Positions 1-64,000 of a DNA stretch of 64,000 bases are shown here, in pieces; position 1 is the first letter of the stretch, and every line of letters starts with the position of its first letter. The notes beneath the pieces were generated by a model that was given only the letters and a program-made list of their open reading frames with translations, made no database searches and was not told the origin of the DNA. Origin of the DNA: Granulicella tundricola MP5ACTX9. Lineage in GTDB: Bacteria > Acidobacteriota > Terriglobia > Terriglobales > Acidobacteriaceae. Location: contig NC_015064.1 in NCBI RefSeq assembly GCF_000178975.2, positions 1,860,001 through 1,924,000 on the forward strand. The letters run 5' to 3'. A program made the position numbers and the translations under genes.

Positions 1-784
1 AGAGCGAGATCTCAGTCTCCCGAAGCTGCTGCACAAGGTCAAGAAAGTCCTCCGGGAAGTTGGTCTCGAACGCTACCACAAACTCCTGGTCGTCGATCCC
101 GAACGAGTACGTCGTATTCAGCTTCACGCGCGGATACATCAGGCCGATGCGGATATGCTCATCCATCAACCGCTTCCGCTCCGTCGCGCTCAGCAGATAC
201 CACGGACGTGTCTTCCAGAACGGATAGATGAAAATGTACTTCTGCCCGCCGGGCCGGATCGCGCCGCGGCCTTCGCCTTCACTCTCGTCCGGACGATCGA
301 TCTGGTACTGCGACCGCTTCGTCATCGCCAGGAAGTTATGCGGAGAGTCGAGATACCCGCCCAGCGGCGTGCTCATCAGCTCACTGCGCATCTGGTTCAG
401 CTCATCGATCGCATAGCCGATGGACCAAACGCACATATCCACATCGCCCCGTGTGCCCACGGTGGAGTAGGTCAGCGAAAGAAACTCACCCGGCTTGTTC
501 CACCGGTTGAGCACTTCAACAAACGCATCCTTATGCGCCTGCTTTTCATGGGCCGGGAGCCGACGCCACTTCGGTTGAACTTTGTAGAAGCTGAAGCAGA
601 CGATCTGCCGCTTGGCAGGAGGCCCTTCCTTGTGCGCGCCATACGGACTGGCCGGACGAGCCACCGGCTCAACACCCGCACCTTCAGGCCGATAAGCCGG
701 GCGCTCGCCCGACGCCGATGCAATTGCTTTCTCTGTCACTCTGCGCTCCGGTACTTCATTCTTGGGAGGGATGAAATCTGCCAT
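1..784 (-). CDS. chdC: Coproheme decarboxylase / chlorite dismutase-like protein (C-terminus cut by window edge)
   Basis: Translated leftward from ATG at 784, the frame is open to the window edge (261 residues seen). In this family coproheme III is oxidatively decarboxylated to heme b, the last step of the coproporphyrin-dependent heme route. Visible landmarks are the YIFIYPFWKTR block at residues 183-193, holding the presumed catalytic Tyr187 and Lys191 (the Y-P-x-x-K pattern), the proximal heme ligand His210 in MDEHIRIG, and the family block YSFGIDDQEFVVAFE at 226-240. Residues 1-55 are a Pro/Ala-rich extension with no family match. It is divergent from the DedA gene. Heme made here could feed the cytochrome c maturation genes at 9.6-12.5 kb (inference). 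Confidence 0.85.
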   Translation of the reverse strand, partial: MADFIPPKNEVPERRVTEKAIASASGERPAYRPEGAGVEPVARPASPYGAHKEGPPAKRQIVCFSFYKVQPKWRRLPAHEKQAHKDAFVEVLNRWNKPGEFLSLTYSTVGTRGDVDMCVWSIGYAIDELNQMRSELMSTPLGGYLDSPHNFLAMTKRSQYQIDRPDESEGEGRGAIRPGGQKYIFIYPFWKTRPWYLLSATERKRLMDEHIRIGLMYPRVKLNTTYSFGIDDQEFVVAFETNFPEDFLDLVQQLRETEISL

Positions 785-872
785 AACCGCTGTATCCTCT
801 GTATCCTCGATATCGTCTTTTCAATAGCCTAACAATCATTCGACGCTATCGCAGCAGCTATACTGCACCAGC

Positions 873-1493
873 ATGTCTGAAAAAATCATTGCCCTCCTGA
901 TTGCCGCCATCGCCGCCGGCGGCTACGCCAGCGTAGTCCTGCTCATGGCTCTCCAATCGGCCTGCGTTCCCATCCCGTCTGAGGTCATCATGCCCTTCGC
1001 CGGGTACGCCCTGGCCCACTCTCAGATGGACCTCATCATCCTGGCGACGCTGGCCTCCTTCGCCTCCAACCTAGGCTCGATTCCCGCATACTGGGCCGGT
1101 GCCAAAGGCGGACGCCCGATGGTCGAAAAATACGGCAGCTACGTCCTGCTCAGCCATCATGACCTGGACCTCGTCGACGGCTTCTTCGTGCGTTTCGGCT
1201 CTATGGCCGTATTGATCGGACGGATGCTCCCCATCGTTCGCACGTTCATCGCCTTCCCCGCGGGCGTGGCGAAGATGAACCAGTTCCGCTTCCACCTCTA
1301 TACCTTCATCGGCTCGTGGCCCTGGTGCTACGCGCTGGCGTACATCGGGATGAAGCTGGGCCGGCAGTTTGAGACCAATCCGGCCTTCAAATCGGCCTTC
1401 CACCGCTTTCATCTGGGCGTGGAAGCCTTCCTGCTGGTCGGAATCATCTGGTTCGTCGCCTCCCACTGGAAGAACCGCATCCGCACCGCGTAA
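873..1493 (+). CDS. DedA/VTT family membrane protein
   Basis: A 206-residue polytopic inner-membrane protein of the DedA (SNARE-associated/VTT) family, whose members act in membrane homeostasis and lipid flipping. The N-terminal re-entrant motif (ALQSACVPIPSEVIMPFAG, about residues 26-44) has the usual P-x-P-[ST]-E pattern and is followed by a conserved central region with GRMLPIVRTF near residues 115-124. Three to four hydrophobic segments follow, and the protein ends in a basic tail (HWKNRIRTA). Length is normal for the family. It stands alone, divergent from the coproheme decarboxylase gene, with 88 bases between the starts. A second DedA gene lies at 57.9-58.5 kb. The substrate cannot be told from sequence. 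Confidence 0.85.
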   Translation: MSEKIIALLIAAIAAGGYASVVLLMALQSACVPIPSEVIMPFAGYALAHSQMDLIILATLASFASNLGSIPAYWAGAKGGRPMVEKYGSYVLLSHHDLDLVDGFFVRFGSMAVLIGRMLPIVRTFIAFPAGVAKMNQFRFHLYTFIGSWPWCYALAYIGMKLGRQFETNPAFKSAFHRFHLGVEAFLLVGIIWFVASHWKNRIRTA

Positions 1494-1616
1494 CCAGCGT
1501 ACTTTTCGATACCCGCACAATTACCACACCATGTTTGCACCCACCATCCCCAATAAGCGATACTTAACCGTTCCGCATCAACCGGAAAATCGCATTGGAA
1601 GAAGGGTCTTGCCCGC

Positions 1617-2957
1617 ATGTCTAACACCCCCGCCGCGAACACTGAAGCGGCCAGCATCAAGCCTCACACTGGAAAACTTGGCGTCATGATTCCCGGCATG
1701 GGAGCCGTCGCCACCACCCTCATCGCAGGCGTCGAAGCCATCCGCCGCGGTCTCGCCAAGCCCATCGGCTCCCTGACGCAGATGGGAACCATCCGCCTCG
1801 GCAAGCGCACGGACAACAACTCCCCGCTCATCAAGGACTTTGCCGGCCTCTGCCCGCTGGAAGACCTGGTCTTCACCGGCTGGGATATCTTCGGCGGCAA
1901 CCTCTACGACGCAGCCAAGACCGCACAGGTGCTCGACCGCGACCAGCTTGAAGAGATCCGTCCCTTCCTCGAGTCCATCGAGCCCATGCCCGCCGTCTTC
2001 GACCAGCACTACGTCAAGCGCCTCACGGGCCAGAAGATCAAAGTCGGCAAGAACAAGTGCGATCTCGCCAACCAGATCCGCAACGACATCGCCGAGTTCA
2101 AGACCAAGACCGATCGCCAGATCATGATCTGGTGCGGCTCCACCGAGATCTATCTCGAGCAGACCGCCGTCCACCAGACCCTCGAAGCCTTCGAGAAGGG
2201 TCTCGTCGACAACGACCCCGGCATCTCCCCCTCGATGATGTACGCCTGGGCCGCCCTCAAGGAAGGCATTCCCTTCGCCAACGGCGCACCCAACCTCACC
2301 GTCGACATTCCTGCCCTGCAGGAGCTCTCGAAGAAGATGAACGCACCCATCTGCGGCAAGGACTTCAAGACCGGCCAGACCTTCATCAAGACGGTTCTCG
2401 CGCCTGCCTTCAAGACCCGCATGCTCGGCGTAGCGGGCTGGTATTCGACGAACATCCTCGGCAACCGCGACGGCGAAGTCCTCGACGATCCCGAATCCTT
2501 CAAGACCAAGGAAGTCTCGAAGCTCGGCGTATTGGAACACATCTTCCAGCCTGAGCTTCACCCTGACCTGTACAAGGATCTTTACCACAAGGTTCGCATC
2601 AACTATTACCCGCCCCGTGGTGATAATAAAGAGGGTTGGGATAACATCGATATCTTCGGTTGGCTCGGCTACCCGATGCAGATCAAGGTTGACTTCCTCT
2701 GCCGCGACTCCATCCTTGCCGCTCCGCTGGCGCTCGACCTGGTCCTCTTCATGGACCTCGCCGCCCGCTCGGAGAAGCTGAAGGGAATCGGCATCCAGGA
2801 GTGGCTCAGCTTCTACTTCAAGGACCCTGACACCGCCCCCGGCGTCTACCCGGAGCACGATCTCTTCATCCAGTCCATGAAGCTGAAGAACACCCTCCGC
2901 CACATCATGGGCCAGGACCTCATCACCCACCTCGGCCTCGACTACTACGGCGACTAA
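1617..2957 (+). CDS. ino1: Myo-inositol-1-phosphate synthase
   Basis: A 446-residue cytosolic NAD-dependent enzyme converting glucose-6-phosphate to inositol-1-phosphate, the entry to inositol lipids and other inositol compounds. The dinucleotide-binding glycine-rich loop (GVMIPGMGAVATTLIAG) lies at residues 22-38. The family blocks with NNSPLIKDFAG (about 68-78) and NILGNRDGEVLDDPESFKTK (about 280-299) are present. The length fits the prokaryotic/actinobacterial-type enzyme. It is a single gene, separated by a shared hairpin terminator from the convergent engB. A 450-codon open frame on the opposite strand is a composition artefact. Confidence 0.9.
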   Translation: MSNTPAANTEAASIKPHTGKLGVMIPGMGAVATTLIAGVEAIRRGLAKPIGSLTQMGTIRLGKRTDNNSPLIKDFAGLCPLEDLVFTGWDIFGGNLYDAAKTAQVLDRDQLEEIRPFLESIEPMPAVFDQHYVKRLTGQKIKVGKNKCDLANQIRNDIAEFKTKTDRQIMIWCGSTEIYLEQTAVHQTLEAFEKGLVDNDPGISPSMMYAWAALKEGIPFANGAPNLTVDIPALQELSKKMNAPICGKDFKTGQTFIKTVLAPAFKTRMLGVAGWYSTNILGNRDGEVLDDPESFKTKEVSKLGVLEHIFQPELHPDLYKDLYHKVRINYYPPRGDNKEGWDNIDIFGWLGYPMQIKVDFLCRDSILAAPLALDLVLFMDLAARSEKLKGIGIQEWLSFYFKDPDTAPGVYPEHDLFIQSMKLKNTLRHIMGQDLITHLGLDYYGD

Positions 2958-2979
2958 TCCTCGCTGCTCAAAACAGAAA

Positions 2980-3012
2980 GGCCCGAGGGAACATCCTCGG
3001 GCCTTTGTGTTT
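2980..3012. terminator. Bidirectional hairpin terminator between ino1 and engB
   Basis: A perfect 9-bp stem GGCCCGAGG / CCTCGGGCC with a 6-base loop is followed on the + strand by a T-rich tract (TTTGTGTTT) and on the - strand by TTTCTGTTTT. It sits between two convergent genes, so it probably serves both. Confidence 0.85.
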
Positions 3013-3026
3013 GCACTGAACTCGGC

Positions 3027-3638
3027 CTACTCCATTACACTCTGCAACCGGCTCCAAAGCTCTTTCGTCCCGGCCTCGGTCTTCGTCGAAACCGGCAGAA
3101 TCTCGCTCACTCCATGCGCCTTCTTCAGCGCAGCCAGCGACTTCGCCAGCACATTCCCAGAAATCCTATCCGACTTGGTCCCCACCACCAGGTAAGGCTT
3201 CAGCATCGCCTTGAAGAACTCGATCAACTGCGAGTCGTTCGGCTGCGGAGGAATATTCGTATCCACCAGGCAAACCGCCAGCGCCAGCGTCTCCCGCTCA
3301 GCCAGATAGGGCTCGATAAACGAAGGCCACTCCGCGGAGATCGACCGCGAGATCTTGGCATACCCATACCCCGGCAGATCGGCAAAGATCATGCTTGGGC
3401 GAATCTTCTTCTTATCGCCCGACCCCTCATGCAGCGCAAAGAAGTTGATCGCCCGCGTCCGTCCCGGCGTGGAGGAGGTATGAGCCTGCTTGGACCCCAG
3501 CAGCGCATTGATCAGCGAGCTCTTGCCCACATTGGACCGGCCCAGAAAAGCGATCTCAGGCGCGTTATATGTCTTCGCCTCAACAGGGAAGTGCGCCTCG
3601 TTCGTCGCCGACAACATAAATTCAGGTGTAAACCGCAT
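3027..3638 (-). CDS. engB: Ribosome biogenesis GTP-binding protein EngB (YsxC/YihA)
   Basis: A 203-residue GTPase needed for late assembly of the large ribosomal subunit in well-studied bacteria. All G motifs are visible: P-loop GRSNVGKS at 33-40, the switch region TPGRTRAINFF around 57-67, DLPG at 87-90 and TKSD at 154-157. The C-terminal SxK-type block (LPVSTKTEAG) is also present. Length is typical. It is transcribed leftward, convergent with ino1. Confidence 0.93.
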   Translation of the reverse strand: MRFTPEFMLSATNEAHFPVEAKTYNAPEIAFLGRSNVGKSSLINALLGSKQAHTSSTPGRTRAINFFALHEGSGDKKKIRPSMIFADLPGYGYAKISRSISAEWPSFIEPYLAERETLALAVCLVDTNIPPQPNDSQLIEFFKAMLKPYLVVGTKSDRISGNVLAKSLAALKKAHGVSEILPVSTKTEAGTKELWSRLQSVME

Positions 3639-3663
3639 CTGCTAAGTGTACCGCCCTACACAG

Positions 3664-3703
3664 ATAAAACGGCTGCAAGCTCAATCCATCGAGCCCGCAG
3701 CCG
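3664..3703 (-). terminator. Hairpin terminator for the leftward lipoprotein gene
   Basis: Read on the - strand, CGGCTGC + GGGCTC pairs with GAGCTT + GCAGCCG (one G-T pair) around an 8-base loop and is followed directly by TTTTAT. It lies 24 bases past the stop of the 3727-4593 gene. Confidence 0.75.
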
Positions 3704-3726
3704 CCAAATCCTGTCTTGATCTTCCT

Positions 3727-4593
3727 CTACCGAGTCAGCGAACTCCGCAGCCGGAAGGTAATGACCGACTCCGAAGCAATCACCACATCGCGATTGCCCG
3801 TATAAGCGCCAGCCGCCGTACCTGCGCCCGCACCCGCCAGGCCGCCGATCAACGCGCCCTTGCCACCGCCTGCCAGGCCGCCGATGATCGCGCCAAGTCC
3901 TCCGCCGCCGCCGATAAAGCCAGCTGTCCGCTTCCCGCGTCCCGGGCTCACCTTCTCGTACTCGCTGGACGAGACGTGATCGCGCCCGATGGCTGTGAGT
4001 TCGATTCCAAGATCGCCCGCACCCTTGAACCGGCCCTTACCTTTGGCCGCAACCACCTCACCCGAAACGGGCGTTCCGGAAGCAAACACCGTCTGCCCGT
4101 GATACACCAGCGGCCTCTCCAGCACGCCGTTCCAACGGTCCCCAACCTCGTTCCGGCTCGCCGCCAGCCCGCCGTTGAGCCGAACCGTAACGGGCGTTCC
4201 CGCAGGAACCGTCAACCGCACTGGAGGCGGAGGAGCCTCAGGAGTCATCGCCATCGCAGGGCCAGCCGTCATGGCGGGGCCAGGCGTCATCGCTGCAGGC
4301 GCAGGCTGTTGAGAAGCGGGAGCGGGTGCGGGAGTCGGCACCGTCCCAGGCGGCACGGTCACGGCCTGGTTTGGAGCCGGAGCCACACCGCTGGAAGCCG
4401 GAGGCGTCACGCCCGCAGGGTAGGTAATCGAGCCGTCAGGATTCGTAATCGACCCATCCAGGTTCCGGATCCCCACCGGTGCCGGAGCCTTCTTCGTGCA
4501 GCCCACCTCCATCATCATCGTCCCGCTCAGCAGACATACTGCAGCAAACTTCAGCCCCACACTTCCATGCATCCAGACACTCTTCGTCATCAC
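3727..4593 (-). CDS. Putative lipoprotein with Pro/Ala linker and glycine-zipper C-terminus
   Basis: A 288-residue exported protein of unknown function; a second Met at residue 2 is an equally good start. An N-terminal hydrophobic segment ends at Cys32 (MEVGC), a plausible but not ideal lipobox. Residues about 36-130 hold two NPDGSIT-like units and a long low-complexity Pro/Ala/Met linker. Residues about 130-215 form a compact domain (RLTVPAGTPVTVRLNG, VFASGTPVSGEVV). Residues about 218-262 are a Gly-rich membrane-inserting zipper (GGGGGLGAIIGGLAGG and repeats), followed by a beta-like tail. The gene at 20237-21178 has the same architecture, so the two look like paralogues. A structural envelope role is inference. 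Confidence 0.7.
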   Translation of the reverse strand: MMTKSVWMHGSVGLKFAAVCLLSGTMMMEVGCTKKAPAPVGIRNLDGSITNPDGSITYPAGVTPPASSGVAPAPNQAVTVPPGTVPTPAPAPASQQPAPAAMTPGPAMTAGPAMAMTPEAPPPPVRLTVPAGTPVTVRLNGGLAASRNEVGDRWNGVLERPLVYHGQTVFASGTPVSGEVVAAKGKGRFKGAGDLGIELTAIGRDHVSSSEYEKVSPGRGKRTAGFIGGGGGLGAIIGGLAGGGKGALIGGLAGAGAGTAAGAYTGNRDVVIASESVITFRLRSSLTR

Positions 4594-4800
4594 GTTCTCC
4601 TGAAATTTTATCGACTCACCTTCCGTAAGACGCCCAAATCACGCTTCTGGAGGTCCGTCGCCAGCAACCACCATAAAGCAGTTATGCCGCTCATACGCCA
4701 GCACGCACAAAAAAGCTCCGCAACCTCTACGCATAACCTGCGTTCAATCTACCGAAGCTGCCTGCCGCAACCGCAGCGCAGTCCAGAGAAAGGGCTCAAC

Positions 4801-5121
4801 ATGAAACGTCTCCTGCTCCTCCCCGCCTTTGCGTCGCTTCTTCTCGTCGCCGGCTGTCACGACCACGCCTACTACGCACCGCCTCCGGCCTACGCCCCCA
4901 GCAATGCGCTCTTCGATCTCGCCGGTCGCAATGGCTTCCAGATGGGCGCACAGGACGGTGCGCGAGACTCCGGCAGCGGCTATCGCTTTGAGCCCCGCCG
5001 CACCCGCGCCTACCACGAGACCCCCGGCTACGACCCCGGCCTCGGACCCTTCGGCCCTTACCAGAACGCCTTCCGCAACTCCTACCTGCACGGCTATGAC
5101 ACCGGTTATTACCACCGGTAG
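4801..5121 (+). CDS. Small Tyr/Pro-rich lipoprotein
   Basis: A 106-residue protein beginning MKRLLLLPAF with a clear signal peptide and lipobox LVAGC, lipidated at Cys19. The mature part is rich in Tyr, Pro, Gly and Arg (YYAPPPAYAP; HGYDTGYYHR) and has no recognised domain. The frame is open far upstream, but the signal peptide fixes the start at 4801. It is divergent from the lipoprotein gene on the left. Probably an envelope-associated hypothetical protein; function unknown. Confidence 0.7.
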   Translation: MKRLLLLPAFASLLLVAGCHDHAYYAPPPAYAPSNALFDLAGRNGFQMGAQDGARDSGSGYRFEPRRTRAYHETPGYDPGLGPFGPYQNAFRNSYLHGYDTGYYHR

Positions 5122-5223
5122 TTCGTCTGAAGTGAAGCGCCATGATCGCCTTTGAGGTCTTCAACGGCGATTATGGCGCGACGCACCTGCCCCTCACCCC
5201 TATAATCGGTTCACCGCAACCAA

Positions 5224-7632
5224 GTGCAACCGCCCATGGGGACTCCGAGCACCACTCACCCAACGCGCCGAAGCCTGTGCCTCCTCATGGCGCTCGTCGT
5301 TCTGCTGCTCCCGTCGCAGGCACAAACGACCCAAGCCACCACCGTCCCCATCCTCTTGCCCTCCGGCCTCGTCTATGACGCGCAGGGCAATCTCTACCTC
5401 GCCGAAACCGCCGCCCACCTCATCCTGCGCGTCTCGCCTTCGGGAGCCCTGACCATAGTCGCCGGAACCGGAACCCAGGGCTACGCAGGCGACGGCACCC
5501 TCCCCACCCAGGCCTTACTCGACTCCCCCACCGCCCTCGCAATCACCCCCACAGGCGATCTCTACCTGGCCGACACTCACAACCACGCTATCCGCCGAAT
5601 CGACGCCGCAACCCAGATCATCACCACCGTCGCCGGCACCGGCACCCCCGGCCGCAGCCCGGACGGCACCCTCGCCACCAAAGCCCAACTCGACACCCCC
5701 ACCGCCATAGCCCTTGACTCCTCCCAGAACCTCTACATCGCAGACACCAGAAACCACATCATCCGCCGCGTCGACGCCACCACGCACCTCATCACCACCC
5801 TCGCCGGAACCGGCACCCAGGGCTTCTCCGGCGACGCAGGCCCAGCCCTCGCCGCCCAGATCGACACCCCCACCGGCCTCGCCCTCGACGCCTCCAACAA
5901 CCTCTACCTGGCCGACACCCACAACCACCGCATCCGCCGCATCGACGCCGTCACCCACATCATCACCACCATAGCCGGCAACGGCACCCCCGCATTCACC
6001 TCGGACAACATAGCCGCCACATCCGCCACCCTGTACCTCCCCCGAGGCATCACCCTCGACCCCTCCGGCAACCTCCTCATCGCAGACTCCGCCAACCACC
6101 GCATCCGCCGCATCGATGCCGTCACCGGCCTCATCACCACCCTTGCCGGCGACGGCACCCAGACCTACGCGGGCGACTCCACCCCCGCTACCACCGCCTC
6201 ACTCGACACCCCCCGCGCCATCGCTCTCTCGCCCGCCACCCTCCCCACCCTCACCGATACCGCCAACCAGCGCATCCGCCAAATCGATACCGCTGCCGTC
6301 ATCCATACCATCGCCGGCCTGGGCCTCACCCAGTCCAGCACCCTCCTCCTCACCGCCCCATCCACCATGGCCTATGGCACCGGCTCCGTCCTCGCCACCC
6401 TGGCCGCAAGCCCCGCCACCGGCCCCATCACCTTCTTCGAGACCTCGGGCTCACTCCCCCAAACCCTCTCCACCGTCCCGCTCAGCGCCAACTCCGCCAC
6501 CATGAGCACCGCCGCCTTCAACACCGGCACCCACCACATCGACGCCACCTACTCCGGCGACACCACCCACGCCGCAGCCCAATCCACGACCCTCGCCCTC
6601 ACCATCGCACCCGCCCAGCTCATCGCCACCCCAATCCCCATCAACCTCCTCTACGGCCAACCCATCCCAACCCTCACCGGCACTTACACCGGCGTCTTGC
6701 CTCAAGACGCCAACAAAGTCACCATCACCTATTCGACCCAAGCCACACCCATCTCAAACCCCTCGGCCTATCCCATCACGGCTACTCTCACCGGCAGCGG
6801 AGCAGGGAACTACACCCTCGCCACCGCACCCGCCGCCGTCACCATCACCAAGGCCCCCGCCACCCTCACCCTTACCTCACCCACCGCCACATCCTTCGCC
6901 ATCCACGCCGCCACCACAACCACCGGCACCCCGACAGGAACAGTCTCACTCCTCGACGGCCAAACCCCCATCGCCACCGCCACCCTCACCCCCACAGGCG
7001 ACGCCACCCTCACCCCATCCCTCACCGCCGGCGGCCACACCCTCACCGCCACCTACCCCGGCAACCCAGACTTCCTCCCCGCCACCTCCACCCCCACCGT
7101 CATCACCATCGCCCCCACCGCCGTAGCCGACTTCACCCTCGCCGCCACCGGTCAGACCACCCTCACCGTCCCCTCTGGCACCGCCGCCGCCTTCTCCTTC
7201 GCCACCACACCCGTCAACGGCACTCTGTCGAGCCCCATCCAACTCTCCGCCTCCGGTCTCCCCACCGGCGCCACCGCAAGCTTCAACCCGGCTTATCTGC
7301 CTCCCGGCGGCTCCATCAACGCCTTCATCCTCACCATCCAGACGCCCAAGCTCGCGCACCTCACCCCACTCTTCCCACCCAGGACCGTCGTACTTTTAGC
7401 GATTGCCATGCCACTCCTGTTGCTGCGCAGACGCCGCATCCATACGCTCATCCCAGCGATCCTAGCCACCCTGCTCCTCGCCACCACCACAGCCTGCGGA
7501 GACCGAACCAACCTTTCCGCCGCAACCTCAGTCCCCACCCGGACCTACACGATCACCGTCACCGGCACAGCCACGGCCGTCACCGGAGCCACCCTCCAGC
7601 ACACCGCCACGGTCACGCTCAATCTGCAATAA
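5224..7632 (+). CDS. Exported NHL-propeller / Ig-like repeat protein
   Basis: An 802-residue exported protein; the start could also be the Met at 5236. After a signal peptide (SLCLLMALVVLLLPSQA, about 17-33) there are six NHL-type repeats of about 55 residues (residues about 41-375), each with a core like NLYLADTHNHRIRRID, enough for a six-bladed propeller. Next come an Ig-like (Big_3-type) domain (about 380-465), an MBG-type domain (about 466-545) and another Ig-like domain (about 546-635). Near the C-terminus, two hydrophobic segments separated by RRRR are followed by a lipobox-like TTTAC and a Thr-rich tail. A surface adhesin or binding role is inference. Confidence 0.8.
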   Translation: MQPPMGTPSTTHPTRRSLCLLMALVVLLLPSQAQTTQATTVPILLPSGLVYDAQGNLYLAETAAHLILRVSPSGALTIVAGTGTQGYAGDGTLPTQALLDSPTALAITPTGDLYLADTHNHAIRRIDAATQIITTVAGTGTPGRSPDGTLATKAQLDTPTAIALDSSQNLYIADTRNHIIRRVDATTHLITTLAGTGTQGFSGDAGPALAAQIDTPTGLALDASNNLYLADTHNHRIRRIDAVTHIITTIAGNGTPAFTSDNIAATSATLYLPRGITLDPSGNLLIADSANHRIRRIDAVTGLITTLAGDGTQTYAGDSTPATTASLDTPRAIALSPATLPTLTDTANQRIRQIDTAAVIHTIAGLGLTQSSTLLLTAPSTMAYGTGSVLATLAASPATGPITFFETSGSLPQTLSTVPLSANSATMSTAAFNTGTHHIDATYSGDTTHAAAQSTTLALTIAPAQLIATPIPINLLYGQPIPTLTGTYTGVLPQDANKVTITYSTQATPISNPSAYPITATLTGSGAGNYTLATAPAAVTITKAPATLTLTSPTATSFAIHAATTTTGTPTGTVSLLDGQTPIATATLTPTGDATLTPSLTAGGHTLTATYPGNPDFLPATSTPTVITIAPTAVADFTLAATGQTTLTVPSGTAAAFSFATTPVNGTLSSPIQLSASGLPTGATASFNPAYLPPGGSINAFILTIQTPKLAHLTPLFPPRTVVLLAIAMPLLLLRRRRIHTLIPAILATLLLATTTACGDRTNLSAATSVPTRTYTITVTGTATAVTGATLQHTATVTLNLQ

Positions 7633-7643
7633 GAGAAGCTGAG

Positions 7644-8153
7644 TTACGCGGCCTTGTTCTCCGTCCCGCCCAGCTCACGCGACATCAGAAACACCACGCC
7701 CAGCCCGCACAGCAGCACGAAACCCTCCACCCGCTCCGACCGCTTATGCAGCCGGTCAAAGTGCACGCGCGCCGGATGATCCACGCTGACGGAGCTGATA
7801 TCCCCGTTCGCGCGCCCACGATCCACCTCCATTGCAGGCAGAACATTCCACTGCAGGTAAGCGGTAGCCAGCACCATCACCCCGGCCAGCAGAAACTCCA
7901 TCTCGTAGCGCCCACGCACCTTCATCGGTGCCTGCGAGAACATGACCCCGGTCACAGCCAGGAACAGCGCACCGCAGATCAGCCCCAGCACATGCAGTTC
8001 CCGCAGCGCTGCCCCTACGATCGATCCCGCCAGCGATACTGTAGGCAACACGGAGAACGCCGTCGGGGCCAGCACGAACGCAAAGAAGATCAGTCCGCCC
8101 ACCCAGATCACCATTGCGATGAGTTGTCCCAGCCGCAGCGCCTGGTTCATCAC
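7644..8153 (-). CDS. DUF4149-family integral membrane protein
   Basis: A 169-residue, four-helix membrane protein. The N-terminal block (LGQLIAMVIWVGGLIFFAFVLAP, about 7-29) with its W-x-G-G pattern is typical of DUF4149/TMEM205-like proteins, whose biochemical role is not established. It is the last gene of the leftward ccm operon and overlaps the gene upstream by 4 bases (ATGA), so the two are probably translationally coupled. It ends 11 bases from the convergent NHL gene. Confidence 0.75.
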   Translation of the reverse strand: MMNQALRLGQLIAMVIWVGGLIFFAFVLAPTAFSVLPTVSLAGSIVGAALRELHVLGLICGALFLAVTGVMFSQAPMKVRGRYEMEFLLAGVMVLATAYLQWNVLPAMEVDRGRANGDISSVSVDHPARVHFDRLHKRSERVEGFVLLCGLGVVFLMSRELGGTENKAA

Positions 8154-9493
8154 TCCGGGACCACCTGCACCGTCTCCGCAGCCTTGCCACTCCGAGCCAG
8201 CGCCCGCTTCAGCACCACATCCAGCGCAGCCTTCAGCTCCCCATACTGAGCCTCACTCAGCCGGCCCTCAAGACGGTCTGTCTCCACAGCAAACATCTCA
8301 TCCCGCAGCACCTGCAGCAACCCACCCGGCCCCGCCGGCACATAGCCAGCCCCGGCAACCACCGGAGCAGTGGGGGTCCGCAGCATGATCCCCGCACCCG
8401 CCGCAAACACCAGCGCCAGCCCGCCAATAATCCACCACTTGTACTTGGCCCAAGGCTCCAGGTTGCCATCAGAATCCAGCGGATTCCCGATACCCTTACC
8501 CGGCTTCGTATCCCCACGCATCTGCTGGCTCGCCTCGCCCGGAGTCTGAGGATCGCCACCCGGTCCAGCCGCGCCCGCATCGGAGGCTCCCGGCCCACCA
8601 GCAGTTGGACCACCCGCAGCGCCAGCCGCCGTATCCCTTGGCAGTTCGCCGATGCCGCTCACCGTAAAGTCCAGCGGCTGCGATGGCTGCGCGTTCCGGG
8701 CCACATACGTCTGTGCCCCCAACTCCTCCGTCACCGCGCTGTAAGGTGTGCCCTTGCCGGCCGTAAACGTCATGCTCTTCGGCATCATGATCGCGATCGT
8801 ATCCGTCGCCATCACCGGCCTCGGCTTGAACGTGAAGCTGTCCTTATACGCAATCTTGTACGAGACCTGGAACTCGCTCTCCCCCGGCCTGATCGGGAAG
8901 ATCATCGTGTACTTGTTCGGCTCTCCCTCCGGCACCAGCGGGCTCTGCACCGCCATGCCACCCGGAGCCTTCGCCGCCGCGCCTTCCACCGTCGCACCCG
9001 CCGGCAGATACAGCTCAAACGGATGCTCGCTCATCAGCGTCTTCGCCGGCGACGACTCGTTCTTCACAAAAAAGTGTTCGACAACCTTCAGCCCGCCGCC
9101 GCTCGCATCCGTCTGCAGCCGCATCACGTCCGCATCCAGCGTCACGCCATCCACCTGCGCCGCCGCCGTATAGACATCCATCTCAACCGACTGCGTCCCC
9201 GGCTGAATCGGCTTGAAGTAGTTCGCCTTGTCATGCGTCACGCGCAGCAGGTGCAGCCCGTCGTTCGGCACCTCGATCGAGAACCGTCCCTTGCTGTCGG
9301 TCTTGGCCCGAGCCAGCTCCTGCATCCCCTGCGCCAGCCGCAGCAGCACCACGTCGTCGCCGCCTGACGGCTTACCCGTAGTCCGGTTCGTCACCACACC
9401 CGTCACCGGAGCCGCAAACGCCACACCACCCAGCATCGCCAAGGCAACGCCACAAAACGCCAATTTACGCAGGAAATTCGATCGAAGACTCAC
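8150..9493 (-). CDS. Exported carboxypeptidase-regulatory-like domain protein, membrane anchored
   Basis: A 447-residue protein with a signal peptide (cleavage near AFA-AP, residues 27-30), then an N-terminal beta-sandwich of the carboxypeptidase regulatory type (PVTGVVTNRTTGKPSGGDDV, with KGRFSIEVP at about 69-77) and a further beta-rich region to about residue 300. A Gly/Pro/Ala linker of about 55 residues leads to one membrane helix (WWIIGGLALVFAAGAGIML) and a roughly 75-residue cytoplasmic tail. It sits in the ccm operon between the CcmI-like and DUF4149 genes. Its task is unknown; position suggests an accessory role at the outer face of the inner membrane (inference). Confidence 0.7.
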   Translation of the reverse strand: MSLRSNFLRKLAFCGVALAMLGGVAFAAPVTGVVTNRTTGKPSGGDDVVLLRLAQGMQELARAKTDSKGRFSIEVPNDGLHLLRVTHDKANYFKPIQPGTQSVEMDVYTAAAQVDGVTLDADVMRLQTDASGGGLKVVEHFFVKNESSPAKTLMSEHPFELYLPAGATVEGAAAKAPGGMAVQSPLVPEGEPNKYTMIFPIRPGESEFQVSYKIAYKDSFTFKPRPVMATDTIAIMMPKSMTFTAGKGTPYSAVTEELGAQTYVARNAQPSQPLDFTVSGIGELPRDTAAGAAGGPTAGGPGASDAGAAGPGGDPQTPGEASQQMRGDTKPGKGIGNPLDSDGNLEPWAKYKWWIIGGLALVFAAGAGIMLRTPTAPVVAGAGYVPAGPGGLLQVLRDEMFAVETDRLEGRLSEAQYGELKAALDVVLKRALARSGKAAETVQVVPE

Positions 9494-9554
9494 CCATCAA
9501 GTCTACCGCGAGCAAGCACTTACTGAGCACTGACCACAGAGAACTGCTGACCGT

Positions 9555-9839
9555 TTACCGGCCCCGCCGCATCCCGCGCGCCTCGAGCCCTTCCATCTCC
9601 CCAATCACCTTAGCCGCCTCATCCTCAAGACCCGCCCGCTGCTCCGCGTAGTCGTCCTCCGGATACTTCCCAGCCAGGTACTCGAAGTTCAGGTCGCGCA
9701 GGTTTTCGTAGATCGCATCCCTGCGCTCCCTCAGATAATCCACCCGAGTCTTATCCGCCTGTACAAACGGATTCCGCTCCGGCCAGAAGATAAACGCAAA
9801 GCACATCAGCGACAGCACCACTCCAGCAATCAAACTCAT
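9555..9839 (-). CDS. CcmI-like short membrane protein
   Basis: A 94-residue protein with one N-terminal membrane helix (LIAGVVLSLMCFAFIFWP) and a charged helical tail. The tail block (YLRERRDAIYENLRDLNFEY, about 35-54) matches the N-terminal helical part of CcmI, the chaperone that presents apocytochrome c to the heme lyase. The TPR part of full CcmI is absent. Its start overlaps the ccmH stop (TGATG), which supports the assignment to cytochrome c maturation. Confidence 0.7.
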   Translation of the reverse strand: MSLIAGVVLSLMCFAFIFWPERNPFVQADKTRVDYLRERRDAIYENLRDLNFEYLAGKYPEDDYAEQRAGLEDEAAKVIGEMEGLEARGMRRGR

Positions 9840-10384
9840 CAGAACTCCGTCTCCCGCCGTATCCGTTCGCGCAGCGCATCATCCACCGGCAGAGAAGCGC
9901 CGCCACCCGCCATTACAACCCCACTCCGCTTCTGCGACCAGGCCCTCACCAGAAATCCAGTACCCACAGTCGCAATCAAAAACATAGCGACCGGAATCGC
10001 CCAAGCGACATTATCGAATCCACCACGAATCGGAGCAGCCAGCACGGTCGCCCCATACTTCCCCACAAACCAGTTCAGCACCAGCGAGTCCGCGCCCGTC
10101 CCATTCGGCCCTGCCAACTGATCCCGCAACTCTCCAATCATCCGCGAAGAGTCCGGGCACCCAACATGGTTGCACTCAAGCAGCACCTGCCCACACCCGC
10201 ACACGCACATCATGTTGTGCCCAATCCGCCCAAACCGAGCCGAAGGATCACTCGAAGGCGCAGCCCCCAACATCACCACCGCCAGCAAGCAAACCAAAGC
10301 CCCAGACCAAACCCGCCGTGAAAAACAAGAAAAAGCAGTCGCCTTAGATCCGCCTTGATCGTTCTTATCCTTTTTTATCCCCAT
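9839..10384 (-). CDS. ccmH: Cytochrome c maturation protein CcmH
   Basis: A 181-residue exported thiol protein that keeps apocytochrome c cysteines reduced for heme attachment. The start chosen is the ATG at 10384, 25 bases after ccmF; an upstream in-frame Met would overlap ccmF. A signal helix (ALVCLLAVVMLGAAPSS) precedes the redox block MMCVCGCGQVLLECNHVGC. This holds a C-x-C-G-C-G-Q pattern in place of the classical LRCxxCQ, with extra cysteines. A second membrane helix (VAWAIPVAMFLIATVGTGFL) lies near residue 130. It sits in the middle of the ccmF-ccmH-CcmI-like operon. Confidence 0.85.
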   Translation of the reverse strand: MGIKKDKNDQGGSKATAFSCFSRRVWSGALVCLLAVVMLGAAPSSDPSARFGRIGHNMMCVCGCGQVLLECNHVGCPDSSRMIGELRDQLAGPNGTGADSLVLNWFVGKYGATVLAAPIRGGFDNVAWAIPVAMFLIATVGTGFLVRAWSQKRSGVVMAGGGASLPVDDALRERIRRETEF

Positions 10385-10386
10385 AG
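10351..10386. repeat. Dispersed short repeat, CTTGATCG-x-TTATCC type, copy 1
   Basis: CTTGATCGTTCTTATCC followed by a T-run and ATCCCC. The same pattern occurs at 20194-20228 in this orientation and at 37330-37363 inverted. This copy overlaps the start of ccmH, so part of it may be read through or may be leader sequence. Confidence 0.4.
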
Positions 10387-10409
10387 TCCGTTGCGGTTGT
10401 CGTTGCACT

Positions 10410-12485
10410 TCAAACACGAGCCACCTCCGCCCCAACCGGCACCGCAGCCGTCGCCGTCTCACGTCGCCGAGCCACAGCGCTAGGCGCCAGCGCAAACAAA
10501 GTTCCAGCCACCACGATCAGCACTCCAATCCAGATCCACGCAATCAAGGGGTTCAGAAACACCTTGATGATTGGACGGCTGGTATCCGGATTCCGCCCCA
10601 TGAAGATGACATACAGGTCAGAGATCGCAGTCGAGTGCAGCGCCACCACGGTCGAGGTCGTCTGGCTTGCATGATAGAACCTCAGCTCCGGCGCAAGCTG
10701 CGTCACAGCCTTCCCGCCCCGCGTCACATCCAGCAGCGCAAAATCCGTGTCGTAGTTCGCATTCGAGTCCTGCGTGTAGCTCTGGCACGTCAGCTTGTAA
10801 GGCCCAATCGAGACCGAGTCCCCAAACCCCATCTCCTTCTCACGCGACTGGTTGAACGCCCCACCCGCAATCCCGATGAACATCACCACGATCCCGAAGT
10901 GAACCAGATACCCGCCATACCGACGCGTATTCCGCCGCATCAGCGTCGCCGCAGCCATCACCAGGTTCGTTCCGTTCTGCACCCGGACCACATTCGCACC
11001 GCGCAGGAACTCAGACAGAATCGCCGTCACAACCCCTGCCGCCAGCGAGAACGCCAGCAGGCTGAACGTCTGCGCCTGCCAGTCATCCCCCGCCGACCAC
11101 GGTCTGATCCCGCCGATCATCAGCCCCACCAGGCTCACGCCAAACGCAATCCCCGGCAGGATAAAGTTCCGCCGGATCGAACGCAGCGAAGTCGAACGCC
11201 AGGCCAGCAACGGCCCAATCCCGGTCAGCAGCAGCAGAAACAGCCCAATCGGAATGTTGACCCGGTTGTAGTACGGCGCGCCCATCGTGGTCTTCGTGCC
11301 TTCCACATACTCGCTCAGCACCGGGAACAGCGTTCCCACCAGCACCGTCAGGCAAGCCACCAGCAGAATCATGTTGTTGAACAGAAAGCTCGACTCCCGG
11401 CTCACCAGCGATTCCAGCCGATTCTCGCTCTTCAGATGATCCCGCTGCATAAAGTACGTGAACAGGCACACCGCCAGCACGATCGCCATGAAGCTCGTAA
11501 ACCAGTACCCAATCGAGCTCTGCGCAAAGGCATGAACACTGCTCACCAGCCCCGCACGAGTCAGCAGGGTCCCCAGCAGCGTAAGCAGGAAGGTGCTGAA
11601 GATCAGCCACACGTTCCAGCTCTTCATCATGCCGCGCTTCTCCTGCATCATCACGGAATGGAGGAAAGCAGTGCCCGTAAGCCAGGGCATCAACGAAGCG
11701 TTCTCAACCGGGTCCCAACCCCAGTACCCGCCCCAACCCAGCACGCTATAAGCCCAGTGCGCCCCCAGGAAGATCCCGCAGGTCAGGAACATCCACGTCA
11801 CCATCGTCCACCGGCGCGTGATGTGAATCCACTTCTCACCCGGATACCGCATCATCAGCGCACCCAGCGCAAAGGCGAAAGGGACCGTGAAACCCACATA
11901 GCCGAGGTAAAGCATCGGAGGATGGATCACCATCTCCGGATACTGCAGCAGCGGATTCAGCCCAAACCCATCCAGAGCCAAGGGCCCCGGCTCGATCGCA
12001 AACGGTGGTGCCGCAAAGTTCAGCAGCGTCAGAAAGAACACCTGCACCGCAGCCAGAATCACACTCGCAAAAGCGCTCAGCCGAACGTCGACCTTATGCC
12101 GCACCCGCAGCACAAACCCATAGCTCGCCAGCAGCATTGTCCAAAGCAGCAGGGAGCCTTCCTGCCCACTCCAAAGCGCTGAAAACTTGTAAACCGAACT
12201 CAGCTCCCGGTTCGTATGGTGCATGACATAGCTGACCGAGTAGTCGTTCGTAAACGCCGCCCAGATCAGCGCGAACGCCGCGCATCCCACTGCCACAAAA
12301 CTCGAAATCCCAGCCCGCCGCGAGGTCTCCTGCAGCTTGCTGCTCACTGCCAGACCTGCGCTTCCAGTCGCCTGCGCACGAGACCGCCACAGCGCAATCG
12401 CGCCTGCGACAAACGTATAGATACAAAGCATCAGCGCCAGCAACAAACAGAAGCTGCCGAACTCGGGCATAGGGTGCGGGGTCAT
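10410..12485 (-). CDS. ccmF: Cytochrome c heme lyase subunit CcmF
   Basis: A 691-residue polytopic membrane protein that ligates heme to the CxxCH motif of apocytochromes c on the outer side of the inner membrane. The tryptophan-rich WWD-type heme-binding block (WGGYWGWDPVENASLMPW) lies at residues 251-268. Conserved His residues flank it (VIHPPMLYLGYVG around 187-199; a His in TAFLHSVMM near 275), and the upstream region SGQEGSLLLW is at 106-115. Length is normal. It is the first gene of a leftward operon with ccmH, a CcmI-like gene and two envelope genes. CcmA, B, C and E are not in the window and must be elsewhere. Confidence 0.92.
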   Translation of the reverse strand: MTPHPMPEFGSFCLLLALMLCIYTFVAGAIALWRSRAQATGSAGLAVSSKLQETSRRAGISSFVAVGCAAFALIWAAFTNDYSVSYVMHHTNRELSSVYKFSALWSGQEGSLLLWTMLLASYGFVLRVRHKVDVRLSAFASVILAAVQVFFLTLLNFAAPPFAIEPGPLALDGFGLNPLLQYPEMVIHPPMLYLGYVGFTVPFAFALGALMMRYPGEKWIHITRRWTMVTWMFLTCGIFLGAHWAYSVLGWGGYWGWDPVENASLMPWLTGTAFLHSVMMQEKRGMMKSWNVWLIFSTFLLTLLGTLLTRAGLVSSVHAFAQSSIGYWFTSFMAIVLAVCLFTYFMQRDHLKSENRLESLVSRESSFLFNNMILLVACLTVLVGTLFPVLSEYVEGTKTTMGAPYYNRVNIPIGLFLLLLTGIGPLLAWRSTSLRSIRRNFILPGIAFGVSLVGLMIGGIRPWSAGDDWQAQTFSLLAFSLAAGVVTAILSEFLRGANVVRVQNGTNLVMAAATLMRRNTRRYGGYLVHFGIVVMFIGIAGGAFNQSREKEMGFGDSVSIGPYKLTCQSYTQDSNANYDTDFALLDVTRGGKAVTQLAPELRFYHASQTTSTVVALHSTAISDLYVIFMGRNPDTSRPIIKVFLNPLIAWIWIGVLIVVAGTLFALAPSAVARRRETATAAVPVGAEVARV

Positions 12486-12600
12486 CGGAGCGGGAAAACC
12501 TCAACCTCTATTCTCGCAGCAATCCCCCATACAGGCCATCCAATCGCCGTTTACCGAACGCCGCTAACCTAAAGGATGACGCCAGCCTCAATCGAATGGA

Positions 12601-13008
12601 TTAAACCCGCACGAGCGAGTGAACGCTCGCCAACAGGTGATCCGGCAGCAGAGGCTTCCGGCGGAACATGACATTCATCCCCACGTACTGTTCTTCCGCC
12701 TCTTCAAGCCCGCTGATCACCAGCACCGGCAAAACCGGATGGCTCTTGCGCAACTCCCCCACAAACTCTGATCCCGTCATCCCCGGCATCAGGTGATCCG
12801 TAATCACCAGTTTAATCTCGGCAGGGAAGTCATTGGCCTGGAACTGCTCCAGCGCTCTCACCGGATTCAACGCCGCAATCACAAAATATCCGGCACGCTT
12901 CAGGATCGTCTGCCGGGTCGCTGCCTGCACTGCATTGTCGTCGATCAGCAAAATAGCCGTCTCGTCTGCCTTTGCCTCTTCAACCCGTTCTGTTCCGTTC
13001 AAATCCAT
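12601..13008 (-). CDS. Stand-alone response-regulator receiver domain protein
   Basis: A 135-residue single-domain receiver (CheY-like) with no output domain. The acidic pocket Asp23-Asp24, phospho-acceptor Asp71 (VITDHLMPGMTG), switch Ser99 (VLVISG) and Lys118 (RRKPLLP) are all in place, so it should be phosphorylatable. Residues 1-17 are a charged leader. No histidine kinase lies next to it; it is divergent from the SSS-family symporter gene. It may relay phosphate between distant partners (inference). Confidence 0.85.
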   Translation of the reverse strand: MDLNGTERVEEAKADETAILLIDDNAVQAATRQTILKRAGYFVIAALNPVRALEQFQANDFPAEIKLVITDHLMPGMTGSEFVGELRKSHPVLPVLVISGLEEAEEQYVGMNVMFRRKPLLPDHLLASVHSLVRV

Positions 13009-13249
13009 GCCGTTACTTCTCCTGCCAGTCGCACACGGTGGCTCAGGCGTTCTTTGTGTGGTCTAACCTCTGTAGATGCCGGTTAACCGCGTCCGGTCAT
13101 CTGGTTGCCTGCCCAAAAATGTAATTTCTTCCGCTTCATGGACCAAACTTCCCAAAACCGGTAAAGTTCTCTCAGAAACTCACAGGAAAATCGCTTCACC
13201 TCAATCCTAGCGGCATCCGCTTACAACGCGCAAAGCAACCAAGGACCTC

Positions 13250-15067
13250 ATGATCCCCCAGGCAGCCCATCTTTCCCCAGTCGACTGGCTCATCATGCTC
13301 GTCTACTTCAGCTTCGTCCTCGGCATCGGCTTCGCCCTCAAGCGCTACATGCGCACCTCAAACGACTTCTTCCTCGCCGGCCGAGCAATCCCCGCCTGGG
13401 TCTGCGGACTCGCCTTCATCTCCGCCAACCTCGGAGCCCAGGAGGTCATCGGCATGGGTGCCTCCGGTGCCAAGTACGGCATCATCACCAGCCACTTCTA
13501 CTGGATCGGCGCGATCCCGGCCATGGTCTTCGTCGGCATCTTCATGATGCCGTTCTACTACGGCTCAAAGGCCCGCAGCGTGCCGGAGTACCTCCGCATG
13601 CGCTTCGACGAGAAGACCCGTGCCCTCAACGCCATCTCCTTCGCCTTCATGACCGTCATCTCGTCCGGCATCAGCATGTATGCCATGGCCCTGCTCATCC
13701 AGACCCTCGGCCTCTTCCATGGCATCATCCCGGACCAGTACATCTTCCACGTCTCCGTCATCCTCTCGGGCCTCATCGTCCTCGGCTACATCTTCCTCGG
13801 CGGCCTCACCAGCGCCATTTATAACGAGGTCCTGCAGTTCTTCCTCATCGTCGCGGGCTTCGCGCCCCTCGTCTGGATCGGCCTACGCAACGTAGGCGGC
13901 TGGCAGGGAATCAAGCAGACTCTCCCCGCCACCATGACGCACTCCTGGCGCGGCATGGCGCACGCGTCTACAAATAGTCTTGGAGTCGAATGGGTTGGAT
14001 TAGCCATGGGCCTCGGCTTCGTCCTCTCCTTCGGCTACTGGTGTACAGACTTCCTCGTCATCCAGCGCGCCATGGCCGCCGACTCAGAGGTCTCTGCTCG
14101 CCGCGTCCCCCTCATCGCCGCCATCCCCAAGATGTTCTTCCCCTTCCTGGTCATCCTCCCCGGCCTCATCGCCGTAACGGTCACCAGCCACATGGCCTCT
14201 ACTCCGGCCCCGTCTTACCAATCACCCACCACTCACCACTCATCCCTGCCGCTCGACGAGGCCCATCCCCACGGCATCATCCCGGAAAAGCTGAACCCCG
14301 TCACCGGCCAGCCCATGCTCTCCGCCGATGGAACTCCCGTCTACAACTACGATCTCGCCATCCCCGTCATGCTGCTGCGCTTCTTCCCCACAGGCATCCT
14401 CGGCCTGGGCCTGACGGCGTTGTTGGCAAGCTTCATGTCCGGCATGGCCGGCAACGTCACCGCCTTCAACACCGTCTGGACCTACGACATCTACCAGGCC
14501 TACATCAACAAGCGCGGCACGGACGAGCACTATCTCTGGATGGGCCGCATGGCCACCATCGGGGGCGTGCTGCTCTCCATCGGAGCAGCCTACCTCGCCA
14601 CCAGCTTCAACAACATCATGGACGCCCTCCAGCTGATCTTCTCGTTGGTCAACGCGCCCCTCTTCGCCACGTTCTTACTCGGCATGTTCTGGAAACGAAC
14701 CACCGGCCACGCCGCCTTCACCGGGCTATTAGCGGGAACGGGCGCGGCGCTTTTACATCACGGCCTCACCCTCCCAGCCGACGCCACCCCCGGGATCCAC
14801 GGGGCCTGGCTGCACCTGGTCCATACCTACCCGTCGGACATGGCGCAAAACTTCTGGACCGCCATCTTCGCCTTCTCGGTCAATCTCATCGTCACCGCAG
14901 CCGTCTCGCTGATCACCGAGCCACGCCGCGAGGCCGAACTCGTAGGCCTCGTCTACTCCCTCACACCCAAGCCCATCGAGACCCACCTCACCTGGTACCA
15001 GAAGCCCGCCACCCTCGGCGCCGCCGTGCTCGCCATGCTGGTCGTCCTCAACCTCATCTTCGCCTGA
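13250..15067 (+). CDS. Sodium:solute symporter (SSS family)
   Basis: A 605-residue transporter with about 13-14 hydrophobic segments, of the SGLT/PutP (SSS) family that couples solute uptake to the sodium gradient. The N-terminal helices with SNDFFLAGRAIPAWVCG (about 38-54) and ISANLGAQEVIGMGASGA are characteristic, as is the AFMTVISSGISMYAM segment. A loop of about 50 residues rich in Pro/His (about 325-375) lies between two helices. AAGGA-type Shine-Dalgarno sequence (AAGGACCTC) precedes the ATG. The substrate (sugar or other organic solute) cannot be fixed. Not in an obvious operon. Confidence 0.88.
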   Translation: MIPQAAHLSPVDWLIMLVYFSFVLGIGFALKRYMRTSNDFFLAGRAIPAWVCGLAFISANLGAQEVIGMGASGAKYGIITSHFYWIGAIPAMVFVGIFMMPFYYGSKARSVPEYLRMRFDEKTRALNAISFAFMTVISSGISMYAMALLIQTLGLFHGIIPDQYIFHVSVILSGLIVLGYIFLGGLTSAIYNEVLQFFLIVAGFAPLVWIGLRNVGGWQGIKQTLPATMTHSWRGMAHASTNSLGVEWVGLAMGLGFVLSFGYWCTDFLVIQRAMAADSEVSARRVPLIAAIPKMFFPFLVILPGLIAVTVTSHMASTPAPSYQSPTTHHSSLPLDEAHPHGIIPEKLNPVTGQPMLSADGTPVYNYDLAIPVMLLRFFPTGILGLGLTALLASFMSGMAGNVTAFNTVWTYDIYQAYINKRGTDEHYLWMGRMATIGGVLLSIGAAYLATSFNNIMDALQLIFSLVNAPLFATFLLGMFWKRTTGHAAFTGLLAGTGAALLHHGLTLPADATPGIHGAWLHLVHTYPSDMAQNFWTAIFAFSVNLIVTAAVSLITEPRREAELVGLVYSLTPKPIETHLTWYQKPATLGAAVLAMLVVLNLIFA

Positions 15068-15081
15068 CCTTTACAGTCTGA

Positions 15082-15324
15082 CTAAGCCACGGCTGTCTGG
15101 TCCCTATACCCAGCCAGCAGCCCGGCAATAGAAATATCTTCATCCAGGCCCTCCCAATGGAGACCCCGGCTGCTGATTGCTACACCCTCCCGCTGCTCCG
15201 GAGTAGCCTGCAGCAAACGAGGAAACCAAGCTAGCGGCACGCCCAAGGTTCGTCCGTCGCTTAGCTCAATCCACATACTGTCGGCATCGAAACGAACCAG
15301 CATTGCCTTAACTAAAGAATTCAC
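15082..15324 (-). CDS. DUF2442 domain protein
   Basis: An 80-residue protein beginning at a GTG codon that lies inside the 3' end of the DUF4160 reading frame. It is a complete DUF2442 domain: MLVRFDADSMWIELSDGRTL, then PLAWFPRLL, then GLHWEGLDEDISIAGLLAG. DUF2442 genes often lie directly after DUF4160 genes, and such pairs are suspected toxin-antitoxin-like modules; that role is not proven. Here the partner is disrupted, so this gene may be an orphan. Confidence 0.8.
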   Translation of the reverse strand: MNSLVKAMLVRFDADSMWIELSDGRTLGVPLAWFPRLLQATPEQREGVAISSRGLHWEGLDEDISIAGLLAGYRDQTAVA

Positions 15325-15551
15325 TCCATGCCCTCTCGATCAACTCGCGCCGCCAAAGCAGAAGTTCCATCAACTCCCGCTGCGTCCGTGCGTCATAACC
15401 CGTCATTGTAGGCCAGCAAAACGTTTGGACGCAGCCAGAACTTCGCTTCGTTCTCACCCTGCCGAATATGAATATGCACCGGTTAAGGAGGATTCCCTTT
15501 ATTGGAATAGAAGAAAAACGTAAACCCACGCTCTCGGAACACCACCGGCAT
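15308..15551 (-). pseudogene. DUF4160 gene broken by a nonsense codon and a frameshift
   Basis: From ATG at 15551 the - strand reads MPVVFRERGFTFFFYSN-KGNPP, then TAA where the family has GAA (Glu), then PVHIHIRQGENEAKFWLRPN. After NDG an extra G shifts the frame; the family-like tail YDARTQRELMELLLWRREL continues in the neighbouring frame to the stop at 15308. Two independent lesions in a gene of about 80 codons argue for real decay rather than one sequencing error. The 3' end overlaps the start of the intact DUF2442 gene. Confidence 0.8.
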
Positions 15552-15618
15552 GGCACCATACTACCAACGCCTTTCACTGCTTTTGACAGCGCTATGCTGC
15601 CTCACACTGGAGCCTCAC

Positions 15619-15879
15619 ATGGGTCTCGACATCCGCATCCCTCTCGGCCTCATCTTCCTCATCACCGGCGGAATCATGGCCCTCTACGGCTTCGTCACCC
15701 GTCACGACGCAGCCCTCTATGCGCCATCCATGGGCGTCAATCTGAACCTCACCTGGGGAGCCCTGATGGCTGTCTTCGGCCTCGTCATGTTCCTCGTCGG
15801 CCGCCGCCAGAAGTGGCAGGACGACCCCGTCACCCCTCGCCCCTGGGAGCGCGACGCCACCACCAAACCCCGCCACTAA
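15619..15879 (+). CDS. Small two-helix membrane protein
   Basis: An 86-residue protein starting MGLDIRIPLGLIF with two membrane helices (LGLIFLITGGIMALYGFV and LTWGALMAVFGLVMFLVG) and a polar tail ending in RPWERDATTKPRH. An upstream in-frame Met at 15550 would add residues overlapping the DUF4160 remnant on the other strand. No family recognised beyond a conserved-looking hypothetical membrane protein. Confidence 0.6.
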   Translation: MGLDIRIPLGLIFLITGGIMALYGFVTRHDAALYAPSMGVNLNLTWGALMAVFGLVMFLVGRRQKWQDDPVTPRPWERDATTKPRH

Positions 15880-16057
15880 CCTTCGCAGCCGTGGCCGCGG
15901 CATCGTGGAATAAACCACCGACCGGCGAAAATCGAGTGTCTTCTTAAGCACATACTGAGAAATTCAAATCCCGAAATGGGAATCTGAGATATCAGGTGTC
16001 ACCTTTCATTGAAATTCGCTTGAACTCCTCTCCCCGTTCCGAGCAGCATGAAAACAA

Positions 16058-17488
16058 ATGACACCTCAATCAGCCTTCGCGGTCCCGACGCATTCGCAAT
16101 CCGCTTCCCCGGCAGTCCAGGCGCTGATCATGGCACGCGGCCGCATGGCCGACGCCGTCCGCACCTGGAACTGGTCCGCCACGCCCCTCGGCCGCATCGA
16201 GCAATGGCCTGAGCCCCTCCTCGCCCACGTCAATCTCGCCCTGTCCTTCCCCATTCCGGCAGTCGTCCACTGGGGTCCGGAGATGCACATGGTCTTCAAC
16301 GACGCGTACGCAGAGCTCCTCGGACCTGAAGGCCACACCTACCTCGGCCAATCTGCCCCCATCGTCTGGAAACCCCTCTGGCCCCAGATCGAATCGCTGT
16401 ACAGCAGCGTCCGCCGGACAGGCGAGTCTATCTCCGGTAATGACCTCCTCATTCCCGTCGATCGCGACGGAACCCTCCGCGACGTCTTCTGGTCCTACGC
16501 GATCGCCCCCATCCACCATCAGCAGACCGTCGCTGGAATCTTCAACACCGCACGCGACACCACCGCCACCGTCGCATCGTTCAACGCACTCGTCCAAAGT
16601 GACGAGCGCCTCCGCCTCGCGCTCTCCGCCAGCGATTGCATCGGCATCTGGGACTGGCACATTCCCTCGGACATCATCCACGCGGAGCAGGACTTCGCTC
16701 TCTTTTACGGCCAGGATCCCCAGCGCGCCAGGCTCGGCATCCCCAGAACCGAATACTTCGAAAAGGTCCACCCGGACGACCGCGTGCCGCTCGACGACGC
16801 CCTCTGGTATGCCATCCAGAACTTTACCGAGGTCCTCGCGGACTACCGTCTTCTCCCGCCCGACGGCTCCGTCCGCTGGGTCCAGGCCAAGGGCCGCTGT
16901 TTCTATGCAGAGGACGGCTCTCCCACCCGCTTCTCCGGCATCAGCATCGATATCACCCGCCGCAAGATCGCAGAGGCCGCCCTGGCCGAGACGCGCATGA
17001 CGGCCGCCGCGCAACCACCCAAAGTCGCCCTCGCCCCCAAAATCGAAGCCCCCCTGGCCTCCATCGCCACGATCCTCCGCCTCGCCCGCTCCACCGACGA
17101 CCTCACGGAGGTCCAGCGCTTCCTCGTCGTCGCAGAGCGCGAGGTTAACCGCATCGCCGACCTCGCCTGCCCGCCTGCCGAATCCACATCAGACGCCCCC
17201 CAATCCGCCCCCGCGCCCATCCTCCCACCCGCCACCCCCACGCTCCTCTGGCACATGGAGATTCTCGTCAGCACCATCGCCCGCTCTCTCGCGGAGCGCA
17301 AGGATGACGTCCGCGTCAGCATCATGCGTCGCGCAGAGGGCATCACTTTCCTCCTCCAGGTCGCCGCCGACGATCTCGCCCGCGTCCTTGGACCCCAGGG
17401 CCGCACCGCCCAGTCCATGCGTTCGCTCCTGGACGCTGCCGGTATCCGCAGCAACCAGCAATTTTCGCTCGATATTGAAGCCACCTAG
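16058..17488 (+). CDS. PAS-PAS / HisKA-like / KhpA-type KH domain fusion protein
   Basis: A 476-residue cytosolic protein. Residues 35-170 hold a first PAS region with the RTWNWSATPLGRIEQWP lead-in common in sensor kinases. Residues about 188-306 hold a PAS_3-type domain (GIWDWHIPSD; VRWVQAKGRCFY). Residues 322-371 align by eye with a histidine-kinase dimerisation helix, but the AHEINNPL-type box reads APKIEAPL (327-334), so the phosphoacceptor His is missing. No HATPase follows. Instead, residues 398-475 match a KhpA-like KH domain: MEILVSTIARSLAERKDDV, LLQVAADDLARVLG, the GxxG loop GPQG at 445-448 followed by RT, and QFSLDIEA at the end. This suggests a ligand- or redox-sensing RNA-binding protein. 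A Ser/Thr kinase gene follows 79 bases downstream. Confidence 0.75.
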   Translation: MTPQSAFAVPTHSQSASPAVQALIMARGRMADAVRTWNWSATPLGRIEQWPEPLLAHVNLALSFPIPAVVHWGPEMHMVFNDAYAELLGPEGHTYLGQSAPIVWKPLWPQIESLYSSVRRTGESISGNDLLIPVDRDGTLRDVFWSYAIAPIHHQQTVAGIFNTARDTTATVASFNALVQSDERLRLALSASDCIGIWDWHIPSDIIHAEQDFALFYGQDPQRARLGIPRTEYFEKVHPDDRVPLDDALWYAIQNFTEVLADYRLLPPDGSVRWVQAKGRCFYAEDGSPTRFSGISIDITRRKIAEAALAETRMTAAAQPPKVALAPKIEAPLASIATILRLARSTDDLTEVQRFLVVAEREVNRIADLACPPAESTSDAPQSAPAPILPPATPTLLWHMEILVSTIARSLAERKDDVRVSIMRRAEGITFLLQVAADDLARVLGPQGRTAQSMRSLLDAAGIRSNQQFSLDIEAT

Positions 17489-17567
17489 CGAGTCCCAAAA
17501 CGGCCCCGTCACATGACCAAGAAACACCGTTAATCGTTCCACAACCCAACCCTTGCGATAATGGACT

Positions 17568-20087
17568 ATGAAGCGCCGCATCATCAGCCATTACGAGTTC
17601 GTCCGCAAGATCGGAGCAGGCGGCTCCGGAGTCGTCTTCCTCGCCACCGACACGCTGCTCCAGCGCCCCGTCGTCCTCAAGCTCCTCAAGCGCGGCGCGC
17701 TCACCGCCGAGCAGGTTCGCACCACCCAGCTCCGTGAGGCACGCCTGGCCTCCGCCATCGATCACCCCAACGTCTGCGCCATCTATGAGGTCGGCGAAGT
17801 CCCCGCAGAGTCCGGCGACGGTGCCGAAGCCTACATCGTCATGCAGTACATCCCCGGCCAGGCGCTCGACAAGCTCATAGCCGCCGGCCCCGCCAACCTC
17901 CAGCTCGTCCTCTCCGCCGGCATTCAGATTGCGGACGGTCTAGCCGCCGCGCACTCCCTCGGCATCTTCCATCGCGACCTCAAGCCCGCCAACGTCATGC
18001 TGACCGAAGGCGGCCTCATCAAGATCCTCGACTTCGGCCTCGCCCGCCGCCTCAATCTCGACGAGACCGAGTTCGATCCCAGCGGTAACTCCGGCACCGC
18101 CGGCCGTCGCCCCGTCCCACCCCCCGGAGCCACTTACACCGCACGCGGCGGCACCATCGCGTACATGGCGCCGGAGCAGTTCGTCACCGGCCAGTCCTCC
18201 GTCCAGTCGGACCTCTTCGCCCTCGGCCTCATCCTGTACGAGCTCGTCACCGGCCGCCACCCCTTCCATCGCCCGGACGCACCGGAGTTCCAGTCCATCC
18301 GCGCCATCCAGTTCGCAGACCCTACCCCCCCGCGCGAGATCAACCGCAACATCCCCATCGAGCTCCAGTCCGTCATCCTCCGCTGCCTGGAAAAGCAGCC
18401 CAGCGCCCGTTTCGCCTCCGCAGCGGACCTCCGAGAAGCCCTCAAGACCATCATGATGGCCCACCAGCTCGATACCGTAGGTCCCCCCGGCGAATCCGTC
18501 ACCCTCCTCCCCTCCCAACGCCCCCCGGCGGTTGAAACCCCGGAAGAAGAAAAGCGCACCACCGGCATCCTCTCCATGCTGGCGGAGCGTTTCCGCGAGT
18601 CCGGCCCCACCGCCACCACCGCGAAGCAAAACACCCTCGTCGTCCTGCCCTTCATCAACTTCGGCACCTCCAGCAAGCAGAACGAGTCCCAGCCTTCGCC
18701 CCTCTACGGGTACGCCCTGGCCGACGCCCTCGCCGCCCGCCTCGCGCGCATGCCTTCCCTCATCGTCCGCCCCTCGTCTTCACTAGCAACCATCCCAACG
18801 CATCAGCTTGATCCCTTGGCGATAGGCCGCAAGCTCCTCGTCCACTACGTCCTCGCCGGCAACTTCCTCCGCTCGGACCAGGGCTTCGACCTCAACTGGC
18901 AGCTCCTCGACGTCAACGGCCAATCCGTCCGCACCGGCGGCAGCATCAGCGTCGCCAGCTTTGACCTCGTCGCCGTCCAGACCGAGATCTCCAACGAAGT
19001 CTTCTCCACCCTCCAGGGCATCGGCGGCCTCACCACCAGCCATCACGCCGCCCAGCCCTCATCCCTCTCCCAGGACAACTCGGAGGACTACCTCCAGGCC
19101 CGAGCCGTCCTCAGCTCCTTCATGTCCCGCACCGGCAGCAGGGAAGACCTGGACCGCGCCCGCGAGCTCTTCGAGTCCGTCACCACCCAGGACGTCGACT
19201 TTGCCCCCGGCTGGTCCGGCCTCGGCATCACGCACCTCCAGTACGCCTCCCACGGCCTCGGCGGCCAGATGCATGTCCTGGAAGCTCGCCGCGCCTTCGA
19301 TAAAGCCCTCCAGCTTGACCCCGGCTCGGTCGAGTCCAACCTCTACCGCGTCTACATGCTCCTCAGCCGAGGCGAAAAGGAATCCGCCCGTCACGGCATC
19401 GAGAACCTCCTCCAGTCCGCCGGCAACGACTGGAACGTCCACCTCGTAGCCGGCCAGACCCTACGCATCGACGGCATGTACGAAGAAGCCCTCGAGCAGT
19501 TCAACACTGCCCTCCGCCTCAACCCCTCGAACGCCGCCCTCATCTACAACAACCGCGCCCGAGTCTTCCAATATCAAAATCAACTCGAACTAGCCGCCGA
19601 CGAGTTGGAAAAAGGCCTAACCCTCGAACCCAAGCAGCCTCTCCTCCGCATCTCCCTCGGCTACCAGCAGATGCGCACCGGAGACCTGGCCAAGGCCATC
19701 GAGACCCTCGAAAAGGTGACCAGCGAAGAGAAGTCCCTCCGCATCGTCTACCCCACCATCGCCCTTTGCTACGTGCAGTTGGGCGACCGCGAAAAAGCCG
19801 CCACCTTCATCGTCGACGAGACCCTGAGCGCCGCGGAAGCCGACTCCGAGATGGCCTACCGCCTCGCAACCTACTTCGCCCTTGAAGGCGACGAGTCCGA
19901 AGCCCTCCACTGGCTCCGCCGCGCCATCTATCTCGGTAACGAGAACTACCCCTGGTTCTCCATCAACCCCGCCTGGCGCAAACTAGGCGGCCACGGAGAC
20001 TTCGAAAGAATCCTCGAAGACCTGAAAAAGTCCTTCCGCAAAAACCAGAAAAACTGGCGCCGCCTCCTGGCCCAACTCCGCGACTAA
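17568..20087 (+). CDS. Ser/Thr protein kinase with FlgO/TolB-like domain and TPR repeats
   Basis: An 839-residue protein. Residues about 9-290 form a Hanks-type kinase with Gly-rich loop GAGGSG (16-21), Lys38, Glu57, HRDLKPAN (135-142), DFG (155-157) and [10 protein letters not shown], so it should be catalytically active. Residues about 350-500 resemble the TolB/FlgO-like nucleotide-cyclase-associated domain ([31 protein letters not shown]). The rest is TPR repeats ([53 protein letters not shown]). No membrane helix was seen. It directly follows the PAS-KH gene in the same direction, so the two may be co-transcribed and functionally linked (inference). Confidence 0.88.
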
Positions 20088-20149
20088 AAATCAGACCACC
20101 AAACAGCTCCAAAACAATCAGCCTCTAACAAAACAATCCCCACAAACAA

Positions 20150-20176
20150 AAGGGCTCCCACCGAAAGAGGAGCCCT
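20150..20176 (-). terminator. Hairpin terminator for the leftward 20237-21178 gene
   Basis: Stem AGGGCTCC / GGAGCCCT with a 10-base loop. Read on the - strand it is followed by TTTTGTTTGT, whereas the + strand side has no T-run, so it serves the leftward gene. Confidence 0.7.
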
Positions 20177-20193
20177 CCACAAATCAAAATCAG

Positions 20194-20228
20194 TCTTGAT
20201 CGCTTTTATCCCTTTTTATTCCCGTAAT
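20194..20228. repeat. Dispersed short repeat, CTTGATCG-x-TTATCC type, copy 2
   Basis: CTTGATCGCTTTTATCC then a T-run and ATTCCC, the best-preserved copy of the three in the window. It lies just past the stop of the 20237-21178 gene. Confidence 0.4.
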
Positions 20229-20236
20229 CTTTGTCC

Positions 20237-22814
<2,578 letters not shown>

Positions 22815-22840
22815 CCCCAAGCAAATCACACAGAAGCAGC

Positions 22841-22881
22841 AAAAAGAGAGAACACAGAACCCCTCTGTGTTCTCTCTTTTT
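22841..22881. terminator. Strong bidirectional terminator between eno and TadE-like gene
   Basis: A perfect 18-bp inverted repeat (AAAAAGAGAGAACACAGA and its complement) around a 5-base loop, giving A-runs and T-runs on both sides. It lies between two convergent genes and fits intrinsic termination in both directions. Confidence 0.92.
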
Positions 22882-22910
22882 CTCCGTGCCTCCGTGATTC
22901 GCTTTCGGTT

Positions 22911-23402
22911 TTACTGGACCAGCTCGGTCGTAGTAGCCGTCAGCGTACAAGCCGTAGTCGGCCTTCCAAACATCGCAAAGCTGCAAAGCGAATAATTCAG
23001 CGTCACCACGGCCGGCGTATTGATCGTCAGGTTGCCCGCAGCCCCGGAGTACGTACTCGCACTCGAGCAGTTCGGCCCCGTATACGTATTCCCATTCAAC
23101 GAAATCGTCAGCGTCATGTAGTTCGTATTCAGACTCGGCGCCGCGTTGATGATCGAGTACGCAGCTGTCCAGCACGGATCCACCGTCTGCCCCCGGCTCA
23201 CCGCCAGCTGCCGAGCCGCCTCGTTCGTCGCATCCGTCAGCACCATGTAGCTCCGCAGCGAGAGCCCGTACGTACACATCCCGGTCACCAGCAGCAGCAG
23301 CATCGGCAGCACCAGCGCGAGCTCCAGCGCCGCCTGCCCATCCTCACCCGTAACTCGTCCCGCCACTGCCTTCCGCTTCCCCGCCGCTGTCTTCTGCTCC
23401 AT
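22911..23402 (-). CDS. TadE-like pseudopilin
   Basis: A 163-residue protein with the TadE block DGQAALELALVLPMLLLLV (about 21-39): a charged leader, conserved Glu, and one long hydrophobic helix, as in Tad (Flp) pilus minor pseudopilins. The C-terminal part is Thr/Ser/Asn-rich with paired cysteines. It is divergent from another TadE gene 236 bases away. No Tad motor, secretin or Flp pilin gene is within the window. Confidence 0.82.
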   Translation of the reverse strand: MEQKTAAGKRKAVAGRVTGEDGQAALELALVLPMLLLLVTGMCTYGLSLRSYMVLTDATNEAARQLAVSRGQTVDPCWTAAYSIINAAPSLNTNYMTLTISLNGNTYTGPNCSSASTYSGAAGNLTINTPAVVTLNYSLCSFAMFGRPTTACTLTATTTELVQ

Positions 23403-23638
23403 AGTCGAACTCCGTACCCCAGCCTACGCACCCCACCCCACCCCGCCCATTGCACTTTCGTCGTACCCCTGTCATCTCCCAACCAAAGTCCCCTCGTACT
23501 CCACCTTTGGGGAATATCTGCTCCCCCACCAGACGAGTACCCTTTGGAACATCGGCCCACTCCCGGAACCCTTTAGCCACTCCGCGTCTCCCACATGCTA
23601 AAGCTCCGGACGCATCCAGCCGTTGAGGTTACAGAAGC

Positions 23639-24139
23639 ATGACCCCGAACCACCATCGCGCCCCAGATCACGGAGCACCCATTTCGAACACCCCACACTC
23701 CGCGCGTGCCTTCACCGCAGAAGACGGTTCCTCCCTCGTCGAGTTCGCACTTACCCTCCCCATGTTCATGCTCGTCGTCACCGGCGTTCTCTACCTCGGC
23801 ATCGTTCTCTTCAACTTCATCACCCTCACGGAAGCCACCCAGTTCTCCGCACGCCAGATGATGATCAGCCGAGGCCAGACTACTGACCCCTGCGCCCTCT
23901 TCATCAGCACCTTCTATAACTCCGCCCCCACCCTCACCCACAGCAATCTCACCTTCTCCTTCAGCCTCAACGGCACGCAATACCTCTCGACCACCTCCTG
24001 CCCCGCCGGCGTAAACAACATGGTCCTCGGCAGTGAAGCCATCGTCCTCGTCACCTACCCCGCCAAGCTCGCCCTCGTCGGCGACGTCATCTCACCCGGC
24101 TTTAACCTCAGCGACCAGGAGCTGGAGCAGATCCAATGA
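23639..24139 (+). CDS. TadE-like pseudopilin
   Basis: A 166-residue protein with the TadE block DGSSLVEFALTLPMFMLVV at about 29-47, after a polar His/Pro-rich leader. The segment SARQMMISRGQTTDPC parallels RQLAVSRGQTVDPC of the leftward TadE-like protein at 22911-23402, so the two are paralogues. It overlaps the next gene by 4 bases (ATGA), indicating coupled translation with the TadG-like protein. Confidence 0.83.
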   Translation: MTPNHHRAPDHGAPISNTPHSARAFTAEDGSSLVEFALTLPMFMLVVTGVLYLGIVLFNFITLTEATQFSARQMMISRGQTTDPCALFISTFYNSAPTLTHSNLTFSFSLNGTQYLSTTSCPAGVNNMVLGSEAIVLVTYPAKLALVGDVISPGFNLSDQELEQIQ

Positions 24140-25683
24140 ATCGCCTCAACAAGCTCTTCTGCCTCTTCCTCCGCGACCAGCGCGGACAGGTCCTCCCCAT
24201 CGCCGGTCTCATGATGTTCGTCATCACCGCCATGATCGGCCTTGTCGTGGACGTAGGACACATCTATCTCTGCCAGCGTGAGCTCCAGGCCTCCTCCGAC
24301 GCCGCCGCCCTTGCCGGTGCTGAGATCATCCCCACCGCCACGACTGCCGCCGCCGTCTATGCCAAGGCCACGGCCTACAGCTCCACGACCGGCGCAGCCA
24401 ATGTCTACAAGAACATGACCAACATCACCATGGTCTCCGGCTACCCCATCCTCAAGTGCCTCTCCACCATGCAGACCCAGGGCATCTCGTGCGTCGGCCC
24501 GCTTTCCTATAACTCCATCCAGGTCATGCAGCAGGCCGTCGTCCCGCTCTACTTCGCACGCATCATCGGTCGCTCCAGCATGACCATCAGCGCTACCTCC
24601 ACCGCGGCAAAAGGCGGTGCCTCCTCCCGCCCGTACAACGTCGCTCTCGTCCTCGATACCACCTACTCTGAAATCTCGTATGACTCCGACTGCGGAAACA
24701 GCCAGATGCTCTGCACCCTCCAGGGCGTCCAGATCCTCCTCAATCAGCTCGATCCCTGCGGAACCAGCGTCACCACCTGCTCCGTCACCAGCGGCCAGGC
24801 CACCAACTCCGTCGTCCGCGTCGGCATCTTCACCTTCCCCCAGATGGTCACCTCCACTGTCAGCTCGGACTATGACTGCTCCAGCAACACCCCAGCCAAC
24901 ACCGTCTACACCTTCCCCATCCCCGGTGCCGGCACCTACGCCCCAAGCAGTTCAACCTACCGGGTTCTCGACTTTCAAAGCGACTACCGCGTCGGCGATA
25001 CTTCCACAAGCTTGAACCAGGCCTCCAATCTCACGAAAGCCGTCGGGGGCTTCTCCGGATGCACGGGAATCTACCCCGCGACATCGGCCTCTCAATCCAA
25101 CTTTCAGGCCACCTCCGGGCAATATGGAACCTACTACCCATCCACCATCTACGCCGCTCAGTCCTCGCTGATTCACGAGCAAACCTTATTCCCGGACTCC
25201 CAGAACGTCATGATCATCATTGGAGATGGAAACGCCACCGCGCCTCAGACCAACAATGGCTACCCCGTCATGAGCACCACTGCCTCTGTATCGGCTACCC
25301 CAGGTGCTTCAACATTGGCAGGCACATCCAGCGGCCTCTACCCCTCCTGGAACGGAGAGTGTGGCCAGGCCATAACCGCCGCAAACTTCGCAACATCCCA
25401 GGGAACTCGTGTCTACACCGTTGCCTACGGCTCCCCATCCGCAGGCTGCGCCTCAGACCAGAGCGGACAAGGAAAGATCCCAGGCCTCTACCCCAATGTC
25501 CTCCCCTGCAATGAGATGGCTCAGATGGCCTCTGCTTCCTACTACTTCTTCTCGGACTTCAAGCAATCCGGCTCCGGCAGCGTCTGTACCGCCGCCCAGG
25601 TCATGGTCGAACTCTCCGACATCTTCCTCCAGATCGCCGGAGACCTCACCGTAGCCCGCCTTATCCCCAACTCCACCACCTGA
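24136..25683 (+). CDS. TadG-like protein with vWA-type region
   Basis: A 515-residue protein. The N-terminus (RGQVLPIAGLMMFVITAMIG, about 15-34) is the Tad_N block of TadG-like proteins, followed by SSDAAALAGAE. A von Willebrand A-like region starts near residue 172 (NVALVLDTTYSEIS); its DxTxS pattern is a degenerate MIDAS. Several Cys pairs suggest disulphides outside the cytoplasm. It is coupled to the preceding TadE gene. Probably part of a Tad pilus or related adhesive surface structure. Confidence 0.8.
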   Translation: MNRLNKLFCLFLRDQRGQVLPIAGLMMFVITAMIGLVVDVGHIYLCQRELQASSDAAALAGAEIIPTATTAAAVYAKATAYSSTTGAANVYKNMTNITMVSGYPILKCLSTMQTQGISCVGPLSYNSIQVMQQAVVPLYFARIIGRSSMTISATSTAAKGGASSRPYNVALVLDTTYSEISYDSDCGNSQMLCTLQGVQILLNQLDPCGTSVTTCSVTSGQATNSVVRVGIFTFPQMVTSTVSSDYDCSSNTPANTVYTFPIPGAGTYAPSSSTYRVLDFQSDYRVGDTSTSLNQASNLTKAVGGFSGCTGIYPATSASQSNFQATSGQYGTYYPSTIYAAQSSLIHEQTLFPDSQNVMIIIGDGNATAPQTNNGYPVMSTTASVSATPGASTLAGTSSGLYPSWNGECGQAITAANFATSQGTRVYTVAYGSPSAGCASDQSGQGKIPGLYPNVLPCNEMAQMASASYYFFSDFKQSGSGSVCTAAQVMVELSDIFLQIAGDLTVARLIPNSTT

Positions 25684-25697
25684 TCCTTCCACAAATC

Positions 25698-25736
25698 CGG
25701 GTGCCCCATGTTCCGATTCCGGGACGTGGGTTTCCA
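25698..25736. repeat. Palindromic repeat (CCCATGTC...GACATGGGGCACCC family), inverted copy
   Basis: CCGGGTGCCCCATGTTCC, spacer GATT, then CCGGGACGTGGG. The reverse complement matches copies at 30819-30856 and 41687-41723, including the invariant GGGGCACCCGG edge. It lies downstream of the TadG-like gene. Confidence 0.6.
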
Positions 25737-25875
25737 GGGAAGCCTGATTCGCCCCTTTGTCCTCCACGCAACCCACCGTGCCCCTCTTTCTGTGCATCAT
25801 AAGATGGAAAGAGAATACGGTCGGATCACCCCCCTTACGAGAAGGGGAGAGAAGTGAAGGCCTCAAGGATGATTC

Positions 25876-26133
25876 ATGCCTGCACCAGTCAAACAATGTC
25901 CCGGTGAGTTCAGCCCGGAGATTCAGCAACTCCTCCACGACAACGCCGACCGAGCCCAATGGAAGGAGCACCCCTGTGCGCTCTGCGGCCAGTTCGTCAA
26001 CGCAGAGCTCAAGTTCTCCAAATGGCTCCCCCTCCGCCACTGGCCCTCAGTCAACTACGCCGCCCTCCGCAACAAGGCCGCCCAGAAGAAGGCCCGCCCC
26101 ACTCCCACGCCCAAACCCGTCCTCCAACCCTGA
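25876..26133 (+). CDS. Small hypothetical protein with CALCG motif
   Basis: An 85-residue protein starting MPAPVKQCPGEFSPEIQQLL, with a central HPCALCGQFVNAEL (one CxxC pair) and a Lys/Pro-rich tail. Codon third positions are C-rich like the other rightward genes on this side. The single CxxC could bind metal only as a dimer or with Cys8. No family assigned. Confidence 0.5.
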   Translation: MPAPVKQCPGEFSPEIQQLLHDNADRAQWKEHPCALCGQFVNAELKFSKWLPLRHWPSVNYAALRNKAAQKKARPTPTPKPVLQP

Positions 26134-26149
26134 TTGCCTAACCGTATTC

Positions 26150-26515
26150 CTCACAACAACTTACAACTATTTTTACGAAAAACACCCGTAAATCCGCGTG
26201 TCAAGCCCCCTGGCGCCCAAAAAACTACATAACTAACTCATCCCAAGCCACTTACAAGCCAAAAATAAATGGCGTATTTACCCTCGCCACGTTGGTACTC
26301 TTAACAGAGTAGACAAAATCTCAGGACGAACCACCGTCGTGAGCCCGTCTTCGCCTTCACTCACAACTGAAACTCGAGATTCAAACTGATCAACGTACGC
26401 CGTTGCCTGTTTTGAGATGGCAGCTGAAAGCTCATAGCCAGCGGCTGGAAGAAAGCCATGTCCAGACCTAACCCGTCTGTTCACAAGACTTTACATACTT
26501 TCACCGGGGTGGGGA
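26150..26515 (-). repeat. Long intergenic repeat, copy A
   Basis: About 365 bases without a gene. Read on the - strand it aligns by eye with 50050-50385 and, in its first two thirds, with 30552-30815. Shared blocks in order: GTAAAGTCTT, TTAGGTCTGGACAT, GGCTTTCTTCCAGC, AACAGGCAACGGC, CTCACGACGGTGGTTCGTCC, ATACGCCATTTATTTTT and GGGGCTTGACACG. Short reading frames inside are not conserved between copies. Confidence 0.75.
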
Positions 26516-26525
26516 GCCACAGCGA

Positions 26526-26648
26526 ATGACCACACAAACTCAGGCAATCGAAGAACCCGCACGCTATCAATGCCGCCACATCCACACTGAAGGACGCCGC
26601 TGCGGCAGCCGAACCCTCAAGCTTGGCCAGGGGCCACCACAAGCGTAG
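26526..26648 (+). pseudogene. Truncated CRHIHT-x-GRRCGS small-protein family fragment
   Basis: ATG to TAG over 40 codons, with the core RYQCRHIHTEGRRCGS. From memory this resembles the start of a short cysteine/histidine protein family common in Acidobacteria whose second half carries an FCYYH-type motif; that half is absent here (the tail is TLKLGQGPPQA). Either a degraded copy or an unusually short member. Confidence 0.4.
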
Positions 26649-26699
26649 CGGACAAACGCTGCCGCCCTTGCTATCCTTAGACTGCTGTTCCCACGCAGG

Positions 26700-26894
26700 A
26701 TGAAAATACTCTTCGCACTCTCGGTCGTCTCGTTTCTTGCCTTGCTATGGGCCGTCTATGCCATGACCCGGCATGTACGCCGGACTGCCCCCATCGAGAG
26801 CGACCCGGCTCTGCCCGAGGAGATCAGATCGATCTCCACCCCGGCCACAAAGTCGGCCACGAATCACGTACCACCCGTCCGGCGTAGCGCCTGA
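26700..26894 (+). CDS. Small single-pass membrane protein
   Basis: A 64-residue protein starting MKILFALSVVSFLALLWAVY (one N-terminal helix) then a basic, Pro/Ser-rich tail. It ends 33 bases before bioY in the same direction. No family recognised; a real gene is plausible from its position and signal-anchor shape. Confidence 0.5.
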   Translation: MKILFALSVVSFLALLWAVYAMTRHVRRTAPIESDPALPEEIRSISTPATKSATNHVPPVRRSA

Positions 26895-26927
26895 CTGCTT
26901 CACCGCTCACACTTGAAAGGACCTGTC

Positions 26928-27524
26928 ATGCAGACTGCTCATCCGATCCAGGCCGCCGCTCCGGTCAGCTTCGTTCCACGTAACGCAACCCTGGTCGATA
27001 AGGCCATCCTTGCCGTAGCCGGATCGGTCTTCGTCGCCATCTGCGCACATGTCTCCGTGCCCCTCTGGTTCACACCTGTACCCCTGACCTTGGGCAACAT
27101 GGCCGTCATCCTCGTCGGCCTCTGCCTCGGACCCTCCACCGCCTTCGCCGCAATGGTCCTCTACCTCTGCGAGGGAGCGATGGGCATGCCCGTCTTCAAC
27201 CCCGGCGGACCGGCCGGCATGGCGCATCTCATGGGTCCCAACGCAGGCTACCTCTTCGCCTACCCCGTCGCCGCGGCAGTGGCAGGTTATCTCGCCAAGG
27301 CCATCAGCCTGCGCGGCTCAAAGTATGTGGCCGGAATTGTTGGCAGCGTCGCTGGGACCGCACTCGTGATCGCCTGCGGCGTCTCCTGGCTCGCTTCGCT
27401 CCTGCATCTCAACGCTGCAATGGCATTCAAGCTGGGTGCCGCTCCCTTTCTGCCCGGTGAGGTGATCAAGGTCGCCGCAGCCGCTGGAATCTATAGCGCC
27501 ATCGCACGCTGGCGCAAGGCTTAA
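26928..27524 (+). CDS. bioY: Biotin transporter substrate-binding component BioY
   Basis: A 198-residue S component of an ECF-type transporter, six membrane helices, importing biotin. Landmarks are VPLWFTPVPLTLGNMAVIL, a GP-S-T-A-F-A-A-M-V-L-Y-L-C-E-G-A-M-G stretch, FNPGGPAG and LGAAPFLPGEVIKV. The start is ATG 26928 with AAAGGA eight bases upstream. ECF A/T components are not nearby; some BioY proteins work without them. Confidence 0.9.
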   Translation: MQTAHPIQAAAPVSFVPRNATLVDKAILAVAGSVFVAICAHVSVPLWFTPVPLTLGNMAVILVGLCLGPSTAFAAMVLYLCEGAMGMPVFNPGGPAGMAHLMGPNAGYLFAYPVAAAVAGYLAKAISLRGSKYVAGIVGSVAGTALVIACGVSWLASLLHLNAAMAFKLGAAPFLPGEVIKVAAAAGIYSAIARWRKA

Positions 27525-27550
27525 CCAAGTACAAGAAGGATTGTTTCTCC

Positions 27551-28405
27551 ATGTCTGTTGCTCTTCCCACGATTCAAGAGATCCACGTTGCCCATAGCCC
27601 CGACTCCGACGATGCCTTCATGTTCTACGGCCTCGCCACCCAGAAGGTGCGGGTCCCCGGCTTCAAGTTCACCCACAACCTCACCGATATCGAGACCCTG
27701 AACCACAAGGCCATCAAGGAAGCGATCTACGACGTCACCGCCATCAGCTTTCACGCCTACCCGTACATGCAGGAGAACTACGCATTGATGGCGACCGGCT
27801 CCAGCTTCGGCGAAGGCTATGGCCCCATGCTGGTGTCCACAAAGAAATACACGATTGATCAGGTGAAGAAGCTGCGGATCGCGATCCCCGGCACCCTCAC
27901 CAGCGCGTTTCTGACCCTCAAGCTCTTCTGCCCTGAGATCGAAACAGCCGTAGTCGACTTCGACAAGATCATCCCAGCAGTCGTAGCAGGCGAGTACGAC
28001 GCCGGCCTCCTCATCCACGAGGGCCAACTCACCTACGCCCACGACGGCCTGGTCAAGATCCTCGACCTCGGCCAGTGGTGGCGCGACCTGACCGGTCTCC
28101 CCCTGCCCCTGGGCGGCAACGCAATCCGCCGCTCGCTCGGCCCGGAGGTCATGCTGTCAACGGCTCACGCGGTGCGCGATTCGATTCAGCACGCCCTCGA
28201 TAACCGTGAGGCAGCCTTGAGCTACGCCATGCAGTTCGCGCGCGATCTCGATCCCAATCTCGCCAGCCGCTACGTCGGAATGTATGTCAACGACCGCACC
28301 ATCGACATGGGGGAGGACGGCCGCGAGGCCATCCGCCGCATCCTTGGCATGGGCTACGAACGCGGCATCATTCCAATCGAATCGAAGGTCGATTTTATCG
28401 GCTGA
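27551..28405 (+). CDS. MqnA/MqnD-type substrate-binding-fold protein
   Basis: A 284-residue protein of the periplasmic-binding fold family that includes MqnD (1,4-dihydroxy-6-naphthoate synthase, futalosine route to menaquinone). The N-terminal HSPDSDDAFMFYGLA, the central IAIPGTLTSAFLTLKLF and EYDAGLLIHEGQLTYA are family blocks. No signal peptide is present, which fits a cytosolic enzyme rather than an ABC binding protein. It follows bioY by 26 bases. The exact reaction is not certain because a paralogous branch exists. Confidence 0.75.
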   Translation: MSVALPTIQEIHVAHSPDSDDAFMFYGLATQKVRVPGFKFTHNLTDIETLNHKAIKEAIYDVTAISFHAYPYMQENYALMATGSSFGEGYGPMLVSTKKYTIDQVKKLRIAIPGTLTSAFLTLKLFCPEIETAVVDFDKIIPAVVAGEYDAGLLIHEGQLTYAHDGLVKILDLGQWWRDLTGLPLPLGGNAIRRSLGPEVMLSTAHAVRDSIQHALDNREAALSYAMQFARDLDPNLASRYVGMYVNDRTIDMGEDGREAIRRILGMGYERGIIPIESKVDFIG

Positions 28406-28461
28406 TTCGTGCTATTCTTACTGAGTGATGGTTGAGCGGAACCGTGCTTCGTGAGACGAGT

Positions 28462-28490
28462 TTGCAGTTCACCTTGTGGGAACATAACAA
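28462..28490 (+). promoter_or_regulatory. Candidate promoter of tRNA-Lys
   Basis: TTGCAG and TAACAA separated by 17 bases, the latter ending 12 bases before the mature tRNA start. Matches the sigma-70 pattern moderately well. Confidence 0.35.
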
Positions 28491-28502
28491 CCCATTCTCA
28501 CC

Positions 28503-28578
28503 GGACGCGTAGCTCAACTGGCAGAGCATTCGACTCTTAATCGACTGGTTGTAGGTTCGATTCCTACCGCGTCCACCA
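28503..28578 (+). tRNA. tRNA-Lys (anticodon CTT)
   Basis: 76 bases with encoded CCA. Acceptor GGACGCG pairs with CGCGTCC; the D arm, the anticodon loop CTCTTAA (anticodon CTT) and the TTCGATT T-loop all fold. The gene is in the right direction for read-through from the MqnA/D gene but has its own candidate promoter. A GGCGTCC...GGACGCC hairpin follows at 28595-28622. Confidence 0.95.
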
Positions 28579-28594
28579 AATATCTGTGCCATAC

Positions 28595-28622
28595 GGCGTC
28601 CACGAGCCCAGCTCTGGACGCC
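28595..28622 (+). terminator. Weak hairpin terminator after tRNA-Lys
   Basis: Stem GGCGTCC / GGACGCC with a 14-base loop, followed by GCTTTACTTT. Stem is good, T-run is poor. Confidence 0.45.
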
Positions 28623-28727
28623 GCTTTACTTTGCCCTGCCCTGCCCTGTTCAGGGGATATGCAAGTTGGTACATCGCACCATCACCACTTGACGACGCCA
28701 CCTCCACCCGCTTTACTAAGTCTTGAG

Positions 28728-29081
28728 ATGGCACTCTTCAAAAAAGCTCGCGGCAAAGGCATCGGCTCACTCGCCACCAGCCTGTTCAATCAGCGCCGCC
28801 GCGTTGCCACGTTTGCTGCGGCCGGTCTCGCCGTAGCCGTCGGCTACCACGTCGTCTTCGGCCACAACGGCCTGACGGTCTATGAGCAGAAGCGTCAGGA
28901 GACCATCTCCCTGGACCGCCAGCTCAACGACCTCAACCGCGACAACGACCGCCTCCAGGGCCACGTAGACCGTCTCCAGTCCGACCCCAACGCCATCGAG
29001 CACCAGGCCCGGGAGGAGCTCCACTACACCCGCCCCGGCGAGGTCATCATCACCCTCCCCCCCGACCCCAAAAAACCGTAA
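28728..29081 (+). CDS. FtsB/DivIC-like septum formation initiator
   Basis: A 117-residue bitopic protein. A basic N-terminus (MALFKKARGKGIG) precedes one membrane helix (VATFAAAGLAVAVGYHVVFG, about 27-46). A coiled coil follows (EQKRQETISLDRQLNDLNRD) and then the FtsB/DivIC-type end (AREELHYTRPGEVIITLP). This family links late divisome proteins at the septum. The start at 28728 is preferred over an upstream frame opening. The next gene begins one base after the stop. Confidence 0.8.
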   Translation: MALFKKARGKGIGSLATSLFNQRRRVATFAAAGLAVAVGYHVVFGHNGLTVYEQKRQETISLDRQLNDLNRDNDRLQGHVDRLQSDPNAIEHQAREELHYTRPGEVIITLPPDPKKP

Positions 29082-29082
29082 C

Positions 29083-29901
29083 GTGCCCATCTCGCTGCTG
29101 GACCGCAAACCTCCGCCAGCCGACCACCGCATCCCCTACGGCCCCCACCCCCTCCAGTTCGGCGACCTCCGCCTCCCCACCACACACCCTGCCCCAGTAG
29201 TGGTCTTCCTCCACGGCGGCTGGTGGAAGGCGGCGTATGACCTGGAGTACGGGGGGCACCTCTGTGCCGCCCTCAAGTCCCGTGGCATCGCCACCTGGTC
29301 TCTGGAGTACCGGCGAGTTGGGGATGTGGGCGGGGGGTGGCCCGGCACATTCCAGGACGTAGCCCTCGGCTTCGATCATCTGACTGAACTTGCGATGACC
29401 TATCCGCTGGACCTTGGGCGGGTGGTGGTGGCGGGGCACTCGGCAGGGGGGCACCTGGCCTACTGGCTGGCCGGCCGGCCGCATGTGCCGGTGGGGAGTC
29501 CGGTGGCGGGGCGGGGTTTGGGGATGAAGGGTGTGGTGGGGCTGGCGGGGGCAGTGGATCTGCGGATGACCATCGATCTGGCGGGGTGGTTCACCTTTGC
29601 TCATGACAAGGATGAGGTGATTTCGTTTATGGGTGGGGGGCAGGGGGAGGTGCCGGAGCGGTACCGGGCTGGGAACCCGGGGGACCTGCTGCCGCTGAAC
29701 GTGCCCCAGATGCTGTTGCAGGGGACCGAGGACGACCAGATTCCGCCGCAGTTGCCGGTGCGGTGGGCGGAGCGGGGGCGGAAGATGGGTGAGGCGGTTG
29801 CGGTGCAGATGATTCCGGGGGCGGACCACTTCGACGTGTGCGATCCGGAGAGTAAGGCATGGCCGACGGTGCTGGCGGCAATCGAGAAGGTGCTGCTGTA
29901 G
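29083..29901 (+). CDS. Alpha/beta hydrolase, kynurenine-formamidase-like
   Basis: A 272-residue hydrolase from a GTG start. The oxyanion block HGGWW (about 44-48), the nucleophile elbow GHSAGGH (about 118-124), an acidic residue in QGTEDDQIPP and the His in GADHFD complete the catalytic set, so it looks functional. This gene carries the compositional switch: its first third uses C-ending codons like everything to the left, its last two thirds use G-ending codons like everything to the right. The reading frame and family blocks are continuous across the switch. Confidence 0.82.
   Translation: MPISLLDRKPPPADHRIPYGPHPLQFGDLRLPTTHPAPVVVFLHGGWWKAAYDLEYGGHLCAALKSRGIATWSLEYRRVGDVGGGWPGTFQDVALGFDHLTELAMTYPLDLGRVVVAGHSAGGHLAYWLAGRPHVPVGSPVAGRGLGMKGVVGLAGAVDLRMTIDLAGWFTFAHDKDEVISFMGGGQGEVPERYRAGNPGDLLPLNVPQMLLQGTEDDQIPPQLPVRWAERGRKMGEAVAVQMIPGADHFDVCDPESKAWPTVLAAIEKVLL
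29200..29420. other. Strand-composition (GC-skew) switch point
   Basis: By count, bases 29101-29160 hold 9 G and 34 C on the + strand, while 29401-29460 hold 29 G and 16 C. The C-rich state holds for genes of both directions to the left, and the G-rich state for genes of both directions to the right. The direction of the change (C-rich to G-rich) is the one expected at a replication origin. No dnaA-type gene or DnaA-box cluster is visible. Confidence 0.7.
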
Positions 29902-29910
29902 GGTTAAGGA

Positions 29911-30549
29911 ATGGTTTTCGATGTTGCGACTACGGACAAGAAGAAGATTTATAACCTGCTGATCGGGCTGGTGGCACCCCGGCCTATCGCGCTGGTGACG
30001 AGCCGGAATGAGGATGGCGGCATCAATGCTGCGCCGTTCAGTGCTTACAACTACCTTTCGATCGATCCGCCGATTGTGGCTTTAGGCGTGGCGGACCGGC
30101 CGGCGGGGGACCCGGCGCCTAAGGATACGGCTCGGAATATCCGGCGGACGGGGGAGTTCGTGGTGAATGTGACCACCGAGGACCTGCTCCGGCAGATGAA
30201 CATCTGTGCCACGGACTTTCCCGCGGAGGTGAGCGAGATCGAGATGGCGGGGCTGGAGACGGCGGAGTCCTCCGTGGTGAGTGTGCCGCGCATCAAGTCG
30301 GCTCATGCGGCGCTGGAGTGCGTGGAGCATACGACGCTTCAGATTGGGCGGTCGCGGATCATTCTTGGCCGGGTGGTGGCGATGTATGTGGAGGATCAGT
30401 TTGTCGATCCGGCTGGCCCCTACATCAAGGCTGAGGAGTTGCATGCGATTGGACGGATGAACGGGCTGGGGTCGTATGTTCGGACCGAGGGCTCGTTTCT
30501 GCATCAACCGAGGATTCCTTACTCGGAGTGGGTGAAGGGGAAACGGTAG
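29911..30549 (+). CDS. Flavin reductase-like FMN-binding protein
   Basis: A 212-residue protein of the flavin reductase/split-barrel FMN-binding family. It opens with IGLVAPRPIALVTSRNEDGG, then NAAPFSAYNYLSIDPPIVALG, the KDTARNI motif (about 70-76) and FVVNVTTEDLLRQMN. Such proteins use NAD(P)H to reduce flavin or act as flavin oxidoreductases. AAGGA precedes the ATG by a few bases, and the gene follows the hydrolase by 9 bases. Confidence 0.82.
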   Translation: MVFDVATTDKKKIYNLLIGLVAPRPIALVTSRNEDGGINAAPFSAYNYLSIDPPIVALGVADRPAGDPAPKDTARNIRRTGEFVVNVTTEDLLRQMNICATDFPAEVSEIEMAGLETAESSVVSVPRIKSAHAALECVEHTTLQIGRSRIILGRVVAMYVEDQFVDPAGPYIKAEELHAIGRMNGLGSYVRTEGSFLHQPRIPYSEWVKGKR

Positions 30550-30551
30550 CC

Positions 30552-30815
30552 GGGTACGCCCCTTCCCCTGTTTTGATTCAAAGTCTTCAAGGGAAAGGAG
30601 TTAGGTTCGGACTTTCTTTTGAGGCTGCGGTCGATCGTAGAGATGCGGCTTTCTTCCAGCTGTCAGCTATGAGCTTCCAGCTGCGAGCTTAGAACAGGCA
30701 ACGGCTACGTTGAACAGTTTGAGTTTTCAGTCGAAGCAATCGGCGCTCACGACGGTGGTTCGTCCTGAGATTTGCTCTACCCCTCTATTTTACCAAGCTT
30801 GAGGTATGGGGAGGT
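30552..30815 (+). repeat. Long intergenic repeat, copy C (partial)
   Basis: Gene-free stretch. Left part shares CCCTTCCCC, AAAGTCTTCA, GGGAAAGGA and TTAGGT with copy B; the middle shares GGCTTTCTTCCAGC, CTATGAGCTT, AACAGGCAACGGC, CTCACGACGGTGGTTCGTCC and CTCTATTTTACCAAG with copies A and/or B. It lacks the final third (the CTTGACACG part) and runs instead into a palindromic repeat. Confidence 0.7.
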
Positions 30816-30818
30816 TGT

Positions 30819-30856
30819 GGAACCCATGTCTCTGAGGCGCGACATGGGGCACCCGG
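30819..30856. repeat. Palindromic repeat (CCCATGTC...GACATGGGGCACCC family)
   Basis: CCCATGTC, spacer, GACATGGG followed by GCACCCGG. Same orientation as the copy at 41687; opposite to the copy at 25698. Confidence 0.65.
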
Positions 30857-30865
30857 TTTTCTTCC

Positions 30866-31714
30866 TTAGGAGAGGTAGTCCTTGAGCCAGGGGTCTTCGG
30901 AGTGGACGAGGCCTTGGGTGTTGCCGTGGTAGACGACGGTGCCCTCGTTGAGGACGAGGAACTGGGTGCTGTCGTCGATGCCGTTGTCCATCTCGTTCCT
31001 GGGGATGGGTTCCATCTTGTTGTCGTTCACGTTCCAGCGATGGGTGGCGAGGGTGAAGGCGTCCTGGAGGCGGTGGGTGATGAGGAGGGAGGTGGTGTGG
31101 GAGACGTCGCGCTGCTTGATGACGAGCTCGACGATGGTGGTGCTGGTGATGGGGTCTAGTCCGCCGGTGGGGGAGTCGTAGAGGATGAGGTCGGGGTTGG
31201 TGATGATGGCGCGGGCGATGGAGACGCGGCGGCGCATGCCCCCGGAGAGCTCGGAGGGGAACTTGGAGATGGCCTTGGGGAGCTCTACGAAGTTGAGGAC
31301 CTCTTCCACCTTCTTGTGGGACTCTGAGGGGTCCATGCCGGCTTCGTTGAAACGGTAGGCTACGTTGTCTTCCACGTTCATGGAGTCGAAGAGGGCGGAC
31401 TCCTGGAAGACCATGCCGATGCGCTTGCGGAGGGTGTAGACGTCGCGCTCGCGCATGGTGGTGAGTTCTTCGCCGAAGACCTTAATGGAGCCTGAGTCGG
31501 GCTTCATGAGGCCGTCGACGAGCTTCACGAGGACGGACTTTCCGCAGCCTGCGGGGCCGAGGATGATGAGGGTCTGGCCGCGGGCGACCTCGAAGGAGAT
31601 CTTGTTGAGGATGGGGCGGTCGGAGTCGAAGGCGATGGAGACGTCGTGGAAGGCGACGATGGGGGTGGTGTCGGGGGCGTTTTCGGGGGCCGGGTTGGGG
31701 AGAGTTGGGGGCAT
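30866..31714 (-). CDS. ABC transporter ATPase, MlaF-like
   Basis: A 282-residue ATPase subunit of an Mla-type lipid transporter (Mce-associated). Walker A GPAGCGKS at 53-60, signature LSGGM at 156-160, Walker B LILYD at 176-180 and H-loop His214 are present. Directly after Walker B, the usual catalytic Glu is Ser181 (YDSPTGGLDP). The roughly 45-residue C-terminal part (about 240-282) is longer than in a minimal ATPase. It is paired with the MlaE-like permease gene upstream on the same strand; no Mce substrate-binding gene (MlaD) is in the window. Confidence 0.85.
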   Translation of the reverse strand: MPPTLPNPAPENAPDTTPIVAFHDVSIAFDSDRPILNKISFEVARGQTLIILGPAGCGKSVLVKLVDGLMKPDSGSIKVFGEELTTMRERDVYTLRKRIGMVFQESALFDSMNVEDNVAYRFNEAGMDPSESHKKVEEVLNFVELPKAISKFPSELSGGMRRRVSIARAIITNPDLILYDSPTGGLDPITSTTIVELVIKQRDVSHTTSLLITHRLQDAFTLATHRWNVNDNKMEPIPRNEMDNGIDDSTQFLVLNEGTVVYHGNTQGLVHSEDPWLKDYLS

Positions 31715-31730
31715 GGTTTAGGGAGAGCCC

Positions 31731-31783
31731 GGGGCTAAAGCCCCTTCTTATTTGAAGCGCTTGACGGGGGGCTAAAGCCCCCC
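31731..31783. repeat. Two GGGGCTAAAGCCCC-type mini-palindromes
   Basis: GGGGCTAAAGCCCC at 31731-31744 and a longer G5-6/C5-6 version around 31766-31783, both between the mlaE- and mlaF-like genes. The same CTAAAG core occurs in the tandem units at 32690 and 32819. REP-like. Confidence 0.6.
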
Positions 31784-31844
31784 TCTAATCCGAACGGCAA
31801 CGGCAACGACAGAAGCAGATACGCTTCGGGGATGAAAAATAAAA

Positions 31845-32624
31845 CTACCTACCGAAGAGGCCGATCATAAGGCGGCTGACGAGGAAGTCTACGACGATGA
31901 TGAAGACGGAGGAATAGACGACGGCTTGGGTGGTGGCTTTGCCTACGCCCTGGGTTCCGCCCTTGGTTTTGAGGCCGAAGAAGCAGCCTACGGTGGCGAT
32001 GATGAAGGCGGAGAAGAGGGGTTTGGTGAGGCCCTGGACTACGTCTCCATAGAGGAGGGACTGGTAGGAGGTGTGGAGATACGAGCTTAGGTTGAGGCCG
32101 AGGATGGTGACGGAGACGAGTGCCCCGCCGGCGATGCCTACGGCGTCCGAGAGGATCGTCAGGAAGAAGAGCATGACGACGGTGGCGATGATGCGAGGGG
32201 TGACGAGCTTGCGGATGGGGTCTGTGCCGAGGGCGCGCATGGCGTCGATCTGCTCTGTGACCATCATGGAGCCTAGCTCTGAGGCCATGCCGGAGGCGTT
32301 GCGGCCGGAGACCATGAGACCGGTCAAGACGGGGCCTAGCTCCTTGACCATGGAGAGGGCGACGAGGGAGCCGGTGAGGGAGATGGAGCCGAACTGCTTG
32401 AGCGCGGTGGCGGACTGCAGGGCGAGGACGCAGCCGGTGAAGAATCCGGTGAGGACGACGATGGGCAGGGAGCCGACGCCGATGGAGTCCATCTGGGTGA
32501 ATATGTCGTCCCAGTAGACGGGTGGGGAGAAGAGGTTGGCGACACCGCGGCCGGCCAGGAGGGAGTAGTCCTGGATGGCGGTGACCTTGTCTTTGAGGAA
32601 GCTTTCTGGTGATCCAAAGGGCAT
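31845..32624 (-). CDS. MlaE-like lipid ABC transporter permease
   Basis: A 259-residue permease of the MlaE family that works with MlaF-type ATPases to move phospholipids between membranes. Family blocks are LTGFFTGCVLALQSATAL, ELGPVLTGLMVSGRNASGMA and SELGSMMVTEQIDAMRALG, with five to six hydrophobic segments. It precedes the ATPase gene by about 130 bases filled with palindromes. Confidence 0.88.
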   Translation of the reverse strand: MPFGSPESFLKDKVTAIQDYSLLAGRGVANLFSPPVYWDDIFTQMDSIGVGSLPIVVLTGFFTGCVLALQSATALKQFGSISLTGSLVALSMVKELGPVLTGLMVSGRNASGMASELGSMMVTEQIDAMRALGTDPIRKLVTPRIIATVVMLFFLTILSDAVGIAGGALVSVTILGLNLSSYLHTSYQSLLYGDVVQGLTKPLFSAFIIATVGCFFGLKTKGGTQGVGKATTQAVVYSSVFIIVVDFLVSRLMIGLFGR

Positions 32625-32689
32625 CTGTAGGTAGGCTCACTTTATCAGATGCAGAAACGGCTGGGTTTGGCTCGGGGAGGGTTTGGGCT

Positions 32690-32895
32690 GAACTCCCTCA
32701 GCGGCTAAAGCCGGATTTGTGGTGGGGCGGATGCGGCGGGACTAAAGTCCCGCCCTTTCAAAGCGTGTCTTGAGATGAGGTCCGTTCAGAGCAGGAATGG
32801 CGGGAAGTCCAAGAGGCGGAACTCCCTCAGCGGCTAAAGCCGGATTTTGTGGTGGGTCGATGCGGCGGGACTAAAGTCCCGCCCTTTCAAAGCGT
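32690..32895. repeat. Two 77-base direct repeats holding nested palindromes
   Basis: Copies at 32690-32766 and 32819-32895, both starting GAACTCCCTCAGCGGCTAAA and ending CCCTTTCAAAGCGT, with only a few differences. Each contains GGCTAAAGCC and GCGGGACTAAAGTCCCGC. They fill most of the gene-free 32625-32936 stretch upstream of the dehydrogenase. Confidence 0.8.
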
Positions 32896-32936
32896 CGCTG
32901 TGTGTCGGGCGAAAAGGAAATGAGAAGATAGAAGAG

Positions 32937-34010
32937 ATGAGTCAGATGATGAAGGCGGCCGTGCTTTACGGCAAGGAAGATTTGCGGCTGGAAGAGGTTG
33001 CGGTGCCGGTGGCTGGGCCGGGCGAGATTGTGGTGCGGGTGGGTGCGGCGCTGACGTGTGGGACGGACCTGAAGGTCTACAAGCGGGGCTATCATGCGGC
33101 GATGGGGACTCCTCCGATGCTGTTTGGGCACGAGGTTGCCGGGGTGGTGACGGAGATTGGGGACGGGGTGCAGTGGTTTGAGGTGGGGGAGCGGGTGGTG
33201 CCGATGAACTCGGCTCCGTGCGATGAGTGTTTTTTTTGTTTGAAGGGGCAGCAGAATCTTTGTGAGGACCTGCTGTTCAACAACGGGGCTTACGCGGAGT
33301 ACATACGGATTCCGGCTCGGATTGTGGAGAAGAATACGCTGCGGGTGCCGGAGGGTGTGAGGCTGGACTATGCAGCGTTGACGGAGCCGCTGGCTTGCGT
33401 GGTTCGGGGGCTGGAGGAGAGTGGGGCTCGGGCGGGCGACAGCATGGTGGTGATTGGGGCAGGGCCGATTGGGCTGATGTTCATGCATGCGGCGGAGCTT
33501 GCCGGGGTGGACGTGATTGCGGTGGTGAAGCGCGAGGACCAGGTGGAGGCGGCGAAGTTGTTTGGTGCTCGGCAGGTGGTACGGATCGATGAGGCGGTGG
33601 ATGTGGTGGAGGCGGTGCGGGCACTGACGCCTGCGGGGCGTGGGGCGGATATCGTGATTGAGGCCGTGGCCGTGCCGGAGACGTGGGAGTGGGCTGTCGA
33701 GATGGTGAGGAAGGGTGGGGTGGTGAACTTCTTTGGCGGGCCGCCTACGGGGACGGTGGTGGCGCTCGACACAAACCGGCTGCACTATGGGGATATCACG
33801 CTGAAGGCTAGTTTTCACCATACGCCGGCGACTTGCAGGACGGCGTTCGAGCTGGTTTCAAGCGGGCGGTTCAAGTGCGCGGAGTACATTACGGGGGCGG
33901 TGGGGCTGGGTGAGGTTCCGGCGGTGTTCGAACGGATGATGGTGCGGGGTGGGGTGGGGATGGATATCAAGACTGCGGTGTATCCGGTGTCGCGTGGGGA
34001 GGCTGCTTGA
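32937..34010 (+). CDS. Zinc-dependent alcohol dehydrogenase-like protein
   Basis: A 357-residue medium-chain dehydrogenase. Start taken at MSQMMKAAVLYG (32937) because the longer frame would translate through the intergenic repeat. Zinc-site blocks are CGTDLKVYKRG (catalytic Cys), GHEVAGVVTEIGDGV and the structural-zinc set in CDECFFCLKGQQNLC. The NAD-binding loop is VIGAGPIGLM. Its stop overlaps the hpnC start (TGATG), so it belongs to the squalene operon. Its substrate there is unknown; an isoprenoid or hopanoid side-chain step is possible (inference). Confidence 0.82.
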   Translation: MSQMMKAAVLYGKEDLRLEEVAVPVAGPGEIVVRVGAALTCGTDLKVYKRGYHAAMGTPPMLFGHEVAGVVTEIGDGVQWFEVGERVVPMNSAPCDECFFCLKGQQNLCEDLLFNNGAYAEYIRIPARIVEKNTLRVPEGVRLDYAALTEPLACVVRGLEESGARAGDSMVVIGAGPIGLMFMHAAELAGVDVIAVVKREDQVEAAKLFGARQVVRIDEAVDVVEAVRALTPAGRGADIVIEAVAVPETWEWAVEMVRKGGVVNFFGGPPTGTVVALDTNRLHYGDITLKASFHHTPATCRTAFELVSSGRFKCAEYITGAVGLGEVPAVFERMMVRGGVGMDIKTAVYPVSRGEAA

Positions 34011-34957
34011 TGGAGGCGACGGTGTTCGATCTGACGGGGGCTCCTGCGGAGTATGCGATGCCTGCGGTGCGGCCAACGCTTGAAGAGGCGCAGGCCTGGT
34101 GCAGGCATCTGGCTACGAGTCATTATGAGAACTTTCATGTGGCTACGTGGTTTCTGCCGAAGCGGATCAGGCCATACTTTGAGAGCATCTATGCGTTCAG
34201 CCGGACGGCCGATGACCTGGGGGATGAGGTTGCGGATAAGGACACGGCAACGCGGCTGTTGACGACTTGGGAGCAGATGCTGGATGAGTGCTATGAGGCT
34301 CCGGAGCGGAGCGTGCATCCGGTGTTCGTGGCGCTGCGGAAGACGATCGATGAGACGCAGGTGCCGAAGCAGTTGTTTGCGGATCTGATCCATGCGTTTC
34401 TGCAGGATCAGTTGATGACGCATTATGAGTCGATGGAAGGGCTGCTGGGCTACTCGAAGCTGAGCGCGAATCCGGTGGGGCGGCTGGTGCTTTGGGTTTC
34501 GGGCTATCACGATGAGGAACGGGCGCTGCTGTCAGACAAGGTTTGTACGGCGCTGCAACTGATCAATTTCTGGCAGGATGTGGTGGAGGATTGGGAGCGC
34601 GGGCGGAGGTATCTGCCGATCGCAGAGATGCAGCGGTTTGGGGTGGTGGATTGCCTGATCGCGGAGCGGCGGTTTACGCCGGAGTTTGCGGCGATGATGA
34701 CTTATCTGGCGGGGTATGCGGGAGAGATGCTGAAGCAGGGTGGAGCGGTGAGTGGGACGGTGGATCGTGAGCTTGGTGTGACGCTGAAGCTGTTTGTAAA
34801 GGGCGGCGAGGCTGCGCTGGGGGGGATCGTGGCGCAGGGGTATGACGTGCTGCGGGCTCGGCCTTCTGTGAGCAAGATGACGAAGATGAAGCTGCTGGGT
34901 GGGGCGCTGGCCGGGAAGCTGGCGGGTGCGGTGTTTGGGGCGGGGACGCGCGGATGA
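34010..34957 (+). CDS. hpnC: Squalene synthase HpnC
   Basis: A 315-residue trans-isoprenyl diphosphate synthase-like enzyme. In the HpnCDE route HpnC converts presqualene diphosphate to hydroxysqualene. Two Asp-rich motifs, RTADDLGDE (66-73) and QDVVEDWERG (189-198), are intact, and the N-terminal SHYENFHVATWFLPKRIRP is typical of HpnC. Start is the ATG overlapping the upstream stop. It overlaps hpnD by 4 bases (ATGA). Confidence 0.9.
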   Translation: MEATVFDLTGAPAEYAMPAVRPTLEEAQAWCRHLATSHYENFHVATWFLPKRIRPYFESIYAFSRTADDLGDEVADKDTATRLLTTWEQMLDECYEAPERSVHPVFVALRKTIDETQVPKQLFADLIHAFLQDQLMTHYESMEGLLGYSKLSANPVGRLVLWVSGYHDEERALLSDKVCTALQLINFWQDVVEDWERGRRYLPIAEMQRFGVVDCLIAERRFTPEFAAMMTYLAGYAGEMLKQGGAVSGTVDRELGVTLKLFVKGGEAALGGIVAQGYDVLRARPSVSKMTKMKLLGGALAGKLAGAVFGAGTRG

Positions 34958-35883
34958 TCGCTGCAAATGTAGCTGAGGCTTATGCGTTTTGCCGGGGCGT
35001 GGCGAAGCGGGAAGCGAAGAACTTTTACTGGTCGTTCCGCGTGCTGCCGAAGGCGAAGAGCGATGCGATGTGCGCGGTGTATGCGTTTATGCGGCGGGCG
35101 GATGATATCGCTGACGATGAGACGATGCCGGTGGCGCAGCGGCGGGTGGTGATGGCGGAGTGGCTGGCGGCCTGGCGGCTGGTGCGGGAGACGGGGGCTG
35201 GTGACGATCCGGTGTTTGTGGCGCTGGGGGATGCGCAGCGGCGGTTTGGGATTGGGGATGAGCTGCTGGAGGACCTGGTGCGGGGGACCAGTATGGATCT
35301 CGAAGAAGGGCAGGGGGCCGCGGGTGGAGCGGTGAAGCTGGGGGATGGGCTCGAAGGGTACGAGACGTTTGAGGATCTTTACCGGTACTGCTATCTGGTG
35401 GCTTCGGTGGTGGGGCTGGTTTGTATCAAGATCTTTGGGTATCGCGATGCTCGTGCGGAGTTGCTGGCGGAGCGGACCGGGGTGGCGTTTCAGTTGACGA
35501 ACATCCTTAGGGATGTGAAGGAGGATGTGGAACGGGGGCGGGTGTATCTGCCGCAGTCGCTGCTGGGCGAGTTCCAGGTGAGCAATGGGGATGTGGTCGC
35601 GCTGGCTGGGGGGAGGGAGATGAGGCCGAATGACCGGGCTATGATCTCGGCGCTTTCGGTGCAGGCGTGGGAGTACTATGCTTCGGCGAGAGAGTTGCTG
35701 CCGCTGATCGATAAGGACAGCCGGGCTGCGCTTTGGGTGCTGGTGGAGATCTATAGCCGGCTGCTGCAGAAGATCGATGCGCGGCATGGGGATGTGTTTT
35801 CCAAGCGGGTGAGCGTGCCTACGGGGGAGAAGATGATGGCTCTGGTGCGGGGGGCGGGGATGGCTGCTCGGAACCGGATATGA
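34954..35883 (+). CDS. hpnD: Presqualene diphosphate synthase HpnD
   Basis: A 309-residue enzyme joining two farnesyl diphosphates into presqualene diphosphate. Asp motifs RRADDIADDE (48-56, with Asp50/51 and 54/55) and RDVKEDVERGRVYLP (186-200) are in place. KNFYWSFRVLPKAK is the family N-terminal block. It is coupled to hpnC and hpnE by 4-base overlaps, fitting one polycistronic message. Confidence 0.9.
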   Translation: MIAANVAEAYAFCRGVAKREAKNFYWSFRVLPKAKSDAMCAVYAFMRRADDIADDETMPVAQRRVVMAEWLAAWRLVRETGAGDDPVFVALGDAQRRFGIGDELLEDLVRGTSMDLEEGQGAAGGAVKLGDGLEGYETFEDLYRYCYLVASVVGLVCIKIFGYRDARAELLAERTGVAFQLTNILRDVKEDVERGRVYLPQSLLGEFQVSNGDVVALAGGREMRPNDRAMISALSVQAWEYYASARELLPLIDKDSRAALWVLVEIYSRLLQKIDARHGDVFSKRVSVPTGEKMMALVRGAGMAARNRI

Positions 35884-37241
35884 AGCCTGATGTGGTGGTG
35901 GTTGGGGCGGGGCTGGCGGGGTTGGCGGCGGCTACGGCTCTGGCTGAGGATGGGGCTTCGGTTGCGGTGATCGAGCGGCGGCCGGAGGTTGGGGGACGGG
36001 TTTATTCGTATGAGCATCCGGCGCTGGGGGAGGTGCTGGACTCGCAGCATGTGCTGCTGGGGTGCTGTACGAATCTGGTGGATCTTTGTGACTGGTGCGG
36101 GTCCGGAGAGCTGATTCGGTGGTATGACGAGCTTACTTTTCTGGAGACGAATGGGAACAAGAGTGTAATGAAGCCGGGGATTTTGCCTGCGCCGAGCCAC
36201 CAGACTTTGAGTTTTTTGCGGGCTCCTATGTTGGGGGTGAAGGATAAGGTGGGGATCGCGCGGGGGCTGATGGAGTTTCTGCGGGGGTATCCGGAGGGGG
36301 ATGAGGAGAGCTTTGCTACGTGGCTGGTGAGGACCGGCCAGACGGAGCGGGCTAAGCGGCATTTTTGGGAGCCGGTGGTGGTGGGGGCGCTGAATGATGG
36401 GTTTGAGCAGTGCTCGACGAAGTATGCGGGGAAGGTGTTTCATGAGACTTTTTTGAAGTCGGCGGAGGGGGGACGGCTGGGGATTCCGAAGGTGCCGCTG
36501 ACGGAGTTTCTTGCGCCGATCAGGAGGAAGGCTGAGGAGTTGGGAGTGGAGTTTGTGAAGGCCTCGGTGGAGGAGCTTTTGCAAGTTGACGGTGGGTGGG
36601 TGGTAAAGGGTGGGGAGGTCGAGGTCGAGGCCTATGCGGTGGTGGTGGCGACGAATTTTAAGGAGGCTCGGAAGCTGGTGCCGGGGATGGCGGATGGGCC
36701 GTTTGTTTCGGCTCCGATTACGACTGTTCATCTTTGGTATGACCGGGATGTGACGGGGCTGGATCATGCGGTGCTGCTGGATACTCGGATTCAGTGGGTG
36801 TTTGCGAAGTCGCGGATACGCGGGTGGACGGAGGGGTGCTATCTGGAGTTGACGATCAGTGCTTCATGGGCGGAGCTGGGGATGGGGCGGGAGGAGATCC
36901 TCTCGAGCGCGCTGCGGGAGTTGGAGATTTTCTTTCCTGCTGTGCGGGGGGCTAGGCTGCTGAAGAGTGGGGTGCTGAAGGAGGCTCGGGCTACGTTTTC
37001 TGTTACTCCGGGGTTGGATAAATTTCGGCCGGAGCAGAGGACGGAATGGCCGGGGCTTTATCTGGCGGGGGATTGGACGCGGACGGAGTGGCCTTCGACG
37101 ATGGAAGGGGCGGTGCGGAGTGGAAGGCTGGCTGCGGGGGCTCTGCGGGGGGAGTTGCTGCGGTATATGTCGCCGGAGTTGGCTGCGGGTGGGTTGATGA
37201 AGTGGCTTAGTACTAGCCGGCCGGCTTTGTCTCGGGCGTAG
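35880..37241 (+). CDS. hpnE: Hydroxysqualene dehydroxylase HpnE
   Basis: A 453-residue FAD-dependent amine-oxidase-fold enzyme that reduces hydroxysqualene to squalene. FAD loop VVVGAGLAGLAAATALAEDG at 6-25 with GGRV near 42; the C-terminal FAD block is LYLAGDWTRTEWPSTMEGAV. It is the last gene of the dehydrogenase-hpnC-hpnD-hpnE operon. Squalene would be cyclised by a squalene-hopene cyclase not present in the window. The last 30-odd codons are partly duplicated about 190 bases downstream. Confidence 0.9.
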   Translation: MKPDVVVVGAGLAGLAAATALAEDGASVAVIERRPEVGGRVYSYEHPALGEVLDSQHVLLGCCTNLVDLCDWCGSGELIRWYDELTFLETNGNKSVMKPGILPAPSHQTLSFLRAPMLGVKDKVGIARGLMEFLRGYPEGDEESFATWLVRTGQTERAKRHFWEPVVVGALNDGFEQCSTKYAGKVFHETFLKSAEGGRLGIPKVPLTEFLAPIRRKAEELGVEFVKASVEELLQVDGGWVVKGGEVEVEAYAVVVATNFKEARKLVPGMADGPFVSAPITTVHLWYDRDVTGLDHAVLLDTRIQWVFAKSRIRGWTEGCYLELTISASWAELGMGREEILSSALRELEIFFPAVRGARLLKSGVLKEARATFSVTPGLDKFRPEQRTEWPGLYLAGDWTRTEWPSTMEGAVRSGRLAAGALRGELLRYMSPELAAGGLMKWLSTSRPALSRA

Positions 37242-37482
37242 GCGAAGGGCTTACCACGGATAAAGGGGGAAAGACGGATCAAAACAGGATTGCGTCTGCT
37301 GGTCTCGCTCATCCTTGGCGAACAGATTGAGTTGATAAGGATTGATAAAAGCGATCAAGGCTGATTTTTGGATTTGGGTGGGTTGATGAGTGTTTGAGTA
37401 CTAGCCGACCGGCTTTGTCGTGGGGGTAGAGGCGGGGTAGAGCAAGGCGTAACGGGGAAAAGACGGATACGAGCGGGATAAG
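37187..37482. repeat. Degenerate duplication of the hpnE 3' end
   Basis: Bases 37187-37291 (end of hpnE and following 50 bases) resemble 37376-37482: GGTGGGTTGATGA, AGTACTAGCCG-x-CCGGCTTTGTC, GGGGAAA-AGACGGAT and GGGAT/AGGAT occur in the same order. The downstream copy has diverged and is not translated in a useful frame. Confidence 0.7.
37330..37363. repeat. Dispersed short repeat, CTTGATCG type, copy 3 (inverted)
   Basis: The reverse complement reads CTTGATCGCTTTTATC then AATCCTTATC, matching copies at 10351 and 20194 but in the opposite orientation. Confidence 0.4.
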
Positions 37483-37563
37483 GTTGGGGTTTGCTAGAGC
37501 AAGAGCCAAAGCTACAGCGAAAGCCAAGGCCTGGGGATGGGCGAGGGTGTCGGCGCTATTAAA

Positions 37564-37599
37564 ACAACTACGGAGGTTCTGCGCTCCGCGCAGAATGAC
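37564..37599 (+). repeat. AGAATGAC-ended REP-like repeat, copy 1
   Basis: ACAACTACGGAGGTTCTGCG, then CTCCGCGCAGAATGAC with an internal GCGC...GCGC hairpin. Family members at 40115, 41745 and 42694, all in the same orientation. Confidence 0.65.
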
Positions 37600-37856
37600 G
37601 GCGCGTTTGTGGGGTGCGGGAGGGAGGTGTACGGGAGCGCGGGCGGTAGGCGACGGCGGATGCGTTAGGTGATGGTGTGATTGCGTGTGGTGACAGGCAA
37701 TGGCATTAGACGAAGTGCTTGAAATAAAGTTTCAGGAAGATGCAACTTGTTGGGGATTGTTGCGTTTGAGGGGGAGTATAGTCTGGCTCAATCGGTTCGA
37801 TATCGCCTGCGGGATTGGTGTGCGCGGGGGAAGCCGGGGTCTGGCGGAGGATACGC

Positions 37857-40022
37857 ATGATCGATGGTCGGCGGAGTTTGAGGATCGGTGCGATGGGTTT
37901 GGGCTCGGCGATGCTGCTGGGGGGATGCAGTGGGAGCGGCAATAGTGGGTCGACTGGTGGTGGGCCGGTCTTATCGCCGACGGTTGCGGTGACGGGCGGG
38001 GCGAGTACTCGGCTGGGCGGGACGACGCAGTTCGCGGCTACGGTGGCGAATACGAACAATTTGTCGGTGACCTGGCAGGTCAATGGGACGACGGGTGGGT
38101 CGAGCGCGAATGGAATGATCACGTCGACGGGGACTTATACGGCTCCGGCGACGCTGCCGAGTCCGAATACGGTGACGATCAGTGCGGTGAGTGCGGCTTC
38201 GGCTTCCGCGGTTGGGACTTTGAGTGAGGCTGTGTGGAATCCGGTGCCGGTGGTGACGGCGGCGGCGGCTACGCAGACGGGGACCGCTTCTACGGTGATG
38301 ATCGATGTGAAGGGTACATCGTTTGTGAGTGGGGCGCAGATCCAGGTGGGTGGAGCTTCTGTGACGACTACGGCGGTGTCCAGCACGGAGCTGCAGGCGA
38401 GTGTGGCGGCTACGACAGCGGCGAGTTTGGCTGTGGACGTCTGGAATCCCGATCCGGGGGCGGCGGCTTCTACCGTATCCCAAGTGGCGATCTCAGTGGT
38501 GAAGGTGCCGGTGGCGGCTGCGTCTCGGCTGCTGGATCAGGCTACGTTTGGGCCGACGCTGGCGGATATCCAGCATGTGCAGACGGTGGGGCTGGATGGG
38601 TATCTGACGGAGCAGTTTGCGACTCCGGCGACGGTGCTGGCGGATGTACCAAATCCGCAGCCGGCGACCTGCACGAACGTTCCGGCAAACTGTGCGCAGA
38701 GCGAGTGGTGGCAGGCGGCGTTGACGGGGCAGGATCAGTTGCGGGAGCGTGTGGCGTTCGCGCTGGCGGAGATGTTTGTGATCTCTTCCAACTCCGTGAA
38801 TGGGTACACGATCACGCCGTATCAAAACCTGCTGACGAAGGATGCGTTTGGGAACTTCTCGACCGTGATGAAGGATGTCACTCTTTCGACCGGGATGGGC
38901 GCGTACCTGAACATGCTGAACAGCTATAAGCCGGGCAATGGGCAGATTGCGAATGAGAACTACTCGCGCGAGAACATGCAGTTGTTCACGATCGGGATCA
39001 ACGAACTGAATGAGGATGGGACGGCGACACTGGATGGCTCCGGCAACATGATTCCGGCGTATACGCAGGCGCAGGTGCAGGCGTTTGCGCGGGCTTATAC
39101 GGGATGGACGTATGCGACTGCAACGGGTGGCTCGCCGACAAAGTATCCGAATGGGACGGCGAACTTCGATATGCCGATGGCGGCGGTGGAGAGCGCGCAT
39201 GACGTGACGGCGAAGGTGCTGCTGAATGGGACGACTCTGCCTGCGAACCAGACGGCCGAGCAGGACCTGGATGGAGCGTTGGCGAATCTATTTGCACATA
39301 AGAACGTCGGTCCGTTTGTGTGCAAGCAGTTGATTCAGCATCTGGTGGCAAGCAATCCGAGCGGGGCTTATGTGAAGCGGGTCGCGACGGTGTTCGCGGA
39401 TAACGGGAGCGGGGTTCGCGGGGATTTGAAGGCTGTGGTTTATGCGATTTTGATGGACCCGGAGGCTCGTGCAGGGGATACGAATACGGCTGCCGAGGGC
39501 GGGCATCTGAGGGAGCCGGTGCTCTATCTGGCGAATGTGATGCGTGGGCTGGGGTACTCGAACACGGACCCGAATGGGTACTATGCGACGCTGAGCAACT
39601 ACTCGGGGAACCTGAGCGAGAAGCCGTATGCGGCGGGGAGTGTGTTCAACTTCTTTCCGCCGAGCTATGTGATTCCGGGGACGACGGTGAATGCGCCGGA
39701 GTTCTCTTTGGAGAATACGGCGAGCGCGGTGTTGAGGCTGACGCTGGCGAACAGCCTGGTCTACAACGGGATCAGCGGCTTCACGGTGGATCTGAGCGCG
39801 ACGAGTGCGCTGGGGATCATGGCTTCGAAGACGGGGAATGCGGCGACCGATAGCGGCAATCTTGTAGACGCTCTGGGGACGATCTTCATGCATGGGCAGA
39901 TGCCGACCAATATGCGGACGGCGATTGTGAACCATGTGATGACGTTGACGAATATTCCGCAGCGGGTAAGAGTGGCGACTTATCTGGTGATTACCAGTTC
40001 GGGGTACAAGGTGATGCATTAG
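37857..40022 (+). CDS. DUF1800 domain lipoprotein
   Basis: A 721-residue exported protein. Start at MIDGRRSLRIGAMG (37857) gives a lipoprotein signal ending at LLGGC. An Ig-like region (about 35-120) and an IPT/TIG-like region (about 130-215) precede the DUF1800 domain, which opens with RLLDQATFGPTLADIQ and includes ENMQLFTIGINELNEDGT and AYTGWTYATA. DUF1800 genes usually sit beside DUF1501 genes, as here. Their joint role is not established. Confidence 0.85.
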   Translation: MIDGRRSLRIGAMGLGSAMLLGGCSGSGNSGSTGGGPVLSPTVAVTGGASTRLGGTTQFAATVANTNNLSVTWQVNGTTGGSSANGMITSTGTYTAPATLPSPNTVTISAVSAASASAVGTLSEAVWNPVPVVTAAAATQTGTASTVMIDVKGTSFVSGAQIQVGGASVTTTAVSSTELQASVAATTAASLAVDVWNPDPGAAASTVSQVAISVVKVPVAAASRLLDQATFGPTLADIQHVQTVGLDGYLTEQFATPATVLADVPNPQPATCTNVPANCAQSEWWQAALTGQDQLRERVAFALAEMFVISSNSVNGYTITPYQNLLTKDAFGNFSTVMKDVTLSTGMGAYLNMLNSYKPGNGQIANENYSRENMQLFTIGINELNEDGTATLDGSGNMIPAYTQAQVQAFARAYTGWTYATATGGSPTKYPNGTANFDMPMAAVESAHDVTAKVLLNGTTLPANQTAEQDLDGALANLFAHKNVGPFVCKQLIQHLVASNPSGAYVKRVATVFADNGSGVRGDLKAVVYAILMDPEARAGDTNTAAEGGHLREPVLYLANVMRGLGYSNTDPNGYYATLSNYSGNLSEKPYAAGSVFNFFPPSYVIPGTTVNAPEFSLENTASAVLRLTLANSLVYNGISGFTVDLSATSALGIMASKTGNAATDSGNLVDALGTIFMHGQMPTNMRTAIVNHVMTLTNIPQRVRVATYLVITSSGYKVMH

Positions 40023-40114
40023 GGCAGTGGTGGGGCAGTGTAAAGGCAGTATGGAGCAGTGGTGAGGCAGCAAGAGCAAGGACAGGCAACGGCGAGGACA
40101 GGCAACGGCAAGGA

Positions 40115-40149
40115 CCAATACAGAGGTTCTGAGCTTCGCTCAGAATGAC
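40115..40149 (+). repeat. AGAATGAC-ended REP-like repeat, copy 2
   Basis: CCAATACAGAGGTTCTGAGC, then TTCGCTCAGAATGAC. Preceded by two AGGACAGGCAACGGC units at 40077-40107. Confidence 0.65.
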
Positions 40150-40217
40150 GGGCTTTCGGGGTAACGACGGGCTTTAGGGTAACGACGAGTTTCAAGGTAA
40201 CGGCGGGGTTTCAGGGA
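40147..40217 (+). repeat. Four tandem 16-19-base units before the DUF1501 gene
   Basis: GACGGGCTTTCGGGGTAAC, GACGGGCTTTAGGGTAAC, GACGAGTTTCAAGGTAAC and a last partial GGCGGGGTTTCAGGGA, ending at the ribosome-binding region of the DUF1501 gene. Confidence 0.75.
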
Positions 40218-40224
40218 GAGTGTT

Positions 40225-41568
40225 ATGGCTACGAATCGGCGGAGTTTTATCAAGTACGCATCACTGGCGGCGGCGGGAAATGCGGCGGGGTTGAGGCCTT
40301 TTGGGATGCTGAACTCGCTGGCGCAGAGTGCGACCGACTATAAGGCGCTGGTTTGCGTGTTTCTATACGGCGGGAATGACGCGAATAATCTGCTGATTCC
40401 GAACGATACGAAGGGCTATGCGAACTATGCGACGGTGCGTGGGCCGCTGGCTCTGGCGCAGTCGGGGCTGCTTCCGCTGGGATCGAATGGTTTGTATGCG
40501 CTGAATCCGAATCTGCCGGATATCCAGACGCTGTTCAACTCCAACAATGCGGCGCTGGTGACGAACGTGGGGACGCTGATTCAGCCGACGACTCGGGCGG
40601 AGTATCTGGCGGCTGGTGCTACTGTGCCGACGAATCTTTTTTCGCATACTGATCAGCAGTTGGAGTGGCAGAATGCGGCGCAGTCCGGGGCTACACCTTC
40701 CGGGTGGGCGGGGCGGATCGCGGATACGATCTCGACGCAGTACAACCCGAATGGGAAGATTCCGATGATTACGTCCGTCGCGGGGGATACGCTGTTCTGC
40801 AATGGGGCGAATAGTACGCCGGTGTCGGTGAGCCCGGGGAACCTGGGTGGTGCGAGCTGCTCCGAGGGGACGACGGAGTGTGCGGCGCAGCAGATGACGG
40901 CGCAGCAGCTGGTGAGTTTCAGCTCTGGGTTGAGCTTGGTGCAGGCGGATAACTCGATTACGTCAAACGCTTATACCTATGCGAAGACGCTGTCCGATGC
41001 GGTGCAGTCCGTGAATGCGCTGAAGACGGTGTTTCCGGCGAACAATGGACTGGCGGCCCAGTTGAAGCAGATTGCACAGATCATCCAGGTGCAGGCTTCG
41101 CTGGGGGTCTCGAGGCAGATCTTCTTTGCGGGTGTGGGGAACTTCGATACGCACTCGGATCAGATCACGCTGCAGGGGAACCTGCTGGCGCAGATCAGTC
41201 CGGCGCTGGCTGCGTTCTATGCGGCTACGCAGGAGCTGAATGTGGCTAATAATGTGACGACGTTTACGATGTCGGACTTCAGCCGGACGTTCCAGCCGAA
41301 CTCGAATACGGGGTCCGATCATGCGTGGGGAGCGCACCATATGGTGCTGGGTGGGGCGGTGAAGGGCGGCAAGATGTATGGGACTTTCCCGACGCTTGCG
41401 CTTGCGGGGCCGGATGATTCGGGGTCGAATGGGCGATGGGTTCCGACTACGGCTAGTGTGCAGTATGCGGCTACGCTGGCTAGCTGGTTTGGGGTTAGTA
41501 ATGCTCAGATGAGCTCGATCTTTCCGAATATTGGGTCGTTCTCTACGGCTAATTTGGGGTTTGTTTAG
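40225..41568 (+). CDS. DUF1501 family exported protein
   Basis: A 447-residue protein with a Tat-type signal (TNRRSFIKYASLAAAG, residues 3-18). DUF1501 members resemble the alkaline-phosphatase superfamily. Landmarks are VCVFLYGGNDANNLLIP, GTLIQPTTRAEY, LFSHTDQQLEWQ and the C-terminal DHAWGAHHMVLGGAVKGG with its conserved His residues, plausible metal ligands. It follows the DUF1800 gene and is probably its partner. Tat export would mean it folds with its cofactor in the cytoplasm (inference). Confidence 0.87.
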   Translation: MATNRRSFIKYASLAAAGNAAGLRPFGMLNSLAQSATDYKALVCVFLYGGNDANNLLIPNDTKGYANYATVRGPLALAQSGLLPLGSNGLYALNPNLPDIQTLFNSNNAALVTNVGTLIQPTTRAEYLAAGATVPTNLFSHTDQQLEWQNAAQSGATPSGWAGRIADTISTQYNPNGKIPMITSVAGDTLFCNGANSTPVSVSPGNLGGASCSEGTTECAAQQMTAQQLVSFSSGLSLVQADNSITSNAYTYAKTLSDAVQSVNALKTVFPANNGLAAQLKQIAQIIQVQASLGVSRQIFFAGVGNFDTHSDQITLQGNLLAQISPALAAFYAATQELNVANNVTTFTMSDFSRTFQPNSNTGSDHAWGAHHMVLGGAVKGGKMYGTFPTLALAGPDDSGSNGRWVPTTASVQYAATLASWFGVSNAQMSSIFPNIGSFSTANLGFV

Positions 41569-41686
41569 GGAGAGCTGAATAGTTTTGCAAAAGGCAAGAA
41601 CGTCGTTTGCTTCCGCAAACGAGGCCCAACCTAATCGCGGTAAGGCTGCGATGAGGATGGGGCACACGTTGTCCAGGAGAGGTGTA

Positions 41687-41723
41687 GAACCCATGTCTCA
41701 GAATCGAGACATGGGGCACCCGG
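41687..41723. repeat. Palindromic repeat (CCCATGTC...GACATGGGGCACCC family), best copy
   Basis: CCCATGTCTC, loop AGAATC, GAGACATGGG, then GCACCCGG: a perfect 10-bp stem. Confidence 0.7.
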
Positions 41724-41744
41724 TTGTTGCCGGGGCTGGGCAAG

Positions 41745-41780
41745 ACAACTGCAGGTTCCTTCGCTTCGCTGCGGAATGAC
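41745..41780 (+). repeat. AGAATGAC-ended REP-like repeat, copy 3 (variant)
   Basis: ACAACTGCAGGTTCCTTCGC, then TTCGCTGCGGAATGAC; followed by a run of seven A. Confidence 0.55.
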
Positions 41781-41796
41781 AAAAAAACGAATATCG

Positions 41797-42189
41797 TTAG
41801 CGGGCGAGGAGGTAGACGCCTACGGCTACGAAGAGGACGGCGAGCCAGCGGCGGCGGTCTACGTCTTCCTTAAGGAAGAGGCGGGCGGCTATGGCGTTGC
41901 CTACGTAGTTGAAGCTGGCTATGCCGGGGGCGGCTAGCGAGAGATCGACCTTGGAGAGGGTGTAAAGCATGGCGAAGAAGTTGAGCGCCATGCAGAATGC
42001 GCCGGCGAGGAAGGTGGGGTTGGCGAGGACCTTGCGTGCGGCTCCGGGGATGCCGGAGTGGGCGCGGATGAGGTCGAGGTCGCCGATGTTGCGCATGGCT
42101 GCTGCGATGAGGACCTCGCCGGCAATGGCGAGGGCTGCGACGAAGGCGATGCAGGTCCAGGTGATGAGGGGTGAGGTGGCGTGGTGCAC
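41797..42189 (-). CDS. Half-size DMT (EamA-like) transporter, second subunit
   Basis: A 130-residue membrane protein with four helices, starting at a GTG that overlaps the upstream stop (TAGTG). Blocks such as ANPTFLAGAFCMALNFFAML and DLSLAAPGIASFNYVGNAIAARLFL fit one half of an EamA-type drug/metabolite transporter. With the gene just upstream it probably forms a two-gene heterodimer, like the ArnE/ArnF or EbrA/B pairs. Substrate unknown. Confidence 0.75.
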   Translation of the reverse strand: MHHATSPLITWTCIAFVAALAIAGEVLIAAAMRNIGDLDLIRAHSGIPGAARKVLANPTFLAGAFCMALNFFAMLYTLSKVDLSLAAPGIASFNYVGNAIAARLFLKEDVDRRRWLAVLFVAVGVYLLAR

Positions 42190-42605
42190 TAGAGGGCGAC
42201 CCCGGGGGCGGTGGCGAGGTCGGTGCGGGCGGGGCGGTTGGCGACGAAACCTACGGCAGAGGTGAGGAGAAGGATGCCGACCCAGCGTGAGAGCGAAAGA
42301 TGCTCGTGCAGGATGAAGCGGCTAATGAGGGCGATGACGACGTTGCCGAAGGCGGTGGCGGGCATGACGAAGGTGAGGTCGGCCCAGGAGAGGGCGGTCA
42401 TGTACGAGGCGAAGAAGCCGATGAGGAGGAAGATTCCGGCGATGACGTTGAGGTTCGCGAGGGCGTGGAAGAGGAGTGGGAGATGGTGGAGATCAACCTG
42501 GCCGATTTGGGCCATGCCTCTTGAGAGTAGGGCGTCACCGAAGGAGGCGGTGAGGACGACCGCGAGGAGGGTGAGGTATTGCTGGGATGTGAGTCTGTGG
42601 GTCAT
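42189..42605 (-). CDS. Half-size DMT (EamA-like) transporter, first subunit
   Basis: A 138-residue, four-helix membrane protein. Start is taken at MTHRLTSQQYLTL (42605); the longer frame would translate across intergenic repeats. Family blocks are FASYMTALSWADLTFVMPAT and ALISRFILHEHLSLSRWVGI. It is coupled to the second half-transporter. hpnJ lies further upstream on the same strand, separated by a terminator, so a link to hopanoids is not supported. Confidence 0.75.
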   Translation of the reverse strand: MTHRLTSQQYLTLLAVVLTASFGDALLSRGMAQIGQVDLHHLPLLFHALANLNVIAGIFLLIGFFASYMTALSWADLTFVMPATAFGNVVIALISRFILHEHLSLSRWVGILLLTSAVGFVANRPARTDLATAPGVAL

Positions 42606-42693
42606 GGAATTTGGAGGCAACGGCAAGTACAAATACGGGGGTCCTTCCCCTTGCAGGGTCAGGATGACGGCGTAAAACAAACAACAGCAAAGG

Positions 42694-42728
42694 CAACTAC
42701 GGAGATTCTCCGCTTCGCGCAGAATGAC
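42694..42728 (+). repeat. AGAATGAC-ended REP-like repeat, copy 4
   Basis: CAACTACGGAGATTCTCCGC, then TTCGCGCAGAATGAC. A diverged fifth unit (GGTCCTTCCCCTTGCAGGGT, then CAGGATGAC) lies at 42640-42668. Confidence 0.6.
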
Positions 42729-42760
42729 ATTTGCGTTGATGAAAAGGTTTAGGTGAAAGT

Positions 42761-42795
42761 AAACGGCCAGCACGTTGGATGCGTGCTGGCCGTTT
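42761..42795 (-). terminator. Terminator of hpnJ
   Basis: A 14-bp stem AAACGGCCAGCACG / CGTGCTGGCCGTTT with a 7-base loop; on the - strand it is followed by ACTTTC. It lies 20 bases past the hpnJ stop. Confidence 0.85.
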
Positions 42796-42814
42796 GGTGG
42801 TGCAGGGAGCCAGC

Positions 42815-44326
42815 TTATGCGTTCATGCTGACTGATTCCTGGGCCTTGAGTGCGTTCTCTTCCTTCATCTTGCGCGAGGCCTTGTTGCGCTGCGAACGAA
42901 GCTTCATGAAGGACTTGGCTTCGACGTAGAGACGGGGCACGTCGCGGTTGACGATGGCCTTCCATACGACGCGGAAGGCTGCCTTGGGGCGGAAGTAGTA
43001 TTCGTCGTAGAACTTGTGGACCATCTCCATGACGTACTCGACGGGGAGGCCGGGGTACTCGATGTGTGCCATCTGGTGGCCGGCATCGTCGTCCATCTTG
43101 TGATTGGTGATGAAGCCGTTCTTTTCGGCGAACTCATAGAACTCCGTGCCCGGATAAGCGTGGGCGATGGAGACCTGGATGGTCTCGCAGTCGAGGGATT
43201 TGGCGAAGTCGATGGTGTTGCGAATGGACTGCTTGGTCTCACCGGGGAGGCCGAGGATGAAGTCGGCGTGGATGATGAGGCCGAGGTCGTGGCAGTCCTT
43301 GACGAACTCGCGTGCGCGCTCGACGGTGGCACCCTTTTTGATGTTCTTGAGGATCTGAGGGTCGCCGGACTCGAAGCCTACGATAAGGAGGCGGCAGCCG
43401 GCTTCCTTCATGGCCTTGAGGGTCTCGCGATGGGTGGTGACGCGCGAGGTGCAGGACCAGGTGATGTTGAGCGGCTTGAGCTTGGCGCAGAGCTCAATGG
43501 TGCGCTCTTTCTGGATATTGAAGGTGTCGTCGTCGAAGAAGAACTCTTTGACGTGGGGGAAGAGCTTCTTGGCGTTGGCCATTTCAGCGGCTACGTCGTC
43601 CGTGGAGCGCTTGCGCCAGGCGTGGCCGGAGAGGGTCTGGGGCCAGAGGCAGAAGGTGCATTGGGCCGGGCAGCCGCGGGTGCTGTAGAGCGAGACGTAG
43701 GGGTGGAGCAGGAACGGGACGTTGTACTTGGTGACGTCCATGTCGCGGGCGTAGATCTCGGTGGCCCAGGGCATGTCGGGCTTATCGAGCTTTTCTACCT
43801 GCGGGCGGTCCGGGTTATCGAAGAAGCCGCCTTCCGGATTGCGGTAGGTGAGGCCGAGGATTTCATTGATCGGCTTGTGGTTGGCGAACTCGACTACGGT
43901 AAAGTCGAACTCGCGGCGGCAGACGAAGTCGATGGCGGAGCACTCGTTCAGTGCGCGGTAGGGGTCCGTGGTGACGGGTGGGCCTACGAAGGCGATCTTG
44001 ATGGTGGGGTTCGCCTTCTTGATGGCCTGAGCGAGGGCGTGATCGCCGGCCCAGCCTACCGTTGAGGTGAACAGGACGAGGAACTCGTAGCTCTTGGCGA
44101 TCTCAATGGTCTCGTCGGCGCTGACGTGGTGCGGCGGAGCGTCGAGGAGGCGGGAACCTTCGAGGAGGCCTGCGGGATAGGCGAGCCAGACGGGGTACCA
44201 GTAGGACTCGATCTCACGAACGGCGGGCCAACGTGAGCTGGCGCCTCCGTCAAAGTTCTCAAAGGACGGCGGATTGAGGAGCAGGGTCTTCAGAGGCTTG
44301 TTCATCGGTTTGTTCAATCTTACCAT
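42815..44326 (-). CDS. hpnJ: Hopanoid-associated radical SAM protein HpnJ
   Basis: A 503-residue B12-binding/radical SAM protein. The radical SAM cluster motif CPAQCTFC (CxxxCxxC) is in STRGCPAQCTFCLWPQTLSG, as in HpnJ proteins. The N-terminal region (TLLLNPPSFENFDGG) is the cobalamin-binding-like domain. In other bacteria HpnJ acts on the hopanoid side chain, forming the cyclitol-ether/cyclopentane head group. It is a single gene, 5.6 kb from hpnE and on the opposite strand. A Lys/Arg-rich tail (about 470-495) is present. Confidence 0.88.
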   Translation of the reverse strand: MVRLNKPMNKPLKTLLLNPPSFENFDGGASSRWPAVREIESYWYPVWLAYPAGLLEGSRLLDAPPHHVSADETIEIAKSYEFLVLFTSTVGWAGDHALAQAIKKANPTIKIAFVGPPVTTDPYRALNECSAIDFVCRREFDFTVVEFANHKPINEILGLTYRNPEGGFFDNPDRPQVEKLDKPDMPWATEIYARDMDVTKYNVPFLLHPYVSLYSTRGCPAQCTFCLWPQTLSGHAWRKRSTDDVAAEMANAKKLFPHVKEFFFDDDTFNIQKERTIELCAKLKPLNITWSCTSRVTTHRETLKAMKEAGCRLLIVGFESGDPQILKNIKKGATVERAREFVKDCHDLGLIIHADFILGLPGETKQSIRNTIDFAKSLDCETIQVSIAHAYPGTEFYEFAEKNGFITNHKMDDDAGHQMAHIEYPGLPVEYVMEMVHKFYDEYYFRPKAAFRVVWKAIVNRDVPRLYVEAKSFMKLRSQRNKASRKMKEENALKAQESVSMNA

Positions 44327-44411
44327 TCAGTAACATTTTAGGCGGCGGGATTGCCGGGCATGCGGTTATCCGGGCAGATACTCGCCCGCGGAAGGAATGC
44401 GACGAAACTGT

Positions 44412-45818
44412 CTACGGATTGGGCTGTAGAGGAGACGAAGGGGCAGGGCTTGTGGTGAGCGAGGACCGGCGGAGCCATTGTTCCAGTCGTCCGGTCTGAC
44501 GCATAAGCGAGATTTCAGCCTGGTGAAGCTGGAAGGATGTATCGATGACCCCGAGATACTTCTCCCGCTCCGAGATGCGCGAGTTCTGCTCGTCCTTGGG
44601 GGTCATCTGTGGGGCTGCGCCCGGGGTGGTGGAGTTGAGTTGAAGCTGCAGGACATCAAGCTGTTGCTGGGCAAGCTGCTGCTCAAGGCTGGCGACTTCG
44701 GCTCGATCCTGAAGCTCCAAGATGGTGTGGTTGAGCTTGGTCTGGGCGTCGAGGACGGTGATCTGGGCGTTTTCGGCTTCGTGCAGGGAGTGCCGCGCAT
44801 CGGCTGCGCTCTCACGAGCTTTGTCTTTTCTGTAGCGGTCGAAAAGGGGAAGGGTTATCTGAACGCCGATGACTTCCTCATTGGCGTTGATGGCATTCTT
44901 ATTGTTGCTTTGCAGTTGTTGAAACGAGTTGGTGAAGGTGGCGTAGCGGTTGTACTCGACGATGAGGGAGAACTGGGGTCGGTAGAGGAAGCGAGCATCG
45001 CCAAAAGCCTGCTGCTGCTTGGCGCGGGCGGTGAAGAAAGCCGCGGCAACGCCTGCGTTGGGAGCTCCACCGGGGAGCGAGTTGGAATCCGTGGGCAAGG
45101 GAGTGGTGGGGAAGCCGCCCTCTGCGGTGACGGTGGTCACGGGTACGCCCATGATGCGCTGGAGATGGGTGCGATCATTCTCCGTATCGTCCTGGGCGCG
45201 GTGCAGGGCGAGGCGGAACTGGGCGCCGGTGAGCCTGGCCTGGGTCAGGTCGATGGCGGTGTCCTTGCCTGCGTCGACGCGGGCAAGGACGATGCTGACG
45301 AGCTTCATGGAGTACTCGGCCTGCTGGCGGAGGACGGCTTCACGCTGCTGATCGTGATCGAGTGCGACGAAGGTCAGCGCGGCGTCTTCCGCGACGGCCT
45401 CACGAACATCCTGGAGAGCGAGATTGGACGCCTCCAGCCCGGAATGAGCGGAGCGAATGTAGGAGAACTGCGCTGCGTTATAGACGAGCGACTGCGCGCT
45501 GAAGGTGAAGAGCGTGGGAGGATTGGGGCTGTAGCCGTAGGACTCGCCCAAGCCTGCGCCGGCGTTGAGGGATGGCACGTAGATATCATGCGTGGCCGCG
45601 AGCGCGGCTGCGGCCTTGGCGGAATCGGACTCGGCTGCCTTGACGCGGGGGTTATTCGTCAAGGCGAGATCGACGGCCGTGGAGAGGGAGAGCTGAGCTT
45701 CAGCCTGATGGAAGGCGGGGACCGAAAGACCGGCGATGAGAAGGCAGGTCAAACGGGCCGGGCTGGTTGGCTTCGTTCCCGGGCGGTTGCGCTGTGAGAG
45801 TGTGCGGGTCGCCCTCAT
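44412..45818 (-). CDS. TolC-family outer-membrane efflux protein
   Basis: A 468-residue protein with a signal peptide (LTCLLIAGLSVPAFHQAEAQ, about 23-42), then the two repeated helical-hairpin regions of the TolC family. LSTAVDLALTNNPRVKAAES is the usual N-terminal motif. It forms the outer-membrane channel for a tripartite exporter. Its start overlaps the adaptor gene stop by 4 bases. The inner-membrane pump is not in the window. Confidence 0.87.
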   Translation of the reverse strand: MRATRTLSQRNRPGTKPTSPARLTCLLIAGLSVPAFHQAEAQLSLSTAVDLALTNNPRVKAAESDSAKAAAALAATHDIYVPSLNAGAGLGESYGYSPNPPTLFTFSAQSLVYNAAQFSYIRSAHSGLEASNLALQDVREAVAEDAALTFVALDHDQQREAVLRQQAEYSMKLVSIVLARVDAGKDTAIDLTQARLTGAQFRLALHRAQDDTENDRTHLQRIMGVPVTTVTAEGGFPTTPLPTDSNSLPGGAPNAGVAAAFFTARAKQQQAFGDARFLYRPQFSLIVEYNRYATFTNSFQQLQSNNKNAINANEEVIGVQITLPLFDRYRKDKARESAADARHSLHEAENAQITVLDAQTKLNHTILELQDRAEVASLEQQLAQQQLDVLQLQLNSTTPGAAPQMTPKDEQNSRISEREKYLGVIDTSFQLHQAEISLMRQTGRLEQWLRRSSLTTSPAPSSPLQPNP

Positions 45819-47062
45819 TTGACCTGAATCACCTGAAGGCCATCGACCAGTTCCTGGCTACTCATGACAGGGCCGAGTACGACCGTTTCATTCTTGTCGA
45901 GCCCGCTGGTGATCTGAACACGCGTCAGATTGACGGCACCGACTTTGACGGGCGTCTGAGTGAGATGGCCGTTGACGATGCGATAGACGTAGTTGTTGGC
46001 ACCTTCTGTGTGGAGGGCTTCCCGGGGGATGCTGAGGGCGTCGGGAAGCTCAGAGACGGTCACGGTGACGGTCACGTTGACGTTCGGGAGCAGGTCGCCC
46101 TTGGCGTCGTCCACGGTGATGATGGCCTCACCCACGCTGCGGGTGCCGTAGCTGCTGACGGTAGTGGGAGCACGCAGGATGTGACCGTGCCAGGCGACGT
46201 TGGGCCGTGCATCCCAGACGATCTTGACGGGCTGTCCCTGGGCAAGCTGGCCGATGACGGGCTCGTCAAAGTAAGCGCGAACCTGAAGCTTGGTAAGGTC
46301 GGCTACGTCGAGGAGATCGTCCGCGCCGGAGGGTACAAAGTCGTAAGCGGAGAAGGGAATGGAGTAGACGGTGCCGTCGATGGGCGAGCGGATGTCTACG
46401 GCGGCGACTCCTGCCTGGGCTGCGGTGAGATTGTTCTTTGCATCGTTGAGACGGGCTGCGGCACCACGCTGATCGCCTGAGTCAAATCGGCTGGCTGTGT
46501 GGGACTGGGCATTGGCGAGGGCGGTGTTGGCGGTCTGGAGGCGCTGCTGGGCGCGAAGGACCTCGCCGGCGGAGGCTGCGCCCTGCTGCTGCAGCTTCTG
46601 CTCCGTGGCGAGATCGTTCTGGGCGTTGCGCTGCTCAGTCTGAGCTGCGGCTATGTCCTGGTTAAAGTGGGTGCGCTCTTCCAGGGTGCCGCCGGAGCCG
46701 ATGACCTGCTGGTTAAGCTGGGCACCGGAGAGGGTGGACTGGGCACTGGCGAGGCGGGCGATGGCATCGGCGTCGTTCATGCGCATGAGGAGGGTGCCGG
46801 CCTTGATGTGCTGGTTGACCTCAACGTAGATCTTCTGGATGACGCCGGGGCCGGGTGCGTGGGCCTGGTACTCATGGATGGGCTCGACCTTGCCGGTGGT
46901 GGGAACGGTGCTGATCAGCGGCTGGAGAGAGGCGGTGGTGACGCGCACCGGAATCTTCTCGCGGGTGAGGGCGCGGATGCCAAAGATGATCAGGATGGCT
47001 CCGACGAGGCCACCGATCCAAAGAAGAATAGTCGTGGAACGAGTTTGCCCTGAGTTAGCCAT
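45815..47062 (-). CDS. HlyD/RND-type periplasmic adaptor
   Basis: A 415-residue membrane-fusion protein: one N-terminal helix (LLWIGGLVGAILIIFGI), a lipoyl half (APGPGVIQKIYVEVNQHIKAG, about 69-89), a long helical hairpin (about 95-205, LEERTHFNQDIAAAQTEQRN), the second lipoyl half (VAAVDIRSPIDGTVY) and beta-barrel domains. It should bridge an inner-membrane pump to the TolC protein encoded next to it. It starts 52 bases after recJ on the same strand. Confidence 0.88.
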   Translation of the reverse strand: MANSGQTRSTTILLWIGGLVGAILIIFGIRALTREKIPVRVTTASLQPLISTVPTTGKVEPIHEYQAHAPGPGVIQKIYVEVNQHIKAGTLLMRMNDADAIARLASAQSTLSGAQLNQQVIGSGGTLEERTHFNQDIAAAQTEQRNAQNDLATEQKLQQQGAASAGEVLRAQQRLQTANTALANAQSHTASRFDSGDQRGAAARLNDAKNNLTAAQAGVAAVDIRSPIDGTVYSIPFSAYDFVPSGADDLLDVADLTKLQVRAYFDEPVIGQLAQGQPVKIVWDARPNVAWHGHILRAPTTVSSYGTRSVGEAIITVDDAKGDLLPNVNVTVTVTVSELPDALSIPREALHTEGANNYVYRIVNGHLTQTPVKVGAVNLTRVQITSGLDKNETVVLGPVMSSQELVDGLQVIQVK

Positions 47063-47114
47063 TGTCTAGAGAGGTCAGTATATAAGAGTTGCCGAAGGTG
47101 CCAGACGACGCGAC

Positions 47115-48935
47115 TTATTTGTATGTGGGTGAATTGAGTGGGGACTGGGCTGGAGCGAGGTCGATGAGCTCGAGTTCAACACCGCCATACTGGGGGTGCT
47201 TGTTCTCTCGGAGACGGAAGACGGCGTCTATGGCGGAGCCGGGGCGGAGATCGAATGCGGCGCAGCGGGTGGGCCAGTCAGGGGTGCTGGAACGGCTCCA
47301 GCCCATGGCACTGAGGGAATTGCCTGTAGCCGAGACGAGCGGGATGCAGATGTGGCGCTCCTTGATGATGCGGATGGGAGCGGAGAGGATGAGGTTGCGG
47401 GTGAGGAAGACAGGTTCCGGGGCGGCGTTGCCGAAGGGGGCGCAGCGGTCAATCCATTGGCAGAGATCGGGCGTGAGATCGGCTTGCATCAACTCTAGAT
47501 CACAGACGATCTCCGGGATGAGCATCTCCTGAATTAACAGGGATGTGGAGTGGAGCTTGATTCGATCGCGGAGGAGGGGGAGCCGGGTGGTGGGGAGGGA
47601 GAAGCCTACAGCGTGGGCGTGGCCTCCGAAGCGGGTGAAGAGGGTGGCGTCTATGTCGTGTATGGCGGTGAGGGCGTCGAGGAGGTGGAAGCCGGCGATG
47701 GAACGGCCGGAGCCGTGGGCGTCGCCATCGGACTCGGTCATGACGAGGGCAGGGCGACCGGTGCGGTCGACGACGCGGGAGGCGAGGATGCCGAGGACGC
47801 CGCGGTGCCACTCGGGATGGCTGAGGACGATGACCTCCGGGGCGTAGAGGCCTTCGGGGCTGGTCATGGTGAGGAGCTGCATCTCTATGGCTTCGAGGGC
47901 GGCGGCTTCTGTGGCTCGGCGGTCCTGGTTGAGGTCGTCTAACTTCTGCGCGAGTTCTCGGGCGATGTGGGAGTCGCGGGTGAGGAAGAGCTCGACTACG
48001 TCGCTGGCTACGTCCATGCGGCCGGCGGCGTTAATTCTTGGTGCCAGGCGGAAGCCTACTTCTGTGGCGGTGGGGGGGCGGTCGAGGGGGAGCTTGGCGA
48101 CTTGCATGAGGGCTCGGAGGCCGGGCTGGATGGGGTTGGCGAGCTCGCGGAGGCCGAGCCAGGCGATGGCGCGATTCTCGCCGGTGAGCGAGACCGAGTC
48201 CGCGATGGTGGCGATGGCGACCAGCTTGAGGAAGGATGGGATGATGGTCTGCTTCAGGCGGAGTTGCTGGTCTGGGGTTTGGGCGGCGTTCTGCAGGAGG
48301 GCTTGCGCGAGCTTGAAGGCTACTGCTGCTCCGCAGAGATTTTTGTTGAGGTAGGGGCACCCGGGTTGGGCGGGGTTGATGACGGCGAGGGCGTCGGGGA
48401 TGCCGGCGGCTCCGTCAGGGAGGTGGTGGTCGGTGACGATGAGGTCCAGGCCGAGGGCGCGGGCTTCGGCGGCGGCGGCGAAGGCTCGGATGCCGGTGTC
48501 GACCGAGATGACCAGGGTGATGCCGGAGTTGGCGGCGAGGCCGAGGACGTTGGTCTGCATGCCGTAGCCTTCGCGGATGCGGTGAGGGACGTGATAGGTG
48601 ACTTGTGCGGGCTTGCCGGGTGCGGCGGTACGTTCTATCGCGGTTTTGAGGAGGACGGTGGCTACTGTGCCGTCTACGTCGTAGTCGCCGTAGATGAGGA
48701 TCTTTTCGCCCTGGCGGACGGCTTGTTCTATGCGGGCTACGGCGGCGGTCATGCCGAGGAGCGTCAGGGGGTCGAGGAGATCGTCCAGGGACGGGTCCAG
48801 GAATGGTTTTGGGTCGGTGATGCCTCTGCTGGCCAGGAGTGATGCGATTGGCTCGGGGCAGTCGAGTTGGGAGCGTAAAGCGGCTGTTGCGGCTGAGACG
48901 GGGGGCGTCACGACCCAGCGTTTTGGTGCGGGCAA
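47115..48935 (-). CDS. recJ: Single-stranded-DNA-specific exonuclease RecJ
   Basis: A 606-residue 5'-3' exonuclease of the DHH superfamily used in recombination and mismatch repair. Metal-binding motifs are ILIYGDYDVDGTVATVLL (about 79-96) and IVTDHHLPD (about 165-173); the DHHA1 region has HPEWHRGVLGILASRV and RSIAGFHLLDAL followed by FGGHAHAVGFSL. Length is normal. It is preceded one base away by a small hypothetical gene and followed by the adaptor gene. Confidence 0.93.
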   Translation of the reverse strand: MPAPKRWVVTPPVSAATAALRSQLDCPEPIASLLASRGITDPKPFLDPSLDDLLDPLTLLGMTAAVARIEQAVRQGEKILIYGDYDVDGTVATVLLKTAIERTAAPGKPAQVTYHVPHRIREGYGMQTNVLGLAANSGITLVISVDTGIRAFAAAAEARALGLDLIVTDHHLPDGAAGIPDALAVINPAQPGCPYLNKNLCGAAVAFKLAQALLQNAAQTPDQQLRLKQTIIPSFLKLVAIATIADSVSLTGENRAIAWLGLRELANPIQPGLRALMQVAKLPLDRPPTATEVGFRLAPRINAAGRMDVASDVVELFLTRDSHIARELAQKLDDLNQDRRATEAAALEAIEMQLLTMTSPEGLYAPEVIVLSHPEWHRGVLGILASRVVDRTGRPALVMTESDGDAHGSGRSIAGFHLLDALTAIHDIDATLFTRFGGHAHAVGFSLPTTRLPLLRDRIKLHSTSLLIQEMLIPEIVCDLELMQADLTPDLCQWIDRCAPFGNAAPEPVFLTRNLILSAPIRIIKERHICIPLVSATGNSLSAMGWSRSSTPDWPTRCAAFDLRPGSAIDAVFRLRENKHPQYGGVELELIDLAPAQSPLNSPTYK

Positions 48936-48936
48936 G

Positions 48937-49413
48937 TTAGTCTTCCTGGTCGTCTACGACCATGCCGCCTAGGTCGGTGGCGGCTTCCATGAGGTCCTGG
49001 AAACGGTCGTACCACTCGGTGCTGGTCTCAAAGAGGAACATGACGCCCTGGTGGGCGAAGCCGAGCTGGAGGTAGCCGGTTTTGCCTACGTGCTTGATGA
49101 GGGCCTCGGCGTCGTCGAGGTCTGCCTCTTCATCTTCACCGCGGGACTTGGAGATGGGGAAGATGTGCTCCTTGAGCTGCTCAAGGAGGATGGCGACGTC
49201 TGACTTTTCGAGGGTGACCTCGCTCATGGTCACGAAGGGGGAGCCGGCTGCCTTGGCGTGCTCGACGAAGTCCTTCCAGCCGTCTGGATTTTCTTCTTCG
49301 AAGAGTACGGTGGGGACTTCTTCTGTGATGTATCCGGGGAGCCGCCGCATGCCGTGACCGGCGATGAAGGCGACCATATCATCTTTGAGGGAAACGAGGT
49401 TATCAAGTGGCAT
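48937..49413 (-). CDS. Conserved-looking hypothetical protein upstream of recJ
   Basis: A 158-residue acidic soluble protein from MPLDNLVSLKDDMVAFIAG. No motif recognised. Blocks such as GYLQLGFAHQGVMFLFETST and ESEADLDDAEALIKH-like acidic stretches suggest a compact alpha/beta protein. The stop is one base from the recJ start, so co-transcription is nearly certain. Role unknown. Confidence 0.65.
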   Translation of the reverse strand: MPLDNLVSLKDDMVAFIAGHGMRRLPGYITEEVPTVLFEEENPDGWKDFVEHAKAAGSPFVTMSEVTLEKSDVAILLEQLKEHIFPISKSRGEDEEADLDDAEALIKHVGKTGYLQLGFAHQGVMFLFETSTEWYDRFQDLMEAATDLGGMVVDDQED

Positions 49414-49496
49414 CGTGTCTGATTGTCTCAGATTGTGGGGGTTTGGGTGCAAAGGGTTTACCTCTTTTTGGAGTGCTATACTTTGGGTCTAAGCCC

Positions 49497-49775
49497 ATGA
49501 TTTTTTCCAAGGACTATGTCGGTTACCTGGCTCGCCAGACGGTGAAACATCTCGTCTCCGAGAAGATGATTCATTCTGATAAGGTTGGCGTTCTCAATGA
49601 GCGCGTGACGAACAGCATGATTGAAGAGCTTGCGCTCGAAGACCGCATCAATGATGAGGTTCGGGTGATCCTCGAAGCTTTTCAGGAGGACATGCGGAAG
49701 ACTGGCGCAAGTTATCCGGAGATGTTCAAGAAGGTCAAGAACGAACTGGCCCGCAAGTACAAGGCGGTGCTATGA
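49497..49775 (+). CDS. DUF507 family protein
   Basis: A 92-residue helical protein starting MIFSKDYVGYLARQTVKHLV. DUF507 is a small family of unknown function usually found as two adjacent genes, as here. The conserved SKDYVGYLAR and RINDEVRVILEAF stretches are present. It overlaps the next gene by 4 bases (ATGA). Confidence 0.85.
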   Translation: MIFSKDYVGYLARQTVKHLVSEKMIHSDKVGVLNERVTNSMIEELALEDRINDEVRVILEAFQEDMRKTGASYPEMFKKVKNELARKYKAVL

Positions 49776-50047
49776 GAATTACGGCCGATAAACTGAACAA
49801 GCTGGCGCATACGGTTGCCGACTCACTGGCTGGGATTCCGGAGTGCGACTTCCTGGAGGATCGGAATACGATCCGGCAGGAGGCTCGGAAGATCCTGACG
49901 AAGCTGCTGGCGGATGAGATGAAGCTGGACGCCGGGGCGCGGTTGAAGATTGCGTCGCAGCGGAAGATCATCGTCGAAGGCTCGCAGGAGTGGGACATTC
50001 TTTACCGGAAGTACTATAACGACGAGGTCAAGAAGCTCGGAATCTAG
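49772..50047 (+). CDS. DUF507 family protein (second of tandem pair)
   Basis: A 91-residue helical protein starting MRITADKLNKLAHTVADSLA, related to the preceding DUF507 protein (ILTKLLADEMKLD; SQEWDILYRKYYNDEVKKLG). Overlapping start and stop imply coupled translation and probably a heteromer (inference). Confidence 0.85.
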   Translation: MRITADKLNKLAHTVADSLAGIPECDFLEDRNTIRQEARKILTKLLADEMKLDAGARLKIASQRKIIVEGSQEWDILYRKYYNDEVKKLGI

Positions 50048-50049
50048 TA

Positions 50050-50385
50050 CCCCCCCTCCCCATGAAAGCATGTAAAGTCTTCATGGGAAAGGACTTAGGT
50101 CTGGACATCCGATTTCGATGGCCGTAAAGTCTTGATTTCATTAAGAATGCCCCGCAAAGCATTCATTTAGAAGACTTTATAGGACTCACGACTATGGTTC
50201 GTCCTGAGCTTTTCCTAATACCTCTATTTTACCAAGTTGGCGGGGGTGAATACGCCATTTATTTTTCGTCGCTAAGTGTTGTATCTAATGGACTTGCGCG
50301 ATTTTTTCGAGTTTCAGGGGCTTGACACGTGATTTTGCTGGTGTATTTTGGAAAAATAATTGCAAGTCGTTGTATTTGAACGATT
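50050..50385 (+). repeat. Long intergenic repeat, copy B
   Basis: Gene-free stretch. Shares with copy A, in order: ATGTAAAGTCTT, TTAGGTCTGGACAT, CTCACGAC, TGGTTCGTCCTGAG, ATACGCCATTTATTTTT, GGGGCTTGACACG and AAAAATAxTTGxAAGT. Its TTGACA is followed 16 bases later by TATTTT, a possible outward promoter toward tRNA-Glu. Confidence 0.75.
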
Positions 50386-50407
50386 TATTGGATCGTCTTT
50401 TGTGGGG

Positions 50408-50436
50408 TTGGCAGGTTGGGCGAGGTTTGTTATACT
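50408..50436 (+). promoter_or_regulatory. Promoter of tRNA-Glu
   Basis: TTGGCA, 17 bases, TATACT: a good sigma-70 match. It ends 58 bases before the mature tRNA. Confidence 0.6.
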
Positions 50437-50494
50437 TGAGAAGTTGCAGTGGTTGAGGCTTTGGTTTCCTACTGGGACATCGCAAGACCAATAT

Positions 50495-50571
50495 GGCGTT
50501 ATGGTGTAACTGGTTAACACGTCGCCCTCTCAAGGCGAAGAGTTCGAGTTCGAGCCTCGATAACGCTACCA
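50495..50571 (+). tRNA. tRNA-Glu (anticodon CTC)
   Basis: 77 bases with encoded CCA. GTGT/ACAC D stem, TCGCC/GGCGA anticodon stem with loop CTCTCAA, TCGAG/CTCGA T stem with loop TTCGAGC. The acceptor is GGCGTTA / TAACGCT, so the first pair is G1-U72. All other stems are fully paired. Confidence 0.92.
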
Positions 50572-50586
50572 AAATCAATGACTTAC

Positions 50587-50610
50587 GGCGACCCTTGAGG
50601 TCGCCTTTGT
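50587..50610 (+). terminator. Terminator of tRNA-Glu
   Basis: GGCGACC / GGTCGCC stem, 5-base loop, then TTTGT, 16 bases past the tRNA. Confidence 0.7.
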
Positions 50611-51265
50611 CGTCTAGCCCGACAGGCAATGATATTGCGATCACCGCATTCTGATTGTGGTCGTGGTGCCGCTGCAGCGGCATTGTAGCATGTTCCATCG
50701 TCAGGCTGCATACAGAGCAGCTATAGAGTTATCCACCCGCTCATCGTCACCGTCTTACTCCCCTTGAGGTAAGCGATGGCCAATGACAAACCTTTATCAG
50801 TCATTGGAAGCCACCGGATCTCCAACAACACGAGTCCACCTTTGACGCTGCCGCACTGTCCAAGCTGAAGCCACCCGCCTGGCAGCCGATGAGGGTGAAG
50901 AGGCTTCACCAGATCTGCCCAAAGATTTGCCTCCGCATACGTGAGTTCGGCTGGGATGGGACAGTTAAGCTAAATCTGCAGTTTTTACGCTAGAACACGC
51001 TCGGAGCGTCCCAACTTCATACCTGAAACGGATGTCGTGAGTGTCGCCAGTATGGGTGCGGTTCGCTGCAGGCTACTGGCATGAACTCATCAATGAGTCC
51101 GGTGCTGACGCCTACTTCATGCCGATTCAGGATGCGGGCATGCATTCCTACTTGAGGACGCTCGACATCCCGTTCTATCGCCACGACTAGTTCACCTGTG
51201 TGATTCTTCAAGCTGTGGGGTTTCGTGGCCCACAGTTTTGAACCCCTTCGGCGTTTGTTCCTGAA
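50611..51265. other. Gene-poor stretch with possible gene remnants
   Basis: No convincing intact gene. On the - strand a frame from 50969 to the TAG at 50721 reads like protein (AELTYAEANLWADLVKPLHP; GGLVLLEIRWLP) but lacks a good start. On the + strand a frame ending near 51190 reads VWVRFAAGYWHELINESG then GMHSYLRTLDIPFYRHD. Both are short and point in different directions; they could be decayed fragments. No family recognised. Confidence 0.4.
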
Positions 51266-51305
51266 GCAAGTGAGCGGCTCACTTATACGTGAGTCGCTCA
51301 CTTGC
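51266..51305. repeat. 40-base palindrome at the 3' end of the TonB receptor gene
   Basis: Outer arms GCAAGTGAGC / GCTCACTTGC are perfect (10 bp), inner arms GGCTCAC / GTGAGTC nearly so, around TTATAC. No T-run follows on either strand, so it is an atypical terminator or a protein-binding site. Confidence 0.7.
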
Positions 51306-51326
51306 TCTGGACGATTGCTATGCAGT

Positions 51327-54300
51327 TTAGAAGTACAGACGGGACGAGAGTTGCAGCGTGCGGTTGGGTTGTGTGCTGGTGATCTTGCCGAAGCCGGATG
51401 AGGTTGCGAAGGTGGGCGCAGTTCCCACCTCTGTTACGGAGAGAGATCCGCTAGGTGCGCCGAAGTTGGTGTGATTGATGACGTTGAAGGCGTCGACGCG
51501 GAACTGAAAGCCAAGTCTCTTGTAGAGCTTGAAATCCTTTGAGATCGAGGCGTCGAAATCAACTTCACCTGGCGCACGATTCGAGTCGCGGCCTACGTTG
51601 CCGAAGCCGGTGGCGACGATCTGGGTGCGAACCCCGTTGATCGTGTTGTAGACCGGTCCGGAGGCGGTGAGAGGGAAGTTCGGGTCGGTTGCGGAATCGA
51701 AGTATTGCAACGCAGCGCCATTGGCAACAGGGTTAGCTAGTTTCAGCAGTTGCGGATTGCCATTTGGACGCTGCGACGCTCCGGGAATTTCGTTGCTTTG
51801 AGTGATGTTGATGGGAAGGCCGGTATGGCCGAAAAAGACAGGTGAGATATGGAAGTTACGCAGCCACCACGGACCCGGCGTCGTGTAGATCACACCGATG
51901 TTCAAGATATGCTTCACGTCGATATTGCTTACGGTGAAGTCCTTGATGCGGGCACCATTGTCCACGGGGTATTGAGAGTTGGCCGTGCCGTTTGGCGCGG
52001 AGAAGTTGTAGATGCTGCTCGCATCATCTTCCGCTTTAGCGTAGCTGTAGTTGGAGATCACGGCGAGGCGCTTGTTGAATTCGCGGTGAACGGTGATCTG
52101 GAGTGCGTTGTAGTTAGAGCCGCCGATGTTATTGGTGGTGCTGAAGGATTTGAACTGCGGGAACTGCAGTGAATTCTGCGTTGCAAGACTGGTGTTGGCC
52201 AGGGTTACGGCCGGGACCGCTGCGAGCGGAACCTGATTCTCGCCAGCCACGTACGGCAGGTGAAGTCCATGGTTGCCAACGTAGTTGACCTCCAGGGTCA
52301 GAGCGAGCGGAAGCTGGCGCTGGAATCCCAGGTTCCATTGCTGGACCAGTGACATGTGCTGCTGGTTGTTGAAGGAGATTGCGACCGTGTAAGGATTCGC
52401 GGCGGAGGCGTTTGCGAGTGCGAGCCCGGGGTTTGAGAGGTTAGCCGGCGCTGCGAGCGGAAGCCCCTGCGAGAGCGAGAAGGGCTGAGCGACTGCGGTT
52501 CCAAGGTTGTTGTAGCTGATGGTATTGTCGAAACCCGGATAAGCAAGCTGGCCACCCAGGTTCTGGAAGATTGTGCTGTAAAAGGTTCCAAAGGCGGCGC
52601 GAATGACGGTCTTTGAATCAAGGCTATAGGCGAGGCCGATGCGTGGGGAGAGATCTGCCTTCGGTGTGCCGATGTTGAGAGAACGGGAGGCGTTCTGGCC
52701 AGCTACGAGCAGGGTTCCCGTCGCGGGATCGATGCGGCTATAGATATTGTTGGCGATCACGAGCGGAGACTCGTACTCATAGCGGATACCGAGGTTGAGC
52801 GTGAGCCTGGTGGTTACGCGCCAGTCATCCTGGAAGAAGAGTCCGTAGTTATAGTTGCGACGGCCGGTCTCCGGTTGAGGCTGCTCATAGCTTCCTGTCT
52901 TGATTTTGCCGAGCAGGAAGTCCGCGATGCCGGTGTTGGCGTTGCCGGATGCGCCGTGATTGGTGATGGAACCGTCAAACGCAATGGAGCCTTCCGGGCT
53001 CGAAGCGGGATTGTAGGAGTTGAACTCGTTCTTCCGGAGCGAGCCGCCGATCCGGAACGTGTGAGGTCCGAACGTCTTGGTGACCGTGCCGAAGGGGGTG
53101 AAGGTGTTGGTGATGTTGATCTGGTTGGTGTTGGTGTCTGCGCCGATGTTGCTGATGCCGGGATTGGTGAGTTCCGGGGTCTGATCGAGTGGCAGGGAAG
53201 CAATGCCGAGCAGCGAAGCCGCTCCAAGGCCGGTTCCTGGAGGGTTGCGCAGAACCACATTACGGAAGAAGCCCATGTTGAGGTCCATCACCAGGGTGGG
53301 GGTGAAGGTGCGGGTGTAGTCGACCGAGGGCAGCCAGGCGTTGTTACAGGTGCAGTCCCAGGTGGTGTTCAGCAGCTTGCTGTTGTAGGTGACCTGCTGG
53401 GGTTGCTGGGTCGTGTAGCGATAGACGTTGAAGCTGAGACGGTCCTTCGGGGTAACGGCCTCATCGACGCGGACAACGATCTTGTTGGTGTGCTGGGTGA
53501 GGTTCTGGAGGGAAGTCCAGTTGCTGGTGTAGCGATTGTTGGCTGGGTCATACGTGCCGATGGTGTTTGGCAGTGGAAGCAGAGCGAGAATCTTGGCGGC
53601 CGCTGGATCGATTCCGGTGACCTGACCGTTGGTGAAGGGCAGGGAGGCAGTGCCGTTGGGCTGATAGATAGTCTGCGGGGTGCGCTTGTTGCCGTTGGCG
53701 TCCGTCGTGGCGAGTGCGTTGGAGAGATTGCCGGTGCGCTGTGCTGCGGTGGGGACGGTGGCCGTTACCAGCGTTGAGCTGGGCTGAATCGTGCGGTCAA
53801 AGTTGACGAAGAAGAAGGTTTTATCGCGACCGTTATAAAGATGCGGGATACGGACAGGACCACCGAAAGAGCCGCCGGCCTGGAAGAAGCGATCTCGGCT
53901 GCGGGGGGTTATCGCGCCGGTCGTGGCATTGATGGTCTCTTTGTGGAAGTAGGTGTTGGCGTCAAACGCCTCGTTCTTGGCAAGGAAGTAGAGATTGCCA
54001 TGATAGGTGTTGGTGCCGGAGATGGTGTTGACGGAGATGACGGCGCCAGAGGTGCGACCGTACTCGGCCGGAGCGTTGGTGGTAATGGCGCGGAAGGAGT
54101 CAACCCCATCCGAAGAAGGCAGGGAGAGCGGCGATCCGGTGGAGGCGATGATGGTGGAGACACCGTTGAGCAGAACCTCAGTATTCAGCGTCCGGCTTCC
54201 GTTGATGGAGAGCTGTGAGGTGTTGGGGGTGTCGCCCGCGCCGCCGTGGGCCACGCCGGGGATAAAGGCGAGGAGATTTTCGACGGCTCGGCCCTGAAGA

Positions 54301-54815
54301 GGAATGTTCTGGACTTCAGCGGGAGAGATCAGCGTGGAGATGTCAGAGGTGCTGCGATCCAGTTCCTGTCCCTTGGACTGAACGGTGACGGTCTCGGTGG
54401 TCTGGCCGAGCTCAAGGTTGACATTGACTGAGGTGACCTGGGCCACGGTGGCGATGAGGTTCTCCGTGACCGACTGCTTGAGCCCCGGGGCGCTGACCGT
54501 GATGCGATAGGGTCCTGGGATGACCTGGGGCGCGACGAAGGTTCCCGACGAGTCACTCTGGCCGGAGAAGACTGTGACGCCGGTGTCCTGGTTGACGATG
54601 AGGATCGTCGCGCTGGGAACGAGCGCTCCTGAGGGATCGAGCACCTGGCCGCGGATGGTGGCATTGGTGTTCTGCGCATAGGCCGATCCCCCATTTGAAA
54701 AAGAACCTGGCAGGGTCGAGCATGCTGCGAGGGCGAGGGCGGTTCCTGCGAGTGATGCCCTCATCACCCGCTTGGCTGGGTGAAACGGACGGCGGACGAC
54801 TTGATCTACTTTCAC
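51327..54815 (-). CDS. TonB-dependent receptor, Oar-like with carboxypeptidase-regulatory N-domain
   Basis: A 1162-residue outer-membrane protein. The start is the GTG at 54815, preceded by GGAGG eight bases upstream, a near-perfect ribosome site; the longer frame has none. After an Arg-rich leader and signal peptide (LAGTALALAACSTL), residues about 50-135 form the carboxypeptidase-regulatory domain (TIRGQVLDPSGALVPSATIL). Then come the plug (IPLQGRAVENLLAFIPGV; SINGSRTLNTEVLLNGVST) and a large barrel (RIGGSLRKNEF; LNLGIRYEYESPLV), ending in aromatic RLYF. Such receptors import oligosaccharides or other large ligands; here the ligand is unknown. Divergent from a membrane-anchored putative regulator. 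Confidence 0.9.
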   Translation of the reverse strand: MKVDQVVRRPFHPAKRVMRASLAGTALALAACSTLPGSFSNGGSAYAQNTNATIRGQVLDPSGALVPSATILIVNQDTGVTVFSGQSDSSGTFVAPQVIPGPYRITVSAPGLKQSVTENLIATVAQVTSVNVNLELGQTTETVTVQSKGQELDRSTSDISTLISPAEVQNIPLQGRAVENLLAFIPGVAHGGAGDTPNTSQLSINGSRTLNTEVLLNGVSTIIASTGSPLSLPSSDGVDSFRAITTNAPAEYGRTSGAVISVNTISGTNTYHGNLYFLAKNEAFDANTYFHKETINATTGAITPRSRDRFFQAGGSFGGPVRIPHLYNGRDKTFFFVNFDRTIQPSSTLVTATVPTAAQRTGNLSNALATTDANGNKRTPQTIYQPNGTASLPFTNGQVTGIDPAAAKILALLPLPNTIGTYDPANNRYTSNWTSLQNLTQHTNKIVVRVDEAVTPKDRLSFNVYRYTTQQPQQVTYNSKLLNTTWDCTCNNAWLPSVDYTRTFTPTLVMDLNMGFFRNVVLRNPPGTGLGAASLLGIASLPLDQTPELTNPGISNIGADTNTNQINITNTFTPFGTVTKTFGPHTFRIGGSLRKNEFNSYNPASSPEGSIAFDGSITNHGASGNANTGIADFLLGKIKTGSYEQPQPETGRRNYNYGLFFQDDWRVTTRLTLNLGIRYEYESPLVIANNIYSRIDPATGTLLVAGQNASRSLNIGTPKADLSPRIGLAYSLDSKTVIRAAFGTFYSTIFQNLGGQLAYPGFDNTISYNNLGTAVAQPFSLSQGLPLAAPANLSNPGLALANASAANPYTVAISFNNQQHMSLVQQWNLGFQRQLPLALTLEVNYVGNHGLHLPYVAGENQVPLAAVPAVTLANTSLATQNSLQFPQFKSFSTTNNIGGSNYNALQITVHREFNKRLAVISNYSYAKAEDDASSIYNFSAPNGTANSQYPVDNGARIKDFTVSNIDVKHILNIGVIYTTPGPWWLRNFHISPVFFGHTGLPINITQSNEIPGASQRPNGNPQLLKLANPVANGAALQYFDSATDPNFPLTASGPVYNTINGVRTQIVATGFGNVGRDSNRAPGEVDFDASISKDFKLYKRLGFQFRVDAFNVINHTNFGAPSGSLSVTEVGTAPTFATSSGFGKITSTQPNRTLQLSSRLYF

Positions 54816-55089
54816 GGGTGCTGCCTCCAAAGAGTGTGGCGCTCGAGCCGGAAGGGCTGGACGGATCTCTCTGGTCTTGAATTCTGGCCTTCGAATCGGT
54901 CGCGTCTTACGAGCCTGCCAACACTCGACGCTGAGGGTGCTTATTAGCAAGTGACTTACGGTTTGTTCTGGGGCGTCGCGGAAAGCTATTTGCTTTCAGC
55001 AGTTTAGCAGCGGCCTCTCACTTGTGACAAACGTCCCTTGCTCGCGCCGTTCCTTATCAGTATCATCGCGAACGACTCAGAAGAGTGTG
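54816..55089. promoter_or_regulatory. Divergent intergenic region between TonB receptor and regulator
   Basis: 274 bases between the two starts. It contains GCAAGTGACTTACGG (54948-54962) and CTCACTTGTGAC (55017-55028), whose CAAGTGA/TCACTTG cores are inverted relative to each other and match the arms of the palindrome at 51266-51305. Possible operator pair; no certain -10/-35. Confidence 0.35.
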
Positions 55090-56325
55090 ATGAAGACGAT
55101 CTTAGAGGCCTGGAGCCCGGAAACACAGCATGACCGTAGAGCAATCATCCTTGAGCTGGATTGCATCCTGGCGAGCCCTCATTTCTCAAACAGCAAGCGC
55201 TATCCAGCGCTGCTGCGCTATATCGTCGAACGGGCGCTGGAGGGCAGGGCTCATCTGCTCAAGGAGCGCACCCTCGGCATCGAGGTCTTCCAGCGGTCGG
55301 TTGACTATGACACCAACGCCGATACCGTCGTCCGCTATACGGCAGGTGAGGTTCGCAAACGGCTTTCACTCTATTACCATCAGCATGATTCCACTCACGG
55401 GATCCACATCTCGCTTCCGGTTGGAAGTTATGTTCCTGAGTTCCTCAAAGAGCACGAGCCGGAGACTGACCCAGGTCGAACCGGTTTGCTCCTCATCGAT
55501 GAGCAAAATTCGCCGGCTGTGGCCACGGTCGCGACGGTGCAATCAGACGTCGTTACAATCTCGCCGTCTCACGGCTCGCCACGGATGCTTTGGCTGATCG
55601 TGATCTTCGTGCTGCTCGCCTCACTGGGCGTTGCATCTCTCTGGAAGTTCGGGCCCGTCTCGTCCAATGCTGTCGATCAGTTCTGGGGGCCAGTCCGGCA
55701 GGAGCCGAGCACTGCGCTGCTCTGTGTCGGCGGGAATGTCTTTGACGGAAATCACTTCTCCGGCACGATGACCGCAGGCAAAGACATTCAGTATCCCTTT
55801 GTGTCGATGCAACTGGCCTCCGCGATTGCACGGGTTGGCGGTCTGCTGGAACGGCTCAATACCAGGTACCAGATTCAAGCCTCCGCGCCTACGCCGCTGG
55901 GTGATCTCAGGGAACGTCCGGTGATTCTGCTGGGCGGCTACAACAACCCCTGGACGATGCGACTGGTGGAGACACTTCGCTTCCAGCTTCCGCCAGAGCC
56001 GTTTGAAGGGATTGTCGATCGTGATCATCCCGGCCGCCAGTGGACCCGCGATAAGTCCCAGCCGTACGCGAGCACCGACGACTATGCGCTCATTGCACGA
56101 TTCCGCGATGCCCGAACGGGAAATGTCGTCTTCTTACTCGCGGGACTTGGCAGAAACGGAACGGAGGGCGCTGCCCAGTTCGCCACGAGTCCGCTCTATA
56201 TGGAGCAGGTGAGCAAGCGAATCGGCAAGAAACTCAGCAGCGGTAATCTTGAGATGGTGATCAAGGTCAATGTTATCGACGGTAAGACCGGGGCGCCGTC
56301 CATTGAAGACCTGTGGGTGTGGTAA
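55090..56325 (+). CDS. Membrane-anchored putative regulator with winged-helix-like N-domain
   Basis: A 411-residue protein. The first 130 residues have the pattern seen in many acidobacterial signalling proteins: CILASPHFSNSKRYPALLRY, then ERTLGIEVFQRSVDYDTNAD and IHISLPVGSYVPEF, resembling a DNA-binding helix-turn-helix/winged domain. A membrane helix (MLWLIVIFVLLASLGVASLW, about 165-184) leads to an outer domain of about 220 residues with no known fold, including a Gly-rich VFLLAGLGRNGTEGAAQF. It is a CadC-like layout: cytoplasmic binding domain, one helix, outer sensor. It is divergent from the TonB receptor gene and may control it (inference). Confidence 0.65.
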   Translation: MKTILEAWSPETQHDRRAIILELDCILASPHFSNSKRYPALLRYIVERALEGRAHLLKERTLGIEVFQRSVDYDTNADTVVRYTAGEVRKRLSLYYHQHDSTHGIHISLPVGSYVPEFLKEHEPETDPGRTGLLLIDEQNSPAVATVATVQSDVVTISPSHGSPRMLWLIVIFVLLASLGVASLWKFGPVSSNAVDQFWGPVRQEPSTALLCVGGNVFDGNHFSGTMTAGKDIQYPFVSMQLASAIARVGGLLERLNTRYQIQASAPTPLGDLRERPVILLGGYNNPWTMRLVETLRFQLPPEPFEGIVDRDHPGRQWTRDKSQPYASTDDYALIARFRDARTGNVVFLLAGLGRNGTEGAAQFATSPLYMEQVSKRIGKKLSSGNLEMVIKVNVIDGKTGAPSIEDLWVW

Positions 56326-56633
56326 GGACTTTTGCCGATCCGGGTCCGGAGTCGACTGAGCCTTCCGGTGCTGTGCCTTAACTTAAGGGACGCTATGCCG
56401 GAGATAAGCTGTTCCAGCGGCCGGTGCGATCGCTCCAGGAGCGGAGGCGCGCATCGCCCACGCAGCTCCTACGAACGGAAGCGACCATCAAAGTTTTCAA
56501 TGTAAACCACACACGAATTGTATCGATCCCGACCGCTCTCTTGCGAATCAAAAGGCGAGGGGAGGATCAGCCTCCCCGGACATTGAGAAGCCGCGTGGTT
56601 CACGGCTTGATGCCACAGAATTGAGGAGATTAG
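56326..56633. other. Gene-free stretch before the aldo/keto reductase
   Basis: 308 bases with no supported gene. A hairpin GGGGAGG-ATCA-GCCTCCCC at 56558-56576 lies 57 bases before the reductase start and could act in its leader; TGAGGAG serves as ribosome site. Confidence 0.45.
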
Positions 56634-57479
56634 ATGGATACTCTTATCGTTCCAGAGCGCACTTTGAATGATGCGCTTACGTTACCCGAGGTGGGATTTG
56701 GCACCTATCAACTCAATGGCAACGAGGGCGTGAAGACGATGGTCGGCGCGATCCGCAACGGCTATCGACTGCTCGATTCTGCTTTCAATTATGAGAATGA
56801 GGGGGCTGTTGGAGAGGCGATACGCCAGGCCGGTATTCCACGTTCCGAGCTTAGAGTGACTTCAAAGCTCCCGGGCCGGCACCAGAAGTATAGGGAAGCG
56901 CTACGTACGGTAGAAGAGTCTCTCTTCCGGGCTCAGCTTGAGTACTTCGATCTCTACCTCATTCATTGGCCCAATCCGAAGCAAGGCCTGTATGTGGAAG
57001 CGTGGCAAGCGCTCCTCGAGGTCAAGAAGCGTGGTCTGGTGCGGTCTGTGGGCGTCTGCAACTTTCTGCCGGAGCACCTCGACCGTCTTGAACAGGAGAC
57101 GCATGTGCTGCCCAGCGTCAACCAGATTGAGATGCACCCTTACTTCTCGCAGCCAACACAGGTTGCTTACGATCGAGCGCATGGCATCGCGACGGAGGCC
57201 TGGAGCCCGCTGGGACGTGCGAACGATCTGCTCAAGAACGAAGTGGTGACAAAGATCGCGGCTAAGCTCAAGCGATCTCCCGGTCAGATCGTCCTGCGGT
57301 GGCATCATCAGCTTGGCGTGATTCCGATTCCGAAGGCAAGCAGCGATGAACGACAGAGGGAGAACCTTAGCCTCTTCGATTTCGAGCTGGATGTAACGGC
57401 GATGGATCAGATTGGCTCGCTGAATCGGCCGAATGGCAGGCTTGCGAATCAGGATCCGGCTGAGTACGAGGAGTTTTAA
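56634..57479 (+). CDS. Aldo/keto reductase
   Basis: A 281-residue NADPH-dependent oxidoreductase of the AKR superfamily. The catalytic tetrad is intact at the canonical positions: Asp48, Tyr53, Lys78 and His111 (RLLDSAFNYENE, VTSKL, LYLIHWPNP). The cofactor region PIPKASSDERQRENL also fits. Likely reduces small aldehydes or ketones, such as 2,5-diketo-gluconate-type or methylglyoxal substrates; not fixed by sequence. GAGGAG ribosome site. It ends in a 4-base overlap with the convergent rhodanese gene. Confidence 0.9.
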   Translation: MDTLIVPERTLNDALTLPEVGFGTYQLNGNEGVKTMVGAIRNGYRLLDSAFNYENEGAVGEAIRQAGIPRSELRVTSKLPGRHQKYREALRTVEESLFRAQLEYFDLYLIHWPNPKQGLYVEAWQALLEVKKRGLVRSVGVCNFLPEHLDRLEQETHVLPSVNQIEMHPYFSQPTQVAYDRAHGIATEAWSPLGRANDLLKNEVVTKIAAKLKRSPGQIVLRWHHQLGVIPIPKASSDERQRENLSLFDFELDVTAMDQIGSLNRPNGRLANQDPAEYEEF

Positions 57480-57883
57480 ACACGCTTTGTCAGGAACTCG
57501 ATGCCGAGACGTGCGGCGATGTCTTCGGGGACGCCGAAGTCGTTCGAGAGTTCGAAGCCGAGGTGACGCCAGGCGTCCAGGCCGCCTTCAAGGACTGACA
57601 CCGCGCGGACTCCGCGGCGCTTGAGCCCCAGGGCTACGCGGGCGCTCAGGATCTGTTGATGGGAGCTGCAATAGAGAACGATTTCGACGTCTTTGGGAAC
57701 AGCAAGTAACGGCCCGTTCTTGAGCCTTGCAGCGCTTATGCGGACGGAGCCCGGTATTCCTAACTCGGCTCCGTCGTGCCCCTCAAAGCCCAGGAGGTCG
57801 ATCACCGCTACCTTCTCTCCGCGTTGAATTTTCTGGTGAAGGAGTTCCGGTGTGATCCTGCGGAATCTGAGCTCTCGAATCAT
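57476..57883 (-). CDS. Rhodanese-like domain protein
   Basis: A 135-residue single rhodanese domain with the catalytic Cys72 in LYCSSHQQILSA and the EGGLDAWRHLGFEL C-terminal motif. It transfers sulfane sulfur or binds sulfur carriers. The DedA-like gene lies 30 bases upstream on the same strand; DedA and rhodanese domains also occur fused in one protein in other bacteria, which supports a joint function. Confidence 0.85.
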   Translation of the reverse strand: MIRELRFRRITPELLHQKIQRGEKVAVIDLLGFEGHDGAELGIPGSVRISAARLKNGPLLAVPKDVEIVLYCSSHQQILSARVALGLKRRGVRAVSVLEGGLDAWRHLGFELSNDFGVPEDIAARLGIEFLTKRV

Positions 57884-57913
57884 GGAGATGATGGTCCAGG
57901 CTCTCCAGACGAT

Positions 57914-58459
57914 CTAGACGAAGAGAGGGACGCCGAGGACGACGAGGAGGATTGATCCGAAGCCGCGAGCGAGATGTGCCGCTCGTTGGAGCTCGTCTGC
58001 GAAGAGGTATCCGAGGACGGTGTAGAAGAGCGACCAGAGAAGGGCACCGAGAGCGTCGGCGAGCATGAACTGCTTGACGGAGGTGCCTTCCGCCGCGGCC
58101 AGGGGAGGGGTAACTCCGTCAAGTCCGGGCACGAATTTGGCGGCGACGATCAAGCCGAATCCCCATCGTTCAAAGAGCTTTCTGGCTCTGAGCGAGGAGC
58201 CGGCGGGGTCACTGGTGAGGCGGCAGACGAGCTTCGTGACGCGGTGTCCCCAACGTCTTCCGCACCAGAACCAGACTCCATCGCCGGCGAGACAGCCGAG
58301 AACGCTGACGAGCAGCACGAGGCTCAGATGCAGACGCCCGTGGGCGGCCAGCGCACCGGCGGTCATGAGGAAGAGGGGCGCTGGAATGGGTAGGCAGAGC
58401 TGGCGGGCGAAGACTGCGAAGAGGAGTCCCCAGTAGGTCAGTTCGTGGAGTCCGCTCAT
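57914..58459 (-). CDS. DedA/VTT family membrane protein
   Basis: A 181-residue membrane protein from MSGLHELTYWGLLFAVFARQ; the longer upstream frame is low in hydrophobic content and not supported. Family blocks are ARQLCLPIPAPLFLMTAGAL, GDGVWFWCGRRWGHRV and AAKFVPGLDGVTPPLAAAEG. It probably works with the rhodanese encoded next to it. It differs from the DedA protein at 873-1493. Confidence 0.85.
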   Translation of the reverse strand: MSGLHELTYWGLLFAVFARQLCLPIPAPLFLMTAGALAAHGRLHLSLVLLVSVLGCLAGDGVWFWCGRRWGHRVTKLVCRLTSDPAGSSLRARKLFERWGFGLIVAAKFVPGLDGVTPPLAAAEGTSVKQFMLADALGALLWSLFYTVLGYLFADELQRAAHLARGFGSILLVVLGVPLFV

Positions 58460-58900
58460 TAGGTCTGTGAACTCCGGGTTGTCGGCTCTTGATGGTGTTT
58501 GAGCATTCGAATGGTGGGCGTCTGCCAGCGCTGTGTGGGTTCTGCTCCTGAGTGTACTTGCGCGGTTACGTCTTTGGCTCGCCTTCTCTGATTTGGTGCG
58601 GGAGGTTGCAGTGTTCGGGTAAAACGCATCAAGAGCCGCATGGTTGATAGCGTCTGGCAAGGCTTTGGGTTGCGGTCTTTGTGCTGCCATCACATAAAAC
58701 TATGAAAACCTCCTGCAAACAGTATTGGAAAGTTGCTGTCTCAAGAATCTATATATTGAGGGCCACTGAAACCGCGCAGTTGGCGGGGCGAGCTAATGCA
58801 GCGGCGGATGGCAGTAGAAGCTGCAGTTATTACGAGGCGTTTTCATCGTTTCAGAGGAAGAGACCCACTCTACGATATGGGACTGTAAAGGAGAAATATT
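58460..58900. other. Gene-free stretch between DedA and aldehyde dehydrogenase
   Basis: 441 bases upstream of two divergent genes. Open frames here lack family matches and have unusual composition. A+T-rich patches at 58685-58765 (TATATATTGAGG) may hold promoters, not resolvable by eye. AAAGGAG precedes the dehydrogenase start. Confidence 0.45.
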
Positions 58901-60385
58901 ATGTCTGCACTTTTAGAGAAGACTGTTTTGATGGATACCGCTGTATGGGATGGGAAGATGCTCTCTGGCGGCTGGATTACCGGGAGCGGCGGTTTGGCTG
59001 AAGTGACGGATAAGGCGACCGGTGAGGTGCTGGCGAAGGTCGGCGTGGCGAGCGCGGAGGATGTTCATCGGGCGTGTGATGCGGCGGCGGCAGCGGCTGC
59101 GGGTTGGGCGGCTACCCCAGCGGAGAAGCGTGCGGCGATTGTGAAGCGTGCGGGGCAGCTTCTGGCCGAGCATACAGACGAGGCGGTTTACTGGCTGGTG
59201 CGAGAGTCGGGATCGACGAAGTTCAAGGCGGGGTTTGAGGTTCAATTGACGGTTGCGCACTTTGAGAACTCCGCCGCTTACGGACGTAAGCCGACGCGGA
59301 CGATCGTCTCAGAGGACGAGCACATGATCAGCTACTACGACCGTGTTCCGCTGGGGGTTGTGGGAGTGATTGGGCCGTTCAACTTTCCGCTGATTCTTGG
59401 ATTGCGGAGCGTGTCGGCGGCGTTGGCGACCGGGAACACCGTGGTGCTGAAGCCAAGCCTGAATACGGCTGTGAGTGGCGGCATTCTGATTGCCCGTCTC
59501 TTTGAAGAGGCGGGTCTGCCTGAAGGCGTGCTGTACGTGCTGCCCGGCGAAGGCCCTGCGGGGTCGGTCCTTACGGAGAACGATCATGTGAAGATGGTCG
59601 CGTTCACGGGGTCGACGAGCGTTGGCAAGAAGATTGGCGCGGCGGCCGGTGCGGCGCTGAAACGGGTCTCGCTGGAACTGGGAGGGAAGAATCCGTTCAT
59701 CGTGCTTGCGGATGCGGATCTTGAACTTGCGGCGCGGGCTGGAGCCTTCGGCACGTTCCTTCATCAGGGACAGATCTGTATGACGATTGGACTGCACCTG
59801 GTGCATGAGTCGCTGGTGGATCGCTACGCGGAGCGCGTCGCTGAACTTGGACGGGAGTTGAAGGTTGGCGATCCTTGGAAGGAGCAGGTTGCACTGGGGC
59901 CGCTGATCAATGAGAAGCAGGCGGCTAACGTTGAACGAATTGTGAAGGAGACCGTTGCCGCGGGCGCTGAATTGATCGAAGGCGGAACGCGTGATGGACT
60001 CTACTTTCGCCCGACCGTGCTGAAGTATGTGCCGAAGGATAGCGCTGCGTTCAAGGAAGAAATCTTTGGGCCGGTGGCGACGATCGTCTCGTACAAGTCT
60101 GAGGATGAGGCGCTGGCGATCGCGAATGGGACCGGCTACGGTCTTTCGTCTGCAGTGTTTGGCGAGCTTGATCATGCCAGGGCGGTTGGTGCTCGAATCG
60201 ACGCGGGGATGGTTCATGTCAACGATCAGACGGTGATGGAGGATGCTCGTGCGCCGTTTGGCGGTACGCATCAGTCCGGCAATCCGACGAGGATTGGCGG
60301 GGAGTCTGATCTCGAGGAGTACACCACGTTCCGGTGGACGACTGAGACTCGCAAGCCGCAGCCGTATGCCTTGCCCAACGCGTAG
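58901..60385 (+). CDS. Aldehyde dehydrogenase, benzaldehyde-dehydrogenase-like
   Basis: A 494-residue NAD(P)-dependent dehydrogenase. The catalytic residues are in place: Asn161 (GPFNFPL), Lys184 (VVLKPS), Glu259 (LELGGKNP) and Cys293 (GQICMTIG). The block EDEHMISYYDRVPLGVVGVI and the C-terminal EYTTFRWTT resemble aromatic (benzaldehyde/vanillin) dehydrogenases. It oxidises an aldehyde to its acid. AAAGGAG ribosome site. Confidence 0.88.
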   Translation: MSALLEKTVLMDTAVWDGKMLSGGWITGSGGLAEVTDKATGEVLAKVGVASAEDVHRACDAAAAAAAGWAATPAEKRAAIVKRAGQLLAEHTDEAVYWLVRESGSTKFKAGFEVQLTVAHFENSAAYGRKPTRTIVSEDEHMISYYDRVPLGVVGVIGPFNFPLILGLRSVSAALATGNTVVLKPSLNTAVSGGILIARLFEEAGLPEGVLYVLPGEGPAGSVLTENDHVKMVAFTGSTSVGKKIGAAAGAALKRVSLELGGKNPFIVLADADLELAARAGAFGTFLHQGQICMTIGLHLVHESLVDRYAERVAELGRELKVGDPWKEQVALGPLINEKQAANVERIVKETVAAGAELIEGGTRDGLYFRPTVLKYVPKDSAAFKEEIFGPVATIVSYKSEDEALAIANGTGYGLSSAVFGELDHARAVGARIDAGMVHVNDQTVMEDARAPFGGTHQSGNPTRIGGESDLEEYTTFRWTTETRKPQPYALPNA

Positions 60386-60460
60386 AGGTGAGTGGACGTT
60401 TGTGACCCGGGGCTGCGCTGCTGCTAAGGCGGCCCCCGCGAACTGCTTGAAGGATTTGAG

Positions 60461-60691
60461 ATGAATGAATCGAGTGAAGTCCGGGTGCTGCGTCAGCTCA
60501 TCCTTGATGATGAAAGGGCGCTGGAGGCACTGCAGCAGCGCGAAACGGAGCTGCTGCGGACGATTGAGTTGCATGACTTTCACGCGGCAACACGTCGTGA
60601 ACGGATTCTGTCGGACATGCAATCCGCTGAAACGAGGTTGCGGAAAAACCGTCAGCAACTTGTTGCGCTTGGGGCTCGGATTGAGCTGTAG
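60461..60691 (+). CDS. Small coiled-coil protein
   Basis: A 76-residue, highly charged, probably all-helical protein (LRQLILDDERALEALQQRET, LRKNRQQLVALGARIEL), AAGGA before the ATG. It follows the aldehyde dehydrogenase by 75 bases and is convergent with glpF. An overlapping frame four bases later (60465) is poorer in charge pattern. Function unknown. Confidence 0.55.
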   Translation: MNESSEVRVLRQLILDDERALEALQQRETELLRTIELHDFHAATRRERILSDMQSAETRLRKNRQQLVALGARIEL

Positions 60692-60716
60692 TTGATAAGG
60701 GCTAGACCCTGTCTCG

Positions 60717-61448
60717 TCAGGCGCCGATCAGACGCAGGACTCCGCCGGCGAGGCTCGCGCCAAGGAGTGGGCCGAGGACGGGGACCCAGGAGTAGGCCCA
60801 GTCTGAGTGGCCCTTGCCAGCTATGGGGAGGACAGCGTGTGCGAGGCGTGGGCCGAAGTCGCGGGCGGGGTTGATGGCGTAGCCGGTGGTTGCGCCCAGC
60901 GACAGGCCCAAAGCCCAGACGAGGCAGCCGACCAGGAATGGGCTGAGACCGGCTGCTGCCCCGGTGCTGAGGACCAGCTTTGAGCTGATGGAGCCGACGA
61001 CCAAGACCAGGACGAAGGTGGCTACGATTTCGCTGAAGAGGTTGGAGCCATACGAACGGATGGCCGGTGCGGTGCAGAAGACACCGAGCTTCGCGGACTG
61101 ATCCTCTGTGATCTTCCAGTGTGGGAGGTAGAAGAGCCACACAACGACTGCTGCGACGAAGGCCCCAGAGACCTGCGCCAGGAGGTACGGGAGGAACCTG
61201 GCGAAGCTTCCGGTCTGGACGGCTAAGGCCAACGTGATGGCCGGGTTGAGGTGCGCGTCCGGACTGCCGAAGAGGTTTGCGGTGAAGATGCCGCACAGCA
61301 CTGCGAAGCCCCAGGCGGTGGTGATGGCCATCCAGCCGGAGCCTTCGGCTTTGGTGCGTTTGAGCAGGACGCCGGCTACGACGCCATCGCCGAGCAGCAT
61401 CATGATGAAGGTGCCCATGAACTCGCCGAGCAGGGGGCCGCGGATCAT
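60717..61448 (-). CDS. glpF: Aquaglyceroporin / glycerol facilitator GlpF
   Basis: A 243-residue, six-helix MIP-family channel from MIRGPLLGEFMGTFIMMLL. Both pore motifs are present: NPA at 68-70 and NPARD at 193-197; the Asp after the second NPAR is typical of glycerol-conducting members. It passively imports glycerol for GlpK and GlpD encoded upstream. It overlaps the glpD stop by 4 bases. Confidence 0.92.
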   Translation of the reverse strand: MIRGPLLGEFMGTFIMMLLGDGVVAGVLLKRTKAEGSGWMAITTAWGFAVLCGIFTANLFGSPDAHLNPAITLALAVQTGSFARFLPYLLAQVSGAFVAAVVVWLFYLPHWKITEDQSAKLGVFCTAPAIRSYGSNLFSEIVATFVLVLVVGSISSKLVLSTGAAAGLSPFLVGCLVWALGLSLGATTGYAINPARDFGPRLAHAVLPIAGKGHSDWAYSWVPVLGPLLGASLAGGVLRLIGA

Positions 61449-63040
61449 GGCTGCACCGTCGCTGCTGATGCGGGCTGAAGGACGTACTGAGTTGCTAGTT
61501 TCGTGAAAGTCTCGACCTGGGCTTGCTCCCATGTGGCGTCTCGCTTCAGTTCGATGGCGAGAAGGTGTGCGACTTTGGGGGCGATGGCGATGGTGGCGCG
61601 GGCGTTGAGCAGAAGTGCGCGGGTGCGGCGGGCTAGGGCGTCGTCAAGCGAACGCGACATCTCATGGCGTGCAGCCCAGACGATCTCCGCGGCGATGTAA
61701 GGCAGGTCCGGGTGGAGAAGCTGACCGAGTTCCGGCTGTGCGGCGATGAGTTGCTGGATGGCGGCTGCGTCTGTGCCGTAAACGGCCAGGGAGCCGAGGC
61801 GGCTGGCGTTCTGGTCATAGCCGTGGATGTGCAGGTTGAAGGTGACGCAGGGGGTGTCCGGGAGATCGCCCAGGGTGATGGCGTGGTTGACGCAGTCCTC
61901 TGCCATGTGGCGGTAGGTGGTCCATTTGCCGCCGACGATGGTGATGAGGCCTGAGGCGTCGATCTGGATGGTGTGATCGCGGGAGAGGGCGGAGGTCTTG
62001 CTGTTGTCCGAGCCGGCGGCTTTGACGAGGGGACGGATGCCGACGTAGATGCTGAGAACATCCTCGCGCGTGGGCGGGCGGCTGAGATATTGGGCGGCTG
62101 TATCGAGTACGAAGGCGATCTCTTCTTCGAGAGCGTGTGGCTCGTAGGAAGGCTTATCGATGGGGGTGTCCGTGGTACCGACGAGGGTGCGGTCGTGCCA
62201 CGGGATGGCGAAGAGGACGCGGCCATCGCTGGTGTGGGGGACCATGATGGCGCTGTCGCCGGCGAGGAAGGAACGATCGAAGACGAGGTGGATGCCCTGG
62301 CTGGGGCTGACCATGGGCTCCGCGACGAGGTTGGCGAGGCGGCGGGTATCGTCCGTGAAGATGCCGGTGGCGTTGACGACGACCTTTGCGCCCACGGTGT
62401 GGCGATTGCCGGATTCGCGATCTTCGATGATGACCGCGTTGAGGAAGTCCTGGGAGTCTTTGAGCATCTCGACTGCGGATGCGTAGTTGAGGACTGTGGC
62501 GCCGTGATCGACGGCGGTGACGATGAGGTGGGTGAGGAGACGGGTGTCGTCGAACTGGCCATCGTGATAAAGGACGCCGCCGCGCAGGCCTTCCTGCTGG
62601 ATGGTGGGGAGGCGTTCGAGGGTTTCGGCGAGCGAGAGGACGCGCGATTTGCCGAAGCCGTACTTGCCGGCGAGGAGATCGTAGATCTTCATGCCGATGC
62701 CGTAGAACGGTGCCTCCCACCAGGAGTAGTTGGGCACGACGAAGGGGAGATCGTGAACGAGATGGGGAGCGTTCTGCAGGAGCAGACCGCGTTCCTTGAG
62801 GGCTTCCATGACCAGCGAGACGTTGCCTTGTTCGAGGTAACGGACGCCGCCGTGGACCAGCTTTGTCGCGCGGCTGGAGGTGCCTTTGCCGAAGTCTTCA
62901 CGCTCCACGAGCAGCACGTCCAGGCCACGCGACGCGGCATCCACTGCCACGCCTGCGCCGACTGCTCCGCCGCCGATGATGACGATGTCCCATGGGGTGG
63001 TGCGGGCCTTGACGCGTTCGATCATCTCTTCGCGGTTCAT
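61445..63040 (-). CDS. glpD: Glycerol-3-phosphate dehydrogenase GlpD
   Basis: A 531-residue FAD-dependent, membrane-associated enzyme oxidising glycerol-3-phosphate to dihydroxyacetone phosphate and passing electrons to quinone. The start is ATG 63040 with AAGGAG before it. FAD loop IVIIGGGAVGAGVAVDAASRG, then GTSSRATKLVHGGVRYLEQG, and VVNATGIFTDDTRRLAN are diagnostic. Couples to glpK and glpF through 4-base overlaps. Confidence 0.94.
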   Translation of the reverse strand: MNREEMIERVKARTTPWDIVIIGGGAVGAGVAVDAASRGLDVLLVEREDFGKGTSSRATKLVHGGVRYLEQGNVSLVMEALKERGLLLQNAPHLVHDLPFVVPNYSWWEAPFYGIGMKIYDLLAGKYGFGKSRVLSLAETLERLPTIQQEGLRGGVLYHDGQFDDTRLLTHLIVTAVDHGATVLNYASAVEMLKDSQDFLNAVIIEDRESGNRHTVGAKVVVNATGIFTDDTRRLANLVAEPMVSPSQGIHLVFDRSFLAGDSAIMVPHTSDGRVLFAIPWHDRTLVGTTDTPIDKPSYEPHALEEEIAFVLDTAAQYLSRPPTREDVLSIYVGIRPLVKAAGSDNSKTSALSRDHTIQIDASGLITIVGGKWTTYRHMAEDCVNHAITLGDLPDTPCVTFNLHIHGYDQNASRLGSLAVYGTDAAAIQQLIAAQPELGQLLHPDLPYIAAEIVWAARHEMSRSLDDALARRTRALLLNARATIAIAPKVAHLLAIELKRDATWEQAQVETFTKLATQYVLQPASAATVQP

Positions 63041-64000
63041 GCGGTCTCCTTGTTCCAGCCCTTCGAACGGTTCACGGCATCCTGCCATTTGAGGTAACGC
63101 TTCCTGGCTATAGCGGGGTCCATCCGGGGGATGAAGAGCTGCCCTTCGGGGCGTGTCTTTGCGATCTCTTCTACATCGTTCCAGAAGCCGGTGGCGAGGC
63201 CGGCGAGATAAGCGGCACCCTGCGCGGTGGTCTCAAGGATGGCGGGCCGCTCGACCGGGATACCGAGGAGGTCAGATTGAAATTGCATGAGCATGTCGTT
63301 GGCGGCTGCGCCTCCATCCGCACGCATGGTCGTGAGGCCGACGCTGGTATCGGCCTGCATGGCGTGGAGGACATCCGTGACCTGGAAGGCGATGCTCTCA
63401 AGCGCCGCACGCGCGATGTGGCCGATCTCCGTGCTGCGTTGCAGACCGATGATCATTCCGCCCGCGTAGGGGTCCCAATGCGGTGCGCCGAGGCCGGTGA
63501 AGGCGGGGACGAGGACGACGTTGTTGGAGCTGTCAACGGAGGCGGCGATCTTCTCCACGTCAGGCGACTTCTCAAAGAACTCCATCTTGTCACGCAGCCA
63601 TTGCACGACCGCTCCGCCAACAAAGACGCTGCCTTCAAGCGCGTACTGGAGTTTCTTGTTCGTGGTGCAGGTGAGCGTCGTGATCAGCCGCTCTTTGGAG
63701 AGGGTGAAGGTGTCACCGATGTTCTGGAGCAGGAAGCAACCGGTGCCGTAGGTGTTCTTGGCGTCGCCGGGATTCACGCAGAGCTGACCGAAGAGGGCTG
63801 ATTGCTGATCGCCTGCGATGCCTGCGATCTCTACGTCGCCCAGACCGAGGGTGGTGGTGACGCGACCCACTTTCTCACTGGACCAGACGACCTCCGGCAT
63901 CATGCTCTCAGGGACGCGGAGCAGCTTCAGCAGGTCCGCATCCCATCTATCTTCGACGATGTTGTAGAGCAGCGTGCGCGAGGCGTTGGTGCGGTCCGTG
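63037..64000 (-). CDS. glpK: Glycerol kinase GlpK (N-terminus cut by window edge)
   Basis: Frame open from the right edge to the stop at 63037, about 320 residues, i.e. roughly the last two thirds of a glycerol kinase. It phosphorylates glycerol to glycerol-3-phosphate. Family blocks are TDRTNASRTLLYNIVEDRWD at the edge, AGDQQSALFGQLCVNPGDAK, NTYGTGCFLL and PAFTGLGAPHWDPYAGGMI, all intact. First visible gene of glpK-glpD-glpF; the promoter lies outside. Confidence 0.95.
   Translation of the reverse strand, partial: TDRTNASRTLLYNIVEDRWDADLLKLLRVPESMMPEVVWSSEKVGRVTTTLGLGDVEIAGIAGDQQSALFGQLCVNPGDAKNTYGTGCFLLQNIGDTFTLSKERLITTLTCTTNKKLQYALEGSVFVGGAVVQWLRDKMEFFEKSPDVEKIAASVDSSNNVVLVPAFTGLGAPHWDPYAGGMIIGLQRSTEIGHIARAALESIAFQVTDVLHAMQADTSVGLTTMRADGGAAANDMLMQFQSDLLGIPVERPAILETTAQGAAYLAGLATGFWNDVEEIAKTRPEGQLFIPRMDPAIARKRYLKWQDAVNRSKGWNKETA

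Follow-up and report, generated by a model that had tools for sequence, protein, structure and literature searches.

A PAS–PAS protein of Granulicella tundricola carrying a KhpA-type KH domain on a former sensor-kinase frame: a candidate signal-gated RNA-binding regulator

The window analysed here is the whole 64,000-nucleotide stretch of contig NC_015064.1 of Granulicella tundricola MP5ACTX9, whose genome is given in PMC4148992 as 5,503,984 bases including five plasmids. The gene of interest encodes a protein, termed P0001, in a frame that runs uninterrupted across 476 codons from an ATG start to a TAG stop, with a GC3 of 0.77-0.89 in all five segments (Table 1). It is flanked by a gene for a 109-residue protein and, after a gap of 79 bp, by a gene for a Ser/Thr protein kinase. 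Coding on the opposite strand was rejected, the longest reverse ORF (16073-17014) being without a Pfam match. A phage or defence origin was also rejected, with zero matches in PHROGs for P0001 and three paralogs, and in PADLOC for P0001 and one operon pair. On the opposite strand, 3 kb upstream of P0001, a single-domain response regulator (Pfam Response_reg; window 12601-13008) adjoins a gene that by reading resembles one for cytochrome c biogenesis.

Table 1. P0001, its parts and its two neighbours (window coordinates)
Feature	Position	Strand	Basis or remark
PAS-PAS-(HisKA-like)-KH protein P0001, 476 aa	16058..17488	+	open frame; Pfam domains
First PAS domain, PAS_4, residues 81-172	16298..16573	+	Pfam, whole-protein E 1.3e-9
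Second PAS domain, PAS_3, residues 207-295	16676..16942	+	Pfam E 4e-13; solved relative 3mr0_A
Decayed HisKA/DHp stretch, residues 326-369	17033..17164	+	Pfam below cut-off; alignment to intact kinases; helices of full-length model
KhpA/KhpB-type KH domain, residues 403-473	17264..17476	+	Pfam, NCBIfam, profile vs shuffles, model, fold matches
GxxG loop GPQG, residues 445-448	17390..17401	+	sequence; alignment-column check
Upstream neighbour, 109 aa, without Pfam match	15550..15879	+	conserved left border of insertion site
Downstream Ser/Thr protein kinase with TPR repeats	17568..20087	+	widespread in genus; right border of insertion site

The N-terminal half of the initial annotation, i.e. 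two PAS regions followed by a HisKA-like part lacking its His, was borne out. Pfam assigned the PAS regions to PAS_4 and PAS_3 domains, and gave a weak, sub-threshold HisKA match at residues 332-369 (12.5 bits against a cut-off of 26.9). The box APKIEAPL (residues 326-333) aligns with AHEINNPL of kinases, with Pro327 at the position of the phosphoacceptor His, and Pro327 is again opposite the His in the alignment with a second kinase (L055:2132-3721). The closest intact relative identified is a sensor histidine kinase of the same genus (genome G139, L132:7208-8914), which comprises PAS, PAS, HisKA (31.8 bits), and HATPase domains and is 43% identical across 344 residues (24-367 of P0001). P0001 thus shares the PAS–PAS–HisKA frame of the PAS–PAS kinases of the genus, but differs from them by the Pro in place of the His and by the absence of the HATPase domain. 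Beyond residue ~370 the clear similarity to the G139 kinase ends, and P0001 continues into a linker rich in proline, followed by the KH domain, where the kinase has its HATPase. As initially noted, no HATPase was found in the P0001 frame by Pfam (E ≤ 10). The same domain was sought in the other five frames between 17000 and 17700, where a frameshift might have placed it, and was found in none of eight of the nine stop-free pieces of at least 45 residues (one piece of 63 residues was left out), their sole Pfam match being to the protein kinase encoded next door, at its beginning. An ATPase domain restored by correcting a frameshift, which the initial annotation named as a refuting outcome, thus did not emerge from the pieces scanned. 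Together, the alignments and domain scans support a decayed HisKA part and a missing ATPase domain in P0001.

The C-terminal region of P0001 matched the Pfam family KH_KhpA-B (PF13083) with 51.3 bits against a cut-off of 32.1 (residues 403-473; E 1.1e-13). KhpA-type models of NCBIfam cover residues 400-471, under their full-length cut-offs, and the solved MBP–KhpA fusion 7xqc matched residues 404-464 in phmmer (E 2.4e-5). A profile of canonical KhpA scored 60.6 bits against P0001, with 2000 shuffled versions of its C-terminal 100 residues reaching at most 7.3 bits; the profile contains 32 rows, of which two (L054 and L106) are canonical by their rpsP/rimM neighbours, and the other 30, the best-scoring copies of the genus, were taken as canonical. 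The AlphaFold2 model of residues 390-476 alone, built with two homologs, showed the order α-β-β-α-α-β with a pLDDT of 88.3. The model of the whole protein was poor (pLDDT 54), showing helices at 327-345 and 349-370 and the same α-β-β-α-α-β order at 394-475. In fold comparison, the 390-476 model was most similar to chains of bacterial ribosomes, which we take to be ribosomal protein S3 (Z-score, 9.6; rmsd, 2.4; 78 aligned residues), followed by an archaeal RuvB-like helicase (5yww; Z-score, 9.5; 71 aligned residues) and the KhpB/EloR–RNA complex of Thermus (9lri_A; Z-score, 9.4; rmsd, 2.6; 81 aligned residues). Foldseek returned the KH domain of S3 (1wh9), Era, and NusA with modest E-values (best, 3.6e-4; three matches at E ≤ 0.001). 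The KhpA-like KH domain with GPQG at 445-448, proposed initially with the reservation that structure prediction might reveal no KH fold, is thus confirmed by Pfam, the shuffles, and the predicted structure as a KhpA/KhpB-type KH domain of predicted type-II fold, with the GxxG loop before the last helix.

KhpA-type domains are unusually numerous in this genome (G000), which contains ten PF13083 domains above the cut-off, of which eight stand alone and two are fused; the rpsP–khpA–rimM copy (L054, C5:2496053-2496268) is located between the genes for ribosomal S16 and RimM. At least one KhpA-type domain is present in all 62 genomes of the genus, exactly one in 40 of them, and higher numbers were counted in G153 (six), G157 (four), G122, G138, G139, and G175 (three each), and fifteen others (two each), the counts for G140 and G153 each including one partial match below the cut-off. 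In a family sample of 120 genomes from 79 genera, G. tundricola included, PF13083 was matched at E ≤ 1e-4 in 112 genomes and in none of the remaining 8; the other 111 matching genomes have one copy each, except for two in G033, G035, G042, and G117, and in none of the 119 genomes other than G. tundricola does an open frame with a KhpA-type match (E ≤ 1e-4) exceed 207 residues. Across the phylum, a match at E ≤ 1e-6 was found in 270 of 297 genomes, and outside the genus no genome had more than three copies among the matches listed. That one species should have ten copies, where one is usual, is surprising by itself. Partial KhpA-like pieces also occur (L059:7070-7243, L105:6463-6797, and L113:6508-6669), the first ~450 bp from a plasmid-borne PAS–PAS–KH gene described below, suggesting turnover within the family.

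The surroundings of the KhpA-like genes are varied. At L056, L100, and L102, in different genomes, such genes share a neighbouring block of three genes, by reading two for membrane-type proteins and one for a DNA-binding regulator, which suggests one old KhpA-like locus. At L060:6830-7528, a KhpA-like gene lies ~200 bp behind a gene for a small protein that by reading is cold-shock-like, and two more cold-shock-like proteins are encoded within 3 kb of KhpA-like genes at L055 and L060. In G139, a PAS histidine kinase gene (L119:6924-8006) and a KhpA-like gene are convergent, with 42 bp between the kinase gene and the KH domain, and the neighbours of other KhpA-like genes include a response-regulator-like protein (L121), a Crp-type regulator (L113), and a sigma-region-2 protein (L111).

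Three further PAS–PAS–KH fusions emerged from the search for PAS–KhpA proteins suggested in the initial annotation. One is encoded on a plasmid of G. tundricola itself (C2, pACIX903; L059:7694-8962, minus strand), and the others in Granulicella aggregans M8UP14 (G153, L107:5754-7064) and in the lichen MAG cladonia7 (G175, L108:5947-7269). In all three, KH and one or more PAS models score above the cut-off; in the L108 protein, the second PAS was matched, and the first was deduced by aligning the three proteins. The alignment shows no HisKA relic in any of the three. A profile search of 398 family genomes (best four candidates per genome, E ≤ 1e-70) returned the full PAS–PAS–KH order, among the matches listed, in the G. 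tundricola plasmid and in G153, the G175 fusion not being among these matches. The related-loci search with P0001 gave no match, and in the plasmid collection, four records span 80% or more of the plasmid-borne fusion, each at an identity below 60%. A KH domain of G133 in an open frame of 271 residues was not counted as a fusion, KH alone being over the cut-off.

These three fusions form one clade in both the PAS tree (100/100) and the KH tree (98/86). The KH domain of P0001 is not placed in this clade and sits on a long end branch (1.81), in a tree built from 75 columns. In the PAS tree of eight rows, the shortest path from P0001 leads to the G139 kinase and the next shortest to the trio, and the split between fused proteins and kinases is supported at 70/82. 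One common origin of the four fusions was considered and set aside, as the KH tree groups three and leaves P0001 unplaced; the PAS tree is compatible with one origin. Since the KH domain of P0001 lies outside the trio clade, the four fusions do not make up one tested family. Our tentative reading is that P0001 is an independent second fusion.

PAS and KhpA are joined not only in single proteins but also in operons. Comparison of gene neighbours identified five stand-alone KhpA-like genes directly upstream, on the same strand, of a gene for a PAS–PAS protein devoid of a kinase: L061 and L062 in G. tundricola, L117 in G138, L122 in G122, and L123 in G175. The distances between the two genes are 77 bp (L061), -1 bp (L062, with a TGATG overlap), 23 bp (L117), -23 bp (L122), and 55 bp (L123); the L122 overlap hinges on the start of its PAS–PAS protein, which has 398 residues, or 443 from an earlier possible start. 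The PAS–PAS proteins consist of 386-412 residues, in which Pfam detects neither a kinase nor any other output domain. A genus-wide search (E ≤ 1e-25) yielded six full-length members of this partner family including the query, five of which adjoin a KhpA-like gene; the match in G175 has one TAA flagged, its open frame being 396 residues, and for the member in G123, no KhpA-like gene was detected in the surrounding 12 kb (unfiltered profile search; top score, 4.3 bits). Because the five operon PAS–PAS proteins are mutually related, the operons may represent one inherited event and not five. The vicinity of separate PAS and KhpA genes suggests that their products act together. The L062 operon (L062:7931-9393; C5 ~1,072,930-1,074,390) is located, by reading, downstream of penicillin-binding-protein-like and RodA-like genes and upstream of an RNase E/G-like gene, a suggestive place, given the action of KhpA/EloR on the pneumococcal elongasome (PMC6403258).

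From its domain composition and predicted KH fold, and by analogy with known regulators, it appears on balance probable that P0001 functions as a one-component, PAS-gated RNA-binding regulator. The two PAS domains would constitute the sensing half, which is probably a dimer, as in the ancestral kinases, and the old HisKA helix pair would be kept as a dimerising signal helix that is no longer phosphorylatable, with the KhpA-type KH domain standing in place of the lost ATPase domain. A ligand or a redox change at the PAS domains could then shift the helix pair, and this shift would move two KH domains into or out of an RNA-binding position via their GxxG loops; another possibility is that the third KH helix mediates pairing with further KhpA paralogs in the cell. 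RNA binding, dimerisation, gating, partners, and ligand are what we infer for P0001; the regulator reading is supported by the domains themselves, the predicted KH fold, the lost kinase residues, the likeness to an intact kinase, and the repeated association of PAS with KhpA. In NasR, a sensor domain gates an RNA-binding domain, with autoinhibition relieved by nitrate (PMC7496416), and in PAL (PAS-ANTAR-LOV), sensor domains likewise gate an RNA-binding domain (PMC12797116).

Alternatively, the KH domain may serve mainly as a protein–protein module that pairs with a stand-alone KhpA paralog and recruits or titrates it, the partner being the one to contact RNA. As reported in PMC6403258, KhpA homodimerises and also binds the KH domain of EloR, and nine other KhpA-type domains of the genome could provide partners for P0001. 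Over the whole G. tundricola genome, no R3H domain exceeds the cut-off (best, 16.3 bits against 26.8) and no KhpB/Jag partner was found, which would leave KhpA paralogs only one another as pairing partners. The suggestion from the operons that neighbouring PAS and KhpA products act together also fits such pairing. The loop sequences bear on both sides of the question: GKQG is present in all 32 rows treated as canonical, and the GPQG of P0001, without this lysine, weakens the claim of RNA binding. On the other hand, GxxG is kept in 34 of the 39 non-canonical KH rows, P0001 among them, which is beyond the need of a pure dimeriser; a Lys or Arg lies within the motif in 30 of these 34, P0001 being one of the four without. 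(The 39 rows include the four fused domains and one second KH beside another, L116b; rows with fewer than 55 aligned residues, namely L105, L113, and L059:7070-7243, were dropped.) Overall, we regard this alternative as unlikely, albeit the most serious of those considered, and gated RNA binding by P0001 itself remains our preferred reading. Among the operon copies, L061 has GVQG and L122 has lost the motif (AHEG). The related KhpA-like copies L112:6406-6612 (G153) and L121:6668-6877 (G122) carry GDDG or GSDQ, and GDDG is the laboratory change that abolishes RNA binding by KH domains; judged from these loops, some KhpA paralogs may have lost RNA binding.

The distribution of P0001 raises the further alternative of a by-product of domain shuffling in a KhpA-rich genome, i.e. 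a recent insertion that is decaying and has no selected function. Full-length P0001 is present in one of the 62 genus genomes (E ≤ 1e-45, best 26 candidates per genome), and there are hence no orthologs showing constraint, whereas the downstream Ser/Thr kinase is present in 60 of the 62. For the 11 relatives in which this kinase was matched best, we compared the 1.5 kb upstream of it. Seven of them (L167, L168, L169, L170, L171, L172, and L174) have the site without P0001, the symporter and the 109-residue protein being followed by the kinase with ~85-390 bp between match ends; P0001 occupies this interval between the 109-residue gene and the kinase in the window. In L173, the 109-residue match ends ~1.4 kb before the kinase with no P0001 match between, and L175-L177 have neither the symporter nor the 109-residue protein in the stretch examined. 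An insertion with flanking repeats was rejected, since no repeat pair of at least 12 nt brackets P0001 (15840-17640). Besides this patchy occurrence, the long KH end branch and the partial KH copies elsewhere would suit a decaying by-product. Against it stand the intact frame with its even GC3, the retention of the predicted KH fold and of GxxG, and the recurrence of the PAS–KhpA pairing in three other fusions and five operons, and we consider it distinctly improbable. Finally, an ordinary sensor histidine kinase misread through a frameshift or an unrecognised ATPase domain, to which the 43% identity to a true kinase might point, is almost certainly wrong in view of the HATPase scans of the frame and of eight of the nine other stop-free pieces, the Pro in place of the His, and the predicted KH fold of residues 390-476.

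P0001 shares with stand-alone KhpA the PF13083 match above the cut-off, the predicted α-β-β-α-α-β order, and the GxxG loop, but differs from the KhpA of rpsP–khpA–rimM in its length of 476 residues, in having the KH domain behind PAS–PAS and a HisKA relic, and in its location away from rpsP/rimM, as well as in the loop itself (GPQG versus GKQG). With KhpB/EloR/Jag it has in common the Pfam KH family and the modelled fold similarity to 9lri; in contrast to these proteins, no R3H domain follows its KH domain in the Pfam scan. The ANTAR one-component regulators NasR and PAL resemble P0001 in combining in one protein a sensor and an RNA-binding output, the latter putative in P0001, and, by analogy, in the kind of mechanism proposed, whereas the output of P0001 is a KH domain on a sensor-kinase frame, no ANTAR being among its Pfam matches at E ≤ 10; elsewhere in the genome, a single ANTAR match does exceed the cut-off. 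Signal-gated RNA-binding one-component regulators are already known as a kind (ANTAR), and the signal-gated RNA-binding regulators known in bacteria are mainly ANTAR and CAT-RBD (PRD) proteins. The literature searched, which left most subscription journals outside its scope, reports no PAS–KhpA combination; papers on KhpA with histidine kinases or paralogs have no such protein in their titles or abstract openings, and those on KH with PAS domains are mammalian or medical by title and name no such protein. As far as these searches go, neither a KH output on a kinase frame nor a KhpA–PAS operon has been described.

KhpA is widespread, and the control of its activity is poorly understood. If P0001 is a sensor with a KhpA output, a defined sensor could be switched while KhpA–RNA binding is measured, and the protein would be an example of a kinase frame re-used for post-transcriptional control. 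More tentatively, and with rather less confidence than for P0001 itself, KhpA might in part of the genus have changed from a lone housekeeping RNA-binding protein into an interchangeable output module of signal transduction, through which PAS sensors that lost a kinase, or never had one, would act, either fused (four proteins) or adjacent (five operons), the up to ten KhpA-type domains per cell then forming a network of paired, signal-specific RNA-binding regulators. P0001 may thereby represent a new bacterial route linking signal to RNA.
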